A stretch of DNA of 64,000 nt from Promethearchaeota archaeon (lineage in GTDB: Archaea; Asgardarchaeota; Lokiarchaeia; Sigyniarchaeales; SOKP01). Both the position numbers and the translations under genes were made by a program. The DNA is taken from the NCBI GenBank assembly GCA_030603385.1, contig JAUVXW010000001.1:62001-126000 (forward strand). Direction: 5' to 3'. Each line of letters starts with the position of its first letter. Within the stretch, counting starts at the first letter, position 1. Under the pieces are notes generated by a model. That model was not told the DNA's origin. It made no database searches and saw nothing but the letters and a program-made list of their open reading frames with translations. Positions 1 through 64,000 of the stretch are shown piece after piece.

Positions 1-182
1 GGAATTTTTGCTTGTTTATTCATCTCTTCTATAATTAATTCAGGTGTAGTCAAATCAGGATCTCCTATTCCTAGAGGGATAAAATCCTTTCCTTTTTTCC
101 TCCCTTCAGCTATTAATTGCTCAATCTCAACAAAGATATATATAGGCAATCTCTTTACCCTTTCAGCATATTCCAGTGTAAT
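1..182 (-). CDS. PLP-dependent aminotransferase, N-terminal part (LL-diaminopimelate aminotransferase-like)
   Basis: The reverse strand encodes about 60 residues that run off the window edge. The stretch LPIYIFVEIEQLIAEGRKKG followed by IPLGIGDPDLTTPELI matches the N-terminus of class I/II aminotransferases. The GIGDPDLxTP motif is typical of LL-diaminopimelate aminotransferase (DapL) and related aspartate aminotransferases. DapL transfers an amino group from glutamate to tetrahydrodipicolinate in lysine synthesis; the exact substrate cannot be set from this fragment. The frame opens right after a TAA with ATT, then CTG, as the only upstream candidate starts. A GGTG ribosome site lies 6 nt before the ATT. 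The first standard start is an internal TTG at 149, which would remove residues usually conserved in the family. Confidence 0.75.
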   Translation of the reverse strand, partial: MTLEYAERVKRLPIYIFVEIEQLIAEGRKKGKDFIPLGIGDPDLTTPELIIEEMNKQAKI

Positions 183-359
183 TTAAAACACCATCACTTT
201 AAATTTTGGTTTTGAAATATGTAGAATTAAACATTTTCAAAAAATTTAAAATTTTTCAGTTTGGATCTTTCTGTTGATTAAAATATCAATGAAACCCATT
301 GAAAAAATATATATAAAGTTCACTTACTCAGTTTTAACAAAAAAAAGAGTGGGATATTC

Positions 360-533
360 TTAAAGTAGTATATTTTTATGTATTTGAAGTTCTTGCTTAT
401 ATACATTAATGCGTTTTTGTATACGGTTCAAATAAAACGATTCATTTTGATTCCTAAGTTTTTTTAAAATCAATTCTAATACCTTTATGGAATTTTGTAA
501 TATAATCATTCTATCCTGAATTTCACTCCTCAT
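360..533 (-). CDS. small basic helical protein, 57 aa, unknown
   Basis: An ATG-initiated 57-codon frame on the minus strand fills an otherwise empty gap. The product is charged and helical (it begins MRSEIQDRMIILQNSIKVLE) with leucine/isoleucine spacing that suggests a short amphipathic or coiled-coil helix. No family is recognised. There is no strong ribosome site before the ATG. The amino-acid composition looks protein-like, but in such AT-rich DNA chance frames of this size occur, so it is only a candidate gene. Confidence 0.35.
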   Translation of the reverse strand: MRSEIQDRMIILQNSIKVLELILKKLRNQNESFYLNRIQKRINVYKQELQIHKNILL

Positions 534-719
534 AAATTTGTACCTTATCCCTTATTCTTTTAACTTTTATTAATTAGGTTTACTTTAAAAATTATTAGAG
601 GCATATTCTTTTGTGGATTTTTGCTGAATTGTATAGGATATTATGAATTTTTCTCAAAATTTAATTAAATTATGGAGCTTTTAATCAATTAATTTAAAAT
701 TAGCAAGTTAGGGATATGA

Positions 720-1817
720 ATGACTGAAAAATTTTGGTACAAAGTAGCAAGGACCATTGTTAAAGCGGGAGTCTTTCCTTTTCCTGTCAATGAAAGCTTG
801 ATAGAATTACTCCAAGAACTAATAACTGAAGAACAAGCAAAATTCTTATTGATATTTAAAAAACCTTCATTAACACTTGATCAAATAAAACAAAGTACAG
901 ATAAAGATGAAGAGTCTATCCTCAAAATGCTTGATATTTTGATGTATAATGGTATTATAATTGGTACAAAAAGTAGGAGTGCTGGAGTGATGGTTTATCG
1001 TTTAATGGGTCCATTTCCAGGAATATTTGAATATACTAATTTGAGAGGAGAGACGGATGAAAAGCATGTAAAATTAGCAAAATTGTTCCAGAAGCTATTT
1101 TCGGAAAGGAGTAGGATAAATGAAACCAATCGCGAAACAATGATAAACACATTTAAAGCTCTACCCCCCACTGATAGAACTTTACCAGTCGAAAAAGAGG
1201 TAGAAATAGGAACAGAAACTGTAATGCCTTTTGAGGATATTAAAAAATATGTTGAGGAATATGATGATATTGCTGTTGCCCATTGTTACTGCCGACATCA
1301 TAAAGATCTTATAAATGATCCTTGTAAATTAGACGCTTCGAAGGATAACTGTTTTCTTTTTGATAAAAGTGCCCAATTTGCTATCGAGAAGAACTTTGGG
1401 CATCGAGTTTCAAAAGAAGAGGCCATTAAAATCTTTAGAGAAGCAGAAGATCAAGGATTGGTTCATAAGGTGTTCCATGTTCACTCAGACACTAATCGAG
1501 GGATAGAAGCAATTTGTAATTGCTGTAAATGTTGTTGTGGAATTATAGGAATGTATCGAGGAGGAATTATGCCATTACATACTGTATCCTCTTATATTGC
1601 TGAAGTAGATGAAGAATTATGTGTGGGATGTGCAACTTGTCTTGAAGTATGCCCGATGGAAACGATTTATTCCGAGAATAATAAAGCTATCGTTGATCCA
1701 GAAAAATGTATTGGATGTGGGCTATGTGCTCACCATTGTCATGAAGAGGCAATACATTTAAAAAGAACTGGTCCAAGAGATGTGTTTATACCTCCAGTAA
1801 AAATAAAAACAAATTAA
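720..1817 (+). CDS. 4Fe-4S dicluster protein with N-terminal winged-helix-like region
   Basis: A 365-residue protein. Residues ~40-95 look like a small winged-helix module. A middle region holds a Cys/His group (AHCYCRHH) and a dense cysteine run (CNCCKCCCG) near residue 265. The C-terminal 70 residues form a two-cluster ferredoxin domain with CVGCATCLEVCP and CIGCGLCAHHCH; in the second cluster the usual proline after the last Cys is His. No membrane segments or signal peptide are seen, so it is probably a cytoplasmic electron-transfer or redox-sensing protein. It starts at an ATG behind a GGGA-type site. The next gene downstream is a crotonase, so electron transfer linked to acyl-CoA metabolism is plausible but inferred. 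Confidence 0.8.
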   Translation: MTEKFWYKVARTIVKAGVFPFPVNESLIELLQELITEEQAKFLLIFKKPSLTLDQIKQSTDKDEESILKMLDILMYNGIIIGTKSRSAGVMVYRLMGPFPGIFEYTNLRGETDEKHVKLAKLFQKLFSERSRINETNRETMINTFKALPPTDRTLPVEKEVEIGTETVMPFEDIKKYVEEYDDIAVAHCYCRHHKDLINDPCKLDASKDNCFLFDKSAQFAIEKNFGHRVSKEEAIKIFREAEDQGLVHKVFHVHSDTNRGIEAICNCCKCCCGIIGMYRGGIMPLHTVSSYIAEVDEELCVGCATCLEVCPMETIYSENNKAIVDPEKCIGCGLCAHHCHEEAIHLKRTGPRDVFIPPVKIKTN

Positions 1818-1933
1818 TAATTCCTCTTCCTTTCATGCTCTTTTTGAAATACTGAATAATATTTTTATTTCAATTTACTTTAATTCCTTTAATTATTCAA
1901 TTTAAATTGAATTATAATCAAAAATGAAAGAAA

Positions 1934-2761
1934 ATGAGCGAAAAAAAGGTAGTCTTAATAGAAGAAAATGAAGACCAAACAATAACCACAATCAAGTTGA
2001 ATCGTTTAGAGAAAAAAAATGCTATAAATTGGGATGTATTAAACGGTTTAGAAAAAGCGATTGAAGAAGCAGAACAATCAAAAACTAGGGTTATTATTTT
2101 AACCGGCGCGACTGATTTTTTTAGTTCTGGAATTGACTTAAATCTTCTAGCTGGTCAAGATCCTACTTCAACAGAAAGGGGACCAGACTTGTCCACCCCA
2201 TCCCATTTTAGATACTACTTAAATACTAAATTTCACCCAATAGTGATAAAAATTGGAAAAGTTGAAAAGCCATTTATAGCTAGAATTGAAGGATTTTGCT
2301 TTGGATTAGGTTTTGAACTAGCCCTGGCATGTGATTTCCGATTTTCTCTAGAAAATGCTAAATTTAGTATGCCTGAGGTAAAGGTAGGAATCATTCCTGA
2401 CGTGTCTGGAACAACAAGACTCACACGATTGTGTGGAATATCGCACGCAAAGGATATTGCATTAACTGGAAGGATTTTTGATGGCATAGAAGCATATAGA
2501 ATGGGTGCAGTAAACGGAATAGCAAAAAATAGAGAAGAATTAGACGTCTTGGTGAAAAAATACTCGGATGAACTAATAGATAGCGCCCCACTTGCAGTAG
2601 GATTAGGTAAAAAATTAATCGATAATATTTATGGTCAGAATCTTGAATTTGGTTTAGAACTGGAAGGCCTTGTAAATTCTCAATTATTACAATCAAGCGA
2701 TTTTAGAAAAGGAGCTATGGCTCGATTACAAAAACAAAAGCCAAAATGGAAAGGTAAATAA
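1934..2761 (+). CDS. enoyl-CoA hydratase/isomerase family protein
   Basis: A 275-residue crotonase-fold enzyme acting on CoA thioesters. The oxyanion-hole region (SSGIDL near residue 66), the helix with GLGFELALACD and the strand FSMPEVKVGIIPD are all visible. Both glutamates used by enoyl-CoA hydratases seem present (E in FELAL, E in MPEV). The usual IPGAGG is IPDVSG, and an Asp there is common in isomerase-type members, so hydratase versus isomerase cannot be decided. It is transcribed with the ferredoxin-like gene upstream and the MBL gene 36 nt downstream, suggesting a small acyl-CoA operon. Confidence 0.88.
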   Translation: MSEKKVVLIEENEDQTITTIKLNRLEKKNAINWDVLNGLEKAIEEAEQSKTRVIILTGATDFFSSGIDLNLLAGQDPTSTERGPDLSTPSHFRYYLNTKFHPIVIKIGKVEKPFIARIEGFCFGLGFELALACDFRFSLENAKFSMPEVKVGIIPDVSGTTRLTRLCGISHAKDIALTGRIFDGIEAYRMGAVNGIAKNREELDVLVKKYSDELIDSAPLAVGLGKKLIDNIYGQNLEFGLELEGLVNSQLLQSSDFRKGAMARLQKQKPKWKGK

Positions 2762-2797
2762 ACATTATTTAAATATTATTTTTAACATCTAATTGGA

Positions 2798-3703
2798 GTG
2801 CCTGATTTTTTGGTAGTCAAAGTAGATTATCATTGTAATAATGAAATTTTAGAATGGCAGTGGTCATCAGATAGTGAATTGATGACCGACCCTTTCTTTA
2901 CGTCTTGTTATTTAGTTGATGGTCTTCTCATTGATTCTGGAGCTCCTGGAGGAGTTGATGACTTGCGGGAGTTTGTGAACTCATTAAATCCTGAAGACAT
3001 GATTGAGAAATGTTTTATTACACATGCTCATGAGGATCATGCTGGTGGAGCTCATTTATTAAACACAGAGTTTGGAATTCCTATATATTCTGGTGAAAAA
3101 GCCATTAATCTTTTAAAATCTGGTAATACTTATCCAGATTATCGTCAAATGGCTTGGGGACCGAAACTATTACCTGTGAATGCTATATTTATAGAAGAAT
3201 TCATAATCACGAAATCAAAAAAATATAAGTTTGAATTATTTCCTATGTCTGGACATGCTCCAGAATTAATCACTCTTATAGAAAGAAAGCAGCAATGGGC
3301 TTTTGTTGCAGATGCAGTACAACCAAAATACAAGATGATATTCGGTGGACATAGCGATATACAAGAAGATATTTCATTAATTTTTCAAGCTCTACAAGAA
3401 TTGTATGACTTTACTGAGGGTATGAATGACTTACTAATATTTTCTGCAGGTAATGGCGTATTTCATAGCAGAGAATTTTTGATTGAGAAATTAAGGGAAA
3501 TTAAAAAAATGCATCAACAAGTCCATGAAGTTTATAAAACCCTTCCCAAAAATAAATATTCTAAAAAGCAAATTATAAGAAAAATATTAAAACAAGTATA
3601 TGGTAAGGAAAGTTTTGTCGGACAAATGACTCGAGGTGCTCTTTCGAGAAAAAATTTGATATCATCTCTACTTGATTGGCCAATAGATGGAAAATTAGCT
3701 TAA
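2798..3703 (+). CDS. MBL-fold metallo-hydrolase
   Basis: A 301-residue metallo-beta-lactamase-fold hydrolase. The metal-binding motif THAHEDHAGG is near residue 75. A downstream His (MSGHAPELITL) and Asp (FVADAV) supply the remaining ligands. The family includes glyoxalase II-like thioesterases and other hydrolases, and the substrate is unknown. The crotonase just upstream makes a thioesterase role conceivable. The start is uncertain: GTG at 2798 overlaps the best ribosome site (GGAG, 2795-2798), so the in-frame TTG at 2810 may be the real start. Confidence 0.82.
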   Translation: MPDFLVVKVDYHCNNEILEWQWSSDSELMTDPFFTSCYLVDGLLIDSGAPGGVDDLREFVNSLNPEDMIEKCFITHAHEDHAGGAHLLNTEFGIPIYSGEKAINLLKSGNTYPDYRQMAWGPKLLPVNAIFIEEFIITKSKKYKFELFPMSGHAPELITLIERKQQWAFVADAVQPKYKMIFGGHSDIQEDISLIFQALQELYDFTEGMNDLLIFSAGNGVFHSREFLIEKLREIKKMHQQVHEVYKTLPKNKYSKKQIIRKILKQVYGKESFVGQMTRGALSRKNLISSLLDWPIDGKLA

Positions 3704-3749
3704 CAAAACAAGTGTCTATTAAATATTGATATTAAAAAAAGCCTTAATT

Positions 3750-3899
3750 TCAATTAATCAGTTTTAGAAAGTTGTCGATTATAGTATTATGATATTGTTT
3801 AGGTTGAATCTGTAATTCTTCACTTAACCAAATTTTATTTAAAATTTCCTCCCGCGAAATCTCTAATCTTATATCATAAGCAATTTCTTTATCCGACAC
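3750..3899 (-). CDS. small protein or gene remnant, 49 aa
   Basis: The minus strand has a GTG-initiated frame of 49 codons (MSDKEIAYDIRLEISREEIL at its start, NTIIDNFLKLIN at its end). The acidic/basic pattern and lack of low-complexity sequence look coding, and it is the only such frame in the 420-bp gap. No family is recognised. It could be a short real protein or the decayed end of a larger gene. Confidence 0.3.
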   Translation of the reverse strand: MSDKEIAYDIRLEISREEILNKIWLSEELQIQPKQYHNTIIDNFLKLIN

Positions 3900-4133
3900 A
3901 ATTGATTAATGAAATTACTTGTATTTAAATTCATGCTTAATGAAAAATAGGTACATTAAATTCATTATTAACCCATTAACATAAAATAGAAACATACTTA
4001 ACTCTAAATTGTTTGAAGATTAATAATTAAATCATAAAATTAAAGTTCTTTTAGGAACTATATATTCATATAATTGTCTGCTTAAATGTTATGTAATCAT
4101 TATTTACATAGATAATAATTATTTTTGATTAAT

Positions 4134-4796
4134 ATGATAGAGATTGACGAGAAAGAGCTTAACAAACTAAGCATAGATAAACTAACTCATCTATTTATGG
4201 ATGTTATCAATGAACAAAATTTAAAGTTAATTGAAGGAATTGAATTTCTTGTAGAGGAAAATTTTGATAGCTTTGAAAAAAATTTGCGTTATGTAATAGA
4301 TACTAATACAGAAGTTAAAATTAAGAAGAGATTCGAATCCAAAATATTTAAATCAAAATTAATGTTTTCAAAAGGAGATAGATTAAAACTTTTTACTAAA
4401 ATAAATGATATAAAAAATATCGGGGAATTCATAGCCAATAAAATGCTTCTTTATAAAGCAGTGTTTCCCGATGATAAATTTAAATTACAAATTCAAAGCG
4501 TTCTCAAATCTTTAAAAATAATTTCAAATGAAGTAGCTGACGCTGTTAAATCAATAGGAATCGATTTAAGTAAAGCTCATGACATCTGTGAAGAAGTCAA
4601 AGAAGAAAGACGGAAAATGAGAATAGAAGAATTCCAACTATTAAATCAACTTTATAATTATGATATGGATTATTTATCAAGGACCTTCTTGTATCTAAAA
4701 GAATTGATAGAAAGTATCATGATGTTAGCCGATCACCTTAAAAACTTCGCTGAATACATCCAGTTTTTAGCAACAAAATATCTAGTTTTCGATTAA
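4134..4796 (+). CDS. DUF47/PhoU-like protein (divergent)
   Basis: About 220 residues, all helical. Segments such as KSKLMFSKGDRLKLFTKIND and IGEFIANKMLLYK match the PhoU-like DUF47 fold, in which long helices carry metal-binding acidic residues. DUF47 proteins usually sit beside PiT phosphate permeases and are thought to regulate them. Here the permease gene begins 22 nt downstream and a second DUF47 gene follows it. The ATG at 4134 is preferred over an in-frame TTG at 4125; neither has a clear ribosome site. It is much more diverged than the second copy. Confidence 0.72.
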   Translation: MIEIDEKELNKLSIDKLTHLFMDVINEQNLKLIEGIEFLVEENFDSFEKNLRYVIDTNTEVKIKKRFESKIFKSKLMFSKGDRLKLFTKINDIKNIGEFIANKMLLYKAVFPDDKFKLQIQSVLKSLKIISNEVADAVKSIGIDLSKAHDICEEVKEERRKMRIEEFQLLNQLYNYDMDYLSRTFLYLKELIESIMMLADHLKNFAEYIQFLATKYLVFD

Positions 4797-4818
4797 AAAT
4801 ATATATTTATGATTTGAT

Positions 4819-5856
4819 ATGGCTACTGACATTAATTTAACTCTGATCATAGTCTTAATAGTTATGGCGATTGCACTCGCCTTCTCGATCGGCTCCAATG
4901 ACGAGACACTTGCTGCAATGGTCGGCGCTGGCGTCCTCAAATTTAAAATTGCTCTAATTGTAGGAGGTGCCGCAATAGGTTCTGGTATGATTCTTTTTAG
5001 TGGGGGTTTTGTTCCTGAAACAGTAGGTAGAAGTCTTTTAGGTGAAGGTTTAGAATCAAAATATACTAATATTATGCTCTTAGCCGTACTGATAAGTAGC
5101 ATTACATGGTTAGTAATAGGTAGTTTTGCCGGCATTCCCTTAAGTAGTACTCACTCTTTAATTGGTAGCATTGTTGGAGTAGTGATAGTATATGCAATCT
5201 TTCAAGGTGGGGTTGATCTTAATAATGCATTTAACTATGATAAGTTAAGAGATGTAGTGTTAAGCTGGTTTATATCCCCATTATCTGGCTTATTAATAAC
5301 ATATGTTCTCTTTAAAATCAGTGCTAAGTTATTTTTATCTCGTCTCAGAGGTCTTAATCAGATAGAAAAATCTGAAAAATCTTTTAAATGGTTATTATTT
5401 ATTGCAGTTATATTTGCCGAAATCTGGGTTGGAGCTAATTCTGGGGAAGCTTTAGGTATTCTTTTAGGTCTTAGAGAAAATAATTCTATAACCAATGGTC
5501 AATACCTATTCTTTGCAATTTTCTGCGGGATTTTTGCTTTCCTTGGCATTTATTTTGCGGCACGATATGTAATCCGAAATTTGGCTTCCTATATGATAGA
5601 TACGCGTCCTAGCGAGGGATTTATTATTCAAATAAGTTCTGCTATAATTCTAATGATTGCCACACTTTTGGCTCTCCCAATTAGTCACTCACATGTAATA
5701 GTATTTTGTATTATTGGTTTAAGTCTCGCTCAAAAGAAAGAAATAGACTATAGAGGTTTGGGTAAAATGGGACTCTATTGGGTTCTTACATTTCCAATAG
5801 CTGCTTTTTTAGCAGGATTTTTATATTTTATTTTTAGTTCATTTGGATTATCATGA
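4819..5856 (+). CDS. pit: inorganic phosphate transporter, PiT family
   Basis: A 345-residue polytopic membrane protein with the two inverted PiT repeats. The first has FSIGSNDETLAAMVGAG and PLSSTHSLIGS; the second has WVGANSGEALG and LPISHSHVIVF. PiT proteins import phosphate with sodium or protons. About ten hydrophobic segments are visible, split by a short charged loop near residue 190. It is flanked by two DUF47 genes, the usual PiT context. The first ~40 codons (about 4861-4945) are clearly more G/C-rich than the rest of the gene. Confidence 0.93.
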   Translation: MATDINLTLIIVLIVMAIALAFSIGSNDETLAAMVGAGVLKFKIALIVGGAAIGSGMILFSGGFVPETVGRSLLGEGLESKYTNIMLLAVLISSITWLVIGSFAGIPLSSTHSLIGSIVGVVIVYAIFQGGVDLNNAFNYDKLRDVVLSWFISPLSGLLITYVLFKISAKLFLSRLRGLNQIEKSEKSFKWLLFIAVIFAEIWVGANSGEALGILLGLRENNSITNGQYLFFAIFCGIFAFLGIYFAARYVIRNLASYMIDTRPSEGFIIQISSAIILMIATLLALPISHSHVIVFCIIGLSLAQKKEIDYRGLGKMGLYWVLTFPIAAFLAGFLYFIFSSFGLS

Positions 5857-5915
5857 TAAATGTTAAAAAGAAAAAAAAAATATATAATAATAACTGAAAC
5901 AATATGGTGGTATAA

Positions 5916-6599
5916 ATAGGGTCTTTAATTGAATTTTTGAAAAGAGAAACTGCTGTCAATGCTTTAGAAAAATCCGTTAAACATGCTCAAATAGTTCAAG
6001 AAACTGTAAAGAATTTAGATGCAGGTTTACAGATTTTATTGAAAGAAAAAGATGTTGAAAAGTCACATAAACTATTTCATAAAGTTGATGTTTTAGAAAG
6101 AGATGCAGATAACTTAAGAAGAAAAATCCAAAAAGATATTTCAAGAGGAGAATTAAATCCAAGCGTAAGACAAAATTTATCACATTTAATTAAAAGGATG
6201 GATGATGTTGCAAATTGCAGTACAGGTGTTGCACGTAGAATTAATACAATTCCTTTGAAATTTTGGGAGGAAAGTAGTAAAGAAACAATTGATTTAATAT
6301 TAGAAATGATGAAAACTACCGTTGACTGTGTTCAATTTCTAGATAAAATCGTACTCGATTTGCTCGAGGAAAGAAAAAATATAATGAAATTCTCCACACA
6401 AATAAATCAGCTTGAGCATACAGTAGATCTGCTTAATATTGAATTGAGAAAAAATCTCCAAGAAACCGAATATACTGTAAATTTTTTTACGATTTTCACA
6501 GCTGGAAACGTATTTGACATTTTAGAAGCAATATCAGATTCAATCGAGGGTGTTGCAGATTATATTTTGGTACTATTAACAAGCGCAGAAAGATTGTAA
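5916..6599 (+). CDS. DUF47/PhoU-like phosphate-transport accessory protein
   Basis: A helical DUF47-family protein (about 227 residues from the start chosen here). KLFHKVDVLERDADNLRRKI and ISRGELNPSVRQNLSHLIKR are characteristic PhoU-like segments. The first standard start is TTG at 5937. The frame stays open upstream to ATA at 5916, giving an extra GSLIEFL that resembles normal DUF47 N-termini. A GGTGG ribosome site (5906-5910) lies 5 nt before that ATA but 26 nt before the TTG. The ATA start is therefore proposed but unproven. It follows pit by 59 nt and is probably co-transcribed. Confidence 0.85.
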   Translation: MGSLIEFLKRETAVNALEKSVKHAQIVQETVKNLDAGLQILLKEKDVEKSHKLFHKVDVLERDADNLRRKIQKDISRGELNPSVRQNLSHLIKRMDDVANCSTGVARRINTIPLKFWEESSKETIDLILEMMKTTVDCVQFLDKIVLDLLEERKNIMKFSTQINQLEHTVDLLNIELRKNLQETEYTVNFFTIFTAGNVFDILEAISDSIEGVADYILVLLTSAERL

Positions 6600-6651
6600 C
6601 TTTGTATTAAAGGTTAGATTTATTAATGGATAAAAGAAGAATTAGTTTGAA

Positions 6652-8226
6652 TTATATTAAACTTTGACCAACAACACTCTTATGAGGCATCTTCCCTAAC
6701 ATTTTTAACAGAGTTGGAACAATGTCAGTTATTTTACAATAAGAAATATGTTTATGTGGAATTTCTGGAGATCCCCCGATAATCAACGGAACGTTCATAC
6801 ATTCTCTTATACCCCTATCATGATTATAGATATTTTTATTCCCTTTTTTACCATTTTTTAGATTATAAACTACTGATCCATCATTGCTTAAAATTATATC
6901 GGAGCTTCTAGGATTTTTAAAATGACGGGGTATTAAATCGGAGTACATTGGATAATCAAGGTGGTATGTAGCACCTAACCATTCTTGAATGGTGTGAAAT
7001 TTGTTATCCATTAATTTGCTAGCATTTTCGTCGTTTGAGTAATCGAAAATATCGGTATCATCATTTTCCATAATGTATCTTGTTTTATAATTATTACCCA
7101 TACCGGAATATTCAATAGCACCGGAAATTATTTTTTTTGATTTTTTATTCTTCTTCTTTAAATGAATAATTCCCTTGTTGACTGTATTTTTTTCATCTCT
7201 ATAGTACATTAAATGGCTGCCTTCAATTTTGAATAAGTCTTGCAGTAAATTTATTTTTTTAGGACCATATCTTTCTAATTCTTTAACAGTGGGATGAGAC
7301 CAACTATTTTTTACATCAGAATTAGTATTTCCTTTAAAATTAAAGAAGCCAATTCCGTCATATTTCGCTAAATTCATATTTCCCCGTAAATTCCTTCGAG
7401 GATGATAATGAGTTAGTTTATTTGCTTTAAAAAAATCAAATATCTTACCATATCTTTCTGCTTTATAATTTCCATGATCGGAAACAATTGCTATCGCAGT
7501 ATCATCTAAATATCCCATTTTATCCAAACTCTCAACTAATAGACCAATTACTTTATCAATATGCAAAATATTTAATTTATAGATTTGCGAATTGAACCCA
7601 AAAATATGTAATAAAATGTCAGGTGTCATAAACCATAATAATGATGCAACTGGAGGTTCAGAATCTTTAATAAATTTTTTTGGTTTTTTAAAAGTGTCAA
7701 TTAGCTTTTTTACTACACCAGTATCAGCTCTGGCCATCATTTTCTTTATATTTCGTGAATAGTATAAAGTTAGATAAAACATAGCAAGTTTAGTTTTTCT
7801 TTCTGGAAAAAAATACTTTGATCCCCGGCTGACAAACTGAGCAATACTAGCAGTCTTCCCATCTCCAACCATTTCAAGAATGGTTTTGCATCTGTTTCCA
7901 AGATCTTTATTTAACTTATATATTTGTAGATTTTTGGCAGTGTAATCTCTTAAAAATGGAGGGGCAATATCACGACCCATCCAATTCATTAACGGTACAC
8001 CATGACAGAATTCTTTACGGTAATCACCAGTGTATGTCCCTGTTACTAATGAGACATGAGTTGGAAAAGTAATAGGTGGAAAATCAGTTATGCAATTCTT
8101 GGAATAAATCCCATTTTCCATCAATTTCTTTATGTTAGGGAGCAATCCTTTTTCTATAAAATTAAATAGAAGGTCAGATCTTACATTATCAATTATGCAG
8201 TAGATAATCCTATTTATCTTATTCAT
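6652..8226 (-). CDS. alkaline phosphatase superfamily protein (phosphodiesterase/sulfatase-like)
   Basis: A 524-residue enzyme of the alkaline phosphatase/nucleotide pyrophosphatase fold. The N-terminus IIYCIIDNVRSDLL supplies the first metal-binding Asp. PPITFPTHVSLVTG carries the likely Thr nucleophile, AIVSDHGNYKAERYG is the second metal site, and HDRGIRECMNVPLII holds the C-terminal His. Such enzymes cleave phosphodiesters, phosphonates or sulfates. No signal peptide is seen, so it is probably cytoplasmic or acts on a lipid-linked substrate. It is convergent with the DUF47 gene. Confidence 0.82.
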   Translation of the reverse strand: MNKINRIIYCIIDNVRSDLLFNFIEKGLLPNIKKLMENGIYSKNCITDFPPITFPTHVSLVTGTYTGDYRKEFCHGVPLMNWMGRDIAPPFLRDYTAKNLQIYKLNKDLGNRCKTILEMVGDGKTASIAQFVSRGSKYFFPERKTKLAMFYLTLYYSRNIKKMMARADTGVVKKLIDTFKKPKKFIKDSEPPVASLLWFMTPDILLHIFGFNSQIYKLNILHIDKVIGLLVESLDKMGYLDDTAIAIVSDHGNYKAERYGKIFDFFKANKLTHYHPRRNLRGNMNLAKYDGIGFFNFKGNTNSDVKNSWSHPTVKELERYGPKKINLLQDLFKIEGSHLMYYRDEKNTVNKGIIHLKKKNKKSKKIISGAIEYSGMGNNYKTRYIMENDDTDIFDYSNDENASKLMDNKFHTIQEWLGATYHLDYPMYSDLIPRHFKNPRSSDIILSNDGSVVYNLKNGKKGNKNIYNHDRGIRECMNVPLIIGGSPEIPHKHISYCKITDIVPTLLKMLGKMPHKSVVGQSLI

Positions 8227-8532
8227 AATATTAGAAATCTTGAGCTAAGAATTATAATATTTCAAGAATTAAAAAATATAATATTATTGAATATTTGAAA
8301 ATAAGAAGATGTCAACAAAAATAAATACAAAAAGTTGATTTTCTGGATGGATGATCCCTCCTTTTTTTAAGAAGGGGAGGTATTCTTCCTCAAGTATCTT
8401 CTTATTCCCCTTTAATTGCTCTCGATATACATATAATGCATAATCTAAATGAGAAAACTTCTTACGAGTATTTAAAAAAGTAATTAAATGATGATTTGAT
8501 TAAGGAGAATAAGGTTTAATATGGGATAATGG
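8227..8532. other. intergenic, possible degenerate coding fragment
   Basis: No intact gene is seen. On the minus strand a 71-codon open frame (8284-8499) translates to protein-like sequence such as YVYREQLKGNKKILEEEYLP but has no ATG, GTG or TTG. It could be a decayed gene or chance. A CCTCC/GGAGG inverted repeat with a T-rich loop lies at 8357-8380. Confidence 0.3.
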
Positions 8533-8662
8533 AGCCCCCGGTGGGAATTTCAGGATAAAACACAATGTTCAACCCAATTGAACCCACGGCCGGCAGATTA
8601 CAATTACAGCGTAGTATAATTTATTACTACTGTCTGCTGCTCTACCACTAAGCCACGGAGGC
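8533..8662 (-). tRNA. tRNA-Thr(UGU) with two introns
   Basis: Read on the minus strand, the acceptor arms GCCTCCG (8656-8662) and CGGGGGC (8534-8540) pair fully with one G-U, followed by U73 (8533). The D arm is GCTT..GAGC. The anticodon stem is GCAGA/TCTGC, with variable loop CGGCC and T stem GTGGG/CCCAC. The space between the anticodon stems is 35 nt, which fits a 7-nt loop CTTGTAA (anticodon UGU, 8600-8602) plus a 28-nt intron at 8604-8631 between positions 32 and 33. The T loop is 37 nt long, which fits TTCAATT plus a 30-nt intron (about 8548-8577, position 58/59 or 59/60). The mature tRNA would be 72 nt. U73 and G1-C72, C2-G71 agree with archaeal tRNA-Thr. CCA is not encoded. Confidence 0.85.
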
Positions 8663-8805
8663 GAAACTTTTTTCTATATTTTATATGAAAATGTTATAAA
8701 TTTTTAATTTTGTGGTTTTAGGACGTTTAAAAATCAACACAAATAATTAAATGTTAACTTGAACTATTGTTCATAAATTATTAAATAATATTTTTGAGAG
8801 GAAAA

Positions 8806-9153
8806 ATGCCGTTTACTAAAGAAGATGTTGCTAAATTGGCTTTTAGGATATATAAGAAAGGGGAAACACTAGAAAAATCGACTTGGCGCCTTGCGGAGCT
8901 CTGCTGCGTTATTAACAAAAATATCAAGAATGGATATGATATCAAGCCATTAGAGACAGACAATCTAGTTATATTGATAAGGGATGATGTAAACGGTGAA
9001 ATAATTCAACCTCCCGAAAATGAAATAAAAGACATTGCAAAAGTAATTTATAATGAAGGGCCGAGTAAGAGCGAGCTAGATTATTTTATCGCCGAGAAAC
9101 AACTTCTTTTAGAAGAGATAAAGAATATAATTGTCCAAAATAGAAATACTTAA
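8806..9153 (+). CDS. hypothetical protein, 115 aa
   Basis: Starts at ATG 8806 behind GAGAGG. The product is soluble and mixed helix/strand, beginning MPFTKEDVAKLAFRIYKKGE and containing a Trp-Arg-Leu-Ala-Glu-Leu-Cys-Cys helix and a strand-like LVILIRDDVNGEI. No catalytic motif or known family is recognised. It lies 163 nt before the DNA polymerase gene on the same strand, with no evidence of a shared transcript. An upstream in-frame TTG at 8794 would bury the ribosome site and is not preferred. Confidence 0.65.
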   Translation: MPFTKEDVAKLAFRIYKKGETLEKSTWRLAELCCVINKNIKNGYDIKPLETDNLVILIRDDVNGEIIQPPENEIKDIAKVIYNEGPSKSELDYFIAEKQLLLEEIKNIIVQNRNT

Positions 9154-9316
9154 TAAAATCTCAAAGTAAATTATTTGAATCTACTTTTTTTAATAGAATA
9201 TTGAATTTTGAAGAAGCCTAAGGACTATTAAATTAGGAATAGTTGGTATTATAATAGATATTATACTAATTATTAATAGTTGACAATTATATTATCATTT
9301 TTTATGGGATTGTAAA

Positions 9317-12307
9317 TTGCCGAGTCCAAGAAAAGGAAGAAATAAAAAAGCTGAAGATCAAATTCAAAAATCATTATTTTCCTTTGTTGATGAAAAAGAA
9401 AAGGAGAAGAAAGAACCAGCAGAAGAGTCTAAGAAAGAGCAAATTAAAGCCTTAGAAAAAGAAAAACCAATTGAAAAAGCTACGACTACTGAAGAAGAGA
9501 AAATTGTAGAAACTCAATCAAAAGAAAAACCTGAAATAAAAAAAATCTCTCAAATCTCCTTCTTTAAAGAAAAAGATGAGCCCTTTGGATTAATGGAAAG
9601 TAATATAAAGTTAGAAAAAGTCCTCAGAGAAGGAGTAACCTCAAAATATATCCGTTATTTGATTGCAAAGGGAGAAATAGTCGAGAATTTAGATAGAGGA
9701 TTATTACTGGATGTTGATTATGATGGTGGACAAAACAAAGCATTTTGTAAATTCTATGATTTAGACACTGAGGATATAAAGATTTGGATTGATACAACTG
9801 AGCATGAACCTTATTGTTTAAGTAAAGAGCCAATTTCCGAATTAGAAAAATTATATTATTCAGAAAAAATTGGACAAACGAAGCAGAAAAAGAAATTAAC
9901 CGATTATGTGGGATTCAAGCGATTCGAGGAAATAAAACGATTTGATTTATTAAAAGATAAAGAAATTAAAATGACAAAGCTATACGGTGATACTCCTATA
10001 GATATAGGGGGCTCCGGAACGAATCTTCGTAATATCTTAAATGAAAATAAAAAGAAGGCGTGGGAAGCAGATATACGGTATCATTTAAACTATATCTTTG
10101 ATAGACAACTAATCCCTGGGTTAATTTATAGCATAAAAAATGGGAAACTTGAAATATTAGATTTTGAGAAAATTGATGATAATTCTAAAAGAATGGCTGA
10201 CGAGCTTCGAATTCTATTTAAAGACGAAGCTCCAGAAATTCAAGAATTCTCTGAGAAATTTTTAAATATCTTTATTACGCCTATCCCTGATGTCAAGCGT
10301 GTGGCTATGGATATAGAGATTAAAATAGGTGAAAAAGATTATAGAATTCCTGATCCACGTTCAGCTAAACAAGAAGTTATCAGTGTATCGTTTGTAGCTA
10401 CTGATGGATTAAAAGTAGTGTATATGCTTGAACGAGAAGATTATAGTTTTGAAAAACTTCATGAAGAATTTCCCTCAGATGCAAGAATTGTTCTCTTTAA
10501 ATCTGAAAAGGAATTAATTACAGAAACGTTTCGGCTCCTATGGAAATATCCTGTTGTTATAACTTTTAATGGCGACAATTTTGATTTAAACTATCTATTC
10601 CATCGAGCGAATGAAAAATTGAAGATTAATAGAGATTTAAATCCTATTCATGTAAAGCGAGGTTTTGGAATCTTATCAAAAGCAGAGTGCGATTTAAGAA
10701 GCGGAATTCACATTGACGTATTTAATATATTCTTTAATAGAAGTATTTCAGGATATGCATTTGGAGGTGTTTATGAAAGTGCTTCTCTCAATGCCATTAG
10801 TGCTGCCTTATTGGGAGAAGAAAAGTATCAACATGAGGAACTAATTCATGAAATGGAATTTGATATTCTTTCATGGTATAATCTTAAAGATTCCATATTG
10901 ACACTAGATCTTACGAAGTTTAACAATTCTCTCGTTTGGAACCTGATAATTCTATTATGTCGAATAACAAAAATGCCAATCCATGATATGGTGCGAAGGC
11001 AGATTTCAACCTGGATACAAAATATTTTTTATTTTGAACACCGTAGAAAAGGTTATCTAATTCCTCAACGGTCAGAAATAAGAGAATTAAAAGAAGGGGG
11101 AAAATTATCATCTAAGACTAATGATGAAAAATTCATGGGAGCCTACGTTATTCCTCCTGTTCCTGGAATTCATTTTGATGTTGTTGTCATGGATTTCGCC
11201 TCACTTTATCCCTCTATAATTAAGGAATATAATCTTTCTTACGAAACAGTTTTATGTCGTCATAAAGATGATGAGGATAATCTAGTCAAGGGGACTCCTT
11301 ATCATATATGCACGCATAAAATGGGAATATTTGCTTATGTAGTCGGCTTTTTCCGTGATATTAGGGTAAAGTATTTTAAACCAAAATCAGGCGATAAAAG
11401 CTTATCAGAAAAACAACGTAGTTATTACCAAACAATCCAACAAGCGCTTAAGGTTTTTATTAATGCTTCCTACGGAGTCTTTGGCTCACAAAACTTCCCT
11501 TTGCTTTGTTTACCCGTAGCAGAAAGTATTACAGGAATCGGACAGTATTCTATTAAGCAAACAATCAAAAAAGCTAAAGAATTAGGTGTAGAGGTTTTAT
11601 ATGGGGACACAGATTCAATTTTTCTTAAAAACCCTACAAAAGATCAAATGAAAGAAATATCCGATTGGAGTAAGAAAGAATTAGATTTAGATTTAGAAGA
11701 AGAAAAAACATATCAATTCTTAGCCCTTTCTGAAAGAAAAAAGAACTATCTTGGTATATATAAAGACACTAAATATGTTGACAAAAAGGGTTTAGTTGCT
11801 AAGAAGAAAAACACTCCCGAATTTATCAGAACTGTATTTAACGAAGTAATTGAAATCTTAAAAAATATCAATAATAATGAGGATTTTTTGAAAGCACGAA
11901 AATCTATTATTGATATTATTAAAATAAACAGAAAAAAAATAGGTAAAGAGGGTGAATTCAACTTAGAAGACTATTCGATTAATATAAGTATGCAAAAATC
12001 ACTTAAATCTTATGAGAAAACGATCCCCCAACATGTGAGAGCTGCGTTAGAATTAAAAGCCAGAACAGGAAGAGAACTCCAAAAAGGAGACAATGTTAAA
12101 TTTATCAAAAGTAACGATAAAATTGGAGCTAAAGCGTTTGAATTGGCTAAATTTGGAGATCTAGATGTTAAAAAGTATAAAGAACTATTGAGATCAGCAT
12201 TAGAGCAGTTATTAGATGCATTAGGAATTGAATATGAAGAAATTATTTTAAAAGGATATAAAAAGAAGAAAGAAGCCGAACCAAAACATCAATCGACACT
12301 TTTTTAA
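9317..12307 (+). CDS. polB: DNA polymerase family B (replicative, proofreading)
   Basis: A 996-residue archaeal B-family polymerase with no intein. The exonuclease motifs are MDIEI (~331, Exo I), FNGDNFDLNYL (~418, Exo II) and YNLKDS (~520, Exo III). The polymerase motifs are DFASLYPSII (~625, A), LKVFINASYGVFG (~711, B) and YGDTDS (~761, C). The C-terminal thumb includes IPQHVRAALELK. An unusual ~90-residue N-terminal charged tail carries two PCNA-box-like motifs, QKSLFSF (~17) and QISFF (~78), and the protein ends in QSTLF, a third. The start is TTG. It synthesises DNA with 3'-5' proofreading, most likely at the replication fork with PCNA. Confidence 0.95.
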   Translation: MPSPRKGRNKKAEDQIQKSLFSFVDEKEKEKKEPAEESKKEQIKALEKEKPIEKATTTEEEKIVETQSKEKPEIKKISQISFFKEKDEPFGLMESNIKLEKVLREGVTSKYIRYLIAKGEIVENLDRGLLLDVDYDGGQNKAFCKFYDLDTEDIKIWIDTTEHEPYCLSKEPISELEKLYYSEKIGQTKQKKKLTDYVGFKRFEEIKRFDLLKDKEIKMTKLYGDTPIDIGGSGTNLRNILNENKKKAWEADIRYHLNYIFDRQLIPGLIYSIKNGKLEILDFEKIDDNSKRMADELRILFKDEAPEIQEFSEKFLNIFITPIPDVKRVAMDIEIKIGEKDYRIPDPRSAKQEVISVSFVATDGLKVVYMLEREDYSFEKLHEEFPSDARIVLFKSEKELITETFRLLWKYPVVITFNGDNFDLNYLFHRANEKLKINRDLNPIHVKRGFGILSKAECDLRSGIHIDVFNIFFNRSISGYAFGGVYESASLNAISAALLGEEKYQHEELIHEMEFDILSWYNLKDSILTLDLTKFNNSLVWNLIILLCRITKMPIHDMVRRQISTWIQNIFYFEHRRKGYLIPQRSEIRELKEGGKLSSKTNDEKFMGAYVIPPVPGIHFDVVVMDFASLYPSIIKEYNLSYETVLCRHKDDEDNLVKGTPYHICTHKMGIFAYVVGFFRDIRVKYFKPKSGDKSLSEKQRSYYQTIQQALKVFINASYGVFGSQNFPLLCLPVAESITGIGQYSIKQTIKKAKELGVEVLYGDTDSIFLKNPTKDQMKEISDWSKKELDLDLEEEKTYQFLALSERKKNYLGIYKDTKYVDKKGLVAKKKNTPEFIRTVFNEVIEILKNINNNEDFLKARKSIIDIIKINRKKIGKEGEFNLEDYSINISMQKSLKSYEKTIPQHVRAALELKARTGRELQKGDNVKFIKSNDKIGAKAFELAKFGDLDVKKYKELLRSALEQLLDALGIEYEEIILKGYKKKKEAEPKHQSTLF

Positions 12308-12339
12308 TTTTTCAATATTTTGAAAGGAGTGTATCGATT

Positions 12340-14397
12340 TCAAGATTCAATGTCATGAACTAAGATTCCGTTTGTTGAGATAAACCAGCCATTGTCAGTC
12401 TTTATATTAAAGATATCATGATTTTTCTTAATTTTTTTTATAGATTTGATTTTTACGGGAGTTGTACTATTGAATTTGAGAAGCCCCATGAATTTTCTTT
12501 TATAATGTTTTCCTTTGGTCTCTACTATGCGATGACAATTATCTGAAGGAGAAGAATTGTGAATAGAAACAAATTGCCCAATTGCTCCTAACATACTCAC
12601 TAAATCATTTTTTAATTGTTTACTTACTGTTGTAAATCTTCTTAATCCATTTGGTAATTGATCACCATCACCCTTATAGTATGCATCTAAAAAAGCGTTT
12701 ATCCTGTCATTTGTTAATAATTCAAATGGAATTCTCTTATTTTGAGCTAACTTTGAGCATAAATTTGTGGTTAATTCCATCAACATATTTGAATTTATTC
12801 TAATCATGTTATTTCCGTTATTTGTCACAGGAAAATTTAATTGTTCAAGAAGATTAATGATTTCTCTCCAGTTTTCGTAATTTTTACTTTTTGATTGGCT
12901 AATCTGAATCCTATTTTTATCTGTACTACCTTCTGAAGCATACCAACCCAAATATCTGAAGAAATCATTAGTTAATGGAACAATTGAGGAATACCAATAC
13001 CCAACTCTTTCATGAATTTTTATTAAAATTTCAATATTTTTTCTCCTCGCTTCATTTTCAAGTAATTGTCTTTCCGAATTTGATAAATTCGACCAGATTG
13101 TTCTATATATTTTAGCTACCTTAGAATATTGAAATTTAGAATTAATTAGTTGTATTAACGGATCATTGGTCTGTTGATTTGTCCTATATGAGAATTTTAG
13201 ATATTCATTCCTCTTTATTCCAACCCATCGATTCTCCCAATTTAGGAAGCTAGGAATAAAAATAAGATCTAGAACATTTGAAGAGAGTAGAATCTTATGG
13301 AGCACCAGCAAATTATCTTCTTTATTTAGATCTCGAGCCTTGGTATATTTAACATACCAATCATTTAATGTGGAATCATAGGATTTATTGCGAATTCGAA
13401 TCACCATTTTAGGAATTATTTGATCTGGAGTGCAAGTAATGTGTCTTCCATCAGATAAACGAATATTTAGTAAGTTTGAAGATTTACTTCTTGTAAAATC
13501 CCTAATATGTATAAATTTTGGAGCCCCAAATAACTTACCTTTTTTGTTGATTGATAATATTTTTAAATTTTGCCATGAATTCTCTAGAAATCCAATTTGA
13601 ACCTTGTTAACTATCCCCTTTGTATCCTTTACCACTATTTCCTCATCATAAGGAAGCCCACTTTTGATTTTCTTGTTTCTAGATTGATAACCTGAATCAA
13701 TTTCCTCAAATGGATAATTCTTTAAGTTTTTAATTATTGTAGCTTCAAATTTTGGAAGACCTTTCATTTCCCACATCTCCGAAACTAATTTAAACACGGT
13801 TTTTGTCAGCCATAATAAAAAAATTTTAACATGTGCATGATATTTTTGATCTAATTGAATTTTATTTTGCAATAATTTAAGCCAATCTTCAAATTCCTCA
13901 ATACTAAGTCTAAATAAATTTCCTAATAATTTATTGCTTATACGTTTATTAATTATTGGTTTAAGGTAATTTGCTAAATCATAGAGTAAGGATTTTGTTA
14001 GGTTCACTCGACATATGAAAGTATTTGCATTTTGTTCCCATGTTCTTATAAAAAGGTAGATTAAGCGAGAGATAACAATAATTAAATTTTCTTTAAAAAT
14101 TTGAGGGAAATCATTGTCTCCCAAAATCAAAGCTACAGAGATTTTTTGAGATTTCCTTATCTTAATGACTCTTCTAATTAAGGATTTCGTCTTTGGACCT
14201 AAATTTTCTTTTGTGTTTATAGTAATATCATTATTATGCCAATCTCTACAATTAATGCTTGAATAATTAATTTCTAATCCACAAAATTCACATAAAGCAA
14301 ATTCTTTATTTTCTGTGATTCTTTGAATGATTTCATATGGTATTTCCCAACCACAATATTTACAGAAATTTGTAGATTTTTTTCCTTTTTCGATCAT
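12340..14397 (-). CDS. zinc-ribbon protein with intein-like Hint and LAGLIDADG endonuclease domains
   Basis: A 685-residue ORF running opposite to polB. Residues 12-40 form a zinc ribbon (FCKYCGWEIP..LCEFCGLEI), followed by a helical region to ~245. A Hint domain follows, with a block A-like stretch near 248 (GLPYDEEIVVKD), a block B-like stretch (GRHITCTPDQIIP) and a C-terminal block F/G (DIFNIKTDNGWFIS then NGILVHD). Between them is a LAGLIDADG-type endonuclease (YLGWYASEGS..ISQS and FLDAYYKGDGDQL). Splicing looks impossible: block A has no Cys or Ser at the expected first position, the block B His is Gln, the final HN is HD, and the next residue is Ile followed by only two residues. It may be a homing or mobile nuclease derived from an intein. 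Confidence 0.78.
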   Translation of the reverse strand: MIEKGKKSTNFCKYCGWEIPYEIIQRITENKEFALCEFCGLEINYSSINCRDWHNNDITINTKENLGPKTKSLIRRVIKIRKSQKISVALILGDNDFPQIFKENLIIVISRLIYLFIRTWEQNANTFICRVNLTKSLLYDLANYLKPIINKRISNKLLGNLFRLSIEEFEDWLKLLQNKIQLDQKYHAHVKIFLLWLTKTVFKLVSEMWEMKGLPKFEATIIKNLKNYPFEEIDSGYQSRNKKIKSGLPYDEEIVVKDTKGIVNKVQIGFLENSWQNLKILSINKKGKLFGAPKFIHIRDFTRSKSSNLLNIRLSDGRHITCTPDQIIPKMVIRIRNKSYDSTLNDWYVKYTKARDLNKEDNLLVLHKILLSSNVLDLIFIPSFLNWENRWVGIKRNEYLKFSYRTNQQTNDPLIQLINSKFQYSKVAKIYRTIWSNLSNSERQLLENEARRKNIEILIKIHERVGYWYSSIVPLTNDFFRYLGWYASEGSTDKNRIQISQSKSKNYENWREIINLLEQLNFPVTNNGNNMIRINSNMLMELTTNLCSKLAQNKRIPFELLTNDRINAFLDAYYKGDGDQLPNGLRRFTTVSKQLKNDLVSMLGAIGQFVSIHNSSPSDNCHRIVETKGKHYKRKFMGLLKFNSTTPVKIKSIKKIKKNHDIFNIKTDNGWFISTNGILVHDIES

Positions 14398-14438
14398 TTA
14401 ATTTCATTATTTACATTTATATTTAAAAAAAAATAATT

Positions 14439-14461
14439 AGTCTTTATTATCTCTAAAGACT
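14439..14461. repeat. inverted repeat, 8-bp arms
   Basis: AGTCTTTA and TAAAGACT flank a 7-nt spacer, 42 bp upstream of the start of the Hint/LAGLIDADG ORF. It may be an operator or an end-associated structure of a mobile segment. No run of T follows on the strand where a terminator would be expected. Confidence 0.45.
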
Positions 14462-14570
14462 ATTAGAATTTTCTTACACCTTCGGTTATATTATGTATAT
14501 TCTCTATAGGTTTATTATTATTTTATATAAATCTAAGAAAATATTTTTTATAAAGAAGAAGAGAGAATAG

Positions 14571-14914
14571 AAAAACGATAAAACTGAATATATTTTTCTA
14601 CGGAATAATTATATTGAATTTAAAATAAGCAAAAAAACTTGGAAAATTATACCAAAGTTGTTCCTCAGCATGTTAGAGCAGCTAAAGAATTAATGAAGGT
14701 CACAGGAAAAACATATCAAAAAGGTGAAACAATTAGTTTCATCAAAAGTAAAGGGGCACTCGGAGCTAAAGCAATTGAACTTGCTAAACTCCAAGACATT
14801 GATACTAACAAATATAAAGAACTTTTAAAATCTGCTTTAGAACAGGTCTTAGATGCTCTTGGTATTACTTTTGAAGAAATTAGGGGAATTAAAAAGATGG
14901 ACGCCTTTTTCTAA
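14571..14914 (+). pseudogene. remnant of a second DNA polymerase B C-terminus
   Basis: The 91-residue open part (TTG 14639 to 14914) is a clear paralogue of the last ~100 residues of the intact polymerase: VPQHVRAAKELMKVTGK, ETISFIKSKGALGAKA and SALEQVLDALGI match the thumb region nearly residue for residue. It ends in KKMDAFF, a PCNA-box-like tail. Homology continues upstream of the TTG in another frame (NNYIEFKISK versus the intact EDYSINISM), so a single frameshift around 14625-14635, in an A-rich run, breaks a longer ancestral gene. Motifs A-C are absent. A small standalone PCNA-binding thumb protein is a less likely alternative. Confidence 0.7.
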
Positions 14915-14974
14915 ATTATTTGGCAATACAAAAAAAAGAATATAATTATATGTAATTATATTATTTTGAAATGG

Positions 14975-14987
14975 CCATGATTCATGG
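14975..14987. promoter_or_regulatory. palindrome CCATGA-T-TCATGG
   Basis: A perfect 6-bp dyad with a 1-nt centre, followed at about 14994 by a weaker ATAAC/GTTAT repeat. It lies between the polymerase remnant and the HTH regulator gene. It may be a protein-binding site or part of the remnant's 3' end. Confidence 0.3.
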
Positions 14988-15071
14988 ACCTGATAACATA
15001 GGTTATTACACAATTTTTTTTTACCAACATTAGAAATTTAGTTGAGTTATAATATTTTTATACTAAAAATG

Positions 15072-15094
15072 TTTACTTTCTTTTTAAAAGTAAA
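15072..15094. promoter_or_regulatory. candidate operator for the HTH/toxin operon
   Basis: TTTACTTT and AAAGTAAA form perfect 8-bp arms around a 7-nt spacer, 46 bp before the HTH gene start. An A/T-rich TATA-like stretch (about 15048-15063) sits just upstream, so the dyad would overlap the expected transcription start. That placement suits an autorepressor, and toxin-antitoxin operons are commonly autoregulated. Confidence 0.45.
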
Positions 15095-15139
15095 TAGTTT
15101 AATTTAAATAATTTAAATTTTAATAGTTAATTGGATTAG

Positions 15140-15490
15140 ATGAATTTTAATCAGGATGAGATTATTAAAGAAGTTTTTGAAAAAAAGAATCAAATAAATT
15201 CTAATACATTTACCATAACACGTTTCATTTTACTCACTTTGCTTTCATATTTCATTGATGGTCTTCAATTTCGTGAGTTAAAAGCATCATTAAAAATCTC
15301 AGATGGGAATATAGCATCAAATCTTCTTTATTTAACAAAGATGGGATATATTAATAAAAATGCATTAGAATTTGATAATAAAAAATTACATTATTATACC
15401 ATTACGGAGAATGGAAAAGAAGAATTAAAAAAAATATTAAATTGGATGGAATTAATAAAAAAACTTTTGGGGGAGACTAATGATGAGTGA
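15140..15490 (+). CDS. winged-helix transcriptional regulator
   Basis: A 116-residue winged-helix protein. The helix-turn-helix is LQFRELKASLKISDGNIASN (~48-67), followed by the recognition helix LLYLTKMGYI and a wing with YYTITENGKEELKKIL. This pattern is typical of the HTH_27/PadR-MarR-like regulators common in archaea, which bind palindromic operators as dimers. It is the first gene of a three-gene operon and its stop overlaps the start of the next gene. It probably represses its own promoter through the nearby dyad (inference). Confidence 0.82.
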   Translation: MNFNQDEIIKEVFEKKNQINSNTFTITRFILLTLLSYFIDGLQFRELKASLKISDGNIASNLLYLTKMGYINKNALEFDNKKLHYYTITENGKEELKKILNWMELIKKLLGETNDE

Positions 15491-16028
15491 AGATTTTAAA
15501 AAAGTTATTTCAGTTCTAAAATATTGGGATATGTATTTGGAACGGCCTAATAGAAATTATGGTTCTCGGTTTAAAATTCAAAAATTAACTTATTTATGTA
15601 AATCAATGGGATTTCCTCTCAAATATCAATTTACCTTATATATTAGTGGACCATATAGTACAGGATTAACCCGAGACTATTTTAATGCACCTCAATTAAT
15701 AGAAACGCTTGAAACAGATTATATTTTAAATGAAGTTGATTTAGAAATTTTAGATAAAATTAATGAATATGTGCTTATTCATCCGATCACTAATAATTAT
15801 GAATCAGAGTTTTTAGAAGCAGTATCAACAGTTGATTATTTAAAAAAAAGATATCCTGACATGTTAGATGATGAAATATTTGCAAAAACTAAAGAAGTTA
15901 AACAATATTTAAAAGATTCTATAGTTGTCATTGCTATTAATACTGTAAAAAAACTATTATTTAAACCAGAGTTCTTAACTGAAGAAGTTCAAGAGGAAAT
16001 TGACATCTGGGATAAAGCAGAAGATTAA
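15480..16028 (+). CDS. YwgA/Panacea-like protein, candidate antitoxin
   Basis: A 182-residue, mainly helical protein. RFKIQKLTYLCKSMGFPLKY followed by FTLYISGPYSTGLTRDYF resembles the Lys-Gln-Lys-Leu-x-Tyr and Gly-Pro-x-Ser pattern of YwgA-like and Panacea (DUF4065/SocA-like) domains. Panacea domains are known as antitoxins that neutralise many unrelated toxins. It overlaps the HTH gene by 11 nt and is followed 14 nt later by a PemK/MazF-like gene, which strengthens the antitoxin reading. Family assignment rests on motif memory, not a search. Confidence 0.6.
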   Translation: MMSEDFKKVISVLKYWDMYLERPNRNYGSRFKIQKLTYLCKSMGFPLKYQFTLYISGPYSTGLTRDYFNAPQLIETLETDYILNEVDLEILDKINEYVLIHPITNNYESEFLEAVSTVDYLKKRYPDMLDDEIFAKTKEVKQYLKDSIVVIAINTVKKLLFKPEFLTEEVQEEIDIWDKAED

Positions 16029-16042
16029 CATCTGGGGATATT

Positions 16043-16411
16043 ATGGAACGATGGAGAAGGTTTCAAATAAAAAGGCGAGAAATATGGGATGTTAAATTAA
16101 GTTATCCTGGTGAAGGAGTTGGCCATGAAGAAAGATTTCCACATCCTTGTATTGTTATTAAATATAACAAATTTGTGGATATGGCAACTATTATACCTTT
16201 AACGAGTAATGTACAAGCATTAAAGGATTTTCCATATACCCATATAATAAATCCTAATACTTCAAATGGTTTAACTAATCAATCAATTGTAATGATATAT
16301 CAAGTTCGATCTTTAAGTAAACAACGTTTTTTACGAAAAAAAGGGAGAGTAATAAGAGACAATTATGATAAGATTCAAACTATTTTTAAAGATTATTTTC
16401 AACTATATTAA
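16043..16411 (+). CDS. PemK/MazF-like toxin (putative endoribonuclease)
   Basis: A 122-residue SH3-barrel-like protein. EIWDVKLSYPGEGVGHEERF is the loop after the first strands in which MazF/PemK place the Asp-x-Gly-x-x-x-Gly segment. HPCIVIKYNKFVDMATIIPL corresponds to the RPxVVI strand, and IVMIYQVRSLSKQRFL to the conserved QIRTLDKxRL strand. MazF-type toxins cleave mRNA or tRNA at short sequences. The gene starts at ATG behind a GGGGA ribosome site and closes the operon. Toxicity and partner are inferred from context. Confidence 0.72.
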   Translation: MERWRRFQIKRREIWDVKLSYPGEGVGHEERFPHPCIVIKYNKFVDMATIIPLTSNVQALKDFPYTHIINPNTSNGLTNQSIVMIYQVRSLSKQRFLRKKGRVIRDNYDKIQTIFKDYFQLY

Positions 16412-16488
16412 AAACAATTTTATTTTTTCTCCTGAATCAACAACAATTAGAAAAACAAAAAAAGAATAAAATTAGTTTTAATTTTTAT

Positions 16489-16902
16489 CTACTTCTTACT
16501 GAATTCGTTTGGATTTCCTCCAGTTTCAAGATATTCAGCATATTTTTTTAAACTTTTTAACAGCATCTCCCCTGCTATTCCTAATATCTGTTCTTGGCTT
16601 GCATCGTCAAATTCTGCCCAAATTGTTGCCTCAACAACATCTCCTTTTGGTTTTAAAGCATATCCCAAACTTGTCATTGGACTACCCTCTTGAGTTGCTG
16701 ATAAACTCTCAGGGGGGTTTGTTTCTATACGAGTCGATGTTACGTCTCCAACATTCGTTTTAAAAAAATAGTTACCTGGACCAAGTTCTTTGACTTCATT
16801 AACTACGATATTCCACCTAGGATAATCGTTGTCTTCATCTATGATCTTAAAAATTCTCTCTTGAGATGCGGAAATATCAACTTTTTTTTCTACACGTGGC
16901 AT
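16489..16902 (-). CDS. SRPBCC (START-like) family protein
   Basis: A 137-residue protein with the helix-grip layout: N-terminal strand VEKKVDISASQERIFKIIDE, then DYPRWNIVVNEVKELGPG, alternating strands, and a long C-terminal helix (GIAGEMLLKSLKKYAEYLE). Members bind hydrophobic ligands or act as polyketide cyclase-like enzymes. No catalytic residue is evident and the ligand is unknown. It is convergent with the toxin operon. Confidence 0.78.
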   Translation of the reverse strand: MPRVEKKVDISASQERIFKIIDEDNDYPRWNIVVNEVKELGPGNYFFKTNVGDVTSTRIETNPPESLSATQEGSPMTSLGYALKPKGDVVEATIWAEFDDASQEQILGIAGEMLLKSLKKYAEYLETGGNPNEFSKK

Positions 16903-17004
16903 AAAATTAACACCTTATGAAATTCAATTGAAATCTTTATAATTTCGATTAAATATCTTTAGAACGAGATAATTTATAAAACTTTATTTTTTTAAGATAC
17001 TCCA

Positions 17005-18087
17005 TTACAAGATATAATACAATAAGCCCATTATCAAGGCACTAAAAATGGGATTTAGAATATTATCATCTATCTTATGATTTGAAACATCAATTATAAG
17101 GAATGTTATTGCTCCACTAAATGAGATTACTAAAATCTCAAATAATATTAACGAACTTTCAAATATCCACAAAGAAATGAATGCAATACCGAATGAAGTC
17201 AGAAATCCTGCGATATAACCAATAATAGTCTTTTCTGATGATTTAGGATAATGAATCTTTCCAAATTGAAGACCAAAAACAGATGCGGCACCATCCCCTA
17301 ACGTTGCAATCAGAGAAGCTGCTGCAAAAATACCAAACGGAAAAATAAAAATAGGGGCAAATGATAAAGCTAGTATTAATGGTTTAATATAATTATAATT
17401 TTCATTTCGCTTCATAGTCTTTCCTAATAGATTCAATACATTCTCAGGGATCAAATGGAATAAGTTATGATTTTCGAAAATAAATGATAATCTGATATAA
17501 TCTAATCCCCCTAAGATTAATATACCTGAATAACCAGCAGTTAAAATTAAAAAAAGACCAAACTGCTGGCCAGTAATTCTCCATACCTCATCAGCATTCC
17601 ATAGACCAGCCCATATATAAACAGCAAAAATCCACAGAAAAATAATAATTCCTGCTGGGAATAAATGTAAAGCTTTTCGGTGGATATCCGTTTTAATTTT
17701 ATGAGATCTTAAACTGTTTAGGTCGTCTTCTTGTTTATCAAACTTATTTAAAAAGCTCTTAATATTTCTCCTTTCCTTAATATCTGGATCATTCCTTAGT
17801 ACTACTCGGTGTTGATAAAAAAATATCAAGAAAATCAAAAAGGGTGTAATTATACAAATAAAAAACATGGATAGGATTTGAAACAACCTAAAATGTGGAT
17901 TACTTAAAGATAAATACAATGGATATATTAGTCCCGCGATAATCCATAAGAAGAAAGTCAAAATACAGTTTACAAAATTATGTTCCTTAGGAAATTTCTG
18001 ATTCAGTTTAATAGCATAGTAAAACAAGCCAAATCCGCTAAATATAAAGAGAATTGTTACTGGCAATAATACTATGTCATATACCAT
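17005..18087 (-). CDS. CTP-dependent polyprenol/diacylglycerol kinase-like membrane protein
   Basis: A 360-residue membrane protein with about ten hydrophobic segments. The cytoplasmic core matches the dolichol kinase/phytol kinase/CTP-transferase family: DIHRKALHLFPAG (~140), ATLGDGAASVFGLQFGK (~260) and SSEKTIIGYIAGF just after. The family phosphorylates lipid alcohols using CTP. In an archaeon, polyprenol or isoprenoid-lipid phosphorylation is the natural guess, but the substrate is not defined by the sequence. Confidence 0.8.
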   Translation of the reverse strand: MVYDIVLLPVTILFIFSGFGLFYYAIKLNQKFPKEHNFVNCILTFFLWIIAGLIYPLYLSLSNPHFRLFQILSMFFICIITPFLIFLIFFYQHRVVLRNDPDIKERRNIKSFLNKFDKQEDDLNSLRSHKIKTDIHRKALHLFPAGIIIFLWIFAVYIWAGLWNADEVWRITGQQFGLFLILTAGYSGILILGGLDYIRLSFIFENHNLFHLIPENVLNLLGKTMKRNENYNYIKPLILALSFAPIFIFPFGIFAAASLIATLGDGAASVFGLQFGKIHYPKSSEKTIIGYIAGFLTSFGIAFISLWIFESSLILFEILVISFSGAITFLIIDVSNHKIDDNILNPIFSALIMGLLYYIL

Positions 18088-18175
18088 GATATCTTTTAGT
18101 AAAATGCTATTTCAAAAATATCTTATGGAAAAATTATTTTCTAGAAGATATATAAAAAAAAATTAAATATTAATT

Positions 18176-19090
18176 CTAAATTATCTGAACTTCTTTTTTT
18201 AAGTGTTTTTGAATAAATACCCCAATTTTTTCAGTTGCTTTCTGACCTTCTGGCGCCCACGAAGCAAACATTTGAAACATATGAATCATATCTTCCCATA
18301 TATCTAAAATAACATCAACTCCAGCAGCTTTTGCTTTTTCTGCAATTCGAGTAGAGTCATTTAGCAAAATTTCTGCACTACCTACTTGTATTAACATAGG
18401 TGGTAATCCTTTGAGATCAGCATATAATGGTGATATAAAAGGATTCTTGGGATCATCCTCTCCGATATATAAAGAAGCCAAAAAGAAAAGATCACTTGCA
18501 CTCGCAAGTGGATCTACTTTTGCTTTTGTTATAATTGATTCTCCAGTCATAAGTAAATCTACCCATGGTGAAAGTATAATTGCTGCGGCAGGCAATGTGA
18601 TACCAGTGTCTCGTAATTTCAAAAGTGTTGCGAATGTTAAACCACCTCCAGCTGATTCACCTCCGATTATTACATTTTTAGGATTAATTCCCTCACTATC
18701 GATCAGCCACTTGTAAGCAGCAACAGCATCCTCTAAAGCTGCAGGATAAGGATTTTCAGGTGCTAGGCGGTAACCTAATAATAAAACTCGCGAATTTGAG
18801 ACCCGAGAAATCCTTGAACCAAACTCCTTATGTGTATTGATTGAACCCTGAACATAACCTCCCCCATGTAAATATAGGACAACAAATTCCTCTACAACTT
18901 CAGGGGTGCTTATCCATACGGCAGGGACACCGCTAACATCGACATTCTCAATTTTCACATCATTTGGAATTTGTAGCATAGCTTCTAATTGATCAAAACC
19001 AGCACGACCTTCTTCTACTCTTTTTTTCGTAGCAACTTCTCCTTGTTGCGATAACATTTTTATAAGTCTTTCCAGACCTTCACTAACCAT
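18176..19090 (-). CDS. alpha/beta hydrolase, hormone-sensitive-lipase family esterase
   Basis: A 304-residue enzyme with the HSL oxyanion-hole motif YLHGGGYVQGS (~90) and the nucleophile elbow GGESAGGG (~160). The Asp is probably near SAEILLNDSTR, and the His is in WEDMIHMFQMF (~275). It hydrolyses carboxyl esters, usually short to medium acyl chains. There is no signal peptide, so it is cytoplasmic. It is preceded by its own spacer and is not clearly in an operon. Confidence 0.9.
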   Translation of the reverse strand: MVSEGLERLIKMLSQQGEVATKKRVEEGRAGFDQLEAMLQIPNDVKIENVDVSGVPAVWISTPEVVEEFVVLYLHGGGYVQGSINTHKEFGSRISRVSNSRVLLLGYRLAPENPYPAALEDAVAAYKWLIDSEGINPKNVIIGGESAGGGLTFATLLKLRDTGITLPAAAIILSPWVDLLMTGESIITKAKVDPLASASDLFFLASLYIGEDDPKNPFISPLYADLKGLPPMLIQVGSAEILLNDSTRIAEKAKAAGVDVILDIWEDMIHMFQMFASWAPEGQKATEKIGVFIQKHLKKEVQII

Positions 19091-19199
19091 TTGAGATTTC
19101 CCTCTGTAAACTTTTTAATAATAGATTTTAGTAAAATAAGTAGTTTTTATGAGTAAAAAAATATATCTGAAAAAAATAATAAGAAAAAGGCTAGAAGAA

Positions 19200-19406
19200 T
19201 TAAATAATAAATTTGATAATTAGATAGAGTCCAATGGCTATTAATATTACAGAGACGATTATAATAATTGCCATTCCAGTTAGCTTTAGTTGATCAACCC
19301 ATACATCCCATTGGGTAATTACGAGGGATAGAAGAATGACACCAAAAGCTATCATGAATAGTCCAACCCCAATCAAAACTAAACTTGATTTCGTAGAATC
19401 TTTCAT
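19200..19406 (-). CDS. small two-helix membrane protein, 68 aa
   Basis: Two hydrophobic segments (about residues 9-30 and 42-66) joined by a short polar loop WDVWVDQLKLTG. The ATG is preceded by a GAGG-type site. No family is recognised. It lies between the esterase and the radical SAM/95-aa pair on the same strand. Confidence 0.6.
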   Translation of the reverse strand: MKDSTKSSLVLIGVGLFMIAFGVILLSLVITQWDVWVDQLKLTGMAIIIIVSVILIAIGLYLIIKFII

Positions 19407-19507
19407 AATTACTCACATCCTCTATTATTATTAGAAAAACAGAATAATAAAATTAATGAAAAAAATAACTAAAAATTAAAAAATATAATAATATAGATAA
19501 AAAAGAG

Positions 19508-19795
19508 TTATAATCCTAATAACAATATTTTATCGACTGCTTCATGCACTTTTTTTAAATTATCTTCTCCGAGAGCTTCATCAACCTTAACTTTAAGATT
19601 TAAAAGAGTTCCAACACCAGTTACTAACGTATTCTGTATAAAATTATTAAAAATACTCTTCTCTGCGTTCTTATTCTTGAATTCTTCGACTCTATCGAGC
19701 ATTATTTGTTCGTATTCTTTTGCAGTACTAGTTTTTAGCTCTACTAATTTGCGGATCTTCTTCCCATCTTTGTCTTCAATATATTCATCAGACAT
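19508..19795 (-). CDS. hypothetical protein coupled to the radical SAM lipid enzyme, 95 aa
   Basis: A soluble helical protein beginning MSDEYIEDKDGKKIRKLVEL, with a glycine-containing stretch NTLVTGVGTLLNLKVKVDEA and an amphipathic C-terminal helix. Its ATG follows directly after the stop codon of the radical SAM gene, so the two are translationally coupled. No family is recognised. The tight coupling suggests it assists the enzyme, for example at the membrane, but this is inference. Confidence 0.65.
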   Translation of the reverse strand: MSDEYIEDKDGKKIRKLVELKTSTAKEYEQIMLDRVEEFKNKNAEKSIFNNFIQNTLVTGVGTLLNLKVKVDEALGEDNLKKVHEAVDKILLLGL

Positions 19796-21535
19796 TTACG
19801 CATCACTCTCCTTTTTCATTCCACCGTTTCGGGCTACTTCTTGCTGTATTTCTTCAACTGTTTGGCCTGTAGTGGTATCAAATTCATTTCTAACTTTGGC
19901 AGTTATTTGTTTAGCAATTTGTTTTTCAATTTCAGGCCTGTGAATTGTATTCATAGTGCAGAAACTGACCTCTTTTACTGTGCCATCTGGCATTGCTACC
20001 CCGAAATGTACAATACATCTCTTCACTCTTTCAAGATCCATATTATATGCGTCTTGGAAATGCATTGAGCTGAGAAGAAGTGTACCGTAGCTAAATGAAC
20101 TTATGCTCTCCCAATCACCATTAATTAGCACTCTACTGAACATTTCCATTAATTTACCCGGCTTTTTTGCGTATTGCAGTATACCGAGTAGAAATCGTGC
20201 CCGAAGTTGTGTTTTATCAAGAAAATTTAAACCCTTGTCCAATGTTTCTCCAATTCCTTCCCCTAAGAGATCAGTAAATAATTTAATAGGTTTCTTCTCT
20301 TTATGCTTAATTTTTTCCCAAAATTTATTTGCGAAATCGATAATCTTCAGTGGGTCAAAATATTCCATTATTGGCATCATCTCGCCCGTATCGGGATCTA
20401 TTGCCATATATGAAGCGAAGCCACAGTCAGGATGGCACGTAAACTCGATTGGATCAACATCAGCAAGGTAAGCGATTATTCTACCCATTTCCACGATAGT
20501 GCTCAAAGGATACCATGCATTCTCCATGCTAATCCTTCCCCCTGTCTGTTCCTCTATTTTCTTAAGAATATCTGCGTTTGTAATTCTCAATTCCTCACGT
20601 TCTTCGAAGGCTATTCGGCCACAGAGCGAAACGGGCTGAAATGTTATGCCTCGTACTGTATCAATATTGTCAATAGCGTATTGGATGATGTTACCAACTT
20701 CAATATCTGTAACTCCACTTGCAATCGTTGCTACTAATACAATAGAATTGAGTCCTGCTTCACGGCAATTGTCAATAACTCTTTGCTTATACGGCATTAA
20801 ATTTTTAATCCCGCGAGTCTTCTCATATGTCGCATCGTTTATGCCATCGAATTGGAAGTATAATGTGTCTAAACCAGCTTCTTTCACCTTTTTAGTCCAC
20901 TCGAGGCCACCCTTTTTGGATTGAAAGCCATAACCATTTGTAGCTACAATAACTTCCATGAAACCATGATCCTTAGCCATTTTACAAATCTCAGGAAAAT
21001 CTTTTCTAACAGTTGGTTCTCCACCTGTGAACATGATAGCAATAGCCGGTATCGGTTTGCTCCTGAAATGTGTCATAATTCTATCAATTTCTTCTAAGGT
21101 TGGTTCCACAAGGTAACCACTCTGTAAAACATTAGCATAACAAAAGTTACAGTTAAAATTACAACGATTTGTAAGATCTATCAAGGCTAATGAACAAGTT
21201 GAAATGTGTTGTTCACACAATCCACAATTGTAAGGACAACCTCTTGGATCTTCACCAATACAATCAGGAGGATTAGATTCTCCATCCTTATCAAATTTCC
21301 AAATAATATTTCCATTTTCATCTTTGATAGCCCAATGAGTCCATTTATAATATTTTGCGGAACTGCTGATTTTATCCTTGAAATCCCCATGATCAGGACA
21401 GGTTTTTCTCATAAAAATTTGATCATCTTCTTCATAAACCTCAGCATCAATACGTTCTAAGCATTCTGGACAAACACTCTGAGTCTTTCTATAATATTTC
21501 TCGTTTATATAATCGGAATCGTTTAAATGGTACAT
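19796..21535 (-). CDS. radical SAM protein, tetraether lipid synthase (Tes)-like
   Basis: A 579-residue radical SAM enzyme. A zinc-ribbon-like N-terminus (SVCPECLERIDAEVYE) precedes PRGCPYNCGLCEQH and the SAM-cluster motif CNFNCNFCYAN (~125-135). Further matches are FTGGEPTVRKDFPEI, LDTLYFQFDGINDATYEKTR, and NIDTVRGITFQPVSLCGRI with the C-terminal CHPDCGFASYM. This order and spacing match the MJ0619/Tes family, which joins two archaeol chains carbon-to-carbon to make membrane-spanning tetraether lipids. The function here is by family resemblance. The 95-aa gene follows without a gap. Confidence 0.82.
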   Translation of the reverse strand: MYHLNDSDYINEKYYRKTQSVCPECLERIDAEVYEEDDQIFMRKTCPDHGDFKDKISSSAKYYKWTHWAIKDENGNIIWKFDKDGESNPPDCIGEDPRGCPYNCGLCEQHISTCSLALIDLTNRCNFNCNFCYANVLQSGYLVEPTLEEIDRIMTHFRSKPIPAIAIMFTGGEPTVRKDFPEICKMAKDHGFMEVIVATNGYGFQSKKGGLEWTKKVKEAGLDTLYFQFDGINDATYEKTRGIKNLMPYKQRVIDNCREAGLNSIVLVATIASGVTDIEVGNIIQYAIDNIDTVRGITFQPVSLCGRIAFEEREELRITNADILKKIEEQTGGRISMENAWYPLSTIVEMGRIIAYLADVDPIEFTCHPDCGFASYMAIDPDTGEMMPIMEYFDPLKIIDFANKFWEKIKHKEKKPIKLFTDLLGEGIGETLDKGLNFLDKTQLRARFLLGILQYAKKPGKLMEMFSRVLINGDWESISSFSYGTLLLSSMHFQDAYNMDLERVKRCIVHFGVAMPDGTVKEVSFCTMNTIHRPEIEKQIAKQITAKVRNEFDTTTGQTVEEIQQEVARNGGMKKESDA

Positions 21536-21892
21536 ATTATCACTTTTTCAAAAAAATTTTTATTTATTAAAATACTTATTTATACAAAAATAGTTGCGTT
21601 AATTTATAAACAATTTCAGATGATTCATATTATTACAAATAATATTAGTAAAGTTAGTAAAACCTATAGGAATCCCTTCTCCTTACTTCTACAATCATCC
21701 TATGCTATTTTAATATTTTGAAAAAGTTAAGACTCGTTTTTTCTCAATTTCTATATATGAAAGATAAGTATTTCTAAATTGTAATTTATGATTAGTTAAT
21801 TTTATAATATTACAAAATGAAATATTTGGAGATAATGTAGCGAAACTATTAGGATTATAAATTTATATGAAGATACTATCTTCATAAATGAA
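21536..21892. other. intergenic, promoter region of the Tes-like gene
   Basis: No coding frame is supported. The 5' flank of the minus-strand radical SAM gene contains A/T-rich TATA-like sequence around 21580-21595. The rest is AT-rich with no repeat or RNA structure recognised. Confidence 0.4.
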
Positions 21893-22696
21893 TCATTTAC
21901 CTTTAAAGTCAGGATTTCGCTTTTCAAAAAAAGCTTTCAAACCTTCTTGAAAATCTATAGTTCCCGCAGTTTTTACAATAAGTTCAGCCTCTCTGTCTAG
22001 ATGAGTTTCCAAATCATTAATATACGATTCTTTTAAAAGTTTTTTAGTGAAACCAAACGCGATTGGTGCTCCAAGGCTCAGTTCGATAGAAAGCTTTTTG
22101 ACTTCTTCCATAAATATTTCTGAGCTGACAACCTTATTCACCAAATTAAATTGTAAAGCTTCTTTGGCATTAAGTATTCTATGAAGAAAGAACATTTCAT
22201 TTGCTATACTTAATCCTACAAGTTTGGGAAGATGAAACGTAGAAGACGAATCTGGAGAGAGTCCTATCCGTGTGAAAGCGCAACCAAATCTTGCGTTTTC
22301 CGAGCTTATTCTAAAATCACAGGCAGTGGCGTATCCCAAACCTGCCCCAAAACAAGCACCATTTATCGCAGCAACAGTTAGTTGCTTCATGTTTTTGAGA
22401 ATTTTTATCCCCTTATGTAATCTACTTGCCATTTTAGCCATGAATTCATCAGGGACTTCTGCTTTTTGAAATTTGACCACATCTCCTCCAGCACAAAAAG
22501 TTTTTCCTCTTCCAGTAAGAATTAGGCATCTTACCTTTGGATTATCTGAAATTTCTATAAAAGCTGAAATTAGTTCATCAAGAAACTCAATATTGAATGC
22601 ATTTAATTGCTTAGGGCGATCGAAATATATAATTGCTGATTTATTTGATTCATCAATCTCTGCTTCTATTGATTTATAATTCGTCATAATGTTCAA
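21893..22696 (-). CDS. enoyl-CoA hydratase/isomerase family protein (isomerase-like)
   Basis: A 267-residue crotonase-fold protein with the oxyanion-hole segment GKTFCAGGDVVKF and the core GACFGAGLGYATACDFR. Neither hydratase glutamate is in place: the usual GCEL region reads GLGY, and the usual PE pair reads AFT. The stretch FTRIGLSPDSSSTFHL instead keeps an Asp at the position used by PaaG-type delta3-delta2 or ring-epoxide isomerases. It is therefore more likely an acyl-CoA isomerase than a hydratase. ATG starts at 22696 and 22687 are both possible. Confidence 0.85.
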   Translation of the reverse strand: MNIMTNYKSIEAEIDESNKSAIIYFDRPKQLNAFNIEFLDELISAFIEISDNPKVRCLILTGRGKTFCAGGDVVKFQKAEVPDEFMAKMASRLHKGIKILKNMKQLTVAAINGACFGAGLGYATACDFRISSENARFGCAFTRIGLSPDSSSTFHLPKLVGLSIANEMFFLHRILNAKEALQFNLVNKVVSSEIFMEEVKKLSIELSLGAPIAFGFTKKLLKESYINDLETHLDREAELIVKTAGTIDFQEGLKAFFEKRNPDFKGK

Positions 22697-22784
22697 AATT
22701 AATGAATAGATAATAAATTATTTATCAGGCTTTAAATGAAGTTTAAGAAATATGCTTGTTATTATTTCAAAAATTTTTAAAAAA

Positions 22785-24164
22785 TTACTTGAATTTTTCT
22801 TTCAATGATCTTGTTAATTTATCTAAATTTTTAGATAGTTTTAATTCAAAGGTTTGAACCTCGTTTAAATCCTTATACCTTTCTGGTAACTTCTTTATAT
22901 TTTCTCTATAGAACGCTTGGATATCATCAATTTCTGGTAATTTACGAATTAATTCTCCATTTTTCATGATTGGTTGTAATAATGGTGTTGAATCAGAGGG
23001 AGTAGACTCATCATCAAGAGCTAAGATATCCTCCTTAAACTTACCGTTTTTCTCAAATACCCTATAAACTTGCTTAATCCCAGGATAAGTTATTTTTTCT
23101 TCACTAATCTTTATTTTTGGAGTGTTGTTATATTCTATTAATTTGTAAACACCAGCAATGGTTGGGTCATCCCGTGAGGTTGCTAATTCTGTTCCTACTC
23201 CAAATGCATCGATTGGAGCATTTTGATCGATTATTTCTTTAATTTTATATTCATTGAGGTCAGAACTAGCGACAATTAGAACCTTTTCACACCCGATTTC
23301 ATCTAGAATTTTTCTAACTTTTATGGCATGATTAATTAGATCACCAGAATCTATTCTTACTCCTTTTATTTTATTTCCAAATTGAGCACATTTTTCAGCA
23401 CCCTTTTCAGTATCGTAGGTATCAATTAAAAGAATTGAATTCTCATCATAAATATCAAAGTATGTTTTAAAGCTATCTATCTCTTTATCAAATTTTTGAA
23501 CAAAACTATGAGCCATAGTACCGGTTGAGTTAATTCCTAATTCAATATCAGCAATTACATTACTTGTACCATTGAAACCTGCAATATAACTTGCTCTGGC
23601 GGCATAAACACCAGCAAGAGGACTATGAGATCTTCTTGTACCAAACTCGAGTAGGATCTTATCAAGTGCAATATTTCTAATTCTTGATGCTTTTGAAGCA
23701 ACTAGAGTTTGATAATTAATTACATTTAGTAAGTATGTTTCTGCTAACTGTGCATGAATGATTGGACCTTGAATTCTCATAATTGGCTCATTAGGGAAAA
23801 AATAGTTTCCTTCTTCCATTGACCATACGTTTAAATTAAATTTGAAATTAGGTAAATACTCGTCAAAAAAACTTGAATCAATTCTTTTGAAAACTGGTTT
23901 ATTTCTTAAAAAATCGATGGTTCGTTTTGTAAATCTAGCATTTAGTAAATAATAAATTGCTTGTTCTAAACCTGCAAAAATTAAATAATTACGGTTTTTA
24001 GGAAATTTTCTAATAAAGAGTTCAAAAGCAGCAATGTCATCTTCTTCCTTGATATTATTTTCGAGGTTATATTGAAAATATGCTGCTGTCATTGTGAGTT
24101 GATAGAAATCAGTACTCAAAATCATATTCTCATCATTTACATAACCAGAACTATAATTAGTCAT
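22785..24164 (-). CDS. pncB: nicotinate phosphoribosyltransferase
   Basis: A 459-residue enzyme. STDFYQLTMTAAYF at the N-terminus, EFGTRRSHSPLAGVYAARAS (~165), GTMAHSFVQKF (~215), KGVRIDSGDL (~270) and GVGTELATSRDDP (~325) are the family signatures. It converts nicotinate and PRPP to nicotinate mononucleotide in the Preiss-Handler NAD salvage route. Six kb away on the other strand is an NMN/NaMN adenylyltransferase, the next step of the pathway. Confidence 0.92.
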   Translation of the reverse strand: MTNYSSGYVNDENMILSTDFYQLTMTAAYFQYNLENNIKEEDDIAAFELFIRKFPKNRNYLIFAGLEQAIYYLLNARFTKRTIDFLRNKPVFKRIDSSFFDEYLPNFKFNLNVWSMEEGNYFFPNEPIMRIQGPIIHAQLAETYLLNVINYQTLVASKASRIRNIALDKILLEFGTRRSHSPLAGVYAARASYIAGFNGTSNVIADIELGINSTGTMAHSFVQKFDKEIDSFKTYFDIYDENSILLIDTYDTEKGAEKCAQFGNKIKGVRIDSGDLINHAIKVRKILDEIGCEKVLIVASSDLNEYKIKEIIDQNAPIDAFGVGTELATSRDDPTIAGVYKLIEYNNTPKIKISEEKITYPGIKQVYRVFEKNGKFKEDILALDDESTPSDSTPLLQPIMKNGELIRKLPEIDDIQAFYRENIKKLPERYKDLNEVQTFELKLSKNLDKLTRSLKEKFK

Positions 24165-24304
24165 TTTCTTTAGAGATTTTAACTTAGGTTTTTTAATTAA
24201 TTATTTTAATTCTATCAATTATAAACCTTTTTTCTGAAAAGAATATGATTAAAACTTAGAACAAAGAAAAAATTAAAGGTCTCTCAGTTAAAAACAATCT
24301 AGAA

Positions 24305-25192
24305 TTAATTCAATTTTTCAGAATTCAAATTAGTTAATTCTACACTAATATCCCATAAATGTTTAGCTAATTCTTTATCATAGGATGCTTTAACAGACTT
24401 TGCTTCCTTTCTTTTTTTAAAATATTTTCCGCTTACACCTTCAATATCAGGAGAAGAGGCACAATATATTGATGTTTTAGCACCTCTTTTTGGGCTTCTC
24501 ATAAACAAGCCTATAAATGGAAAGAAATATTTAACAAATTTTCTAAAGTTACGAACCATATTTGTTTTTACATATCCGGGATGAAGACAGTTAATGGTAA
24601 CCCTATTTCCATCAAATCTCTTCGCAAATTCATAGGTAAAAATAATGACTGCTAATTTAGATATGGCATATGCTTTTAATTGGCGGTAGTGCTTTTCCCC
24701 ATTAAGGTTATCAAAATCAATAGATTTAGCATGTATATTTGAAGTGACATTCACTATTCTTGCGGGTTTACCAGCTTTAAGTGAATCAAATAATAAATTA
24801 CATAACAAAAAAGGAGCCAAGAAATTGACAGCTAATGTAGTTTCAATTCCATCTTCGGCCAATATAAGTTTGCTAAGATTTAGACCAGCGTTATTAATAA
24901 GTACATGCAAATGTTGATATTTTTCTTTAAAATCTTTAACTAACTGATGGATTGCTTTTTGTGAAGATAAATCTGCTAACAATAAGTAAACTGATTCATT
25001 ATTGGATTTTCTCTTAATATCCTTCAATGCCTGTTCACCTCTTTCTTTGTTGCGGCATACCATAACAATAGTTGCTCCCATTTTTGCCAATCCAATAGCT
25101 GTAGCCTTGCCAATCCCAGAATTAGCACCAGTAATCATACAAATTTTTCCTTTCATAATAATATCAAATATGTGATTATTAAATTTAGCCAA
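24305..25192 (-). CDS. short-chain dehydrogenase/reductase (retinol-dehydrogenase-like)
   Basis: A 295-residue Rossmann enzyme: cofactor motif TGANSGIGKATA, VMVCRNKERG (Arg at the NADPH site), LLADLSS, LINNAGL and catalytic YAISKLA. The arrangement resembles retinol-dehydrogenase/WW-oxidoreductase-type SDRs. NADP(H) use is likely; the substrate is unknown. The TTG start at 25192 has an AGGGA site upstream; an internal ATG at 25156 just before the Rossmann fold is the alternative. Confidence 0.88.
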   Translation of the reverse strand: MAKFNNHIFDIIMKGKICMITGANSGIGKATAIGLAKMGATIVMVCRNKERGEQALKDIKRKSNNESVYLLLADLSSQKAIHQLVKDFKEKYQHLHVLINNAGLNLSKLILAEDGIETTLAVNFLAPFLLCNLLFDSLKAGKPARIVNVTSNIHAKSIDFDNLNGEKHYRQLKAYAISKLAVIIFTYEFAKRFDGNRVTINCLHPGYVKTNMVRNFRKFVKYFFPFIGLFMRSPKRGAKTSIYCASSPDIEGVSGKYFKKRKEAKSVKASYDKELAKHLWDISVELTNLNSEKLN

Positions 25193-25326
25193 AACAAATC
25201 CCTAAAGATGAGAACAATTAATATCCTAATTAAAAGTAAATTAGAGAAGGAGATAAAATTAATAAAATCTTTGAAGTACTTCAAAAATGCTGATAAAATG
25301 AGAAAACATTCTGTTAAACTCTTTTT

Positions 25327-26505
25327 TTAGAGCTTTTGAACTTTCCTAATATTTTTTACCAGTATTCCCCAGAAATTATCTTTATCAAGTTTACCATTTA
25401 TACTAAGCTTGTCGTTTACTTTTAATTTCTGATCATTCTGCAATTTTTCGCTAATTCTAATTTTTAATTTTTCAATGCCTACAATATCTTCCTCTCGAAA
25501 ATCACTTTTTCGATATACTCTTGGTCCTAACCTAACATCTTTTAATGTGATATGATAATAAATGGTAACATTTCCTTGAAAGTCTGATTGTCTTTCAACA
25601 ATATCTAATATTTCACCTTCATAAATAGTAATACTATTATTCAGGAATTTCATTAATACCGCACTATCAGAACTCTCATCTACTAATCTTCTTTTATCAC
25701 CACTTCTAGGTCGTTCCTCCCCTGTTCTAGCAGCTGAGAGTTTGATCGAATCGATAAGTTCTTCAAAGTTATCTGGTAATTTTGTTAAAGTCCAATCTGA
25801 AAGATTAAAATATTCTTCTTTCAATGAGAGAATAAATCCCACCCAAAAATGGCTACAAAAACCCATATTAGCGCCAGTTCTGCAATCACAATCTCTTTCC
25901 GGATCATTTATATTGGATGGTGTAATAGATAAATACGATTTAGTATCCCAGTTCCAACCTTTAAAGGAAATTTCAACTTCATGATTTTCAGGGTTAACTA
26001 TATTGATTTCAAAGATATTTTCTCTATCTTCCCCGTTTATTTTCTTTAAAGCTAGATTTATCTCTTTTGAAATAATTTCTAACTCATTGTTGTATAATAC
26101 TCGTTGATGTTCCTCTTCAGATAATGAATCTAAAATATATTCTAATAAATCACTTTTTTTCGAGTATCTTGAGCAATCTTCAAGATAGTATTCTTTACAA
26201 AGTGCTCTTAATTCTTTTACGTTCAATGATTGCAATAAATAAGTCAAATAAGCTTTATTATCAATTTTCCTTAGTTTATTTAATGAGGCTATAATCTCCT
26301 CGTCAGTCACCTCATCCTCAGAAATTAATCCTTTTTCCATTAAGATTTCCTTAACATTATCTTCCGAGAGATTTTGTAAAATAAAATCTATTAAATTTGG
26401 TTTAGATAAACTTGAATAACCCTTTAAATTGTTATCTTTACAGATTTCTTTTAATTCTTTTGAAGTAAACGAGTGTAATACTCTAGCTTTATCTAAATAA
26501 CTCAT
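25327..26505 (-). CDS. SAP-SAP-SWIM-OB domain protein, putative nucleic-acid binder
   Basis: A 392-residue protein. Residues ~10-45 (LHSFTSKELKEICKDNNLKG) and ~92-127 (LQSLNVKELRALCKEYYLED) are two SAP/Rho-N-like helical DNA- or RNA-binding repeats. DCDCRTGANMGFCSHFWVGF (~208-227) fits a SWIM zinc finger (CxC..CxH). The C-terminal ~110 residues (EGEILDIVERQSDF onward) have alternating strands suggestive of an OB fold, with INGKLDKDNFWGILVKNI at the end. No nuclease or helicase motif is seen. It is probably a chromosome- or RNA-associated factor. Confidence 0.65.
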   Translation of the reverse strand: MSYLDKARVLHSFTSKELKEICKDNNLKGYSSLSKPNLIDFILQNLSEDNVKEILMEKGLISEDEVTDEEIIASLNKLRKIDNKAYLTYLLQSLNVKELRALCKEYYLEDCSRYSKKSDLLEYILDSLSEEEHQRVLYNNELEIISKEINLALKKINGEDRENIFEINIVNPENHEVEISFKGWNWDTKSYLSITPSNINDPERDCDCRTGANMGFCSHFWVGFILSLKEEYFNLSDWTLTKLPDNFEELIDSIKLSAARTGEERPRSGDKRRLVDESSDSAVLMKFLNNSITIYEGEILDIVERQSDFQGNVTIYYHITLKDVRLGPRVYRKSDFREEDIVGIEKLKIRISEKLQNDQKLKVNDKLSINGKLDKDNFWGILVKNIRKVQKL

Positions 26506-26871
26506 TATATCATCTCTAAGATTTCATTAATATATTATTTAAAATTACTATTTAACACTTTTTATTTAATCTCTATATAAAAGTTAAGAATTTTAAGATT
26601 CACTTTAAATTCGCTTTAAAGATAAGAACTAACATTAAAGTAAAATTAAGAAATAAAAATATATTTATCAAATATGTAAAAAAATCCTCTTTTTTTTATC
26701 ATTTTTCGACATTTTCTTTGAAAAAAATGTCAAAAACCAAAAATCATTGCTATGCTGAATCGTATGAAAATGTTTAAATACAAGATTATCCTTTTTAATT
26801 AAATATATAAATATTTAAATAAATAAATCTTTAAGTGAACAAAATAAATTTCGACTTGGTGGTAATGAAAG
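26506..26871. other. divergent intergenic promoter region
   Basis: Serves the SAP-SWIM gene on the left and a 69-aa gene on the right. It is very AT-rich. It contains ACTTTAAA/TTTAAAG-type repeats near 26601-26622 and the dyad annotated separately. No ORF is supported. Confidence 0.4.
26708..26731. promoter_or_regulatory. inverted repeat GACATTTT/AAAATGTC
   Basis: Perfect 8-bp arms around an 8-nt spacer, midway between divergent genes. It is a candidate regulator-binding site. It could also form a hairpin, but no transcript is expected to end there. Confidence 0.35.
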
Positions 26872-27081
26872 ATGAGCATTGAAAGTCCTGATTTTCTGAA
26901 ACATTTTGGAGAGATAAAATTTGCTGAAGAGAATAGTATGTGTATAAATGATTTTGAACTCGCTTTAAAGAAACATGTATTCGGAAAGAAAAAAATTCCA
27001 AGTGGAAGTTATAAATTTGGTGAAATTGATAATAGTTCTATAAAAGATTTTGAACGTTCTCTTAAAAATTATTTTTGGTAA
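26872..27081 (+). CDS. small protein with an internal repeat, 69 aa
   Basis: Starts at ATG behind GGTGGT. The product contains two related segments: INDFELALKKHVFGKKK and IKDFERSLKNYFW, each preceded by FGEI. This looks like a duplicated short helical unit. No family is recognised, and the high Lys/Phe content and small size fit a peptide-binding or DNA-binding accessory protein only loosely. Confidence 0.5.
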   Translation: MSIESPDFLKHFGEIKFAEENSMCINDFELALKKHVFGKKKIPSGSYKFGEIDNSSIKDFERSLKNYFW

Positions 27082-27403
27082 AATATTAGATTTTAAATTT
27101 ACTTATACTCCTTCTCTTTATTGTTTCTATATTTTTTAACAGTATACTAACAATTATTACAAATTCTATACTAAGGATTTATATTATTTTACCAATACCA
27201 TAGTCTTTATTGATATTGGAAATTCTTCATTGCATATTTTTCAAAATGGCGTAAAATGTAAGATTTTCACTCTTTTCTGGAAATTATTGATTAAAATAAA
27301 TAAATTTATAAGTTTCATTTATCGGTAACAACGTAAGAGTATTTACGTAAAATTTATTTTTGTACAATAACTATATTAAATATAATAAAAAAAATCTGAA
27401 AAT
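27082..27403. other. intergenic upstream region
   Basis: No gene is seen. A dyad ACGTAA/TTACGT (27331-27348) and TATA-like A/T runs near 27300-27312 precede the 152-aa gene and probably mark its promoter. Confidence 0.35.
27331..27348. promoter_or_regulatory. inverted repeat ACGTAA/TTACGT
   Basis: Perfect 6-bp arms around a 6-nt spacer, 56 bp before the next start codon and just downstream of TATA-like sequence. That is where a repressor site would be expected. Confidence 0.3.
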
Positions 27404-27862
27404 ATGGCAGAAAACGAGAAAGAATTTCTTTGGACAGTAAAACTGGATTGGTTAAACATCATAAGTATACTTAACCTAAACAACATTAACCAGATTTCAG
27501 AATTCAAAAAAACGAAAGCTATAAAAAGACTTACTAAAATTTACGGCTTGGAAAGTCTAATGTCTTTCGAACCAGAATACTTAGAAAACCTAGTAGTAAA
27601 TGAGTTAAAGGAATTAATGAAAAAAGAATTGACTATGAATGCTAAGAAGCAGGAAAGAATTGAGAGAGAGATGCGTAATAAAATAATACCATTTCAAAGA
27701 GGTGGTATTATTAAAATTGATCCTCGGGATTTAAAAGATTTTAAGGGAGATGAAAATGATTTGCTTAAGTACCTTTATAAAAAATTTCTTGGGGATAAGG
27801 ATGATGATAAAGACGACGAAAAAGATAAATACAAAGAGGATAACACAGGTTATTATATTTAA
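27404..27862 (+). CDS. hypothetical acidic-tailed protein, 152 aa
   Basis: A helical N-terminus (EFLWTVKLDWLNIISILNLN), a basic central helix (KKQERIEREMRNKIIPFQRG), a short region IIKIDPRDLKDFKG and a highly acidic C-terminal tail rich in Asp and Lys. No known family. The acidic disordered tail suggests an interaction role. It stands alone between divergent or convergent neighbours. Confidence 0.6.
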   Translation: MAENEKEFLWTVKLDWLNIISILNLNNINQISEFKKTKAIKRLTKIYGLESLMSFEPEYLENLVVNELKELMKKELTMNAKKQERIEREMRNKIIPFQRGGIIKIDPRDLKDFKGDENDLLKYLYKKFLGDKDDDKDDEKDKYKEDNTGYYI

Positions 27863-27917
27863 TCGAATATCTTAAATCTATTCTAATTTCTAACTTTTCA
27901 GTACATATATAAAAAAG

Positions 27918-29594
27918 CTAATAGATTTTGTGTTCTAGGTGCTTTGCATCTACTTTTTTTATCTTTCTATAACTAAAACAGAAGATTAAATAAATTAATC
28001 CAGACCAAATTATCCATGATAAAGCCTGAAATACATCTATATTTAAGATGTAATTAATATAATCTTCTAATACATAAAATCCAAAATCATTCAAATCACC
28101 GGGAAAATCTACTATTTCGGGATTAAGATTAATCGCAATAACTTCATGTGTATTGTTTTTCAAAGTTTCAAAAACGTTAGTAATAGAAAAATTTGTTGGA
28201 TCAACTAACTTTAATTTAATAAAAGTGTTTAAATCCTCATTAGTATGAATATCTGAGCCACCCATACAAGTAAGATTATTAGATAAGCAATAATCTCTTA
28301 TTTGCTGATAATCCCATCCATAACTTCCACCATTAACAATTTTAAAACCATCGACACCCCAATCTCTTAACTGATCCAAAGAATATGGAACCCCGTAACC
28401 CCCATTAGGATTTGGGACATAATTGTAGTGATTAACAGTAATATAACCCCCATTTGCTTTTACATAACTTATTGTATCTGAAGCGTTCATAGCTATAGGA
28501 CCTCCAGAAGTATATGATTGAAGGGGTACAATCTCTTCAATAATACCAAAAATATTCATATGTATCTCATTTGCATTGTCCGTCCATTCTTCTGCCATAA
28601 AAACCACAAAATCTAAGCTATGGTCTTCCACGTACTTTTGGGCCGATTTCGCACCTCTTAAGTTGTCATGGTCAGAAAAGGCTGCTCCTGAAATTCCTTG
28701 TTTTATATACCATTTAATTCTTTCCTCTACAGTAATCCATCCATCGGAATAAGTAGTGTGTACATGAAAATCAAACAAAAATTCATCATCATCAAGAGGT
28801 ACTATTGGAGTAATTTTATGGGGCGGAACGGGTGTAGAGATTAAGATAATATTAGTACTAAGTAGTAAAACTCCAATCCCCACGAATAACACAATTTCTC
28901 GTTTTATCCCCTGTAATTTCGAGTTTTTTCGGTAAAAAGATTTCTTAGATAAATTGAGTGATAACCTATGATGAAATAATTTAATACACATGTAAACAAT
29001 TTTTATGAAGATTAGAACAATGCTAATACGGACAGCTAATTGTAAAGGCACCATAAAATATCTATTTACAAAAAAATAGCCTTGAACCATATATCCAATA
29101 AGAATATATATCCCAACTATCAGAATAGCGACACTTAATATTTTAAAAGAAAATCTAATGATCTCAGCTAATGGATAAGAGATTATTTTAAACTTTTCTG
29201 ACCGAAATAAACCAATTCTCTTTAAACATAAATAAATTCCTCTGAAAATTGGATAAAACATCAAAAATAGAAACATCCATGTGAATTTAAACTCTAAAAC
29301 ATAACCAATTGCATAAAAAGGCTCTATAATATATCTCAACAGTGGAAACTTACTTGTATAGTTTGAAGAAACATCAACTTGTCCAAGTGCATCATAGAAA
29401 ATTACAGTTCTTTCTCCAATAATAGATAACCCTACGAGAAAAATAAACCATATAAAGAAAGCGATAGAAATGATTGTAAAAAACTTATTATTTCTGATGA
29501 ATAATCGAAGTTTCATAATAACTACTTGTATTGAACTACCATATAAATTTAACATTATTTTGGGACGCTTCTTTTGAAACGAGTTTAGTGCCAA
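27918..29594 (-). CDS. membrane-anchored PHP-domain phosphoesterase
   Basis: A 558-residue protein. Five or six hydrophobic segments occupy residues ~30-260. A PHP-type metal-dependent domain (~275-520) follows: FDFHVHTTYSDGW (first His pair), AFSDHDNLRGAK, MAEEWTD, TVNHYNYVP and MGGSDIHTNED all supply the expected ligands. One further C-terminal membrane segment precedes the basic tail. The domain probably faces the outside or is membrane-tethered. Substrates of such proteins are unknown, and PHP enzymes generally hydrolyse phosphate esters. It starts at TTG; an ATG lies 26 codons inside. Confidence 0.8.
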   Translation of the reverse strand: MALNSFQKKRPKIMLNLYGSSIQVVIMKLRLFIRNNKFFTIISIAFFIWFIFLVGLSIIGERTVIFYDALGQVDVSSNYTSKFPLLRYIIEPFYAIGYVLEFKFTWMFLFLMFYPIFRGIYLCLKRIGLFRSEKFKIISYPLAEIIRFSFKILSVAILIVGIYILIGYMVQGYFFVNRYFMVPLQLAVRISIVLIFIKIVYMCIKLFHHRLSLNLSKKSFYRKNSKLQGIKREIVLFVGIGVLLLSTNIILISTPVPPHKITPIVPLDDDEFLFDFHVHTTYSDGWITVEERIKWYIKQGISGAAFSDHDNLRGAKSAQKYVEDHSLDFVVFMAEEWTDNANEIHMNIFGIIEEIVPLQSYTSGGPIAMNASDTISYVKANGGYITVNHYNYVPNPNGGYGVPYSLDQLRDWGVDGFKIVNGGSYGWDYQQIRDYCLSNNLTCMGGSDIHTNEDLNTFIKLKLVDPTNFSITNVFETLKNNTHEVIAINLNPEIVDFPGDLNDFGFYVLEDYINYILNIDVFQALSWIIWSGLIYLIFCFSYRKIKKVDAKHLEHKIY

Positions 29595-29779
29595 ATTTAA
29601 TTATAAAAAAGTTCTCAATAGTCATCAATAATCCTATAAATAATCTACAGGTAAATTATTACATATATAATTACCAGCTTTTTAAGTAATAAAAGTCTAA
29701 AAAAGTAGTGAATAAAAAAAATTATTAATTTTTCGTGAATTATTCGACTTACTATATGTATAAATAATTTGAGGGGAAA

Positions 29780-30355
29780 ATGGAGTCTAGAGAACCAAAC
29801 TATGAGATAGGTGTGATTCATGGACGATTCCAAGTGTTGCATAATGATCACATAAAGTATTTAATGGCAGGTAAAAAATTATGCAAATTTCTGGTAGTGG
29901 GTATTACTAATCCTGATCCATCGTTGACAAGAAACTCAGATGCCAATCCACATCGCAGTACTCCTCTTGCAAATCCATTAACTTATTATGAACGTTACTT
30001 GATGATACAGGCTGCACTCCTGGAACAAGGCTTACTACTAACAGAATTCTCTATTGTGCCATTTCCTATAAACGTGCCAGAGCTCATAAAATATTATGTT
30101 CCTTTAGATGCAATATTCTTTCTAACAATCTATGATGACTGGGGACGACAAAAAAAAGATTATTTTCAATCTCTTGGATTAAAGATTCACGTACTCTGGG
30201 AAGTCCCCTTAGAACAAAAGGGGCTCAGCTCAAGTGATATACGTGATTTGATGAGAAAAGGTGAAAAATGGGAGCATCTTGTACCTACAAGCGTTGCAAA
30301 CCTTATGAAGCAATGGAATGTTACCAAAAGATTAAAAGAAATCGGTTTAAAATAA
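29780..30355 (+). CDS. nicotinamide/nicotinate-nucleotide adenylyltransferase-like protein
   Basis: A 191-residue nucleotidyltransferase. VIHGRFQVLHNDHIKYL has the HxGH-type ATP site (here HNDH), TNPDPS matches the archaeal NadM loop, and GLSSSDIRDLMRKG is the ISSTxIR signature. It would adenylate NMN or NaMN to make NAD or its acid form, completing the salvage route begun by the nearby nicotinate phosphoribosyltransferase. The HNDH variation leaves some doubt about substrate. The ATG is behind GAGGGG. Confidence 0.85.
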   Translation: MESREPNYEIGVIHGRFQVLHNDHIKYLMAGKKLCKFLVVGITNPDPSLTRNSDANPHRSTPLANPLTYYERYLMIQAALLEQGLLLTEFSIVPFPINVPELIKYYVPLDAIFFLTIYDDWGRQKKDYFQSLGLKIHVLWEVPLEQKGLSSSDIRDLMRKGEKWEHLVPTSVANLMKQWNVTKRLKEIGLK

Positions 30356-30529
30356 GAATTTGTCTAATATTTAGTATATAAAAACAATTTATGAGTTAAT
30401 CAATTTTTACTTAAAGCTTTAAAAGAGATTATCTTTATTAATGTTAATGGTAATCTATATATATAAAACTTAAATAAAGAGATACTGGTGATATAAGTCA
30501 CTTTATTCCAAGCATATACGAGAATCATA

Positions 30530-31243
30530 TTGGTCTATATAATTCAAGGAATTCTTGGTATCTATTTTGGAATATTAGCTTTTCAAATTATAAGAAAAAA
30601 AAGACAACGGCTAAATCTTATTTTTAGCGGATTTTTTATATCTCAGATTATAGGTTTTATCTTTAATATGATTTACGTTGTTATCCCTGATGTAGAAGTT
30701 GTGAAAATTTTTCATTTTTTAGCTAATTTCTTTGTCTATTTTGCATTAGTATTTATTTTAATCGTAAATATGATAATATTAGAATCAACCATAATATATT
30801 CTGTAAAAAGGCAAAATAGGTATATCCTTTTATTTGGTATTTTACTCTTCGTAATACAACTTATATTGGTTCTACTTCCTTTTGATTTGGTTTCATTTGA
30901 TGACACCCTTCCAATATGGGAGCGATATCCAAAGTGGCATCCAATCTTTTTTGGTTATATGTTTTCTATTATAACAATCTTTGCGATTTTACCGATATTT
31001 TCGACATCTTTTAAAATATATTTTAGGTTTGAAACGAAAGAGCTGAAAAAAAGATGGCGCTTTTATTTAATTGGGTCTTTAGGATTAGTTATTTTTAATT
31101 TATATCCAATATTTTTATCAAATTTATTGAATTTTTTACTTGGGGAACAGAATACGACTTTTAGGTTAATTATCAGCATTCTAGGACTTTCGGTAATAAT
31201 TTGGGTTACTTTCATGTATTATGGTTTCCAATTAAAACAATAG
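30530..31243 (+). CDS. seven-helix integral membrane protein, unknown
   Basis: A 237-residue protein with seven predicted membrane segments and a charged cytoplasmic loop (FRFETKELKKRWRFY). The arrangement resembles the 7TM sensor regions that precede histidine kinases, but no kinase domain follows. It starts at TTG with no obvious ribosome site. Function unknown. Confidence 0.6.
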   Translation: MVYIIQGILGIYFGILAFQIIRKKRQRLNLIFSGFFISQIIGFIFNMIYVVIPDVEVVKIFHFLANFFVYFALVFILIVNMIILESTIIYSVKRQNRYILLFGILLFVIQLILVLLPFDLVSFDDTLPIWERYPKWHPIFFGYMFSIITIFAILPIFSTSFKIYFRFETKELKKRWRFYLIGSLGLVIFNLYPIFLSNLLNFLLGEQNTTFRLIISILGLSVIIWVTFMYYGFQLKQ

Positions 31244-31353
31244 ATTCTTCTCTAAAACACTTTTTTCATTAGAATAAGCGAAATTTCTATGATATCTTCT
31301 TTTAAAAGTGTTCATTTTTTTTATATTTTTTTTTATATTTTCCCTTTTTTCAC

Positions 31354-32538
31354 GTGAAAAAGAGAAAATTTTATAAATGGTTTCGAAAACTATTACTTAG
31401 CCTTTTTTATATTGATCAAGGTAAGGAGATTAGGTTGGCAGTCATAAGTAAAAAAGATTTATTTCTCCAAGAAGAAAATATATATTTTCAAGAATTCGTT
31501 GATAAAAATGGCAACGAATATGGTTTAAGATTCGGAGAACCTAAAGACGCCATATCTATTTCTAAGATTTTTAAAGAAATTTACGATTATCAGTATGTAG
31601 ACCCCTTGGTATATGATATTAATTATTTAAAGAAAGAATTATCAAAGAAAAACAATCTCTGGTTTGTGGGTGAATTAATAGAAAACAAAGAATTTGCTGG
31701 TACTGGAGAATTGAAAATCAATAGATATATTGCCTCTGCTAGCAAGGGTATGACAAGAAAAAAATTTCAGGGTCAGGGAATAACAACTAAAATCGGTGCT
31801 GCGGGTATTATAACTGTAACTAAAATGCCTCAATTTAAAAATGTTTTAAGACTAGATTGTGATTGTAGAGCTCCTCAAGTTAGATCCCAAAAACTTCTTA
31901 ATAACTCTGGAGCGATTGTATATGGTTTAATTCCTGCATTTAATAATTTTGGGGATAAACGACGCTATAAAATTGAGAATAATACACCTTTTCCTCCGAA
32001 AAGAGAAGAAGCGGCATTTCTTTATTCCATTCCTTTTAAAGGTTTATGGAGAAAAAGAGAGAAAAAAATCTATTTATTAGATAATGAAGATTTCGTTTTT
32101 TTCCACGATTTTATAAAAAGCCAAACAAAAAAAATGAATAATGACATAGTAATTTTAGAGAACGGCAAAAAAAACAAAGGCTTTGAAATATATGGTGTTT
32201 CTAAAGATTATTTTAACGGACATGTACAATTGTATGGTTCGATTAAAGAAAAGTCATTAAATCATCTTATAAAAACGTATACTAAATGGAGAATTATCTT
32301 ATGGCGAATTCCAACAACTCAAAATGGAATTCATTCAATGGCCCTCGCCCTTGAAAAAGGATTTAATATAGTTGGATATGATGTAGGCTTCAATAGTATG
32401 AAATCGAAATTATTTGATTCAGTAATATTAGCTTACTATCCGAAAGGGGGTTCTAATGCTTTTGAAGTAAACTATCTTGAGGAAAATAAACCACTTTTTA
32501 ATAAGATTAGAGAAATATTTTACTCTCGTGTTAACTAA
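31354..32538 (+). CDS. GNAT-superfamily-like acetyltransferase, 394 aa
   Basis: The N-terminal half has a GNAT core: YGLRFGEPKDAISISKIFKE, LWFVGELIENKEFAGTGEL and KKFQGQGITTKIGAAGIITV, which resembles the acetyl-CoA pyrophosphate loop. The cysteine-containing strand LRLDCDCRAP follows. The C-terminal half (from ~230) looks like a second, degenerate GNAT-like domain ending with SMALALEKGFNIVGYDVGFN. It starts at GTG. The substrate is unknown. Confidence 0.68.
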   Translation: MKKRKFYKWFRKLLLSLFYIDQGKEIRLAVISKKDLFLQEENIYFQEFVDKNGNEYGLRFGEPKDAISISKIFKEIYDYQYVDPLVYDINYLKKELSKKNNLWFVGELIENKEFAGTGELKINRYIASASKGMTRKKFQGQGITTKIGAAGIITVTKMPQFKNVLRLDCDCRAPQVRSQKLLNNSGAIVYGLIPAFNNFGDKRRYKIENNTPFPPKREEAAFLYSIPFKGLWRKREKKIYLLDNEDFVFFHDFIKSQTKKMNNDIVILENGKKNKGFEIYGVSKDYFNGHVQLYGSIKEKSLNHLIKTYTKWRIILWRIPTTQNGIHSMALALEKGFNIVGYDVGFNSMKSKLFDSVILAYYPKGGSNAFEVNYLEENKPLFNKIREIFYSRVN

Positions 32539-32575
32539 TTATTCTTCTATTTACTTCAAACTTTATACGTTCTAG

Positions 32576-33031
32576 CTATAATAACAGAGATACAACTTTT
32601 TCTTCTAAAGTTTGAGTACCAGTTCCAAAAAGTTTGTCAATAGTCTTTTTAAATGGTTCAAATTTAGCAACTTCAGTCACTTTACACCCATTAAATTCTG
32701 AAATGAATTTTTTAAGCAATCTATCCAAAAGTGGCTTTATAGTTCTATCTAAATATTTTTCAAGTCGATCATCTTTATCTATTACCAAAAAAGAGAGAAT
32801 ATCTTGCTCTTTCCCATAAAAATCTTGCATTATTCCTTTCTTAAAAACTATGGTATATTTGCTACTTTCAAAATACTCTATTGGTGCCATTAAGCATTCG
32901 GCAAATGTTAAAAGTCCACTCATTAAACCGCTTGAACATATTAAATCTGCTTTTTCCTTACGCGCTCTATGATAACTAGCAAATATAACAGGAATTCCAT
33001 TGAAGATGATACCAGCTTCTCGAATTAACAT
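32576..33031 (-). CDS. candidate longin-fold protein (small-GTPase/trafficking-type)
   Basis: A 151-residue protein whose predicted order is strand (EAGIIFNG), strand (IPVIFASY), helix (SGLMSGLLTFAECLM), three strands (IEYFES, KYTIVFKK, ILSFLVID) and two helices (LDRTIKPLLDRLLKKFISEF; then FEPFKKTIDKLF). That is the beta-beta-alpha-beta-beta-beta-alpha-alpha pattern of longin/roadblock-related folds common in Asgard archaea. There is no catalytic motif. The assignment is from secondary-structure reading only. Confidence 0.5.
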   Translation of the reverse strand: MLIREAGIIFNGIPVIFASYHRARKEKADLICSSGLMSGLLTFAECLMAPIEYFESSKYTIVFKKGIMQDFYGKEQDILSFLVIDKDDRLEKYLDRTIKPLLDRLLKKFISEFNGCKVTEVAKFEPFKKTIDKLFGTGTQTLEEKVVSLLL

Positions 33032-33348
33032 ATTAATTCTAATAAGGGTTTAAATCAAATCGCGTTAAAAATATATTCTTTATGGGTGTTCCTCATATAC
33101 AACGAAATTCACGCTTTTAAATATTAGCCTATTAATAATATTTCGTAACGATAGAACAACACTTTTCTAAATATAATTCATCAATATTTAATGTCGATTT
33201 TTTGTCGTTATCACACAGAACTTATATTCCTCTAATCCATGATTAATATCTCTATTATTAATTAAAATAAGCTCTCAGAGATAGAAATTGCACAAATACG
33301 TTGAGTTATAATGATTTTAAAAAAGTAAAAATAAAAAAAGTTAAAAGT
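33032..33348. other. intergenic, no gene seen
   Basis: An AT-rich spacer between the longin-like gene promoter and the 3' end of cdhC. No open frame, repeat array or RNA structure is recognised. Confidence 0.35.
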
Positions 33349-34785
33349 TTATTTCTTCTTACGTCTTGGTTCAATTTTTTTAATAATTATGCTCTCGGCG
33401 TGGATCTTACAGTTTTTAAGAATTACTCTGAATCCCCCAGCACCACCTACTCCTGGAATTGTCATACCAACAGTCCCCATTGGAAGCATAGCACCTTCTT
33501 CTTCCCATTCTTCTTCCTCTTCCATTTCACTTGCGACTGCTTTGTATTCTTCTGTTTCTATAATCGGATGCTGAACTTTTTCTAACCATGCGGGTAATTC
33601 ACTTAAATCAGAAACTTCTTCTTCGGTTGCAATTTTATCCCTTAAATCTTCTGGAAGAAAATCATATACGCGATCTTTAACTGTTTTTCCCATCCATACG
33701 ATTGTATGAATTCCACTCTCCAATCCTGAATTTATTCCATCGAATTTTTGGTATTTGGGCGATATAATGTATTGTATGCTTATACCATTAAAACCCGGCA
33801 TTTGTTTTCCTCCACCCGTCTGATTGGCCATTGCACTAAAAGGTAGCCCATTAATAGCAACTCCATCGTGATTTCGATCAATAATTCCATGACCTGCACC
33901 GGTCTCAGGTAAAAAAAAATCAATTGCTTCAAAACAGCCGCAGCTAGTATGAGGGAACTCCATTCCGCTATAAAGATAAATTCTTTCGATTTCTCCAAGT
34001 GAACGCTTTTTTATCATTTCGTTGACTCCTACAAACTCGCCTGCTAATTCGTTTAAACATTCACCCATGGGAACTTCGAATAAAGGTCCCTTTGGATCAA
34101 CTCTAGCTGCTGCTCTTGCATCAAACCAAGAAATTGAACCACATAAACTCATACGGTTGGGAGTAATACAACATGCATGTGTTGGTGCGAAAGATTGACA
34201 TAAAACACAGCCATAAAACATATCTACATCTTCGTCGTTTATACTTCGGGCTCTTTCGTCTCTTTTTTCGTATATTTTTAAAGCAAAATCGTATGGGTCT
34301 TCTATTTCTTTTGGATCTGTGATCAAAGTTACTTGTGCTTTTTTAATTATTGGCAATTCAGCTTTGTAAAGACGAATTAGAACAGTACCTAACATAGTTA
34401 AATCGTTAAAACCTTTTTCAACTAGTTTCTTAGAGAGCCTCATCCAGTTGGTATAGCGTTGGTTTAAATGCATTATTCCATTTACAAAATTACAAAACTC
34501 ATGGATTCTTCTCTCGAACACGGCTTCTAGGTCTTCTTCCAATTCAGGGCCAGAAACTTCTACTAGAATCCCGATTGGGTAACGTTCACCTTCTTTCATG
34601 TCTTTAAGGTTGGGACCTATAATTGTAATTTTGCCATCTTCAATCTCCTTCTCTGGTTTAACCCTTACGAGCTCAAAATGTTTCTCGATTTTAGGTCCAC
34701 CGAGTTCAACATACATTTGATTTCCTCTTATACGCTCCCCCTCATAAACTGGTCCAACATCAAAAGGAAGGTCTGCAAAACTCAT
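33349..34785 (-). CDS. cdhC: acetyl-CoA synthase beta subunit of ACDS/CODH
   Basis: About 478 residues. The A-cluster ligands are all present: CVLCQSFAPTHAC, the later Cys in NRMSLCG, and TSCGCFEAI. SGMEFPHTSC, LELGGPK-type and IVWMGKTVKDRV segments also match CdhC. It assembles acetyl-CoA from a methyl group, CO and CoA in the Wood-Ljungdahl pathway. The start is ATG 34785 (MSFADLPFDVGPVYEGE), behind GAGGAG; the longer TTG frame to 34851 adds 22 Lys-rich residues not seen in the family and overlaps cdhB. An acidic run (EEEEEWEEE) lies near the C-terminus, and the last strand is basic. Confidence 0.95.
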   Translation of the reverse strand: MSFADLPFDVGPVYEGERIRGNQMYVELGGPKIEKHFELVRVKPEKEIEDGKITIIGPNLKDMKEGERYPIGILVEVSGPELEEDLEAVFERRIHEFCNFVNGIMHLNQRYTNWMRLSKKLVEKGFNDLTMLGTVLIRLYKAELPIIKKAQVTLITDPKEIEDPYDFALKIYEKRDERARSINDEDVDMFYGCVLCQSFAPTHACCITPNRMSLCGSISWFDARAAARVDPKGPLFEVPMGECLNELAGEFVGVNEMIKKRSLGEIERIYLYSGMEFPHTSCGCFEAIDFFLPETGAGHGIIDRNHDGVAINGLPFSAMANQTGGGKQMPGFNGISIQYIISPKYQKFDGINSGLESGIHTIVWMGKTVKDRVYDFLPEDLRDKIATEEEVSDLSELPAWLEKVQHPIIETEEYKAVASEMEEEEEWEEEGAMLPMGTVGMTIPGVGGAGGFRVILKNCKIHAESIIIKKIEPRRKKK

Positions 34786-34837
34786 TTCATAAATCTCCTC
34801 ATTTGTTTTTGTTTTTGTTATTTTTATATTTTTTATT

Positions 34838-35377
34838 TTATAGCTTTTCAATTAAACTATTCAAAAATTCTTTCCAATCATCATCGCTTAGATTTGGTAA
34901 GCTAAATCTAGCGTTTGGGTGTGCAAATTTATCTAATTCAATTGTTTTTACCCAGTTCGTAAAGTTTTTGATCCGAGATAATGCTTGAGAGACATAAAAT
35001 ACTATATGACCACCGAATATTGCCATTGAATATTGTCCCTCTCCATCCAGTCCAGTCCAATCTTTATCACTTAAGCGGTTTGTGATATTAATTAGTGACA
35101 TATCATACAATTTTCCATCACTAATTTTATCCTTCACATATTTATATGCATGACCAGTACTGACTACATGGCATTCAATTTTATTAGCGATTTCAATTAA
35201 ATAATCAGCGAGTTTTTTGCCATCAAGCTCCCAATTTAAAGATTCTGCACCAATGATAAAAATTTTTTTCATTGGAATTTTCAGTAAATTCGTCATTACA
35301 ACAGGATCTGAAACAGTAACGCCCATTTCAGGGCCTGGGATGTTTGCTTTTTGATACGGACGTGCCATTTTACTCAA
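34838..35377 (-). CDS. cdhB: CO dehydrogenase/acetyl-CoA synthase epsilon subunit
   Basis: A 179-residue protein matching CdhB: MARPYQKANIPGP near the N-terminus, KIFIIGAESLNWELDGKK, VVSTGHAYKYVKD and AIFGGHIVFYVSQALSRIKN. The epsilon subunit binds the CODH alpha subunit CdhA in archaeal complexes. Here it is followed 52 nt later by cdhC, but cdhA, cdhD and cdhE are not in the window. The first in-frame start gives MSKMARPYQ and the ATG at MARP is also possible. Confidence 0.92.
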   Translation of the reverse strand: MSKMARPYQKANIPGPEMGVTVSDPVVMTNLLKIPMKKIFIIGAESLNWELDGKKLADYLIEIANKIECHVVSTGHAYKYVKDKISDGKLYDMSLINITNRLSDKDWTGLDGEGQYSMAIFGGHIVFYVSQALSRIKNFTNWVKTIELDKFAHPNARFSLPNLSDDDWKEFLNSLIEKL

Positions 35378-35535
35378 TTTCCTCTATTTTTATTTTTAGC
35401 TATAAGTTGTAAAATAATTGTATTTGAATTATTATACTTAGAATTATTAAAGACAACTTAAAAAAATTGTTTTTATTAAGTTTAACTAAAAATAGATAAT
35501 AGGTATAAAGTTAAAAAAAAAAAAATCATTAAAAA

Positions 35536-36963
35536 TTAATCAAAGTTAGGTCTTTTATCTTGCCAAGGAGCTAGTTCTTCAAATGCTTTTGAAACTTGTA
35601 AAATTAACAATTCCTGAAATCTTTTACCAACGATTTGCAATCCTATCGGTAGGTTGGCATTTGTCCATCCACAGGGAATAGTAGCAGCAGGATGTCCTGT
35701 AAAGTTAAATGGAAATGTAAATGCTTGCCACGCTGTGGGAGATACATTAATTCCATTTATTTGTGAAGGATAAGCATCTCCTGATTCAAAAGCTGGAACT
35801 GCTGTTGATGGAGTAAGAAGTATATCATAGTTTTTAAAAGTTTCGAATATCACTTGATAAAACTGACTACGAGTTCTCATAGCGTCTGGTAAACTAGAAG
35901 CAGGAAATCGTAATCCCGCTTTGACCCATGTTACTAAATTTGGATCTAGTTTATCTTTCCATTCTTCCAAATAAGGTTTTAATTCATGTCCAAACATTAT
36001 TAACCACATTGTACTAAAAGCCATTGAAGGATCCAACTCTTTAAATTTTGCTTCTTCTACTTCCCATCCAAATGATTCAAATTTATGGACTGAATTAATT
36101 ACTGCTTTTTCAACCTCTTTATCAACAATCTTTGCAAAGCCTAAATTTAAACTATAACCAATCTTTAATTTATCTGGTTTTTCATTTATATGGTCAGTGT
36201 ATTTTATATGATCTTCCGGTAATGAATGTCTATCCCCCTCAAATGGCCCCTTCATAGCATCTAGCATTAGTGCTGCATCGGAAACATATCTTACAATAGG
36301 GCCAACAACAGATAAGGTTTGACCACTATGGAAAGTTATTGGATAAATTGGAACCCTTCCAAAGCTGGGTTTAAGACCATAAACTCCGCAAAAACATGCA
36401 GGATGTCGAATAGAACCTCCTCCATCTGAGCCTTGAGCTAAAGGCCCCATTCCACAAACAACTGAAGCCGCAGCACCTCCACTAGATCCTCCAGACGTTT
36501 TCTCAAGATCCCATGGATTTGGTGTAACTCCAAAAATGAGATTATCAGTAACTCCTTTAAAACCGAATTCAGGCGTATTTGTTTTCCCTAAAATTACACA
36601 ACCCGCATCTTTTAAACGTGTTACAGCAATCGCATCTTCTTCAGGAATGTGATGTTCATAAATTTTTGAACCATAAGTGGTCCTCACCCCTTTGACTGAC
36701 AATAAATCTTTAATAGAAGTTGGGATCCCATTTAGAAGAGGTATTTTTTCCTTTCTCTTTACTCTTTCATCTGCTTTTTTTGCCATTTCCCGTGCTAAAT
36801 CGAAAGTTGGGGTACAATATGCGTTAATTATTGGATTAATCTTTTCAATCCTTTCAATAATTATTTCAGTTATTTCCTGCGAGGTTAATTCTTGATTATC
36901 TATTTTTTCTTTCATTTCCCAAGCGGGCATAAAGCATATGTCGTCTTTATTCATTTTTTTCAC
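35536..36963 (-). CDS. amidase (amidase-signature family)
   Basis: A 475-residue amidase-signature enzyme with a complete Ser-cisSer-Lys triad: Lys in GIPTSIKDLLSVKG, cis-Ser in TSGGSSGGAAASV and nucleophile Ser in GSDGGGSIRHPA. The C-terminal TIPCGWTNANLPIGLQIVGK is typical. The family hydrolyses C-N bonds and includes GatA and fatty-amide hydrolases. The lack of neighbouring gatB/gatC argues against a tRNA amidotransferase. It is 36 nt downstream of a closely related paralogue. Confidence 0.92.
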   Translation of the reverse strand: MKKMNKDDICFMPAWEMKEKIDNQELTSQEITEIIIERIEKINPIINAYCTPTFDLAREMAKKADERVKRKEKIPLLNGIPTSIKDLLSVKGVRTTYGSKIYEHHIPEEDAIAVTRLKDAGCVILGKTNTPEFGFKGVTDNLIFGVTPNPWDLEKTSGGSSGGAAASVVCGMGPLAQGSDGGGSIRHPACFCGVYGLKPSFGRVPIYPITFHSGQTLSVVGPIVRYVSDAALMLDAMKGPFEGDRHSLPEDHIKYTDHINEKPDKLKIGYSLNLGFAKIVDKEVEKAVINSVHKFESFGWEVEEAKFKELDPSMAFSTMWLIMFGHELKPYLEEWKDKLDPNLVTWVKAGLRFPASSLPDAMRTRSQFYQVIFETFKNYDILLTPSTAVPAFESGDAYPSQINGINVSPTAWQAFTFPFNFTGHPAATIPCGWTNANLPIGLQIVGKRFQELLILQVSKAFEELAPWQDKRPNFD

Positions 36964-36999
36964 TTTTATGTTTTTAGTATAAATTGAACTATATTAAAA

Positions 37000-38469
37000 T
37001 TAAATTAATTTTGGTTTTTTATCTTGCCATGGAGCAATCTCTTCAAATGCCTGTGAAACTTGTAGAACAGTAACCTCATCGAATCTCTTTCCAATAATTT
37101 GCATCCCAATAGGTAATCCATCACTAGACCAACCACAGGGAATTGAAGCTGCGGGGTGACCAGTCATATTGAAGGGATGAGTATAGGGTGACCAAGCTCC
37201 CGCGGAAACCTTTTTGCCATCAATTTTACTAGGAGAGGATACACCTAATTCAAAAGCAGGGCATGCCATTGTTGGGGTAATTAAAATGTCATAATCTTTA
37301 AAATGTTTACACACATTATCATAAATAACTTCTCTTTGTATTTCAGCGGTATAGATATTTTCTGGGGTAAGTTGAAACCCAAATTGAGCCAGTTGAACTA
37401 ATCCTTGGTCTAAAATATCCCCATATTGCTCAACTATCGGTTTTAGAAAATATCCAATTCCATATGCCCAAATAATATTCCAAGTCAAACCATAATTTTC
37501 CACACTCACTTTACCTCTGAGTGTTTTTCCGGGTGATAATAAATTAATATTGCTTTTTTCAACTGACCAATTTAATTCTTCAAATTTTTTAACAGCATTT
37601 AGTACTGATTTCTCGACTTCAGAATGAATAATTTCTAGATTTCCTAAATCTATTGCATATCCTATCTTCAGTTTTTTAGGAGTTTCTTCTAATGCATCAT
37701 AGAAGCTATAGTTTGGTTTTGGTAAGGAATATCTGTCTATATCATCAGCTCCAACTAAAGCATCTAACATTAATGCAGCATCTTTTACATATCTAACTAG
37801 TGGTCCCTTTTGAACGTATGTACCCATAATACCCTCTAATTTCACAGATGTTTGTGGAATCCGTCCGAATGTTGGTTTAATACCATATAATCCACAAAAA
37901 CTACTTGGAATACGGATAGAGCCTCCCCCATCTGAACCTTGAGTTAAAGGACTTAATCCAGAAGCAGTTGCTGCTGCTCCTCCGCCAGTAGACCCTCCAG
38001 CAGTCCTTTCTAAATGCCATGGATTTTTGGTTTCACCAAAAATTAAATTATCCGTGTTTCCTTTATACCCAAAGGCAGGCATGTTTGTTTTACCTAATAT
38101 AACTACACCGGCTTCTTTTAATCTTTTGACCGCTATATCATCGTTCGGTGAAATATAATTTTCAAACGCTTTACAGCCACACGTGGTTCTAATTCCTTTA
38201 ACATCAACATTATCTTTGATAGATGTTGGTATACCATGTAATAGTCCTAATTTTTCACCCTTTTTAACAGCAGCATCAGCTTTTTTTGCCAAACCTCTAG
38301 CTAATTCAAAAGTAGGTGTACAATATGCATTAATTATTGGATTTATTTTTTCTATTCTTTCAATTATTATTTCAGTTATTTCTTCTGATGTTAATTCTTG
38401 AGTGACAATTTTTTGTTTCATTTCCCATGCGGGCATGAAATAAATTTCTTCTTTATTCATTTTTATCAA
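37000..38469 (-). CDS. amidase (amidase-signature family), paralogue
   Basis: A 489-residue paralogue of the next gene, with the same N-terminal PAWEMKQKI and a complete triad: Lys in GIPTSIKDNVDVKG, cis-Ser in AGGSTGGGAAATA and Ser in GSDGGGSIRIPS. The second Ser of the GGSSGG signature is Thr here, which does not remove the triad. The two genes form a tandem duplication with a common promoter side near 38470. Substrates are unknown. Confidence 0.92.
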   Translation of the reverse strand: MIKMNKEEIYFMPAWEMKQKIVTQELTSEEITEIIIERIEKINPIINAYCTPTFELARGLAKKADAAVKKGEKLGLLHGIPTSIKDNVDVKGIRTTCGCKAFENYISPNDDIAVKRLKEAGVVILGKTNMPAFGYKGNTDNLIFGETKNPWHLERTAGGSTGGGAAATASGLSPLTQGSDGGGSIRIPSSFCGLYGIKPTFGRIPQTSVKLEGIMGTYVQKGPLVRYVKDAALMLDALVGADDIDRYSLPKPNYSFYDALEETPKKLKIGYAIDLGNLEIIHSEVEKSVLNAVKKFEELNWSVEKSNINLLSPGKTLRGKVSVENYGLTWNIIWAYGIGYFLKPIVEQYGDILDQGLVQLAQFGFQLTPENIYTAEIQREVIYDNVCKHFKDYDILITPTMACPAFELGVSSPSKIDGKKVSAGAWSPYTHPFNMTGHPAASIPCGWSSDGLPIGMQIIGKRFDEVTVLQVSQAFEEIAPWQDKKPKLI

Positions 38470-38594
38470 AATCCTTTATAGATTCAATTGTTTTAATTAA
38501 TCTCTCTTTAATTCAGTAAATTTAAAATGATGAAATTATAATACAAATATTACTTTTCATTATTTATATAAATTCATAATGAATCTCGATTAAG

Positions 38595-38900
38595 ATGTGC
38601 GAATTTAAAATTATTAGAAAAAAGGATGGTTCTCAGATATTAGAAGATATTGTTATGTTATCCTATAACGAAAAAAATGAATTAATTTTAAAGGATGTTA
38701 TTGGAATGGGAGAAATACTAGAGTCAGCTCTTATTCTTAATGTAAATACTATGAATCAAAAATGTATAATTCTTGAGAATCCTTTAATTAAAGATTTTAT
38801 AAGTTTGATTAATAACTTAAGTGAAAGTAAATCAAGCAAATCTGAAATTGATGAAATTATCAATAAACTGGAAACTATAAAATCAGAGCTCAAATCGTAG
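38595..38900 (+). CDS. CooT-family nickel-binding protein (CODH accessory)
   Basis: About 100 residues. It begins MCEFKIIRK, the Met-Cys-Glu start typical of CooT proteins, followed by the strand-rich LEDIVMLSYNEKNELILKDV and VIGMGEILESALILNVN. CooT dimers bind nickel through the N-terminal Cys and are linked to carbon monoxide dehydrogenase maturation. The ~35-residue C-terminal helix (LSESKSSKSEIDEIINKLET) is an extension beyond the usual ~65-residue core. Its nearness to cdhBC supports the role. Confidence 0.75.
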   Translation: MCEFKIIRKKDGSQILEDIVMLSYNEKNELILKDVIGMGEILESALILNVNTMNQKCIILENPLIKDFISLINNLSESKSSKSEIDEIINKLETIKSELKS

Positions 38901-38915
38901 ATAAATTATTTGGAC

Positions 38916-39197
38916 TTATTTTTTTGGCGGAAAAATTTCAATTTCTATTGAAGAAACATTGTTACTCGTGCCGTCAGTATTTGTAATTGATTCCGTATCA
39001 ATCAAAATTTCACCATATGTGGCTCCTTTAACAAATTTGTTTATTAGGATCTCTGCAACATCCACTGCTCGTGAGATAGATCGCCCTCGAGCGAGTAGTC
39101 TTACGGGTTGTTCATTTAAAACAATCATATCAGCCATAACATAGTTTAATGATTTCTTTCTCCCAATAAAAACTTTTGCATCATCATTTTTAGCCAA
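38916..39197 (-). CDS. albA: Alba chromatin/nucleic-acid-binding protein
   Basis: A 93-residue Alba protein: VFIGRKKSLNYVMADMIVLN, with the lysines that touch DNA, ARGRSISRAVDVAEILINKF, and a C-terminal VSSIEIEIFPPKK. Alba dimers coat archaeal DNA and RNA. The start is TTG with AAAGGTGGT six bases upstream. It is convergent with the CooT-like gene (ends 15 nt apart). Confidence 0.93.
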   Translation of the reverse strand: MAKNDDAKVFIGRKKSLNYVMADMIVLNEQPVRLLARGRSISRAVDVAEILINKFVKGATYGEILIDTESITNTDGTSNNVSSIEIEIFPPKK

Positions 39198-39552
39198 TTA
39201 ATACCACCTTTACAATGTTTACGTTAGGAACTACTTTATTATACTTGTGTTACTTAAGTGCTCCTTAATTATGTTTAGCTTTTGGCAAATTATCAATATG
39301 TAGTTATGTTTATTAGCTTTAGTTAGATTTTAAAAATTATCAATTTCTGAATTTTCATAGAATTTTTTTTATACTTCTTTGATATATTGATCTTTATCTT
39401 CATAGTTATACCATATTAAAATCTAAATAATATAATGGTAAAACTCCAATTAATTTTCAATTAATAAAAAATAATAATAGATTGTTTCAATTTTATTGAA
39501 TTATAAAATAATAATAATGATAAAAACCAATAAATTCTCTAACTAGAATTAA
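39198..39552. other. divergent promoter region (albA / methylase)
   Basis: A 355-bp very AT-rich spacer with several TATA-like runs. No ORF, RNA or repeat array is seen. It probably holds the promoters for albA on the left and the DNA methylase on the right. Confidence 0.35.
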
Positions 39553-41637
39553 ATGCCCGTAAATATTACTGATTTTTTGAACAAGAAATCCGATGGATTA
39601 AAGAAAAGAGATTTAGTAAAATCTCCGAATTTAAAAACAATCTTCAACGTTATAAATCAACATTTATATGGAAAACTAAAGTATACTGATACAGACACTA
39701 GAGCACGTTCGAAACAAATCATAAATCTTTTACTATGTAAGTTAGTCGATGAGGTTTCTAAAAAACCTGAAGAAGAGATGGAATTTTGCATTAAAAACAG
39801 TGAATCTCCAGAAAATCTATATTACAGAATCCAAAAATTTTTCGATGAGAATGTTCGGGCAAAATACAAAGAAGTTCTTGACCAAAATGAACAAATTAAG
39901 CTGACTGAAGAACTAGTTTATTTAATTGTAAGTGAAATTCAACATATCTCTCTACTTCGATCTTCTAAAGATATATTCAGTGATGCTTTTGAAATTTTTG
40001 TTAGTAAAATTCTAAAGGATGAGGCAGGACAGTTTTTTACACCTCCAAATATAGTAAAATTTATGGTACATTACTTAGATCCAGAGCTTGAAACTAAAAT
40101 TTTGGATCCTGCTTGTGGACATGGAGGGTTCCTTCTTGAAAGTAAAGATCTTCTATGGAGTAAATGCGAATTGGAAAGTGATAAAATTGATGCTATTTCT
40201 AAGTTATATGGTATTGATAAAGACTTATTCTTAGCAAAAATAAGTAGATTATATTTGGATATCCTAAGTAATGGAATATCTAATATATTTTGTGAAGATT
40301 CGTTAGATCCTAAAAATTATAGAGCTCCAGCGAAGGAATTTATAAAGAATGATAATTTTGATTTTATTTTTACTAATCCCCCTTTTGGTGTTAAAATTCC
40401 TATTAACGATAGTAAAATCTTAATAAATTATCAATTAGGTCATACATGGAAAAATGTTAGTGGCAAATTGGAAATGCAAAATAAAGTAGTAAAGCAACAA
40501 CCTCCACAAGTTCTTTTTATTGAAAGATGTGTTCAGTTACTTAAAGACGGAGGAAAATTAGGAATTGTCTTACCAGAAGGAATATTTGGGAATCCTTCAG
40601 ATCGTTATATTTGGGAGTATCTAATTTCTAATGGCAAGATCTTAGGTATTATTTCATTGGATCAGAATACTTTTCAACCCTATACTTGTAATAAAACCAG
40701 TATCCTCTTTTTCCAGAAATTGAAAATGATTCCAAAAGATTATCTAATAGATTTCGCTATTGTAGAGAATGTAGGTCATGATAAGGATGGAAAGATTTTA
40801 TACAAACTTAATAGAGATGGGAGTAAGAAATTAGATTCTAATGGAGTAGCAATAGTAAATGATGACTTACGTGATCTACACTTAAGATTAAATGAGGCTG
40901 AACAATTTAATTATTTGAAAGAACAAAAAATCTTTAAAATCAGCTTCAGTCAAATAAAAAACCAAGTTTTTATTCCTCTTTATTATACTGGAGTGGAAAA
41001 AACCTTAAAGAAACTTGCTAATGATGAAAAGTTTGAACTTCTGTCAATTAGGGAATTAGCTGAAAAAAAGTTTATTTATACTAATAAAGGAGGCTACTTA
41101 CCGCGGGGAGATGAAATAGGTTCTCATCTTTATGGATTAGGTACTATCCCATTTATAAGGACTAGTGAAATTTCCAATTGGGAAATAAATTTGGATTCAT
41201 ATAAGAAAACTAGTGAAGAAGTATATGAACAGTATAAAGAAAAACAAAACATTGAACCAGGAAATATTCTATTAGTTAAAGATGGTGGTCCAAATCTAAT
41301 TGGTAAAACAGCTTATATATCTGAAATGGATGTGAAGATAATTATACAAAGTCATCTCTTTCAAATAAAATCCTTAGAGAATGATGAATGTATTGACTCT
41401 TATCTTCTCTTATATCTATTAAATCTTGATATAGTGCAAAAACAGATTCAAGCAATAACTTTTGTTCAAGGAACTATAGCCACTATAGGAAATCGAATTA
41501 TGGAAGTAATCTTACCCATCCCAAAGGAGATTTCTAAAAGGAAAGACATTTCAAAATCAATAAAACAAATTATTGATAAAAAGACAGAAATAAGAACAAA
41601 AATACAAAACCTATCTTTGGAATCGTTTAATATCTAA
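39553..41637 (+). CDS. N6-adenine DNA methylase fused to a specificity-like domain (type I-like)
   Basis: A 694-residue protein. Residues 1-150 resemble the helical HsdM N-terminal region. GQFFTPPNIVKFMVHYL is followed by the SAM motif DPACGHGGFL (~185-194) and the catalytic motif TNPPFG (~274-279). The C-terminal ~200 residues (ELLSIRELAEKKFIYTNKGG to the helix at IPKEISKRK) look like an HsdS target-recognition half: GTIPFIRTSEIS, PGNILLVKDGG, QGTIATIGNRIM. No HsdR or nuclease motif is in the gene or beside it, so it may be a solitary methylase. ATG at 39553. Confidence 0.82.
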   Translation: MPVNITDFLNKKSDGLKKRDLVKSPNLKTIFNVINQHLYGKLKYTDTDTRARSKQIINLLLCKLVDEVSKKPEEEMEFCIKNSESPENLYYRIQKFFDENVRAKYKEVLDQNEQIKLTEELVYLIVSEIQHISLLRSSKDIFSDAFEIFVSKILKDEAGQFFTPPNIVKFMVHYLDPELETKILDPACGHGGFLLESKDLLWSKCELESDKIDAISKLYGIDKDLFLAKISRLYLDILSNGISNIFCEDSLDPKNYRAPAKEFIKNDNFDFIFTNPPFGVKIPINDSKILINYQLGHTWKNVSGKLEMQNKVVKQQPPQVLFIERCVQLLKDGGKLGIVLPEGIFGNPSDRYIWEYLISNGKILGIISLDQNTFQPYTCNKTSILFFQKLKMIPKDYLIDFAIVENVGHDKDGKILYKLNRDGSKKLDSNGVAIVNDDLRDLHLRLNEAEQFNYLKEQKIFKISFSQIKNQVFIPLYYTGVEKTLKKLANDEKFELLSIRELAEKKFIYTNKGGYLPRGDEIGSHLYGLGTIPFIRTSEISNWEINLDSYKKTSEEVYEQYKEKQNIEPGNILLVKDGGPNLIGKTAYISEMDVKIIIQSHLFQIKSLENDECIDSYLLLYLLNLDIVQKQIQAITFVQGTIATIGNRIMEVILPIPKEISKRKDISKSIKQIIDKKTEIRTKIQNLSLESFNI

Positions 41638-41701
41638 TATTAGAAAAATATATACGATTTTATACAAATCACTTATCAAGAAGAAGATTGAAAAATTTTC
41701 T

Positions 41702-42118
41702 ATGAAATTATATGATGAAGTGGTACAGCTATGGAAGAAAGCAGGGATTAGCGTGGGATCTTCAGATTTAAAAGAAGAAATTGAGAAAATGCTGAAACGA
41801 AATCCTAATCTATTCTTAATTGGAAAAATAAAAGAAAAAATCATTGCTGTAGTGATGGGTGGATTTGATGGCAGAAGAGGGTATGTCCATCATCTTGCTG
41901 TAGATCCAATACATCAAAAAAAGGGATATGGAAAAATGATGATGCATGATCTAATTAACGATTTCCGCAGAATTGGAGTACATAAGATTCACTTATTTAT
42001 AGAAAAACAGAATCAAGCTGTTGTAGACTTTTATAATAATTTGGGATGGCAAATGAGAGATGATCTGATTATGATGAGTATTATACCTGATAAATCTATG
42101 TATAAAATGCGGATCTAA
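41702..42118 (+). CDS. GNAT acetyltransferase
   Basis: A 138-residue GNAT enzyme. GYVHHLAVDPIHQKKGYGKM is the acetyl-CoA-binding motif A (HHLAVxxxxQ/RxxGxG), and VVDFYNNLGWQMRDD is motif B. The frame is open upstream of the ATG but has no better start, and the protein may be slightly short at the N-terminus. The substrate could be a protein N-terminus or a small amine. It follows the methylase gene by 64 nt on the same strand. Confidence 0.88.
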   Translation: MKLYDEVVQLWKKAGISVGSSDLKEEIEKMLKRNPNLFLIGKIKEKIIAVVMGGFDGRRGYVHHLAVDPIHQKKGYGKMMMHDLINDFRRIGVHKIHLFIEKQNQAVVDFYNNLGWQMRDDLIMMSIIPDKSMYKMRI

Positions 42119-42231
42119 GATAAATTCATATCTTTAAAACTCTGATTTAAAGTACAGCTAATTTTAAAGTTTTAAATATTATTGAAATGAATACTATTTA
42201 CATAAATAATAAATTTTGAAATTGAAAGAAA

Positions 42232-44016
42232 ATGCAAGAGGAAGATATACGGTATTGGGATAAAAAATGGCCTGAAGTAGTACCAAAACATATCGATTAT
42301 GATGAAATACCTTTAGGAGAGTTTCTGAAAAGAGCAGCTAACAAATACCCTAATTCTGATGTGATATTCTTTGAGGGTTTTAGAATGACATACAAGGAGT
42401 TAGATGCTCTCGTTGATCAATTTGCTACTGGACTTGCAAAATTGGGAATTAAAAAGGGTAACACTGTGGCAATTGATTTACCTAATGTCCCTCAATATGT
42501 AATTGCTCATTGGGCAATTCTTAGAATTGGAGCTGTTTCTAATCCAATCCTTCCTGTTAATCGTTATGTGGAAATTGTCCACCAGGTAAATGATTCAAAG
42601 GCTAATACTTTGATTATTCTAGATTATTTGTTTGAAGAATATCTTCTTGGGAGGGATCTTACAAAAATGCCTTCACTAAAAAGCATAATCTTAACTGCTA
42701 CTGCAGAGTATTTACCTAAAATTAAAGCTAAGTTGGGGGTAGCTCTCGGGAAAGTTCCAAGAATGAAAAATTGGCCTGATAAAATAGGAGAGATTACTTT
42801 CCATGGGTTTCAAGATATATTACAAAAAGGGTTACCGATTAATGTCCCTAAAGTAGATATTGATGTTAAAAAAGAACCTGCTATTTTGATATATACTGGG
42901 GGAACAACAGGAGTTCCCAAAGGTGTTATGACATCTCATTATAATATGATTGTAAACACAGAACAAATCGTCACATGGGCGACTACACAATTACCAGAAA
43001 TGGCAGAAGTGAAAGGAAAAGGAGGAATGTTATTAGTCGTACCACTTGCTCATTCATTTGGTAATATAGGTATGACAGTTTCCATATTTGAAGGGTGGAA
43101 ACTAATTTTACTGCCACGACCTCCAGAAAAAATATCAAAGATATTAAATGTTATTATGAAAGAAAAAGCTACATACATGCCCGCAGTTCCTACACTTTTT
43201 ATAAAAATTAATCAAGATCCTGATTCATCCAAATATAAAGGTAAACTTACTTCACTCTATGCTTGTGTTAGCGGTGCTTCAGCATTACCGTTAGAAGTAA
43301 AAAATACTTTTGAAGAACTCACCAGTGCAGTTATTGTTGAAGGCTATGGAATGTCAGAATGTTCACCTATCTTAACCATAAATCCATTTATAAAATCCCT
43401 TCAAAAAATAGATACTGTTGGATTCCCGTTATCAGATACCTTAATAAAAATCGTGGATGCTGAAGAAGGAACAAGTTTAAAACCACAATGTCCTAATGAT
43501 AACTGTGAGAATTGTGGTGCAGATGAGCAACAATATATCGGAGAAATATGTGGAACAGGACCACAAGTCATGTTGGGGTATCTAGGAAGGAAAGAGGTTA
43601 GTGAACATGCTCTAAGAAAAGACTCTCAAGGTAAGATTTGGTATTACACTGCGGATATTGGCTGTATCGATAATGAAGGATACCTTCATATAAAGGATCG
43701 TAAGAGAGATATGATAAAAAGAAAGGGTCATGCTGTTTTCCCAAGAGAAGTAGAAGATTTAATTTACATGCATGAAGCTGTAAATGAAGTTGGAGTAATT
43801 GGTGTTCCCGATCCAGAATCGGGTCAAGAAATAAAGGCATATATTTCTTTAAAACCTGATTATCAAGGAAAAGTTTCTAAAGAAGAACTCATGGAGTGGT
43901 GTCAAACAAATATAAGCCCATTTAAATATCCAAGAATAATCGAAGTTGTTCCTGAGTTACCTAAATCCGTGATTGGTAAGATTCTTAGGCGAGAATTACG
44001 AAAAGAAGGTGAATAA
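42232..44016 (+). CDS. long-chain acyl-CoA synthetase (AMP-forming)
   Basis: A 594-residue ANL-family ligase. The ATP loop YTGGTTGVPKGVM (~222), VEGYGMSECSP (~370), YTADIG and the C-terminal IKRKGHAVFPREVED and GKILRREL (catalytic Lys) are present. It activates fatty or aromatic acids to CoA thioesters and would feed the acyl-CoA enzymes in this window. Unusual: between the A5 region and the hinge is a cysteine-rich insert CPNDNCENCGADEQ (~424-437), which looks like a small zinc knuckle. Confidence 0.92.
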   Translation: MQEEDIRYWDKKWPEVVPKHIDYDEIPLGEFLKRAANKYPNSDVIFFEGFRMTYKELDALVDQFATGLAKLGIKKGNTVAIDLPNVPQYVIAHWAILRIGAVSNPILPVNRYVEIVHQVNDSKANTLIILDYLFEEYLLGRDLTKMPSLKSIILTATAEYLPKIKAKLGVALGKVPRMKNWPDKIGEITFHGFQDILQKGLPINVPKVDIDVKKEPAILIYTGGTTGVPKGVMTSHYNMIVNTEQIVTWATTQLPEMAEVKGKGGMLLVVPLAHSFGNIGMTVSIFEGWKLILLPRPPEKISKILNVIMKEKATYMPAVPTLFIKINQDPDSSKYKGKLTSLYACVSGASALPLEVKNTFEELTSAVIVEGYGMSECSPILTINPFIKSLQKIDTVGFPLSDTLIKIVDAEEGTSLKPQCPNDNCENCGADEQQYIGEICGTGPQVMLGYLGRKEVSEHALRKDSQGKIWYYTADIGCIDNEGYLHIKDRKRDMIKRKGHAVFPREVEDLIYMHEAVNEVGVIGVPDPESGQEIKAYISLKPDYQGKVSKEELMEWCQTNISPFKYPRIIEVVPELPKSVIGKILRRELRKEGE

Positions 44017-44089
44017 CGCTTTTTTTATATCTATTTTTTTTTAATTTTAAATCAGAATTAAATAAGGAACCAATAAGAAACAAGAAATT

Positions 44090-45118
44090 TTAAGAGATAG
44101 TAGAACTTTTGTTTTTAAGAATTTTTTCTGCCTTTTTAGCAAACCCAATTACAATTTCATCAACATCTAAAACTGAATCTATTAGACCACATGATTGTCC
44201 TACTGGTACTGCCCCATTATCCACATCGCCCTTAGTATAGACAATCTCATATTTATGGAAATCATCCATAAGATTCTCAATGTTGTTGAATAAACTCTTT
44301 TCATATGTAATTTTTTCTTCTTTCGTCATAACTCTACCATGTTCTAAGCAAAATCTATTTTTGATTAATCTTATTGGACCAAAGCCTCCTGTAGTTAGCA
44401 TAGTATCATTATCTGTAGCTGGAGGAATTAATGCCTTATAATTGGGATGGAATTCACTCTCCTTTGATGCTATGAATCTGGTTCCCATGACAACAGCATC
44501 AGCGCCCATGACTAGTGCTGCTGCTATTCCTTCTGGTGTTGCTATTCCACCACAAGCGACGGTTAGCATGTCAGGATATTTTTGGGTTATTTCTTGTACT
44601 AAAACTAAAGTAGTGATACCCTCATAACTCTGGTGCCCTCCGCCTTCAGTGCCAGTAGCGACAATACCATTACATCCAGATTCAACCACTTTATCTGCAA
44701 GCCATAAAGCTGGCGCTACATGAAAATGGTACATTTCGGGACATGTTTTTTGCCACAATTTAGCTGCTACTCTCGGACCTCCAGCACTCGTCAAACCATA
44801 AATCATCTGTTCTCTAATTTTTGGATTTTCCTTACGCCATTGCCCTACTTTTCTTAATAAAATCCTATGATCTGTTTGCATTCGTGCAACTCGAATATTA
44901 AATCCAAATGGTTTATCAGTAGCTTCTATAACTGTATCAATCTGATCTTTAAAATCTAAAATTGAGTTTTTTCCTTGTAAAGTAGCATGACTTATTACCC
45001 CTAATCCACCTGCTTCTGATACAGCAATGGCTAACTGAGTTGTATAAAAGGGTCCCATTGGTGCACTAATTATAGGATATTTTATCCCAAATTTTTCAGT
45101 AATTCTTGTTTTTATCAT
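44090..45118 (-). CDS. nitronate monooxygenase / FabK-like FMN enzyme
   Basis: A 342-residue TIM-barrel flavoprotein. KYPIISAPMGPFYTTQLAIA, SEAGGLGVISHA, GIVATGTEGGGHQSYEG and the phosphate-binding CGGIATPEGIAAALVMGAD with VVMGTRFIAS are typical of the 2-nitropropane dioxygenase/FabK family. Such enzymes oxidise nitronates or reduce enoyl thioesters with FMN. The extra C-terminal region and acyl-CoA neighbours leave an enoyl-thioester role open. Confidence 0.88.
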   Translation of the reverse strand: MIKTRITEKFGIKYPIISAPMGPFYTTQLAIAVSEAGGLGVISHATLQGKNSILDFKDQIDTVIEATDKPFGFNIRVARMQTDHRILLRKVGQWRKENPKIREQMIYGLTSAGGPRVAAKLWQKTCPEMYHFHVAPALWLADKVVESGCNGIVATGTEGGGHQSYEGITTLVLVQEITQKYPDMLTVACGGIATPEGIAAALVMGADAVVMGTRFIASKESEFHPNYKALIPPATDNDTMLTTGGFGPIRLIKNRFCLEHGRVMTKEEKITYEKSLFNNIENLMDDFHKYEIVYTKGDVDNGAVPVGQSCGLIDSVLDVDEIVIGFAKKAEKILKNKSSTIS

Positions 45119-45317
45119 TATTTATCCCTTTTTATTCAGTTTTCCCCTTATTCACCTTATTTATATTTTAATCATCAATTTTAAAAAGGTTTACTTTTGT
45201 ATTTATAAATCTTAAACTAATCAATTCTTAAAAATGAATTTCTATTGATGTAATCAAATAATATTTTGCTTTAGGGTTGATAGAAAATTAAGAAAAAATA
45301 GAAAGGAAATAAAATGA

Positions 45318-45935
45318 TTAAAATTTTTGTCCACATTTTTTGCAGACATTAATCTTTGAATACATAGGAGAATGACCAATATAACCTAAAACCTTAGATT
45401 TGTCTTCTTCAGTTTTTATGTCTTTCCCTACCGCACCACAGCTTGGGCAAATTAATCGATCATCACTCTTAAATTCTGTTGGTGCAGCTGGTTTTAATTC
45501 AGTCAATTCTGCTTCAACTTTATTTAAGCTAGCTTTTTGTTCTTCAATTACTTTTTCTTTTTCAGAAAGTGATTTTGTAATTTCATCTATTTTAGAGTCT
45601 TTTTCAGAGATAGAATTATTTAATTCTTCTGTTTTTTTAGACAAACCTTCAACCTGCGATTTTAGATCTCCCACTTCCGTACTGAAGTTGTCGTTTGAAG
45701 CTGTTAATTCTTTAACTTGACTATCTAACTCTGATATTTTACTCTTCCCTTGTTCCAGCTCAGAATTTAAATCAGTAATTTTTTCTTCTAAATTTTTAAT
45801 TCTTTCATCTTCTTTTGTTATAGTTGCTTTAAGGTCAAAAATTTCAGATTCATATTCATTGATTTTATTTTGTAATCCTTTTACAATTTTATCATCTAAA
45901 CTTTCTGTGAGATCTTTCATTTCATCTTGAGAAAT
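45318..45935 (-). CDS. coiled-coil protein with C-terminal zinc ribbon
   Basis: About 200 residues. From residue ~12 to ~145 it is a continuous heptad-patterned coiled coil (for example ITDLNSELEQGKSKISELDS). The last 45 residues hold CPSCGAVGKDIK and CKKCGQKF, a treble-clef/ribbon zinc site. The usual start would be ATG at 45920. However, the ribosome site GAGGTG (45944-45949) lies 8 nt before an in-frame ATT at 45935 and 23 nt before the ATG, so an ATT start is considered. It may be a structural or tethering protein; its partner is unknown. Confidence 0.72.
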   Translation of the reverse strand: MSQDEMKDLTESLDDKIVKGLQNKINEYESEIFDLKATITKEDERIKNLEEKITDLNSELEQGKSKISELDSQVKELTASNDNFSTEVGDLKSQVEGLSKKTEELNNSISEKDSKIDEITKSLSEKEKVIEEQKASLNKVEAELTELKPAAPTEFKSDDRLICPSCGAVGKDIKTEEDKSKVLGYIGHSPMYSKINVCKKCGQKF

Positions 45936-46193
45936 AAAAATAACACCTCTTTTTTTGTGTCTTTTTTATGAACCGTTAATTATACTATAGTAAATAAGCG
46001 ATATGTGCCAAAACGAATTTTAGCAATAATAAATAAATTCTTACAAAATCTTTATAATAAAATTAGTATTTAAGCTTTATTTTTACGATATTTTGTGTTT
46101 AGAAAAAGAAATTTTGCTTTGAAATTTCTGTAGTAATACCTACCACGGATTAATCTTAGATAATTTCCATTAAATTTTAAGAAAAATGATTCA

Positions 46194-47693
46194 TTATTCT
46201 ATAGAGATAATAGTATTTCTTTCAATATTAGAATCATATTGAACCATACATGTTTTTCCAACTATTTCTTGAGTCTCTAAAGCAAGAAGCAACTCTGGTT
46301 TAGTAACGAATGCAATACTACGACTCCCATTTTCAAGAGTACCTATTATAACTCCTCTGTTAGGTTGCCCTGATCGCTTATAAATAATAGAATATCCATC
46401 AACAATGAGTTTACCATTCGCTTTTTCAATTGGTTCCGGTAGTATTTTTTTTAAAATTGAATCTTGTATTTTAGAGTCATCCCGAACACCCCATTGTATC
46501 ATAGGTGGTTTTGTTCCATAGATCCCAATTGATTGTTTAGTGTTATATCCACCATTTGCTATAACCATCACTTTTAATGAAGGGTTGGCACGAATTGATT
46601 CAACAGTGTTGATAATTGCATGTAAAGAATAATTGCTTAAAGGAGTCCCAAAAAATGGAAGACCTCCTGTGAGTGTCAGATCACGCGGATCATCGTCTTT
46701 AATTCCAAGCTCATTCATAAAGATCTCTACAATTGAAGGAAAACAGCTATATAAGTCAAATTTATCAATATCACTTAACTTTAAACCCGCTTGTTCCAAA
46801 GCAAGGCGAGTTCCTTCTCTTGTTGCTGGAGAATCATCAAGTCGCGGACGTCGATAAATCTCATCAATATTTTTGAATGTTGCTCCTCCCATTATATATA
46901 TCCATTGTTTTCTATCAATATTAAGAAATTCAGCAATTTCTTCACTTGTAATTAAAACTGTTCCAGCTTGATCTACGAAATTGTTCGCGCACATACGCTT
47001 AGTGTAAGGGTGTACAATAAGACGATTCTCAGGTGAGGGTGTAATAATTTCTTCAGCGGTAAATTGCTTTTGAGTCCAGCTATAAGGATTTTTTGATGCA
47101 ATCTTAGAAAAATGTTCAAAGAGTTTTCCTATATATTTTTGGTGTTCCTCAATAGTTCGTCCAGATGATGCTCTTAATGCTGTTTCGAAAATTGCATAGG
47201 CAGTAGTTGCAAAATATAATTGGTAATTTATAACATCTTGAGCGATTGCCCATCTCTCCCCATTTATGTATTTTGGATCTTCTTTTTTCGGCCAATACTC
47301 AGGACGTTTCCCCTTAAATGTCTTTCGTATAGAATAGGCAGCCTCTCCGCCTGTAACGAGAATGCAACGGTGCTCTCCAGTGGCAATTGCTTTAGCGGCA
47401 CGATTAATTAACATTTGAGGACTTTGTCCTCCATCGGGCAAATAAATTTTCTCTTTAGGTGTGATATTGAGCCTTTTCCCAAGTTCCCCAGGTGCATCTT
47501 CATATAACCATGAACTGATATTCACCATATAAATTGCATCTATATAATCAACGATATTGTTAGCTTGTGTATCTTCTATTGCCTTTTGCCCCGTCTTTAC
47601 CATTAAACTAAGTGAGTCAAGAGGCTGGGGTGTGTCTCTACGTTGTGTAAACTGTGCGGCACCAATTATAACTGGATTGTTTTTTTTACTCAT
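46194..47693 (-). CDS. thiolase-fold acetyl-CoA acetyltransferase-like protein
   Basis: A 499-residue thiolase-superfamily protein of the long subgroup with a C-terminal strand-rich extension. ANNFVDQAGTVLITS, DKFDLYSCFPSIVEIFMNEL and LTLTGGLPFFGTPLSNYSLH match this subgroup. The nucleophile position that is Cys in thiolases reads Gly-Gln in LPDGGQSPQMLI, so normal thiolytic chemistry is doubtful. No DUF35 gene is adjacent, and the C-terminal extension (from ~400) may replace it. It is probably an acyl-CoA lyase or regulator. Confidence 0.8.
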   Translation of the reverse strand: MSKKNNPVIIGAAQFTQRRDTPQPLDSLSLMVKTGQKAIEDTQANNIVDYIDAIYMVNISSWLYEDAPGELGKRLNITPKEKIYLPDGGQSPQMLINRAAKAIATGEHRCILVTGGEAAYSIRKTFKGKRPEYWPKKEDPKYINGERWAIAQDVINYQLYFATTAYAIFETALRASSGRTIEEHQKYIGKLFEHFSKIASKNPYSWTQKQFTAEEIITPSPENRLIVHPYTKRMCANNFVDQAGTVLITSEEIAEFLNIDRKQWIYIMGGATFKNIDEIYRRPRLDDSPATREGTRLALEQAGLKLSDIDKFDLYSCFPSIVEIFMNELGIKDDDPRDLTLTGGLPFFGTPLSNYSLHAIINTVESIRANPSLKVMVIANGGYNTKQSIGIYGTKPPMIQWGVRDDSKIQDSILKKILPEPIEKANGKLIVDGYSIIYKRSGQPNRGVIIGTLENGSRSIAFVTKPELLLALETQEIVGKTCMVQYDSNIERNTIISIE

Positions 47694-47906
47694 AATTTAA
47701 ACTATTATATCTAATGTTTTGTTAAATTTCCAATTCATTTAAAAATTAATTAATTTTAATTATGCTTCAATATGAAATTAAAATCATACTTTATTTTAAA
47801 CTGCATTAAACAAATAAATTTAAGTTATTTCACGAGAACAATTACCATCGTTTTAAAAGCAAATTAAAATTCTTTTGCTGCTTCTTATAGATGAAAAAAA
47901 GAAGAA

Positions 47907-48191
47907 TTAACTAGGGTAATCATTTTTGGAACCCATTAGAGTGGTTGTTTCTTCGATCCATTGAGATAAATCCTTATCAACTCTACAGAAGGTAACAATT
48001 TTATCTAAATCCTTTAGTTTGCTAAATGAGCATTCTACAATTACATCCCATCCTCCATAAATGGGAGTAGCATACGTTACTTTCCAATCTCCTTCTGATT
48101 CTGTTGATTTTAAACCATTTAGTTTATCAACAACTTTCCATTCAGAACCAATTACCTTTAATCGAATTAATATATACCTCGATAATATCAT
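47907..48191 (-). CDS. Lrp/AsnC-type ligand-binding (RAM) domain protein
   Basis: A 94-residue standalone domain with the ferredoxin-like RAM order: YILIRLKVIGSEWKVVDKLN, VTYATPIYGGWDVIVECSFS, LKDLDKIVTFCRVDKDLSQW and a final TTTLMGSK. In Lrp/AsnC proteins this domain binds amino acids. Without an HTH it may act as a stand-alone sensor or effector. An amino-acid transporter operon starts 330 nt away in the divergent direction. Confidence 0.7.
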   Translation of the reverse strand: MILSRYILIRLKVIGSEWKVVDKLNGLKSTESEGDWKVTYATPIYGGWDVIVECSFSKLKDLDKIVTFCRVDKDLSQWIEETTTLMGSKNDYPS

Positions 48192-48521
48192 TTTAAATAC
48201 CTCATTCTAATTTTTAACAAATTTATTGTTATCTTTTTAATAATTCCTTTTCTTATTTGGAATAAATACAGTTAAATTACTATTTCTTGTAGCATCTTTT
48301 TCTGTTCTAATAATTTCATTACACCTTCTCAAGAGTTTTGTTCTAAGTTTTGTCAGTAAGTTAAAAGAATTTTAAGATTAAAGATAATCCACAATTTACA
48401 CATTTAGAACGAAACTTTTATATATGAACTATGAAATATATCATAAGTATAATTTATCCAAAAATTACAAATTAGAAAATTTATAAAATAAATTAAAACA
48501 AGAAAATGAGGTAAATTTATT
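48192..48521. other. divergent promoter region before the amino-acid ABC transporter
   Basis: Contains no ORF. It carries a well-formed archaeal promoter (annotated separately) in its right half. The rest is AT-rich, and nothing else is recognised. Confidence 0.5.
48411..48424 (+). promoter_or_regulatory. BRE/TATA promoter of the ABC transporter operon
   Basis: GAAAC followed by TTTATATA (48417-48424) fits an archaeal BRE plus TATA box. Transcription would begin about 25 bp downstream, near 48447, leaving a leader of about 75 nt before the ATG at 48522. Confidence 0.55.
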
Positions 48522-49328
48522 ATGAAAAGAGAAATGGCAGTAGTTGGGATGATAGCTTGCTTAGCGGGAGGATTCTTGGCTGGATGGTTTATCCCTCCAC
48601 TTTTTGCCCCCCCAAGCGGTGAATTAATTAGTAAGATCAAATCCCGAGGGGAATTGCGTGTTGGAACTAGTACTGATTATCCACCCTTCGAATTTGATAA
48701 CATAACTTCGGGTGAGATTGAAGGCTTTGACGTCGATGTAAGCCGTTTGATTGCTGATGAAATTGGTGTTGATCTTGAAATGGTCAACATGGATTTTGAC
48801 GCTCTGATTGGTGCTTGTGCTGCAGGCACAATTGACATGATTGCGGCAGCAATGACGTACGATCCTACATCGGACATTGGACAAGAACGCGCACAGCAAC
48901 TTGCACCCTCTATACCCTATGTCACTGTTGCCCAAGTTGTCATCGTAACGGGAGATTCAGCACTCACAATTAATAATTTAACAGATCTTCTTGGATATGA
49001 TGTTGGCTGTCAATCGGGCACCGTAATGGAGGCTGAGTTGGATGATATACCCGGTATGACTTATACATCATTTGCTAGTGCTCTCGTGCTTATTCAAGAT
49101 TTAGTCAGTGGTATAGGTATCGACGCAGCATACATAGACGAGCCGGTTTTTACCACCTGGAATCAAACATACGACCTTAAAGTCATCTTAACTACGGGAA
49201 CTGATCCTCTATCGCTGTGGTGCAGACACGAGGACCCAGATCTGCTATATGTGATCAACACAGTCATCCTTACTGGGTATGAACCAAGTGGAACGATGTA
49301 TGATCTATTAGATAAGTGGTTTGGGTGA
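48522..49328 (+). CDS. amino-acid ABC transporter substrate-binding protein
   Basis: A 268-residue SBP_bac_3 protein. A hydrophobic N-terminus (MAVVGMIACLAGGFLAGWF) anchors or exports it. Then LRVGTSTDYPPFEFDN, IEGFDVDVSRLIADEIGV and DFDALIGACAAGTIDMIAAA are the classic family signatures. It binds polar amino acids or opines outside the cell and delivers them to the permeases encoded by the next genes. The stop overlaps the start of the next gene. Base composition is richer in G and C than its neighbours. Confidence 0.92.
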   Translation: MKREMAVVGMIACLAGGFLAGWFIPPLFAPPSGELISKIKSRGELRVGTSTDYPPFEFDNITSGEIEGFDVDVSRLIADEIGVDLEMVNMDFDALIGACAAGTIDMIAAAMTYDPTSDIGQERAQQLAPSIPYVTVAQVVIVTGDSALTINNLTDLLGYDVGCQSGTVMEAELDDIPGMTYTSFASALVLIQDLVSGIGIDAAYIDEPVFTTWNQTYDLKVILTTGTDPLSLWCRHEDPDLLYVINTVILTGYEPSGTMYDLLDKWFG

Positions 49329-50011
49329 CTGATCTTCCAACCCTCCCAGAAATTATTTTTTATATTCTGAGGAGAGGTCTGTACCATACATTGCTTTTAA
49401 CTGTTCTAGGTTTATTGATTGGGTTTATATTGGGTATATCGCTAGCGCTTATGCGTGTATATGGGGCTAAAGAACTCGCTTGGTTTTCAAGTGGTTATGA
49501 GAAGTTGTTTCGCGGCATCCCACTTATAGTTCTGATCTACGTCTTCGCTTTCGGATTGCCAGACATTTTTTGGTACATTGACCCACTTGAATTAAGGCTT
49601 GGCAGCGTAGTTTTAGCGCTTTCTCTTCGTAGTGCTGCCTACCAGTCTCAGATTTTTCGTGGAGCTATTTTATCAGTGACTCCAGGGCAAACGGAAGCTG
49701 CTCGTGCGCTAGGTATGGGGGGGTCCCAAGCTTTCCGACACATTGTAATGCCACAAGCCTTACGGCTAGCAGTACCTAGCTGGTCCAATGAATATGCGGT
49801 GGTCATTAAAGATTCATCTTTCGCTTCCGCGATTGGAATTATCGAGATGACTCAGTCGGCTTATTTTGTGTCTATAAATTTTCAAGAAATCTGGGCTTTA
49901 TCGTATTTAATTCTTGCAATTCTATATTTTTTATTTACATATCCCATAACAAGGATATTCGGTGAACGACAATCCAAGAAACTGAAGAAGTTTGGGATGG
50001 GAGGTGGCTAG
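49325..50011 (+). CDS. polar amino-acid ABC transporter permease (first)
   Basis: About 228 residues with five membrane helices. [20 protein letters not shown] and the EAA loop [20 protein letters not shown] are typical of HisM/GlnP permeases. Start GTG 49325 overlaps the preceding TGA (GTGA), indicating coupled translation; the longer GTG at 49316 is less likely. It pairs with the second permease to form the membrane channel. Confidence 0.92.
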
Positions 50012-50013
50012 AG

Positions 50014-50781
50014 ATGGATAAACCTATTTTACGCGTAGTTGATATTTGGAAGTCATACGAAGATTTGCAAGTCCTCAAAGGAGTTTCATTCGAGCTGGGG
50101 GAAGGAGAGGTCAAGGTTGTCTTTGGACCAAGTGGTTCTGGTAAAAGCACGTTGCTTCGTTGCATCAATATGTTGAGCCCACCAGACAAGGGGGAGGTAT
50201 ACATCCGCGGACAGAATATTAATGCCCCTGAAGTCAATATTAATGCGATGCGGGCTAGAATCGGCATGGTATTCCAACATTTTAACCTATTTACCCATCT
50301 TAAAGCGATAGATAATGTTAGTATTGGCCTTCGCCGGGTGAAAGGTTTTTCAAAGGAAGAAGCTCGAGCGAAGGCACTTGAGGTGTTACAATCGGTTAGA
50401 ATGGAGAAATGGACTGATCATTATCCTGCTGAACTATCTGGTGGTCAACAACAACGTGTGGGCATAGCTCGCGCTTTAGCTATGGACCCGGATGTAATTT
50501 TGTTTGACGAACCTACCTCTGCTCTAGATCCTGAATTGATCGGTGAAGTACTCCAAGTGATGTTGGATATTGCTAAAGCAGGCACTACAATGATAGTTGT
50601 AACCCACGAAATGGGATTCGCTAGAGCTGTCGCATCAGAAATGATTTTTCTTGGTGATGGAGTCATCATGGAAAGCGGAACACCCGAACACTTCTTCGTC
50701 TCGCCTAAATCCGAACGAGTGAAGAATTTCCTCCGCCAGCTTGATATTTTATACGGAGGCCACGAAAAACTTTTAAAATAA
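50014..50781 (+). CDS. polar amino-acid ABC transporter ATP-binding protein
   Basis: A 255-residue ATPase. Walker A is [12 protein letters not shown] (~37), the Q-loop is [10 protein letters not shown], the signature is [15 protein letters not shown] (~150), Walker B is [14 protein letters not shown] and the switch His is in [10 protein letters not shown]. It matches the GlnQ/HisP type. It begins 3 nt after the permease gene. It powers import of the amino acid. Confidence 0.95.
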
Positions 50782-50801
50782 TCAAACGAGGAGGAACACA
50801 A

Positions 50802-51551
50802 GTGATATTACAAGATAGACCTAATCCGATAGGGGAACTCCTTATTGTACTGGAATACTGGGATCATATCTTCTCAGGTTTTTTGCTGACAATGTGGTTG
50901 TATGGATGGGCGCTTTTGATGGGTTTTTTCCTTGGTTTAATCTTGGCTAATCTCCGCCAGTATGGAGGGTGGTTTCTTTCACGTATTGCCTCAGGGTATG
51001 TCGAGTTTATACGTGGTACACCTTTGCTTGCGCAATTATTTTTTATTTATTTTCTCCCCTCTAGTCTAAATATCCCCGTTGGGGATTGGAAGATAGAGAC
51101 TAGTTTCACAATCCTAAATAAGGACATTACGATCATCCTCCTGAATTACCGAACTCTAGCCGGTCTCATTGCGTTAGGGATTAACAGTGCGGCTTATCAA
51201 GCTGAATACTTCCGTGGAGCTATTATGTCTGTAGGGACAGAACAGTTAATGGCTGCCCAATCGCTGGGCATGTCCCGTATAGCTGGCATTCGGCATATCG
51301 TGTTACCTCAAGCTTTACGTCGTGTTATCCCTGCATGGTCCAACGAAGCAGCTTATCTTCCGAAGTATACCGTTGTTGTTTATTTCATTGGAGTTAAGGA
51401 TCTTTTTTCCCAAGCACATCATGTCGTTGCATTTACGTTTATATCGCTCACTACCTATATCCTTATCGCTATCATCTTTATAGTTACAATCACACTTATT
51501 TCAAAGGGGCTGGATATCCTTCACAAAAAAACAATGATTCCGGGTCTGTAG
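50802..51551 (+). CDS. polar amino-acid ABC transporter permease (second)
   Basis: A 249-residue permease paralogous to the first, with YVEFIRGTPLLAQLFFIYFL and the EAA loop QLMAAQSLGMSRIAGIRHIV. The start is GTG behind GAGGAGG. An extra extracytoplasmic stretch (~85-105) carries IPVGDWKIET. It closes the operon and forms a heteromeric channel with the other permease. Confidence 0.93.
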   Translation: MILQDRPNPIGELLIVLEYWDHIFSGFLLTMWLYGWALLMGFFLGLILANLRQYGGWFLSRIASGYVEFIRGTPLLAQLFFIYFLPSSLNIPVGDWKIETSFTILNKDITIILLNYRTLAGLIALGINSAAYQAEYFRGAIMSVGTEQLMAAQSLGMSRIAGIRHIVLPQALRRVIPAWSNEAAYLPKYTVVVYFIGVKDLFSQAHHVVAFTFISLTTYILIAIIFIVTITLISKGLDILHKKTMIPGL

Positions 51552-51654
51552 ATTGTTCAAGTATAAATAAAACTTTTAAATTTTTTTTTATTTTTTTATT
51601 TACTTCTGATAATTCACAATTTTAATCCTTTTATCTAACATAATTCTTTAAAAT

Positions 51655-52495
51655 ATGAAAACAAAAGTTTACGTTATAAAAAGAAAACCTAATGAAACAA
51701 CTCAAGACGTAGTTTTAAGAACTCTTAAATTGATCACCTTAAAGGATATTTTCTCTAACTCAGAAAAAAAAAATCTTGATAAATCCAAACTGGGTAACCT
51801 CCGACCATTTTAGTACTGGAAATGTGACTTTAACAGATACTTTAGAAGGAATTATTATTTATCTCATTCAAGAATCCAAAATAAACCCAGAAAAAATAAT
51901 AGTTGCTGATGGTGGGTCTTTTGGAACATCAGAAAGATTTTTTAAGTTAAATGAAGTTTTTCGGTTAGAAGAATATGGAATCAAAATTATGAATTTGAAT
52001 AATGATGAGATTGTAAATGAAATTGAAGTACCTAATCCATTGTCTCTAAAAAGTGTAAATATTGCAAAAACAGCCCTAGATGCGAGCTGTATTATATCTG
52101 TTCCCTCATTAAAGGCACATAATATGGCGAGAACAACTTTAAGTATGAAGAACATGATGGGAACAATTTATCCGAAAAGCATTATGCACTCTAATTTACA
52201 TAAAAAAATAGCAGATTTAGTGTCTGTGTTGCGTTCTAAAATGAAATTTCAAATAATCGATGGAATAATTGGTTCAAATGGATGGGAACTAGGAGGGCAA
52301 CCTATTCAAATGGATTTAATTGTTGCTGGAGAAGATCCTGTAGCTGTTGAACGAGTTGGTAGTGAAATTATTGGTTTTGGGTTAAATAAAGTAAAATACT
52401 TAAAATTTGGAATGGAAAAACAACTCGGTACGGCAAATTTAGAACACATTGAAATAATTGGAAAATCAATAAGCGAAGTATATCACAAATTTTAA
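51655..52495 (+). CDS. DUF362 protein, reading frame broken at an A10 tract
   Basis: The intact downstream part (51776-52495) reads INPNWVTSDHFSTGNVT, ADGGSFGTSERFF, SVPSLKAHNMARTTLSMKNM and GSNGWELGGQP, all typical of DUF362 (whose members often bind iron-sulfur clusters or metals). Upstream, an ATG at 51655 starts a frame (MKTKVYVIKRKPNETTQD) that runs through ten A (51764-51773) and then stops early. Removing one A joins the frames as SEKKILINPNWVT, which is the expected family start. The cause is either a sequencing/assembly slip or a real frameshift. TTG 51776 is probably not the real start. Confidence 0.8.
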
Positions 52496-52619
52496 ATTAA
52501 AAATTCTATTTTGGTCTTCTTTGAATTTTAAGTAAAAGTGTTAAATCTTTTTTCTTAAGATTATTTTATTAAACAAAACCTGATAAAATTTTTATATAGA
52601 TTTTTTAGGTGCAATAAAT

Positions 52620-53666
52620 TTGAGAATAGTTGATTTTCGTTCTGATACCGTTACTAAACCATCACCAGAAATGTGGGAGGCAGTTAAATCAATGGACAAT
52701 TCTAAACTCGGAGATGATGTTCTCGGAGAAGATCCTACTGTTAATGAACTAGAAAATAAAGCAGCAAAAATTACTGGAAAAGAAGCAGCTTTATTAGTAA
52801 CGTCGGGTACTCAAGGAAATCTTGTTTCACTTCTTTCGCAAACTAATCCTGGAAATGAAATCCTTTTAGAAGAACAAAGCCATATTTTTGGGCACGAAGT
52901 TGGAAGTGCTGCTCGTATTGGAGGCTTGATGATAAGTACATACCCTACAGAACGAGGAGTTCCATCGATTGAGCAACTTCAAGATTTAATTCGAGATAAA
53001 GAAGATATACATGAACCAGCAACAACTCTAATATCTGCAGAAGATACACATAATTTTCATGGTGGTGCGATAGTGAAGCCAGAAATCCTAAGAAGTTTGA
53101 AAGATTTTGCCCAAAGAAACGAATTAAAATTTCATTTAGATGGTGCAAGAATATTTAACGCCGCTGTAGGACTAAACATACCTGTAACAGAATTTACTAA
53201 ACAGGTAGATAGTGTAATGTTTTGTTTATCAAAGGGTTTGTCATGTCCTGTTGGATCTATAGTCGCGGGCACTAAAGAGTTTATTTCAAAAGCTCGGAAA
53301 TTTCGCAAAATGGTTGGAGGTGGTATGCGACAAGCAGGGATAATCGCCACTTTTGGGTTAGTAGCACTTGAACCTAAATGGATTAAAAGATTAGAAGAGG
53401 ATCATAAAACCGCTAAAATATTTGCTGAAGGATTGAAGGGATTTGATTTACCTATTAAAATCCATGACCCCGATACCAATATTGTTATTGTTGAATTTCT
53501 GAATAAAGTTAGAATTTTTAAAATAATTTCAGAGTTAGGAAAGGAAGGGGTCTTAGCGTTTAATATAAGTAAAGAAAAAATACGTTTTGTTACCCATTAT
53601 GGGATTCAAGAGGATGATATTCAATCTAGCATAGAAATAATAGGAAAAGTTTTACAAAATCTGTAG
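52620..53666 (+). CDS. threonine aldolase
   Basis: A 348-residue PLP enzyme. VDFRSDTVTKPSPEMWEAV, the TSGTQGNLVSLL phosphate loop, HLDGARIFNAAVGL (cofactor Asp) and FCLSKGLSCPVGS with the Schiff-base Lys define the GLY1/LtaE family. It splits L-threonine or allo-threonine into glycine and acetaldehyde, or runs in reverse. The start is TTG behind AGGTG. It stands alone and is convergent with the acyl-CoA cluster. Confidence 0.93.
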   Translation: MRIVDFRSDTVTKPSPEMWEAVKSMDNSKLGDDVLGEDPTVNELENKAAKITGKEAALLVTSGTQGNLVSLLSQTNPGNEILLEEQSHIFGHEVGSAARIGGLMISTYPTERGVPSIEQLQDLIRDKEDIHEPATTLISAEDTHNFHGGAIVKPEILRSLKDFAQRNELKFHLDGARIFNAAVGLNIPVTEFTKQVDSVMFCLSKGLSCPVGSIVAGTKEFISKARKFRKMVGGGMRQAGIIATFGLVALEPKWIKRLEEDHKTAKIFAEGLKGFDLPIKIHDPDTNIVIVEFLNKVRIFKIISELGKEGVLAFNISKEKIRFVTHYGIQEDDIQSSIEIIGKVLQNL

Positions 53667-53713
53667 AAAACTTAAATAGATTAAAAAAAAATAAGATTTA
53701 GTTTATGGTGAAG

Positions 53714-54244
53714 TTACTCTTTATGTAGATCTAAATCTCTTGCATTATCTTCTACTAAATCATAGTATTCAATATCAGCTAAACTTCCCTTAAGATCTTC
53801 ACTCCAGTGTACCTTTACAGGCATTCCAATATAAGTATCCTTATAATCAACTTCGGGATTCAATTCAACCATATATACTGTGTCTGCTCCATCCTGACGA
53901 ATCAACACCATTGGCTTCTCTTGAACTTTACCTGTACCTGGGTCTTTTAAATAAGCGATAGTAAAACTAGAGACCTCACCGGTTTCTCTTAAATCAACCC
54001 ATTGATTAGGTTTTATTAGACATTGTCCACATACTAGTCTTGGTGGAAAAAATACTCTATTACATCCTGGGCATTTTAACCCCACTAATTTTTTTTCTTT
54101 CAGCTTCTTTAAAAAGGGTTGCATGTGTGTAAGGTTAAATTTATATGTATAACTAGATAAATACCAGTTACCAGGCATTGTTCTTGTTTTCACATAATCC
54201 TTCTTAACATAATCTAAAGATTTCCTTTGCGTTCGTTTTGACAT
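53714..54244 (-). CDS. DUF35 zinc-ribbon/OB-fold partner of thiolase-fold protein
   Basis: A 176-residue protein: N-terminal helix, rubredoxin-like zinc ribbon LKCPGCNRVFFPPRLVCGQC (~64-83), then an OB fold (ETGEVSSFTIAYLKDPGTGK onward). DUF35 proteins bind thiolase-superfamily enzymes and can shuttle CoA intermediates between them. It lies 6 nt after the thiolase-fold gene at 54251-55498, with which it presumably forms a complex. Confidence 0.9.
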   Translation of the reverse strand: MSKRTQRKSLDYVKKDYVKTRTMPGNWYLSSYTYKFNLTHMQPFLKKLKEKKLVGLKCPGCNRVFFPPRLVCGQCLIKPNQWVDLRETGEVSSFTIAYLKDPGTGKVQEKPMVLIRQDGADTVYMVELNPEVDYKDTYIGMPVKVHWSEDLKGSLADIEYYDLVEDNARDLDLHKE

Positions 54245-54250
54245 TTTAAA

Positions 54251-55498
54251 TCACCTCCATTTTCTTTGTGGTTCATCTGACATTACCATCATTGTACATA
54301 AATTAAGGGATCCCCCCCATCCATGACCAATAGCAGTATGTACCGTTTTAGGAACCTGATTACTAGCTTTCCCCATTATTTGGAGTGCTGCTTCAGCAGG
54401 TCTTTCTAAGGCAGAAGCTCCAATTGCGTTTGTTGAATTGACACCTCCAGAACAACATATTGGCAATTCACCTTTTAATGAAGTAATCCCATTTTCATAC
54501 ATCTGTGGAGCCGTAGTCTCTTCGAATAATCCAAGCTTTTCAACCCACATTAATTCTTGATTAGGGAACGGAGAATAAACTTCAGCGTAGTCAATTTCTT
54601 TTCTAGGAAATGAGATTCCTGCCTGACCGTAAGCTAATTCAGCAGACTTCATTGCTCCCAGTTGTTCTGAGGGATCTATTTGTCCTGAACCACTACAATT
54701 ATAACCAAGAACAGCAGTCTCATGGGCAATACTGGATACACCATTTACATAAACAGGAATATCGCACATATTTTTAGCTTTTTCTTCTGTAGTAAATAAA
54801 ACCGCACATGCACCATCGCTAGCCGGACAAACCATCCCATATCTTAATGGATACGAAATATAAGGTGTGTCTAAAACTTGCTCAATTGTAAGATCTGGCA
54901 TTTTCAAATGAGCCCACCATGTTTTTGCTGCATTGCGTCTATTTTGGACGACAACCCTTGCTAAATCCTCTTCCGTTATTTTTGATTTATGCATATAGTT
55001 AGTAGCTTGATAGGAAGCTACACCAATTGCAGCACCGGCAGATAGAATACGGGTTAAACGTTCATATGTAATTCCCAGTGTATTATATACAGTAATTTCA
55101 CCGTATGCTACACTAGCTAGACCAGTAGCGGTGTTGCCCTGACTTTGTTGTTCAAAACCAATAGCAAGAACCGTATCTATTCCAGGTAATCCTGCCGCAA
55201 CCGAATAATACCCCGCAATCGCGACAGTACCTCCCGTAGTACCTCCTGTTGTAACTCGCATTAAAGGTTTATTTCGTGCCCCCATCCAGTCTGTCATCCA
55301 TAATTCAGGAATATTTGCCCCTTCAAATGCAGGCATGTTACCATTTACATAAGCATCAATATCTTCAAAACTTATGCTTGGAACTTTCTTTAAGCAATCT
55401 TCTATTGCTTCGCTTATTAATTCTGGCATATTTACATCGGATCTTTTTGAAGCATGTTCAGTAAAACCAGCTGAAACTATAGCAACTTGTCTTCCCAT
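54251..55498 (-). CDS. thiolase-fold acyl-CoA enzyme lacking the nucleophilic Cys
   Basis: About 415 residues of a SCP2-thiolase-like fold. QVAIVSAGFTEHASKRSD opens the domain and AEVYSPFPNQELMWVEKLGL and GHGWGGSLNLCTMMVM close it. The nucleophile loop that is Cys in thiolases reads VTTGGTTGGTVAI, with Gly at that place, and the C-terminal GHP His is replaced in CSGGVNSTNAIGAS. The start is ATG 55498 behind GGAGGGGAG; a longer frame overlaps the preceding gene. It is probably an aldolase- or condensation-type enzyme acting with its DUF35 partner. Confidence 0.87.
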   Translation of the reverse strand: MGRQVAIVSAGFTEHASKRSDVNMPELISEAIEDCLKKVPSISFEDIDAYVNGNMPAFEGANIPELWMTDWMGARNKPLMRVTTGGTTGGTVAIAGYYSVAAGLPGIDTVLAIGFEQQSQGNTATGLASVAYGEITVYNTLGITYERLTRILSAGAAIGVASYQATNYMHKSKITEEDLARVVVQNRRNAAKTWWAHLKMPDLTIEQVLDTPYISYPLRYGMVCPASDGACAVLFTTEEKAKNMCDIPVYVNGVSSIAHETAVLGYNCSGSGQIDPSEQLGAMKSAELAYGQAGISFPRKEIDYAEVYSPFPNQELMWVEKLGLFEETTAPQMYENGITSLKGELPICCSGGVNSTNAIGASALERPAEAALQIMGKASNQVPKTVHTAIGHGWGGSLNLCTMMVMSDEPQRKWR

Positions 55499-55499
55499 T

Positions 55500-56642
55500 T
55501 TAATTACTCCCCTCCAATACATATAATATATTATTTTGTGCACACATCCCTATTTGACCGGATGCAATAGCTTTTTTAACACCTTTAACTTGATATCCAT
55601 TAGCTTCTCCTGTGAGTTGTTTAACGGCTTCAATTATTCTTATTATTCCCGTTGCACATGGAGGATTACCTCCTATTGCACCTCCAGAAGGATTTATTGG
55701 CAAATTTCCATTTATTTCGGATTCGATACTAGCACCTTTCCCTTTATCAGCAAATCCTAGTGCTTCAGCAAATATCAATTCTTCATGAGCATAAGCTTCA
55801 AAAAATTCAGCAACATCAATCTCTTCCTTTGGATTTTTTATTCCAGCAGTTTCAAATGCCATTTTACCCGCCTTTTCCATAGATTTGCAAGTTGATAAAT
55901 CTCTATCACCAAGATAATAGGTATCTTGACTATACCCTACACCTGTAATCCAAACGGGGCTATCTGTTATTTTTAAAGCTTGTTTCTCAGGAGCTAATAG
56001 TAAAGCTGCAATACCATCGCAAGGTTGTGCTACCATTAATTCTGTTACTGGATCAGCATAAATTTCTGATTCTAATATATCTTTTACTGTAATATTAGCA
56101 TTTTGAGCTTCTTCTAAGGCTAATGGATTTTTTGCTGCATTTTTCCTATTTTTCACAGACACTTTAGCAATGTCATCAACACTAACCCCATACTTCTCCA
56201 TATATGCTCTCATCTGAAACCCTGCAGAAGTGATATCGTTCACATAAGCTAATGGGCGTTCCCATGTCGGATCTGTTTCATACAATCGAGCAGAATGGTA
56301 TGGAAAACATGAGGCCATGCTTCCCCCCCAAACGACAGCTAATTTATGATTACCTGATAATACTCTCATTAATCCATATAGGACAGCATGAGCACCATCC
56401 ATTTCTACTTTACTTTCATCTGTTAAGTATGATCCTCCAACATCCACTGTAAAACAATTTGAAATAGTTCGACCATCATAATAATCATTTGTGCAAGAAA
56501 CAACGGTAGTTATATCTTTTTTCTTTAGACCAGCTTTATCAATTGCACCTCGCACAGCTTCAAAAATCATTTCATAACGCCCATAATTAGCATCTGAATA
56601 TGATTTGACTTGATTATATCCTACAATACCTACTTTTTCCAT
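55500..56642 (-). CDS. thiolase-fold acyl-CoA enzyme lacking the nucleophilic Cys (second)
   Basis: About 380 residues. EKVGIVGYNQVKSYSDAN at the N-terminus, AVVWGGSMASCFPYHSARL, VDVAEFFEAYAHEELIFAEA and NPSGGAIGGNPPCATGIIR identify the thiolase superfamily. The nucleophile position reads Gly (KVEMDGAHAVLYG) and the C-terminal GHP His is Asn (GGNPP). The stop is separated from the next thiolase start by one base. The start is ATG 56642; the GTG at 56654 overlaps the ribosome site. Confidence 0.87.
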   Translation of the reverse strand: MEKVGIVGYNQVKSYSDANYGRYEMIFEAVRGAIDKAGLKKKDITTVVSCTNDYYDGRTISNCFTVDVGGSYLTDESKVEMDGAHAVLYGLMRVLSGNHKLAVVWGGSMASCFPYHSARLYETDPTWERPLAYVNDITSAGFQMRAYMEKYGVSVDDIAKVSVKNRKNAAKNPLALEEAQNANITVKDILESEIYADPVTELMVAQPCDGIAALLLAPEKQALKITDSPVWITGVGYSQDTYYLGDRDLSTCKSMEKAGKMAFETAGIKNPKEEIDVAEFFEAYAHEELIFAEALGFADKGKGASIESEINGNLPINPSGGAIGGNPPCATGIIRIIEAVKQLTGEANGYQVKGVKKAIASGQIGMCAQNNILYVLEGSN

Positions 56643-56657
56643 TTTTTTTATCACCTT

Positions 56658-57119
56658 TCATATTTTCACAAAACCCTTGATATCTGAAGGGTCTCCTTTA
56701 GTTTTTTCTCCCCATTCAATTTTAAATTTCATTCCAATCCGCAGTTCTTCCGGTACTATATTTAGTAATCGATAGATTATCGCTGTATTACTTCCTTCAA
56801 TTTGTACCATGCCCAAAATCTGAGGTTTTTTCACTTTTCTGCTAGATCTATCATTAACTTTATAATGAGTTATTGTGTAATTTTGTAGAGTTCCAGTATT
56901 TGGCAGGGCTACCCAATTTTTATCAAAATCTATCTTTTCATTACATTTCCCACAATATTTCCTAGGTGGTACAAAAACATCTCCACATTTTGGGCATTTA
57001 TTTCCTATTAACTCCTTGTTCTCAAGTGCATCATAAAATTTATCCATGTATTGACCAACCCAAAATGCAAATTCCGCTCTTACAGGTCCTTTATTAGCGA
57101 CTATTATTTTTTCAGACAT
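56658..57119 (-). CDS. DUF35 zinc-ribbon/OB-fold partner (first of the operon)
   Basis: A 153-residue protein: N-terminal helix WVGQYMDKFYDALENKEL, zinc ribbon NKCPKCGDVFVPPRKYCGKC (~42-61) and OB fold (PNTGTLQNYTITHYKVND). It precedes the thiolase-fold gene at 56642 by 15 nt, giving the order DUF35, thiolase, thiolase, DUF35 in one operon. Each thiolase-fold protein probably pairs with one DUF35 protein. Confidence 0.9.
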   Translation of the reverse strand: MSEKIIVANKGPVRAEFAFWVGQYMDKFYDALENKELIGNKCPKCGDVFVPPRKYCGKCNEKIDFDKNWVALPNTGTLQNYTITHYKVNDRSSRKVKKPQILGMVQIEGSNTAIIYRLLNIVPEELRIGMKFKIEWGEKTKGDPSDIKGFVKI

Positions 57120-57250
57120 AATTTAACAATTTAATTTTTTGAGATTCAATTGTGATAATTATATGATGTACATATATAAAACATTAATTTGAAAATGAAA
57201 GATATTGAATAAAACAATAGAAAAAAAAATAATAAAGGAGTTTATTTAAA

Positions 57251-58126
57251 TTATCTTTTATAGTTAAGCATAAAGTCAATTAACTCTGAATTTTTTTTAA
57301 AAACTTGTAACTGATTTTTTTTTAGTTTTTCAGTAGCTAATATCTTTAGTTCTTTTAGTTCAATCTCTTTTTCTCCGATCGCTTCACGAAGTATTGGTAA
57401 AAAATCACATATTATATGTAATTCTAAGACTTTGCCTTTGTACTTTTTCACCGCCAAATCACTAGCGAGAAACAAGTAAGCTGGTGATATGAAATCTGGT
57501 GGAACTGTTATAGGCATTTGTTGCCCCCATTTTCTTAAGTCTTCTGCCATTTTAGTTTCTACACCTGCTGGTGTAACAACATTGACATTAATATTATAAG
57601 GTTTTAACTCTAAACTCAAGCATCTTCCCATAGCGGATACTGCTGCTTTAGAAATAGAATATGCTACCTTATTTGGAGGAAAATAAACATTTCCATTAAC
57701 AGAAGACGTCATAACTATGCTCCCACTTTTTTGTTCAATCATTTTTGGTAGAACTTCCTTTATCATAGCATAATAGCTCAATATATTGAGGTTCAATAAC
57801 TTTTGGGCTTCTTCAATAGGAAAATCAACCACAGAAGAAACATGTGTCATCCCTGCGTTATTTATCAATATATCAATCTTATTAAAGTTTTCAAAATAGG
57901 TTTTAGCACATTCCCTAACACCTTCTAAAGTAGATAAATCAGCAGGTATCCCGAGTCCTTTGGTACCATATTTTTCAATTTCTTCAACCACTTGATTCAA
58001 TTCTACACTGGTTCGAGATGCTACAGCAACATTTGCCCCATTATTGGCTAGATCAAGAGCAACTTCTTTTCCAATACCTCGTCCCCCTCCTGTTACTAAA
58101 GAATTCTTTCCTTCAAGTAATTTCAT
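57251..58126 (-). CDS. short-chain dehydrogenase/reductase (FabG-like)
   Basis: About 290 residues with NSLVTGGGRGIGKEVALDLA, NAGMTHVSSV, SSVNGNVYF and catalytic YSISKAAVSAMGR. It matches 3-oxoacyl reductase-type SDRs. A C-terminal helical tail (~240-290) rich in Glu and Lys is an extension beyond the ~245-residue core. Reduction of a 3-oxo- or oxidation of a 3-hydroxyacyl-CoA would fit the cluster. The start is ATG 58126 rather than GTG 58138. Confidence 0.86.
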   Translation of the reverse strand: MKLLEGKNSLVTGGGRGIGKEVALDLANNGANVAVASRTSVELNQVVEEIEKYGTKGLGIPADLSTLEGVRECAKTYFENFNKIDILINNAGMTHVSSVVDFPIEEAQKLLNLNILSYYAMIKEVLPKMIEQKSGSIVMTSSVNGNVYFPPNKVAYSISKAAVSAMGRCLSLELKPYNINVNVVTPAGVETKMAEDLRKWGQQMPITVPPDFISPAYLFLASDLAVKKYKGKVLELHIICDFLPILREAIGEKEIELKELKILATEKLKKNQLQVFKKNSELIDFMLNYKR

Positions 58127-58331
58127 AAATATAACCACTTTAACTTAAATTTATGTAAATATATTTTAATCTAATTTTGTTGTAGTAATTTAAAAAAGTT
58201 AACTAGATTGCCATCCAATATTCAATAATTCAGTTTTAAAATCTTCATTAAAAACTTTAAATATAATAATGAAAAAAACTAAATTTAAAGCAAAATAAAT
58301 TAACAAAACTATAATAGTCTGTGCTTAAAAT

Positions 58332-59207
58332 ATGTCAGAAGATTACTCATCAAAATTGGTAATAAGTGCTGCTCTTGCGGGATCTATGACCACAAAACAA
58401 CAAAATCCCGCAGTCCCTTATACTCATGAAGAGTTTGGAGATGAAGCAAAAAAGTGTTTGGATGCAGGTGCATCAACAGTTCATATCCACGCAAGAGATC
58501 CTAAAGCAGGATATCCTACGCCTGATTTAGAAAGAATAAAAGCAGTCATAGATAATATTCATGAAAAAGCTCCGGAGATCATCATAAATATAACTAGCTC
58601 AGTAGGTCTTACGCTTGAGCAAAGAGTTGCTCCTACTCAGACATTTAAGCCATTAATCGCTTCATTAAATACGAATTCGATGAATTTTAGTATCGGAAAT
58701 TTTAAAACTGGTGAAATAGTTGGAAATGCTGATGGAGTATTTAGAAACACTTTTCACATAATTCAAACTCTTGCTAAAGCAATGAAAGAAGCTAAAACAA
58801 AACCGGAACTAGAAGTATATGATTTTGGAGGGTTGTATAATATATTATTTCTTAACAAACAAGAAGAGTTATTTGAGCAACCTCTTCATTTCCAATTTGT
58901 ATTTGGAACCTTGGGAGGTGTTCCTTTTTCTTATCAAAATTTAGCAGGTTTTCTCAATTTGATGCCTTCTGGATGTTCATGGAGCGTATGTGGAGTAGCA
59001 AAAGATCAATTTAGGGCAGGTTTATGTGCAGCAGCAATGGGAGGACACATTCGAGTAGGATTAGAAGATAATATTCGCGTCCCAGATGGTCGGTTAGCTA
59101 AAGGTTCATGGGAACAAGTAGAATGGGCTGCAAAAGTGGCAAAACTAGCAGGAAGAGAAGTAGCAACTCCAGATGAAACACGCAAAATTTTCAATTTGTT
59201 ACAATAA
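58332..59207 (+). CDS. beta-keto acid cleavage enzyme (BKACE/DUF849)
   Basis: A 291-residue TIM-barrel enzyme. NPAVPYTHEEFGDEAKKCLD, the zinc ligands in VHIHARDPKAG (~47-57), NITSSVGLTLEQR, SLNTNSMNFSIGNF, YDFGGLYNI and VGLEDNIRVPDGR are signatures of the Kce/BKACE family. These enzymes condense a beta-keto acid with acetyl-CoA to give acetoacetate and a CoA thioester. It lies divergent from the SDR and beside the third thiolase-DUF35 pair, so it probably supplies or consumes an acyl-CoA of this pathway. Confidence 0.92.
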   Translation: MSEDYSSKLVISAALAGSMTTKQQNPAVPYTHEEFGDEAKKCLDAGASTVHIHARDPKAGYPTPDLERIKAVIDNIHEKAPEIIINITSSVGLTLEQRVAPTQTFKPLIASLNTNSMNFSIGNFKTGEIVGNADGVFRNTFHIIQTLAKAMKEAKTKPELEVYDFGGLYNILFLNKQEELFEQPLHFQFVFGTLGGVPFSYQNLAGFLNLMPSGCSWSVCGVAKDQFRAGLCAAAMGGHIRVGLEDNIRVPDGRLAKGSWEQVEWAAKVAKLAGREVATPDETRKIFNLLQ

Positions 59208-59369
59208 GCTGAAATAATTTAAAGTTTAACCAATTATTACTTTTTATATTTACTCTTTTATCCAATTAACGTTGGTGTCTTTTGCAAGAGTAAAATCATG
59301 TTATATGTAAGAATTTATTTAAAGGAAATCAATAACATTAAAGAAAAAGAAAAAAAATTATTAAAATAA

Positions 59370-59972
59370 CTAAAAAGTAAATCCTTCAGGTAACTCAGAT
59401 TCAGATGTTCCTTCTAGGACGAACATTAAATCCATAATTGTATAAGTTGGAGTTTTTGTTCGAAAGATTGGAACAATTTTTTTCCCAATTTCAGGCTCTC
59501 CAACTGCTAGAACGCTCATAAGAATTGTAACAACCTCTTCATCAAATTCAACATTAATGAATTTTATAGGTATGGGTAGTGTGTTGAAAGCTCCAGACCG
59601 ATGAGTTACGATAAAAGAATGGATTGTTGCGGTTTTTCGAGCTTTATCGGATATATCAATAGGTGTTGCTCTTCTCAAACAATCAGGGCAAAAAATTCTG
59701 AAAGGTTCATAAATAGAGCCTTTTGTATCGCATTTATCATTATCGCATCTTGAAGCCATGAGTTTACCTTTCCCAAGAGATTCAAAAAATATAGCTTCAC
59801 CACCATAAGAGTGTATAAAGGTCATATCACGTGGGTTTGTTACACCTGCTAATTTTCCAGTATCTTTATTAAAAATTGGTTGATTTGCTTCCGGAATGTG
59901 AAACACTCCTCTCGGTTTATATCTACCATTGACTATATCAACAAAACCTTTTTCATTATCTTTTTTCACCAT
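59370..59972 (-). CDS. DUF35 zinc-ribbon/OB-fold partner (third)
   Basis: About 200 residues. The zinc ribbon has a longer loop between Cys pairs: CDNDKCDTKGSIYEPFRIFC then PDC (~80-105). The OB fold follows (KARKTATIHSFIVTHRSGAF). The ATG at 59972 lies behind GGAGGA and 2 nt after the preceding thiolase-fold stop. A longer TTG or ATG frame into that gene is not preferred. Confidence 0.87.
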   Translation of the reverse strand: MVKKDNEKGFVDIVNGRYKPRGVFHIPEANQPIFNKDTGKLAGVTNPRDMTFIHSYGGEAIFFESLGKGKLMASRCDNDKCDTKGSIYEPFRIFCPDCLRRATPIDISDKARKTATIHSFIVTHRSGAFNTLPIPIKFINVEFDEEVVTILMSVLAVGEPEIGKKIVPIFRTKTPTYTIMDLMFVLEGTSESELPEGFTF

Positions 59973-59974
59973 TA

Positions 59975-61396
59975 TTAATCCTCCTTTATTAAATAATTTG
60001 GATCCATTAAAATAGTACAAGTTACATGAGACCCTACTCCGGCATGGCTTATAGCTAATCCTCTTTTTGCTCCTTTAACTTGTAGACTTTCCCAATCTTT
60101 TGGTTTTTCCCTTCTAAAAGCTTTCCATTTCTCCTCAGGTTCATGAATTTCATCCCATCGGTTCCAGATATGGTAACCTATCTCTGCTATTTGCATAAGA
60201 CCTGTCGCTCCTACAGCATGCATACATCCTATTAACCCTCCACATGGATTGCTAGGTAGTTTTCCTGGTTTCTTAGTATTTGGGTTAATAACATACGCAT
60301 CTCCACTTTCAATATATTTTCTTCCTTCTCCATAAGGTCTTATCCCAATATCTTCATACGTCTGAATATCACTTATAGTAAATGCATCATGAAGCTCAAC
60401 CACATCAAGATCTTCACTAGGATCAATGACACCAGACATATTGTAAGCATAATAAGCAGAAATTCTAGCTGCCAAGAAACTCGTGAATCCAGGATAACGA
60501 TCTGCACCTGGAAATCTTTTCCCTAAATTGTCGTATTGTCCTTTTGTTTCATTAGGTAATAGTGGTATTTTCATATCACGACGATCTGCCACTCTTAGAG
60601 TATGGCTCCCCGCAGCAATGTAAATCCTTAGTGGTTTGTCTGTAATTTCATAAGCCGTCTTTTCATCACAAACTATTCCGCACGCAGAACCAACGCTCAT
60701 TAAGCAACAGTCTAAAACACGAAGAGGATATGCAACTATAGGAGAGTTAACCACATCCTCTACAGTAATATCCATCGGTCCTTGAGCATGTGGGTTCATT
60801 CTAGCATATCCTCGATTTTTAACTGCTATTTCTGCCATAGTGTTACGAAACGACTCTTCTTCCTTACCAAAGATTTTCCAATATCTCTGAGCCATGACCG
60901 CATAATAACCTGTATAAATATGTCCAAGAGGCGTTTCCCAATCCTTATCTGCTGCTGCTGAAATAAGATGATTACCCTCATCTGTTGGTACCTCATCCAT
61001 CCTCTCCCATCCTAATGCCAGAGTACAATCACTATATCCAGAAGCAACAGCTTTCACAGCTTCCCACATAGCAGAACCACCTGTGGCTCCCCCCGTCTTC
61101 ACACCTATATTACCTAGTGGATCCAACCCAAGTCTATCATGAATTACTGCTTCTCCAAGTAGTTGATCTCCAAAATGGTCAGCAAAATGACCATAATAAC
61201 AAGTGTGAATATATTGTTTCAGTTCGGTAGGAGTCATTTTAACGAAATCTGCTGCTGCTGTCAATGCTTCAACACATAATTCCTCAGTTCGAGTTTCAGG
61301 AAATGCCCGATCAAATTTTGACATTCCAGCTGTAGCTAAATACACAGGTCGCATTAATTTGGGTATTCTTAATTGCTTATCGCTAAATTTAATCAT
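59975..61396 (-). CDS. thiolase-fold acyl-CoA enzyme lacking the nucleophilic Cys (third)
   Basis: A 473-residue SCP2-thiolase-like protein. RPVYLATAGMSKFDRAFPET opens it. The nucleophile loop reads GNIGVKTGGATGGSAMWEAV, with Gly instead of Cys. In this copy the C-terminal His is kept (CMHAVGATGLMQI) and the last motif is ISHAGVGSHVTCTI. VVELHDAFTISDIQTYEDIG matches the active-site loop region. It is coupled to the following DUF35 gene. It is probably an aldolase/lyase or synthase rather than a thiolase. Confidence 0.87.
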   Translation of the reverse strand: MIKFSDKQLRIPKLMRPVYLATAGMSKFDRAFPETRTEELCVEALTAAADFVKMTPTELKQYIHTCYYGHFADHFGDQLLGEAVIHDRLGLDPLGNIGVKTGGATGGSAMWEAVKAVASGYSDCTLALGWERMDEVPTDEGNHLISAAADKDWETPLGHIYTGYYAVMAQRYWKIFGKEEESFRNTMAEIAVKNRGYARMNPHAQGPMDITVEDVVNSPIVAYPLRVLDCCLMSVGSACGIVCDEKTAYEITDKPLRIYIAAGSHTLRVADRRDMKIPLLPNETKGQYDNLGKRFPGADRYPGFTSFLAARISAYYAYNMSGVIDPSEDLDVVELHDAFTISDIQTYEDIGIRPYGEGRKYIESGDAYVINPNTKKPGKLPSNPCGGLIGCMHAVGATGLMQIAEIGYHIWNRWDEIHEPEEKWKAFRREKPKDWESLQVKGAKRGLAISHAGVGSHVTCTILMDPNYLIKED

Positions 61397-61709
61397 ATTG
61401 TTTTCACTTCTTAGAATTTCTATATTCGTATAATTTTAGAATTTTGTTTTCCTATAAATTTGATATTTTATTGTTATGTTTTATTTTGATTAAAAGATTT
61501 CTAATTAAAACAATTGAATTATAGTGGGAAAAAAATCCTATTTTTAAAAAAAGGAGAATCTTATAATTTACTTCTTGAATGAACTTAGACTGTTAATCAT
61601 ATCTGTTATTTAAAGAATATATTATTCAAGGTAAATGTTTATTTTAAATTCAAATTTAAATAATATTGTAAAAATTTCATTAATTTTACAAATAGTTAGA
61701 TGATAAATT
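61397..61709. other. divergent promoter region
   Basis: Separates the third thiolase-fold operon (minus) from the acyl-CoA dehydrogenase (plus). It is AT-rich. No ORF, repeat array or RNA gene is recognised. Confidence 0.35.
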
Positions 61710-63044
61710 ATGGATACGAGAATTTCTGAGTTTGAACCCATCCGAATCCAACGATATGTTCCTGAATTGGATTTATTGAGTAATCCTGTTTTGAATGCAA
61801 AAGAAAAGGAATTTTTGGCCGATTTATATGATTTTATGGAAAAAGAACTCGATCCTGAGTTAAGAAAATTAGAGAATCTTAATTATTATGTAGAGGAACC
61901 AACCCAAGACAAGAAGAGGGAAATAGTAATTGGGATCATGAGAAAATTAGCAGAGAAAGGATATTACTCTACAGTACTTAATACTGAGAATTATGAAGTT
62001 GGCAGAATTACCAGAAATGCTCTTATAGCCTTTGCAATATGTGGGGGGCGATGGAGCGAATATAGTGAAAAGTATATAGCTGGGAATTACAGTATCGAAA
62101 TGGGAAGATTATCGGGAGGTACACTTTATTGTAACCCCATAAGTTATGCTTCTGATGAGGCACAGAAAGAACGATTTTTAGTGCCAGTTGCTAATGATGG
62201 TCAAATTGGAGCTTCAGCAATGACAGAATTTAATGCAGGTTCAGATATTTTTAGTATGGAATTGAGATTACATGAAAAGGATAATAAATTAATTGCAAAA
62301 GGCAAGAAATTATTTATTACTAATGGTATGATCGCTGATTTTATAGTTCTCTATGGACGATTGGATAATGGACAATTAGCTGCTGTAGTAGTTGATACTG
62401 AACATCAGAAATTAAGGAATTTCAGAAGTACTAGAGTAAGAACATATGGAATGACAGATGCTTTTGTAAGTCGTTTGATCTTTGATAGAGTAGAGCTCCC
62501 AAAAGAAAATATGCTTCACGGTCATGGACTTGATATTGCATTTCACCAATTAACTGAGGAGAGATTAGTCATTAGCGCTGAAGCACTTGGAGATGCAATG
62601 AAAAAACTCCTTTATTCTCATGCTTATGCTCTTCAGCGTATGCAATTTGAAAAAAGACTACACCAATATCAAGTTATTCGATTTCCTATTTCTAAAAAAA
62701 TCCGAGAACTAAATCTAATGTTTTCAGCATTAATCCAATATACAAGACAAATGGATGAGCATCCAGAATTAGGAAGTTCTAAATTAATGGCTGCTAATGC
62801 TATGGGGTTAAAAATTAGCTCTACTGAATTAGGATTTGAGAGTGCCATCCATTGCTTCAGAACCCTAGGAGGACGCGGATTCACCCGTCAATATGCTAAC
62901 GAAATAGGCTTGTTAGATCCCTATTGTATGCTTCACGGAGGAGGCTCTAATTATGTTTTAGAGGATAGTGAATCGCGAAGATTCTTTAAACATAAACCTA
63001 CCAGAAGAGAAGTCGAGGATATTATTCCGAAAATAGACTATTAA
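61710..63044 (+). CDS. acyl-CoA dehydrogenase-like flavoprotein
   Basis: A 444-residue acyl-CoA dehydrogenase-fold protein. Helical N-terminus, beta-domain motif GQIGASAMTEFNAGSDIFSM (~170-190), LFITNGMIADFIVL, and the C-terminal helical domain with CFRTLGGRGFTRQYANEIG and YCMLHGGGSNYVLED. In many members the catalytic Glu falls in the last region (YEGT); here it is HGGGS, so the base is missing or moved to another helix. It may be a dehydrogenase with a relocated Glu, or a non-oxidising homologue. ATG start. Confidence 0.87.
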   Translation: MDTRISEFEPIRIQRYVPELDLLSNPVLNAKEKEFLADLYDFMEKELDPELRKLENLNYYVEEPTQDKKREIVIGIMRKLAEKGYYSTVLNTENYEVGRITRNALIAFAICGGRWSEYSEKYIAGNYSIEMGRLSGGTLYCNPISYASDEAQKERFLVPVANDGQIGASAMTEFNAGSDIFSMELRLHEKDNKLIAKGKKLFITNGMIADFIVLYGRLDNGQLAAVVVDTEHQKLRNFRSTRVRTYGMTDAFVSRLIFDRVELPKENMLHGHGLDIAFHQLTEERLVISAEALGDAMKKLLYSHAYALQRMQFEKRLHQYQVIRFPISKKIRELNLMFSALIQYTRQMDEHPELGSSKLMAANAMGLKISSTELGFESAIHCFRTLGGRGFTRQYANEIGLLDPYCMLHGGGSNYVLEDSESRRFFKHKPTRREVEDIIPKIDY

Positions 63045-63173
63045 TTATAGTCTCCTGAGAATTGCATAAAATTTCTATAAATATTAAACTTCTATATTCT
63101 AACTTTATTTTAGTTTTATTATAAATCTTAAGAGAATAAATTATTAAATATATTGACCTAATTATTATAGATA

Positions 63174-64000
63174 ATGGTTTCTTACGACACTCAAAGCTTT
63201 GATATCACCCATTTAGTCGATCAATATCGAGGGAAGAAATTAGAAGAACTATATCAAGAAAATCATCATATTATTACCAATGAAATGGGAGAATTCATGG
63301 AATTAATTTGGCAAGAAGATAACTTTCCTTGCGATTTAAAGCTTTATCTAACTAGAAAAAAGTTGTTATATAACCTAAAAACAGTCCATTACATTGGGGA
63401 ATTTATAGAAAATAGGTTAAAAGGTAGAGGAATAAAAACACTAAAAGACTTGAGATTTTTAAATTTGAGATACTGGGAGTCTGCTAATTACATTTTGGAA
63501 TTAATAAAGAAAAAAGATTATGAAAGTCTTAAGAAAAATAGGTACATTGATGACTTAGATGTTGGTTTTTGTTTTAACATTGGAGATTTACTTTTTCTTG
63601 ATATTGAAACGTTAGGGTTGTATAATAATGCCATAATTATTGTAGGAATTGGTTTTTTCAAAAATCAAAAATACGAAATCCACCTTTTTTTTGCACGTAG
63701 TTTAGAAGAGGAAATAGCTATTTGTGAGCATCTAAAAACGGAAATTCTTCCTAGTTTTAAATGTTTTGTCTCATATAATGGAAAGCGATTTGATATTCCT
63801 TACATAGCTAATCGTTTTCTATATTATTTTGATGAAAATCCCATGATCTCTGAAGAAGATACTCCTTATGAAATTAGCAATACAAAATTTCATCATATTG
63901 ATCTTTATCACATTTGCCGCCGAAGATTTAGAGGAATGTTTGAAAGATATACACTTACAAACATTGAAGAGCAATTGTTAAAATTGCGAAGGCAAAATGA
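63174..64000 (+). CDS. RNase H-like (YprB/DnaQ-superfamily) exonuclease, N-terminal part
   Basis: An open frame from ATG 63174 to the window edge, about 275 residues. The first ~130 residues are helical with a helix-hairpin-helix-like part (EFIENRLKGRGIKTLKDLRF). FLDIETLGLYNNAIIIVGIG (~143) carries the Asp-x-Glu of the DEDD nuclease fold, and VSYNGKRFDIPYIANRF (~200) is Exo II. HHIDLYHICRRRFRGMFERY (~243) leads to the third motif, still incomplete at the edge. The family (RNase_H_2/COG3359) includes YprB-like nucleases of DNA repair. Confidence 0.85.
   Translation, partial: MVSYDTQSFDITHLVDQYRGKKLEELYQENHHIITNEMGEFMELIWQEDNFPCDLKLYLTRKKLLYNLKTVHYIGEFIENRLKGRGIKTLKDLRFLNLRYWESANYILELIKKKDYESLKKNRYIDDLDVGFCFNIGDLLFLDIETLGLYNNAIIIVGIGFFKNQKYEIHLFFARSLEEEIAICEHLKTEILPSFKCFVSYNGKRFDIPYIANRFLYYFDENPMISEEDTPYEISNTKFHHIDLYHICRRRFRGMFERYTLTNIEEQLLKLRRQN

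Follow-up and report, generated by a model that had tools for sequence, protein, structure and literature searches.

The 64,000-nucleotide window analysed here, the whole stretch of Promethearchaeota DNA taken from contig JAUVXW010000001.1, encodes three thiolase-fold proteins without a nucleophilic cysteine, each beside a DUF35 gene. This raises the question of whether these proteins form one enzyme system, and what chemistry they could still perform.

Cysteine loss and the DUF35 partners

Gene A (54251–55543, minus strand; likely start ATG ~55498) encodes an Ltp3-type thiolase-fold subunit, gene B (55500–56654, minus strand) an Ltp4-type subunit, and gene C (59975–61396, minus strand) a PRK06365-like thiolase-fold protein. 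In HMMER comparisons with solved thiolases and in family alignments, the Cys column of SCP2-type thiolases is Gly in all three, so that the nucleophilic Cys of the CxS/CxG loop is absent: VTTGGTTGG of A aligns with KIEAACASGG of thiolases, VKTGGATGG of C (KTGGATGG in its core) does likewise, and B reads VEMDGA. The His of the GHP motif is replaced by Asn in A and B and retained in C (GCMHAVGATG), while the HDxF loop reads YSPF in A, FEAY in B and an unchanged HDAF in C, which also keeps His393. Numbered from window base 55504, A has Gly88 in place of the Cys, Asn359 in place of the GHP His and, in the HDxF loop, Tyr310-Ser-Pro312-Phe. These alignments and the relatives agree with the sequence-only reading of this DNA, which had reported Gly at the three nucleophile positions and the loss of the C-terminal His in two copies.

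Gly occupies the Cys position in 174 of 175 A-family sequences, the lone exception being a canonical thiolase-like outlier, in 88 of 89 Asgard B sequences (Ltp4 has Ala/Gly there) and in all 47 relatives of C, and this conservation excludes chance and misalignment as the source of the loss. In the A family (n=175), Tyr310 is conserved in 173 sequences and Pro312 and Asn359 in 174 each; A of Natrinema has Phe instead of Tyr. The VEMD-Gly loop of B contains the near-invariant Asp86, found in 87/89 Asgard and 80/80 Ltp4 sequences and thus in both domains of life, but no conserved Tyr/Cys/His catalytic set was seen in the Asgard B and Ltp4 alignments. The active-site motifs of C are invariant among 47 sequences.

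The enzymes could still be thiolases if a relocated Cys had taken over, the candidates being Cys391 beside His393 in C, which 45 of 47 orthologues share with the more remote relatives L126 and L127, and Cys371 in 87 of 89 Asgard B sequences. Neither is universal, as two C rows have Thr391 (L086 and L120, one gene of genome G137 entered twice) and Ltp4 has mainly Ala at position 371 (59/80). Moreover, A has no equivalent Cys and no candidate lies inside a nucleophile loop. The loop of B is gapped by 1–3 columns in some alignments, still with no Cys nearby, and a Cys displaced by one or two positions, which the earlier reading had named among the results that would refute its proposal, was not found near the loops by alignment. 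We therefore rejected a shifted nucleophile and consider thiolase activity through a relocated Cys extremely improbable; the Gly columns support the earlier view that the thiolase mechanism has been lost.

The proposal that a DUF35 gene adjoins each thiolase-fold gene was confirmed by Pfam for two of the genes and by hhalign for the third. duf35A (53714–54244, minus strand) lies 3' of A, also directly after A in relatives, and encodes a zinc-ribbon/OB protein of the ChsH2 type with four zinc-ribbon Cys (zf-ChsH2, 35.7 bits, cut-off 23.2; OB_ChsH2_C, 24.5 bits, slightly under the cut-off of 27.1). Upstream of B, duf35B (56658–57119, minus strand) encodes a protein of the same type, exceeding both cut-offs (OB_ChsH2_C 40.5, zf-ChsH2 32.0). 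The third gene, duf35C (59370–60020, minus strand; likely start ~59972), encodes a divergent zinc-ribbon/OB partner of C that falls under the Pfam cut-off, and its zinc ribbon and OB domain were recognized by profile-profile comparison with the duf35A/B (DUF35) profile (98.3%, E 1.3e-14).

The A/B unit and the actinobacterial Ltp3-Ltp4 pair

The genes duf35B-B-A-duf35A form a strictly ordered four-gene unit that is common to distant Asgard families and often remote from C. For 38/39 orthologues, and for 36/45 paralogues, B lies directly 5' of A; the B-A tandem also occurs on bacterial and haloarchaeal plasmids. In the phylogenetic tree, A groups with the actinobacterial Ltp3 clade and B with the Ltp4 clade (support 100/99 each), and the two clades unite at 100/99, apart from canonical thiolases plus C; an earlier tree gave SH-aLRT values of 95 and 99 for the groupings of A with Ltp3 and B with Ltp4. 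The actinobacterial pair, compared here through 80 loci kept from a scan with A3, was identified as PRK08313/PRK07937, and A and B of Tsukamurella exceed both NCBIfam cut-offs. PRK08313 is also the best match of the Asgard A (361 bits; runner-up 202 bits). However, the Asgard proteins do not reach the curated cut-offs, with 361 of 514 bits for A (PRK08313) and 187 of 419 bits for B (PRK07937, not its top match), and the claim is therefore restricted to homologues of the Ltp3/Ltp4 pair, not equivalogs.

The resemblance to Ltp3-Ltp4 (Rv3523-Rv3522; ltp3/ltp4 of Rhodococcus rhodochrous) extends beyond shared clades to the tandem order B-A, the missing Cys, two adjoining DUF35 domains and the active-site signature of Gly, Tyr-x-Pro and Asn in A and VEMD in B. 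Identity is 37–40% for A and about 30% for B. The DUF35 domains are fused in one actinobacterial protein with two OB domains and encoded by two genes in Asgard archaea, so that the count is two in both settings. The synteny in Mycobacterium shimoidei, fadD19-echA19-P450-...-DUF35-ltp4-ltp3-kshA, agrees with the order of Rv3515c-Rv3523 (PMC6429209). Ltp3/Ltp4 have been under genetic study since 2012 (Wilbrink et al., as cited in PMC6273163, PMC4761994 and PMC8708139), ltp3 and ltp4 are reported to be essential for the breakdown of C24-branched sterol side chains (PMC6273163), and in the work consulted the proteins are termed aldol-lyases on genetic rather than enzymatic evidence. On these sequence comparisons, A and B are an archaeal version of the bacterial Ltp4-Ltp3 pair, which removes branched side chains from plant sterols. 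The cluster thus brings known or near-known chemistry to a new host and is not a new kind of system; the earlier view of it as the best candidate for an undescribed one is not supported. Among open-access papers, we found nothing on Asgard archaea with DUF35 or lipid-transfer thiolases.

The Asgard setting differs from the actinobacterial one in being archaeal and probably anaerobic, and a KshA-like steroid gene was not found. Among 39 relatives, including the window's own genome, there was no full-length KshA homologue and only two partial weak matches, which makes a sterol substrate of the Asgard A/B unlikely; with KshA as the one marker searched, steroid degradation in this host was rejected. 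NMO was also rejected as a joint partner of the Asgard and actinobacterial pairs: it occurs at 7/28 Asgard A/B loci, and 1/80 actinobacterial loci has a gene similar to the NMO of the window (tblastn).

A likeness to the Ltp2-ChsH2 type had been proposed before, and the Cys-less thiolase fold with DUF35 partners supports it. Ltp2-ChsH2 (6OK1) and Sal-Shy (9MYR) combine these two components, Tyr replaces the HDxF His as in A, and Sal also has Gly at the Cys position (residue equivalence and mechanism of Sal/Ltp2 from PMC12329534). In both, however, the thiolase-fold protein is a homodimer, whereas the Asgard unit has two different subunits, and the second catalytic residue is Tyr344 in Ltp2 or Cys304 in Sal, compared with Asn359/Pro312 in A. 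The Ltp2 or Sal signature (YDHF with Tyr344, or YDCY with Cys304) is accordingly absent from A (YSPF with Asn), B (FEAY with Asn) and C (HDAF with His).

AlphaFold models of A and B were of middling confidence (pLDDT 64 and 71; pTM 0.74 and 0.79) and confirm the fold only. The group of BbsB, 6ESQ and PhlC, which shares the partnership of thiolase fold and DUF35, is among the best structural matches of both models. BbsB and 6ESQ retain the nucleophilic Cys and GHP His in alignments, unlike A/B, and PhlC retains both residues as well.

Gene C and the neighbouring genes

C scores 671 bits against PRK06365, whose cut-off of 695 was passed by none of 192 Asgard genomes, and no PRK06365 members with tested function were found. 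Its Cys loss is separate from that of A/B in the tree, and duf35C adjoins C in the Asgard loci examined. C is plausibly a separate, independently Cys-less enzyme with known or near-known chemistry, on weaker evidence than for A/B. A fourth Cys-less thiolase-fold protein, of the TLP1 type (TLP1/PRK08257; match to 4EGV at 238 bits), is encoded at 46194–47693, and the other thiolases of the genome include two more without Cys.

The earlier proposal that an acyl-CoA synthetase, crotonases, SDR, ACAD and BKACE feed the cluster stands in part. The ACAD (61710–63044, plus strand), with its catalytic Glu at the isovaleryl-CoA-dehydrogenase position (TEERLV aligning with IVD DYERVV), is near C in the 13 f1 loci examined. 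The beta-keto acid cleavage enzyme BKACE (58332–59207, plus strand; Pfam BKACE, 295 bits) adjoins C in most f1 loci and is near A/B in 16/28 loci. The SDR (57251–58138, minus strand; Pfam adh_short) is seen in this window only (0/37 Asgard loci), is a conserved part of neither unit and was rejected as a partner, and the synthetase and crotonases are only loosely associated.

In the earlier reading, the cluster comprised three separate enzyme/DUF35 pairs acting on one acyl-CoA. Although the order duf35B-B-A-duf35A is kept in Asgard archaea, a single cluster with C is not, and A and B are one probable unit, often far from C. In 18/31 genomes C and an A-type gene are no more than 10 kb apart, in several arrangements. 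The neighbouring A/B, however, is often a 40%-identical paralogue rather than the orthologue, A/B is far from or without nearby C at L101, L105, L107, L116 and L117, and C is without nearby A/B at L118, L119 and L120, counts made imperfect by contig ends. We rejected a single pathway on this gene order and consider it rather unlikely that A/B and C serve one; judged by gene order, the cluster is two systems side by side, duf35B-B-A-duf35A and C-duf35C.

Predicted chemistry and its wider meaning

From the sequences, their conservation, the gene order and the phylogeny, which were observed directly, we infer a heteromer together with its mechanism, direction and substrate. With moderate confidence, we favour A/B as a heteromeric C-C lyase of the Ltp4-Ltp3 type and C-duf35C as an independent Cys-less enzyme of CoA-enolate chemistry. 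A, B and the two DUF35 proteins probably form one heteromeric unit, in which A would carry the catalytic residues. Tyr310, placed where both Ltp2 and Sal have their catalytic Tyr, would act as the base, and Asn359 sits where Ltp2 has Tyr344; as Gly88 provides no nucleophile, no acyl-enzyme would form. Asp86 of B is in the loop found at the interface of thiolase dimers, and B probably shapes or completes the site. This division of labour between the A and B clades is not absolute, since a B-like protein of two families (L124, L125) has a YDPF motif. The substrate, probably not a steroid, would be a branched beta-hydroxyacyl-CoA, whose hydroxyl would be deprotonated before the C-C bond is broken, yielding an acyl-CoA (via the enolate) and an aldehyde or ketone. 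Retro-aldol cleavage would serve at a branched beta-carbon, which is beyond the reach of thiolysis. It counts against this reading that the second catalytic residue of the characterised aldolases, Cys304 in Sal and Tyr344 in Ltp2, is missing from A in either form. C-duf35C, with both oxyanion-hole His kept, would act after the isovaleryl-CoA-dehydrogenase-type ACAD, together with BKACE, and probably performs aldol/retro-aldol or related chemistry, a proposal drawn solely from the residues lost and kept. Retro-aldol or condensation chemistry, as first suggested, is still the best reading.

The opposite direction was also considered, in which the cluster is biosynthetic and its enzymes condense (aldol/Claisen-like, without an acyl-enzyme) or decarboxylate a malonyl-type CoA. 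C retains both oxyanion-hole His, the residues that Cys-less ketosynthases with decarboxylase activity still have, BKACE is in principle reversible, and no degradative substrate is known for the cluster. Nevertheless, the genetic phenotype of the pair to which A/B are homologous is degradative, A shares its Tyr with retro-aldolases, and CtSal, also with Gly for Cys, had no malonyl-CoA decarboxylase activity (the last two points from PMC12329534), so that we consider this direction unlikely. Loss of the canonical catalytic set, and of a conserved catalytic HDxF residue in B, could also indicate non-catalytic CoA-binding or regulatory proteins. This is very improbable, given that the replaced sites are near-invariant in bacteria and archaea and that ltp3 and ltp4 are reported to be essential for branched sterol side chains (PMC6273163).

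A bolder extension of the lyase reading, which we regard as doubtful as a whole, would make A/B members of an ancient class of heteromeric Ltp3/Ltp4-type aldolases, with one DUF35 per subunit and a composite site of Tyr310/Asn359 from one subunit and Asp86 from the other, with which Asgard archaea would cleave beta-branched, possibly isoprenoid, acyl-CoAs anaerobically and without carboxylation; C would then represent a separate class of Cys-less His-His C-C lyases.

Within this single cluster, the genes record two or more separate losses of the thiolase Cys. The deep comparison yielded a list of residues (Gly88, Tyr310, Pro312 and Asn359 in A, Asp86 in B) that, together with the predicted make-up of A, B and two DUF35 proteins, makes the mechanism of Ltp3/Ltp4 directly testable. 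The actinobacterial sterol-side-chain pair is now placed in Asgard and other archaea that are probably not sterol degraders, so that the basic chemistry of the pair must extend beyond sterols.

Gene content and active sites

In the host genome (3.9 Mb, 58 contigs; window at G000:C4:62001-126000), Pfam and NCBIfam assigned thiolase domains to A (54251-55543), B (55500-56654) and C (59975-61396). These genes and three small zinc-ribbon/OB genes stood where the sequence-only reading had placed them, in agreement with the ORF list. Pfam recognized a DUF35 domain in duf35A (53714-54244), the OB domain of which scored slightly below cut-off, and in duf35B (56658-57119). The partner of C, duf35C, gave no above-cut-off Pfam match and was identified as DUF35 by profile-profile comparison (98.3%, E 1.3e-14). 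Pfam/NCBIfam also assigned SDR (57251-58138), BKACE (58332-59207) and acyl-CoA dehydrogenase (ACAD; 61710-63044) genes.

Alignments to solved structures and to the collected families placed Gly at the nucleophilic Cys column in A, B and C. The HDxF loop reads YSPF in A and FEAY in B, both with Asn replacing the GHP His, while C retains HDAF and the GHP His. Across 175 A-family sequences, a set that includes one canonical outlier, Gly88 is kept in 174, Tyr310 in 173, Pro312 in 174 and Asn359 in 174. The three active-site motifs of C show essentially no variation across 47 orthologue rows, which are partly non-independent, some genes having been fetched twice. The HDxF site of B varies across its family; Asp86, immediately ahead of the lost Cys, is present in 87 of 89 Asgard and all 80 actinobacterial sequences. 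No family-wide conserved Cys suggestive of a moved nucleophile was found in the three families; Cys371 of B occurs in Asgard only, and one genome has Thr in place of Cys391 of C, so both candidates were rejected. Because the same genome also encodes four canonical-Cys thiolases and another two that lack the Cys, the loss is specific.

The two additional Cys-less thiolase-fold proteins of this genome are encoded at L219:5677-6915 (-) and L217:4457-5686 (+); one is C-like (ATGGATGG, GCGHAVGATG), and the other has Pro at the Cys position (KNGPASGG) and keeps HDAF and GHP. Besides A, B and C, the window contains a fourth Cys-less thiolase-fold protein at 46194-47693 (-), of the TLP1 type (4EGV match, 238 bits), whose HDxF loop, YSCF, has the Tyr and Cys found at the active site of Sal/TbSLP. 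In genome G190 (L093), a relative (65%) adjoins a second A/B unit, as do NMO and acyl-CoA synthetase homologues.

Affiliation of A and B with Ltp3 and Ltp4

The top NCBIfam family for A was PRK08313 (361 bits against 202 for the next, under the cut-off of 514), and the matches of B were spread over several thiolase families, including PRK07937 (187 bits). Tandem B and A relatives occur on plasmids of Streptomyces, Tsukamurella, Nonomuraea, Nocardia, Cupriavidus and Natrinema, the Tsukamurella pair exceeding the cut-offs of both PRK08313 and PRK07937 (734 and 593 bits). Genome scanning yielded 80 loci from actinobacteria. The order in Mycobacterium shimoidei and Mycolicibacterium rhodesiae, ligase - enoyl-CoA hydratase - P450 - F420 oxidoreductase - DUF35 - B - A - KshA-like, matches that of Rv3515c (fadD19), Rv3516 (echA19), Rv3518c (cyp142), Rv3520c, Rv3521, Rv3522 (ltp4) and Rv3523 (ltp3) (PMC6429209), which equates PRK07937 with Ltp4 and PRK08313 with Ltp3.

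In a maximum-likelihood tree, A with Ltp3 and B with Ltp4 formed clades (support 100/99 each), and these two clades joined at 100/99 to the exclusion of canonical thiolases and C. On the canonical-thiolase side, C fell among its own relatives (100/99) and grouped with a different Cys-less thiolase from this genome (97/90); its Cys was therefore lost separately from that of A/B. For A and B, AlphaFold gave models (pTM 0.74 and 0.79, middling pLDDT) that matched archaeal thiolase/HMG-CoA synthase, SCP2 thiolase, BbsB, PhlC and Ltp2; they confirm the thiolase fold, active-site detail being beyond their resolution.

Gene order and neighbouring genes

Across 196 Asgard genomes, 38/39 orthologues and 36/45 paralogues have B immediately upstream of A in the same orientation, the two genes usually overlapping or lying within 35 bases of each other. 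Families f1, f14 and f16 retain the order duf35B-B-A-duf35A, A and B are seen at the f3 locus, and an alternative paralogous arrangement is B-A-duf35-duf35. In actinobacteria, a single DUF35 protein with two OB domains (in Tsukamurella also two zinc ribbons) adjoins the pair. Every one of these settings combines a pair of thiolase-fold subunits with two DUF35 domains. C adjoins duf35C, with ACAD nearby in all 13 f1 loci examined and BKACE in most; BKACE also neighbours A/B in 16 of 28 loci. The SDR was not seen close to A/B or to C in 37 Asgard loci. In 18 of 31 genomes an A-type gene is located no more than 10 kb from C; A/B units are also found alone, and C without A/B nearby.

A predicted threonine-aldolase-like PLP gene (52620-53666, +) adjoins duf35A and turns up again next to the A/B unit of several relatives (L091, L092, L094, L095, L100, L103); it may provide an aldehyde link. 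Homologues of a nitronate-monooxygenase-like gene (44090-45118, -) adjoin the A/B unit in 7/28 Asgard loci, distant families included (L110, L112, L115, L116, L117). Two loci (L124, L125; f11, f17) carry an A/B-like pair with YDPF and Asn in the B-side member and DDKF in its partner; the other subunit may have retained the catalytic motif or regained it. Two adjacent amidase-like ORFs (35536-36963 and 37000-38469, -), very alike when judged by eye, are probably a recent tandem duplication.

Predicted reactions

In Sal (9MYR), Gly occupies the Cys position and the residues employed are Tyr302 and Cys304 of YDCY; Ltp2 relies on Tyr294 of YDHF together with Tyr344, the counterpart of Sal Gln352 (PMC12329534). 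Counted along the Sal alignment, Gln352 falls in the GHP His column and is therefore equivalent to Asn359 in A and Asn330 in B. A has Tyr where both known aldolases have their catalytic Tyr, but the partner residue differs. PMC6273163, PMC4761994 and PMC8708139 report Ltp3/Ltp4 as essential for C24-branched side chains, hence the term aldol-lyases. A/B would catalyse retro-aldol cleavage of a branched beta-hydroxyacyl-CoA. A steroid substrate is unlikely, since 39 relatives yielded no full-length homologue of KshA, the single marker checked. C, having both His but lacking the Cys, would act by stabilising a CoA enolate, with no acyl-enzyme formed. The ACAD beside it carries the catalytic Glu that serves as the base in isovaleryl-CoA dehydrogenase (TEERLV against DYERVV), which hints at a branched acyl-CoA.

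The proposal of an undescribed system was too strong, as A and B are homologues of the known Ltp3/Ltp4 pair. The Cys-less enzymes themselves are genuine and well conserved: A and B are additional members of this known type, with a clear site signature and a predicted mechanism, and C is plausibly a separate Cys-less variant.
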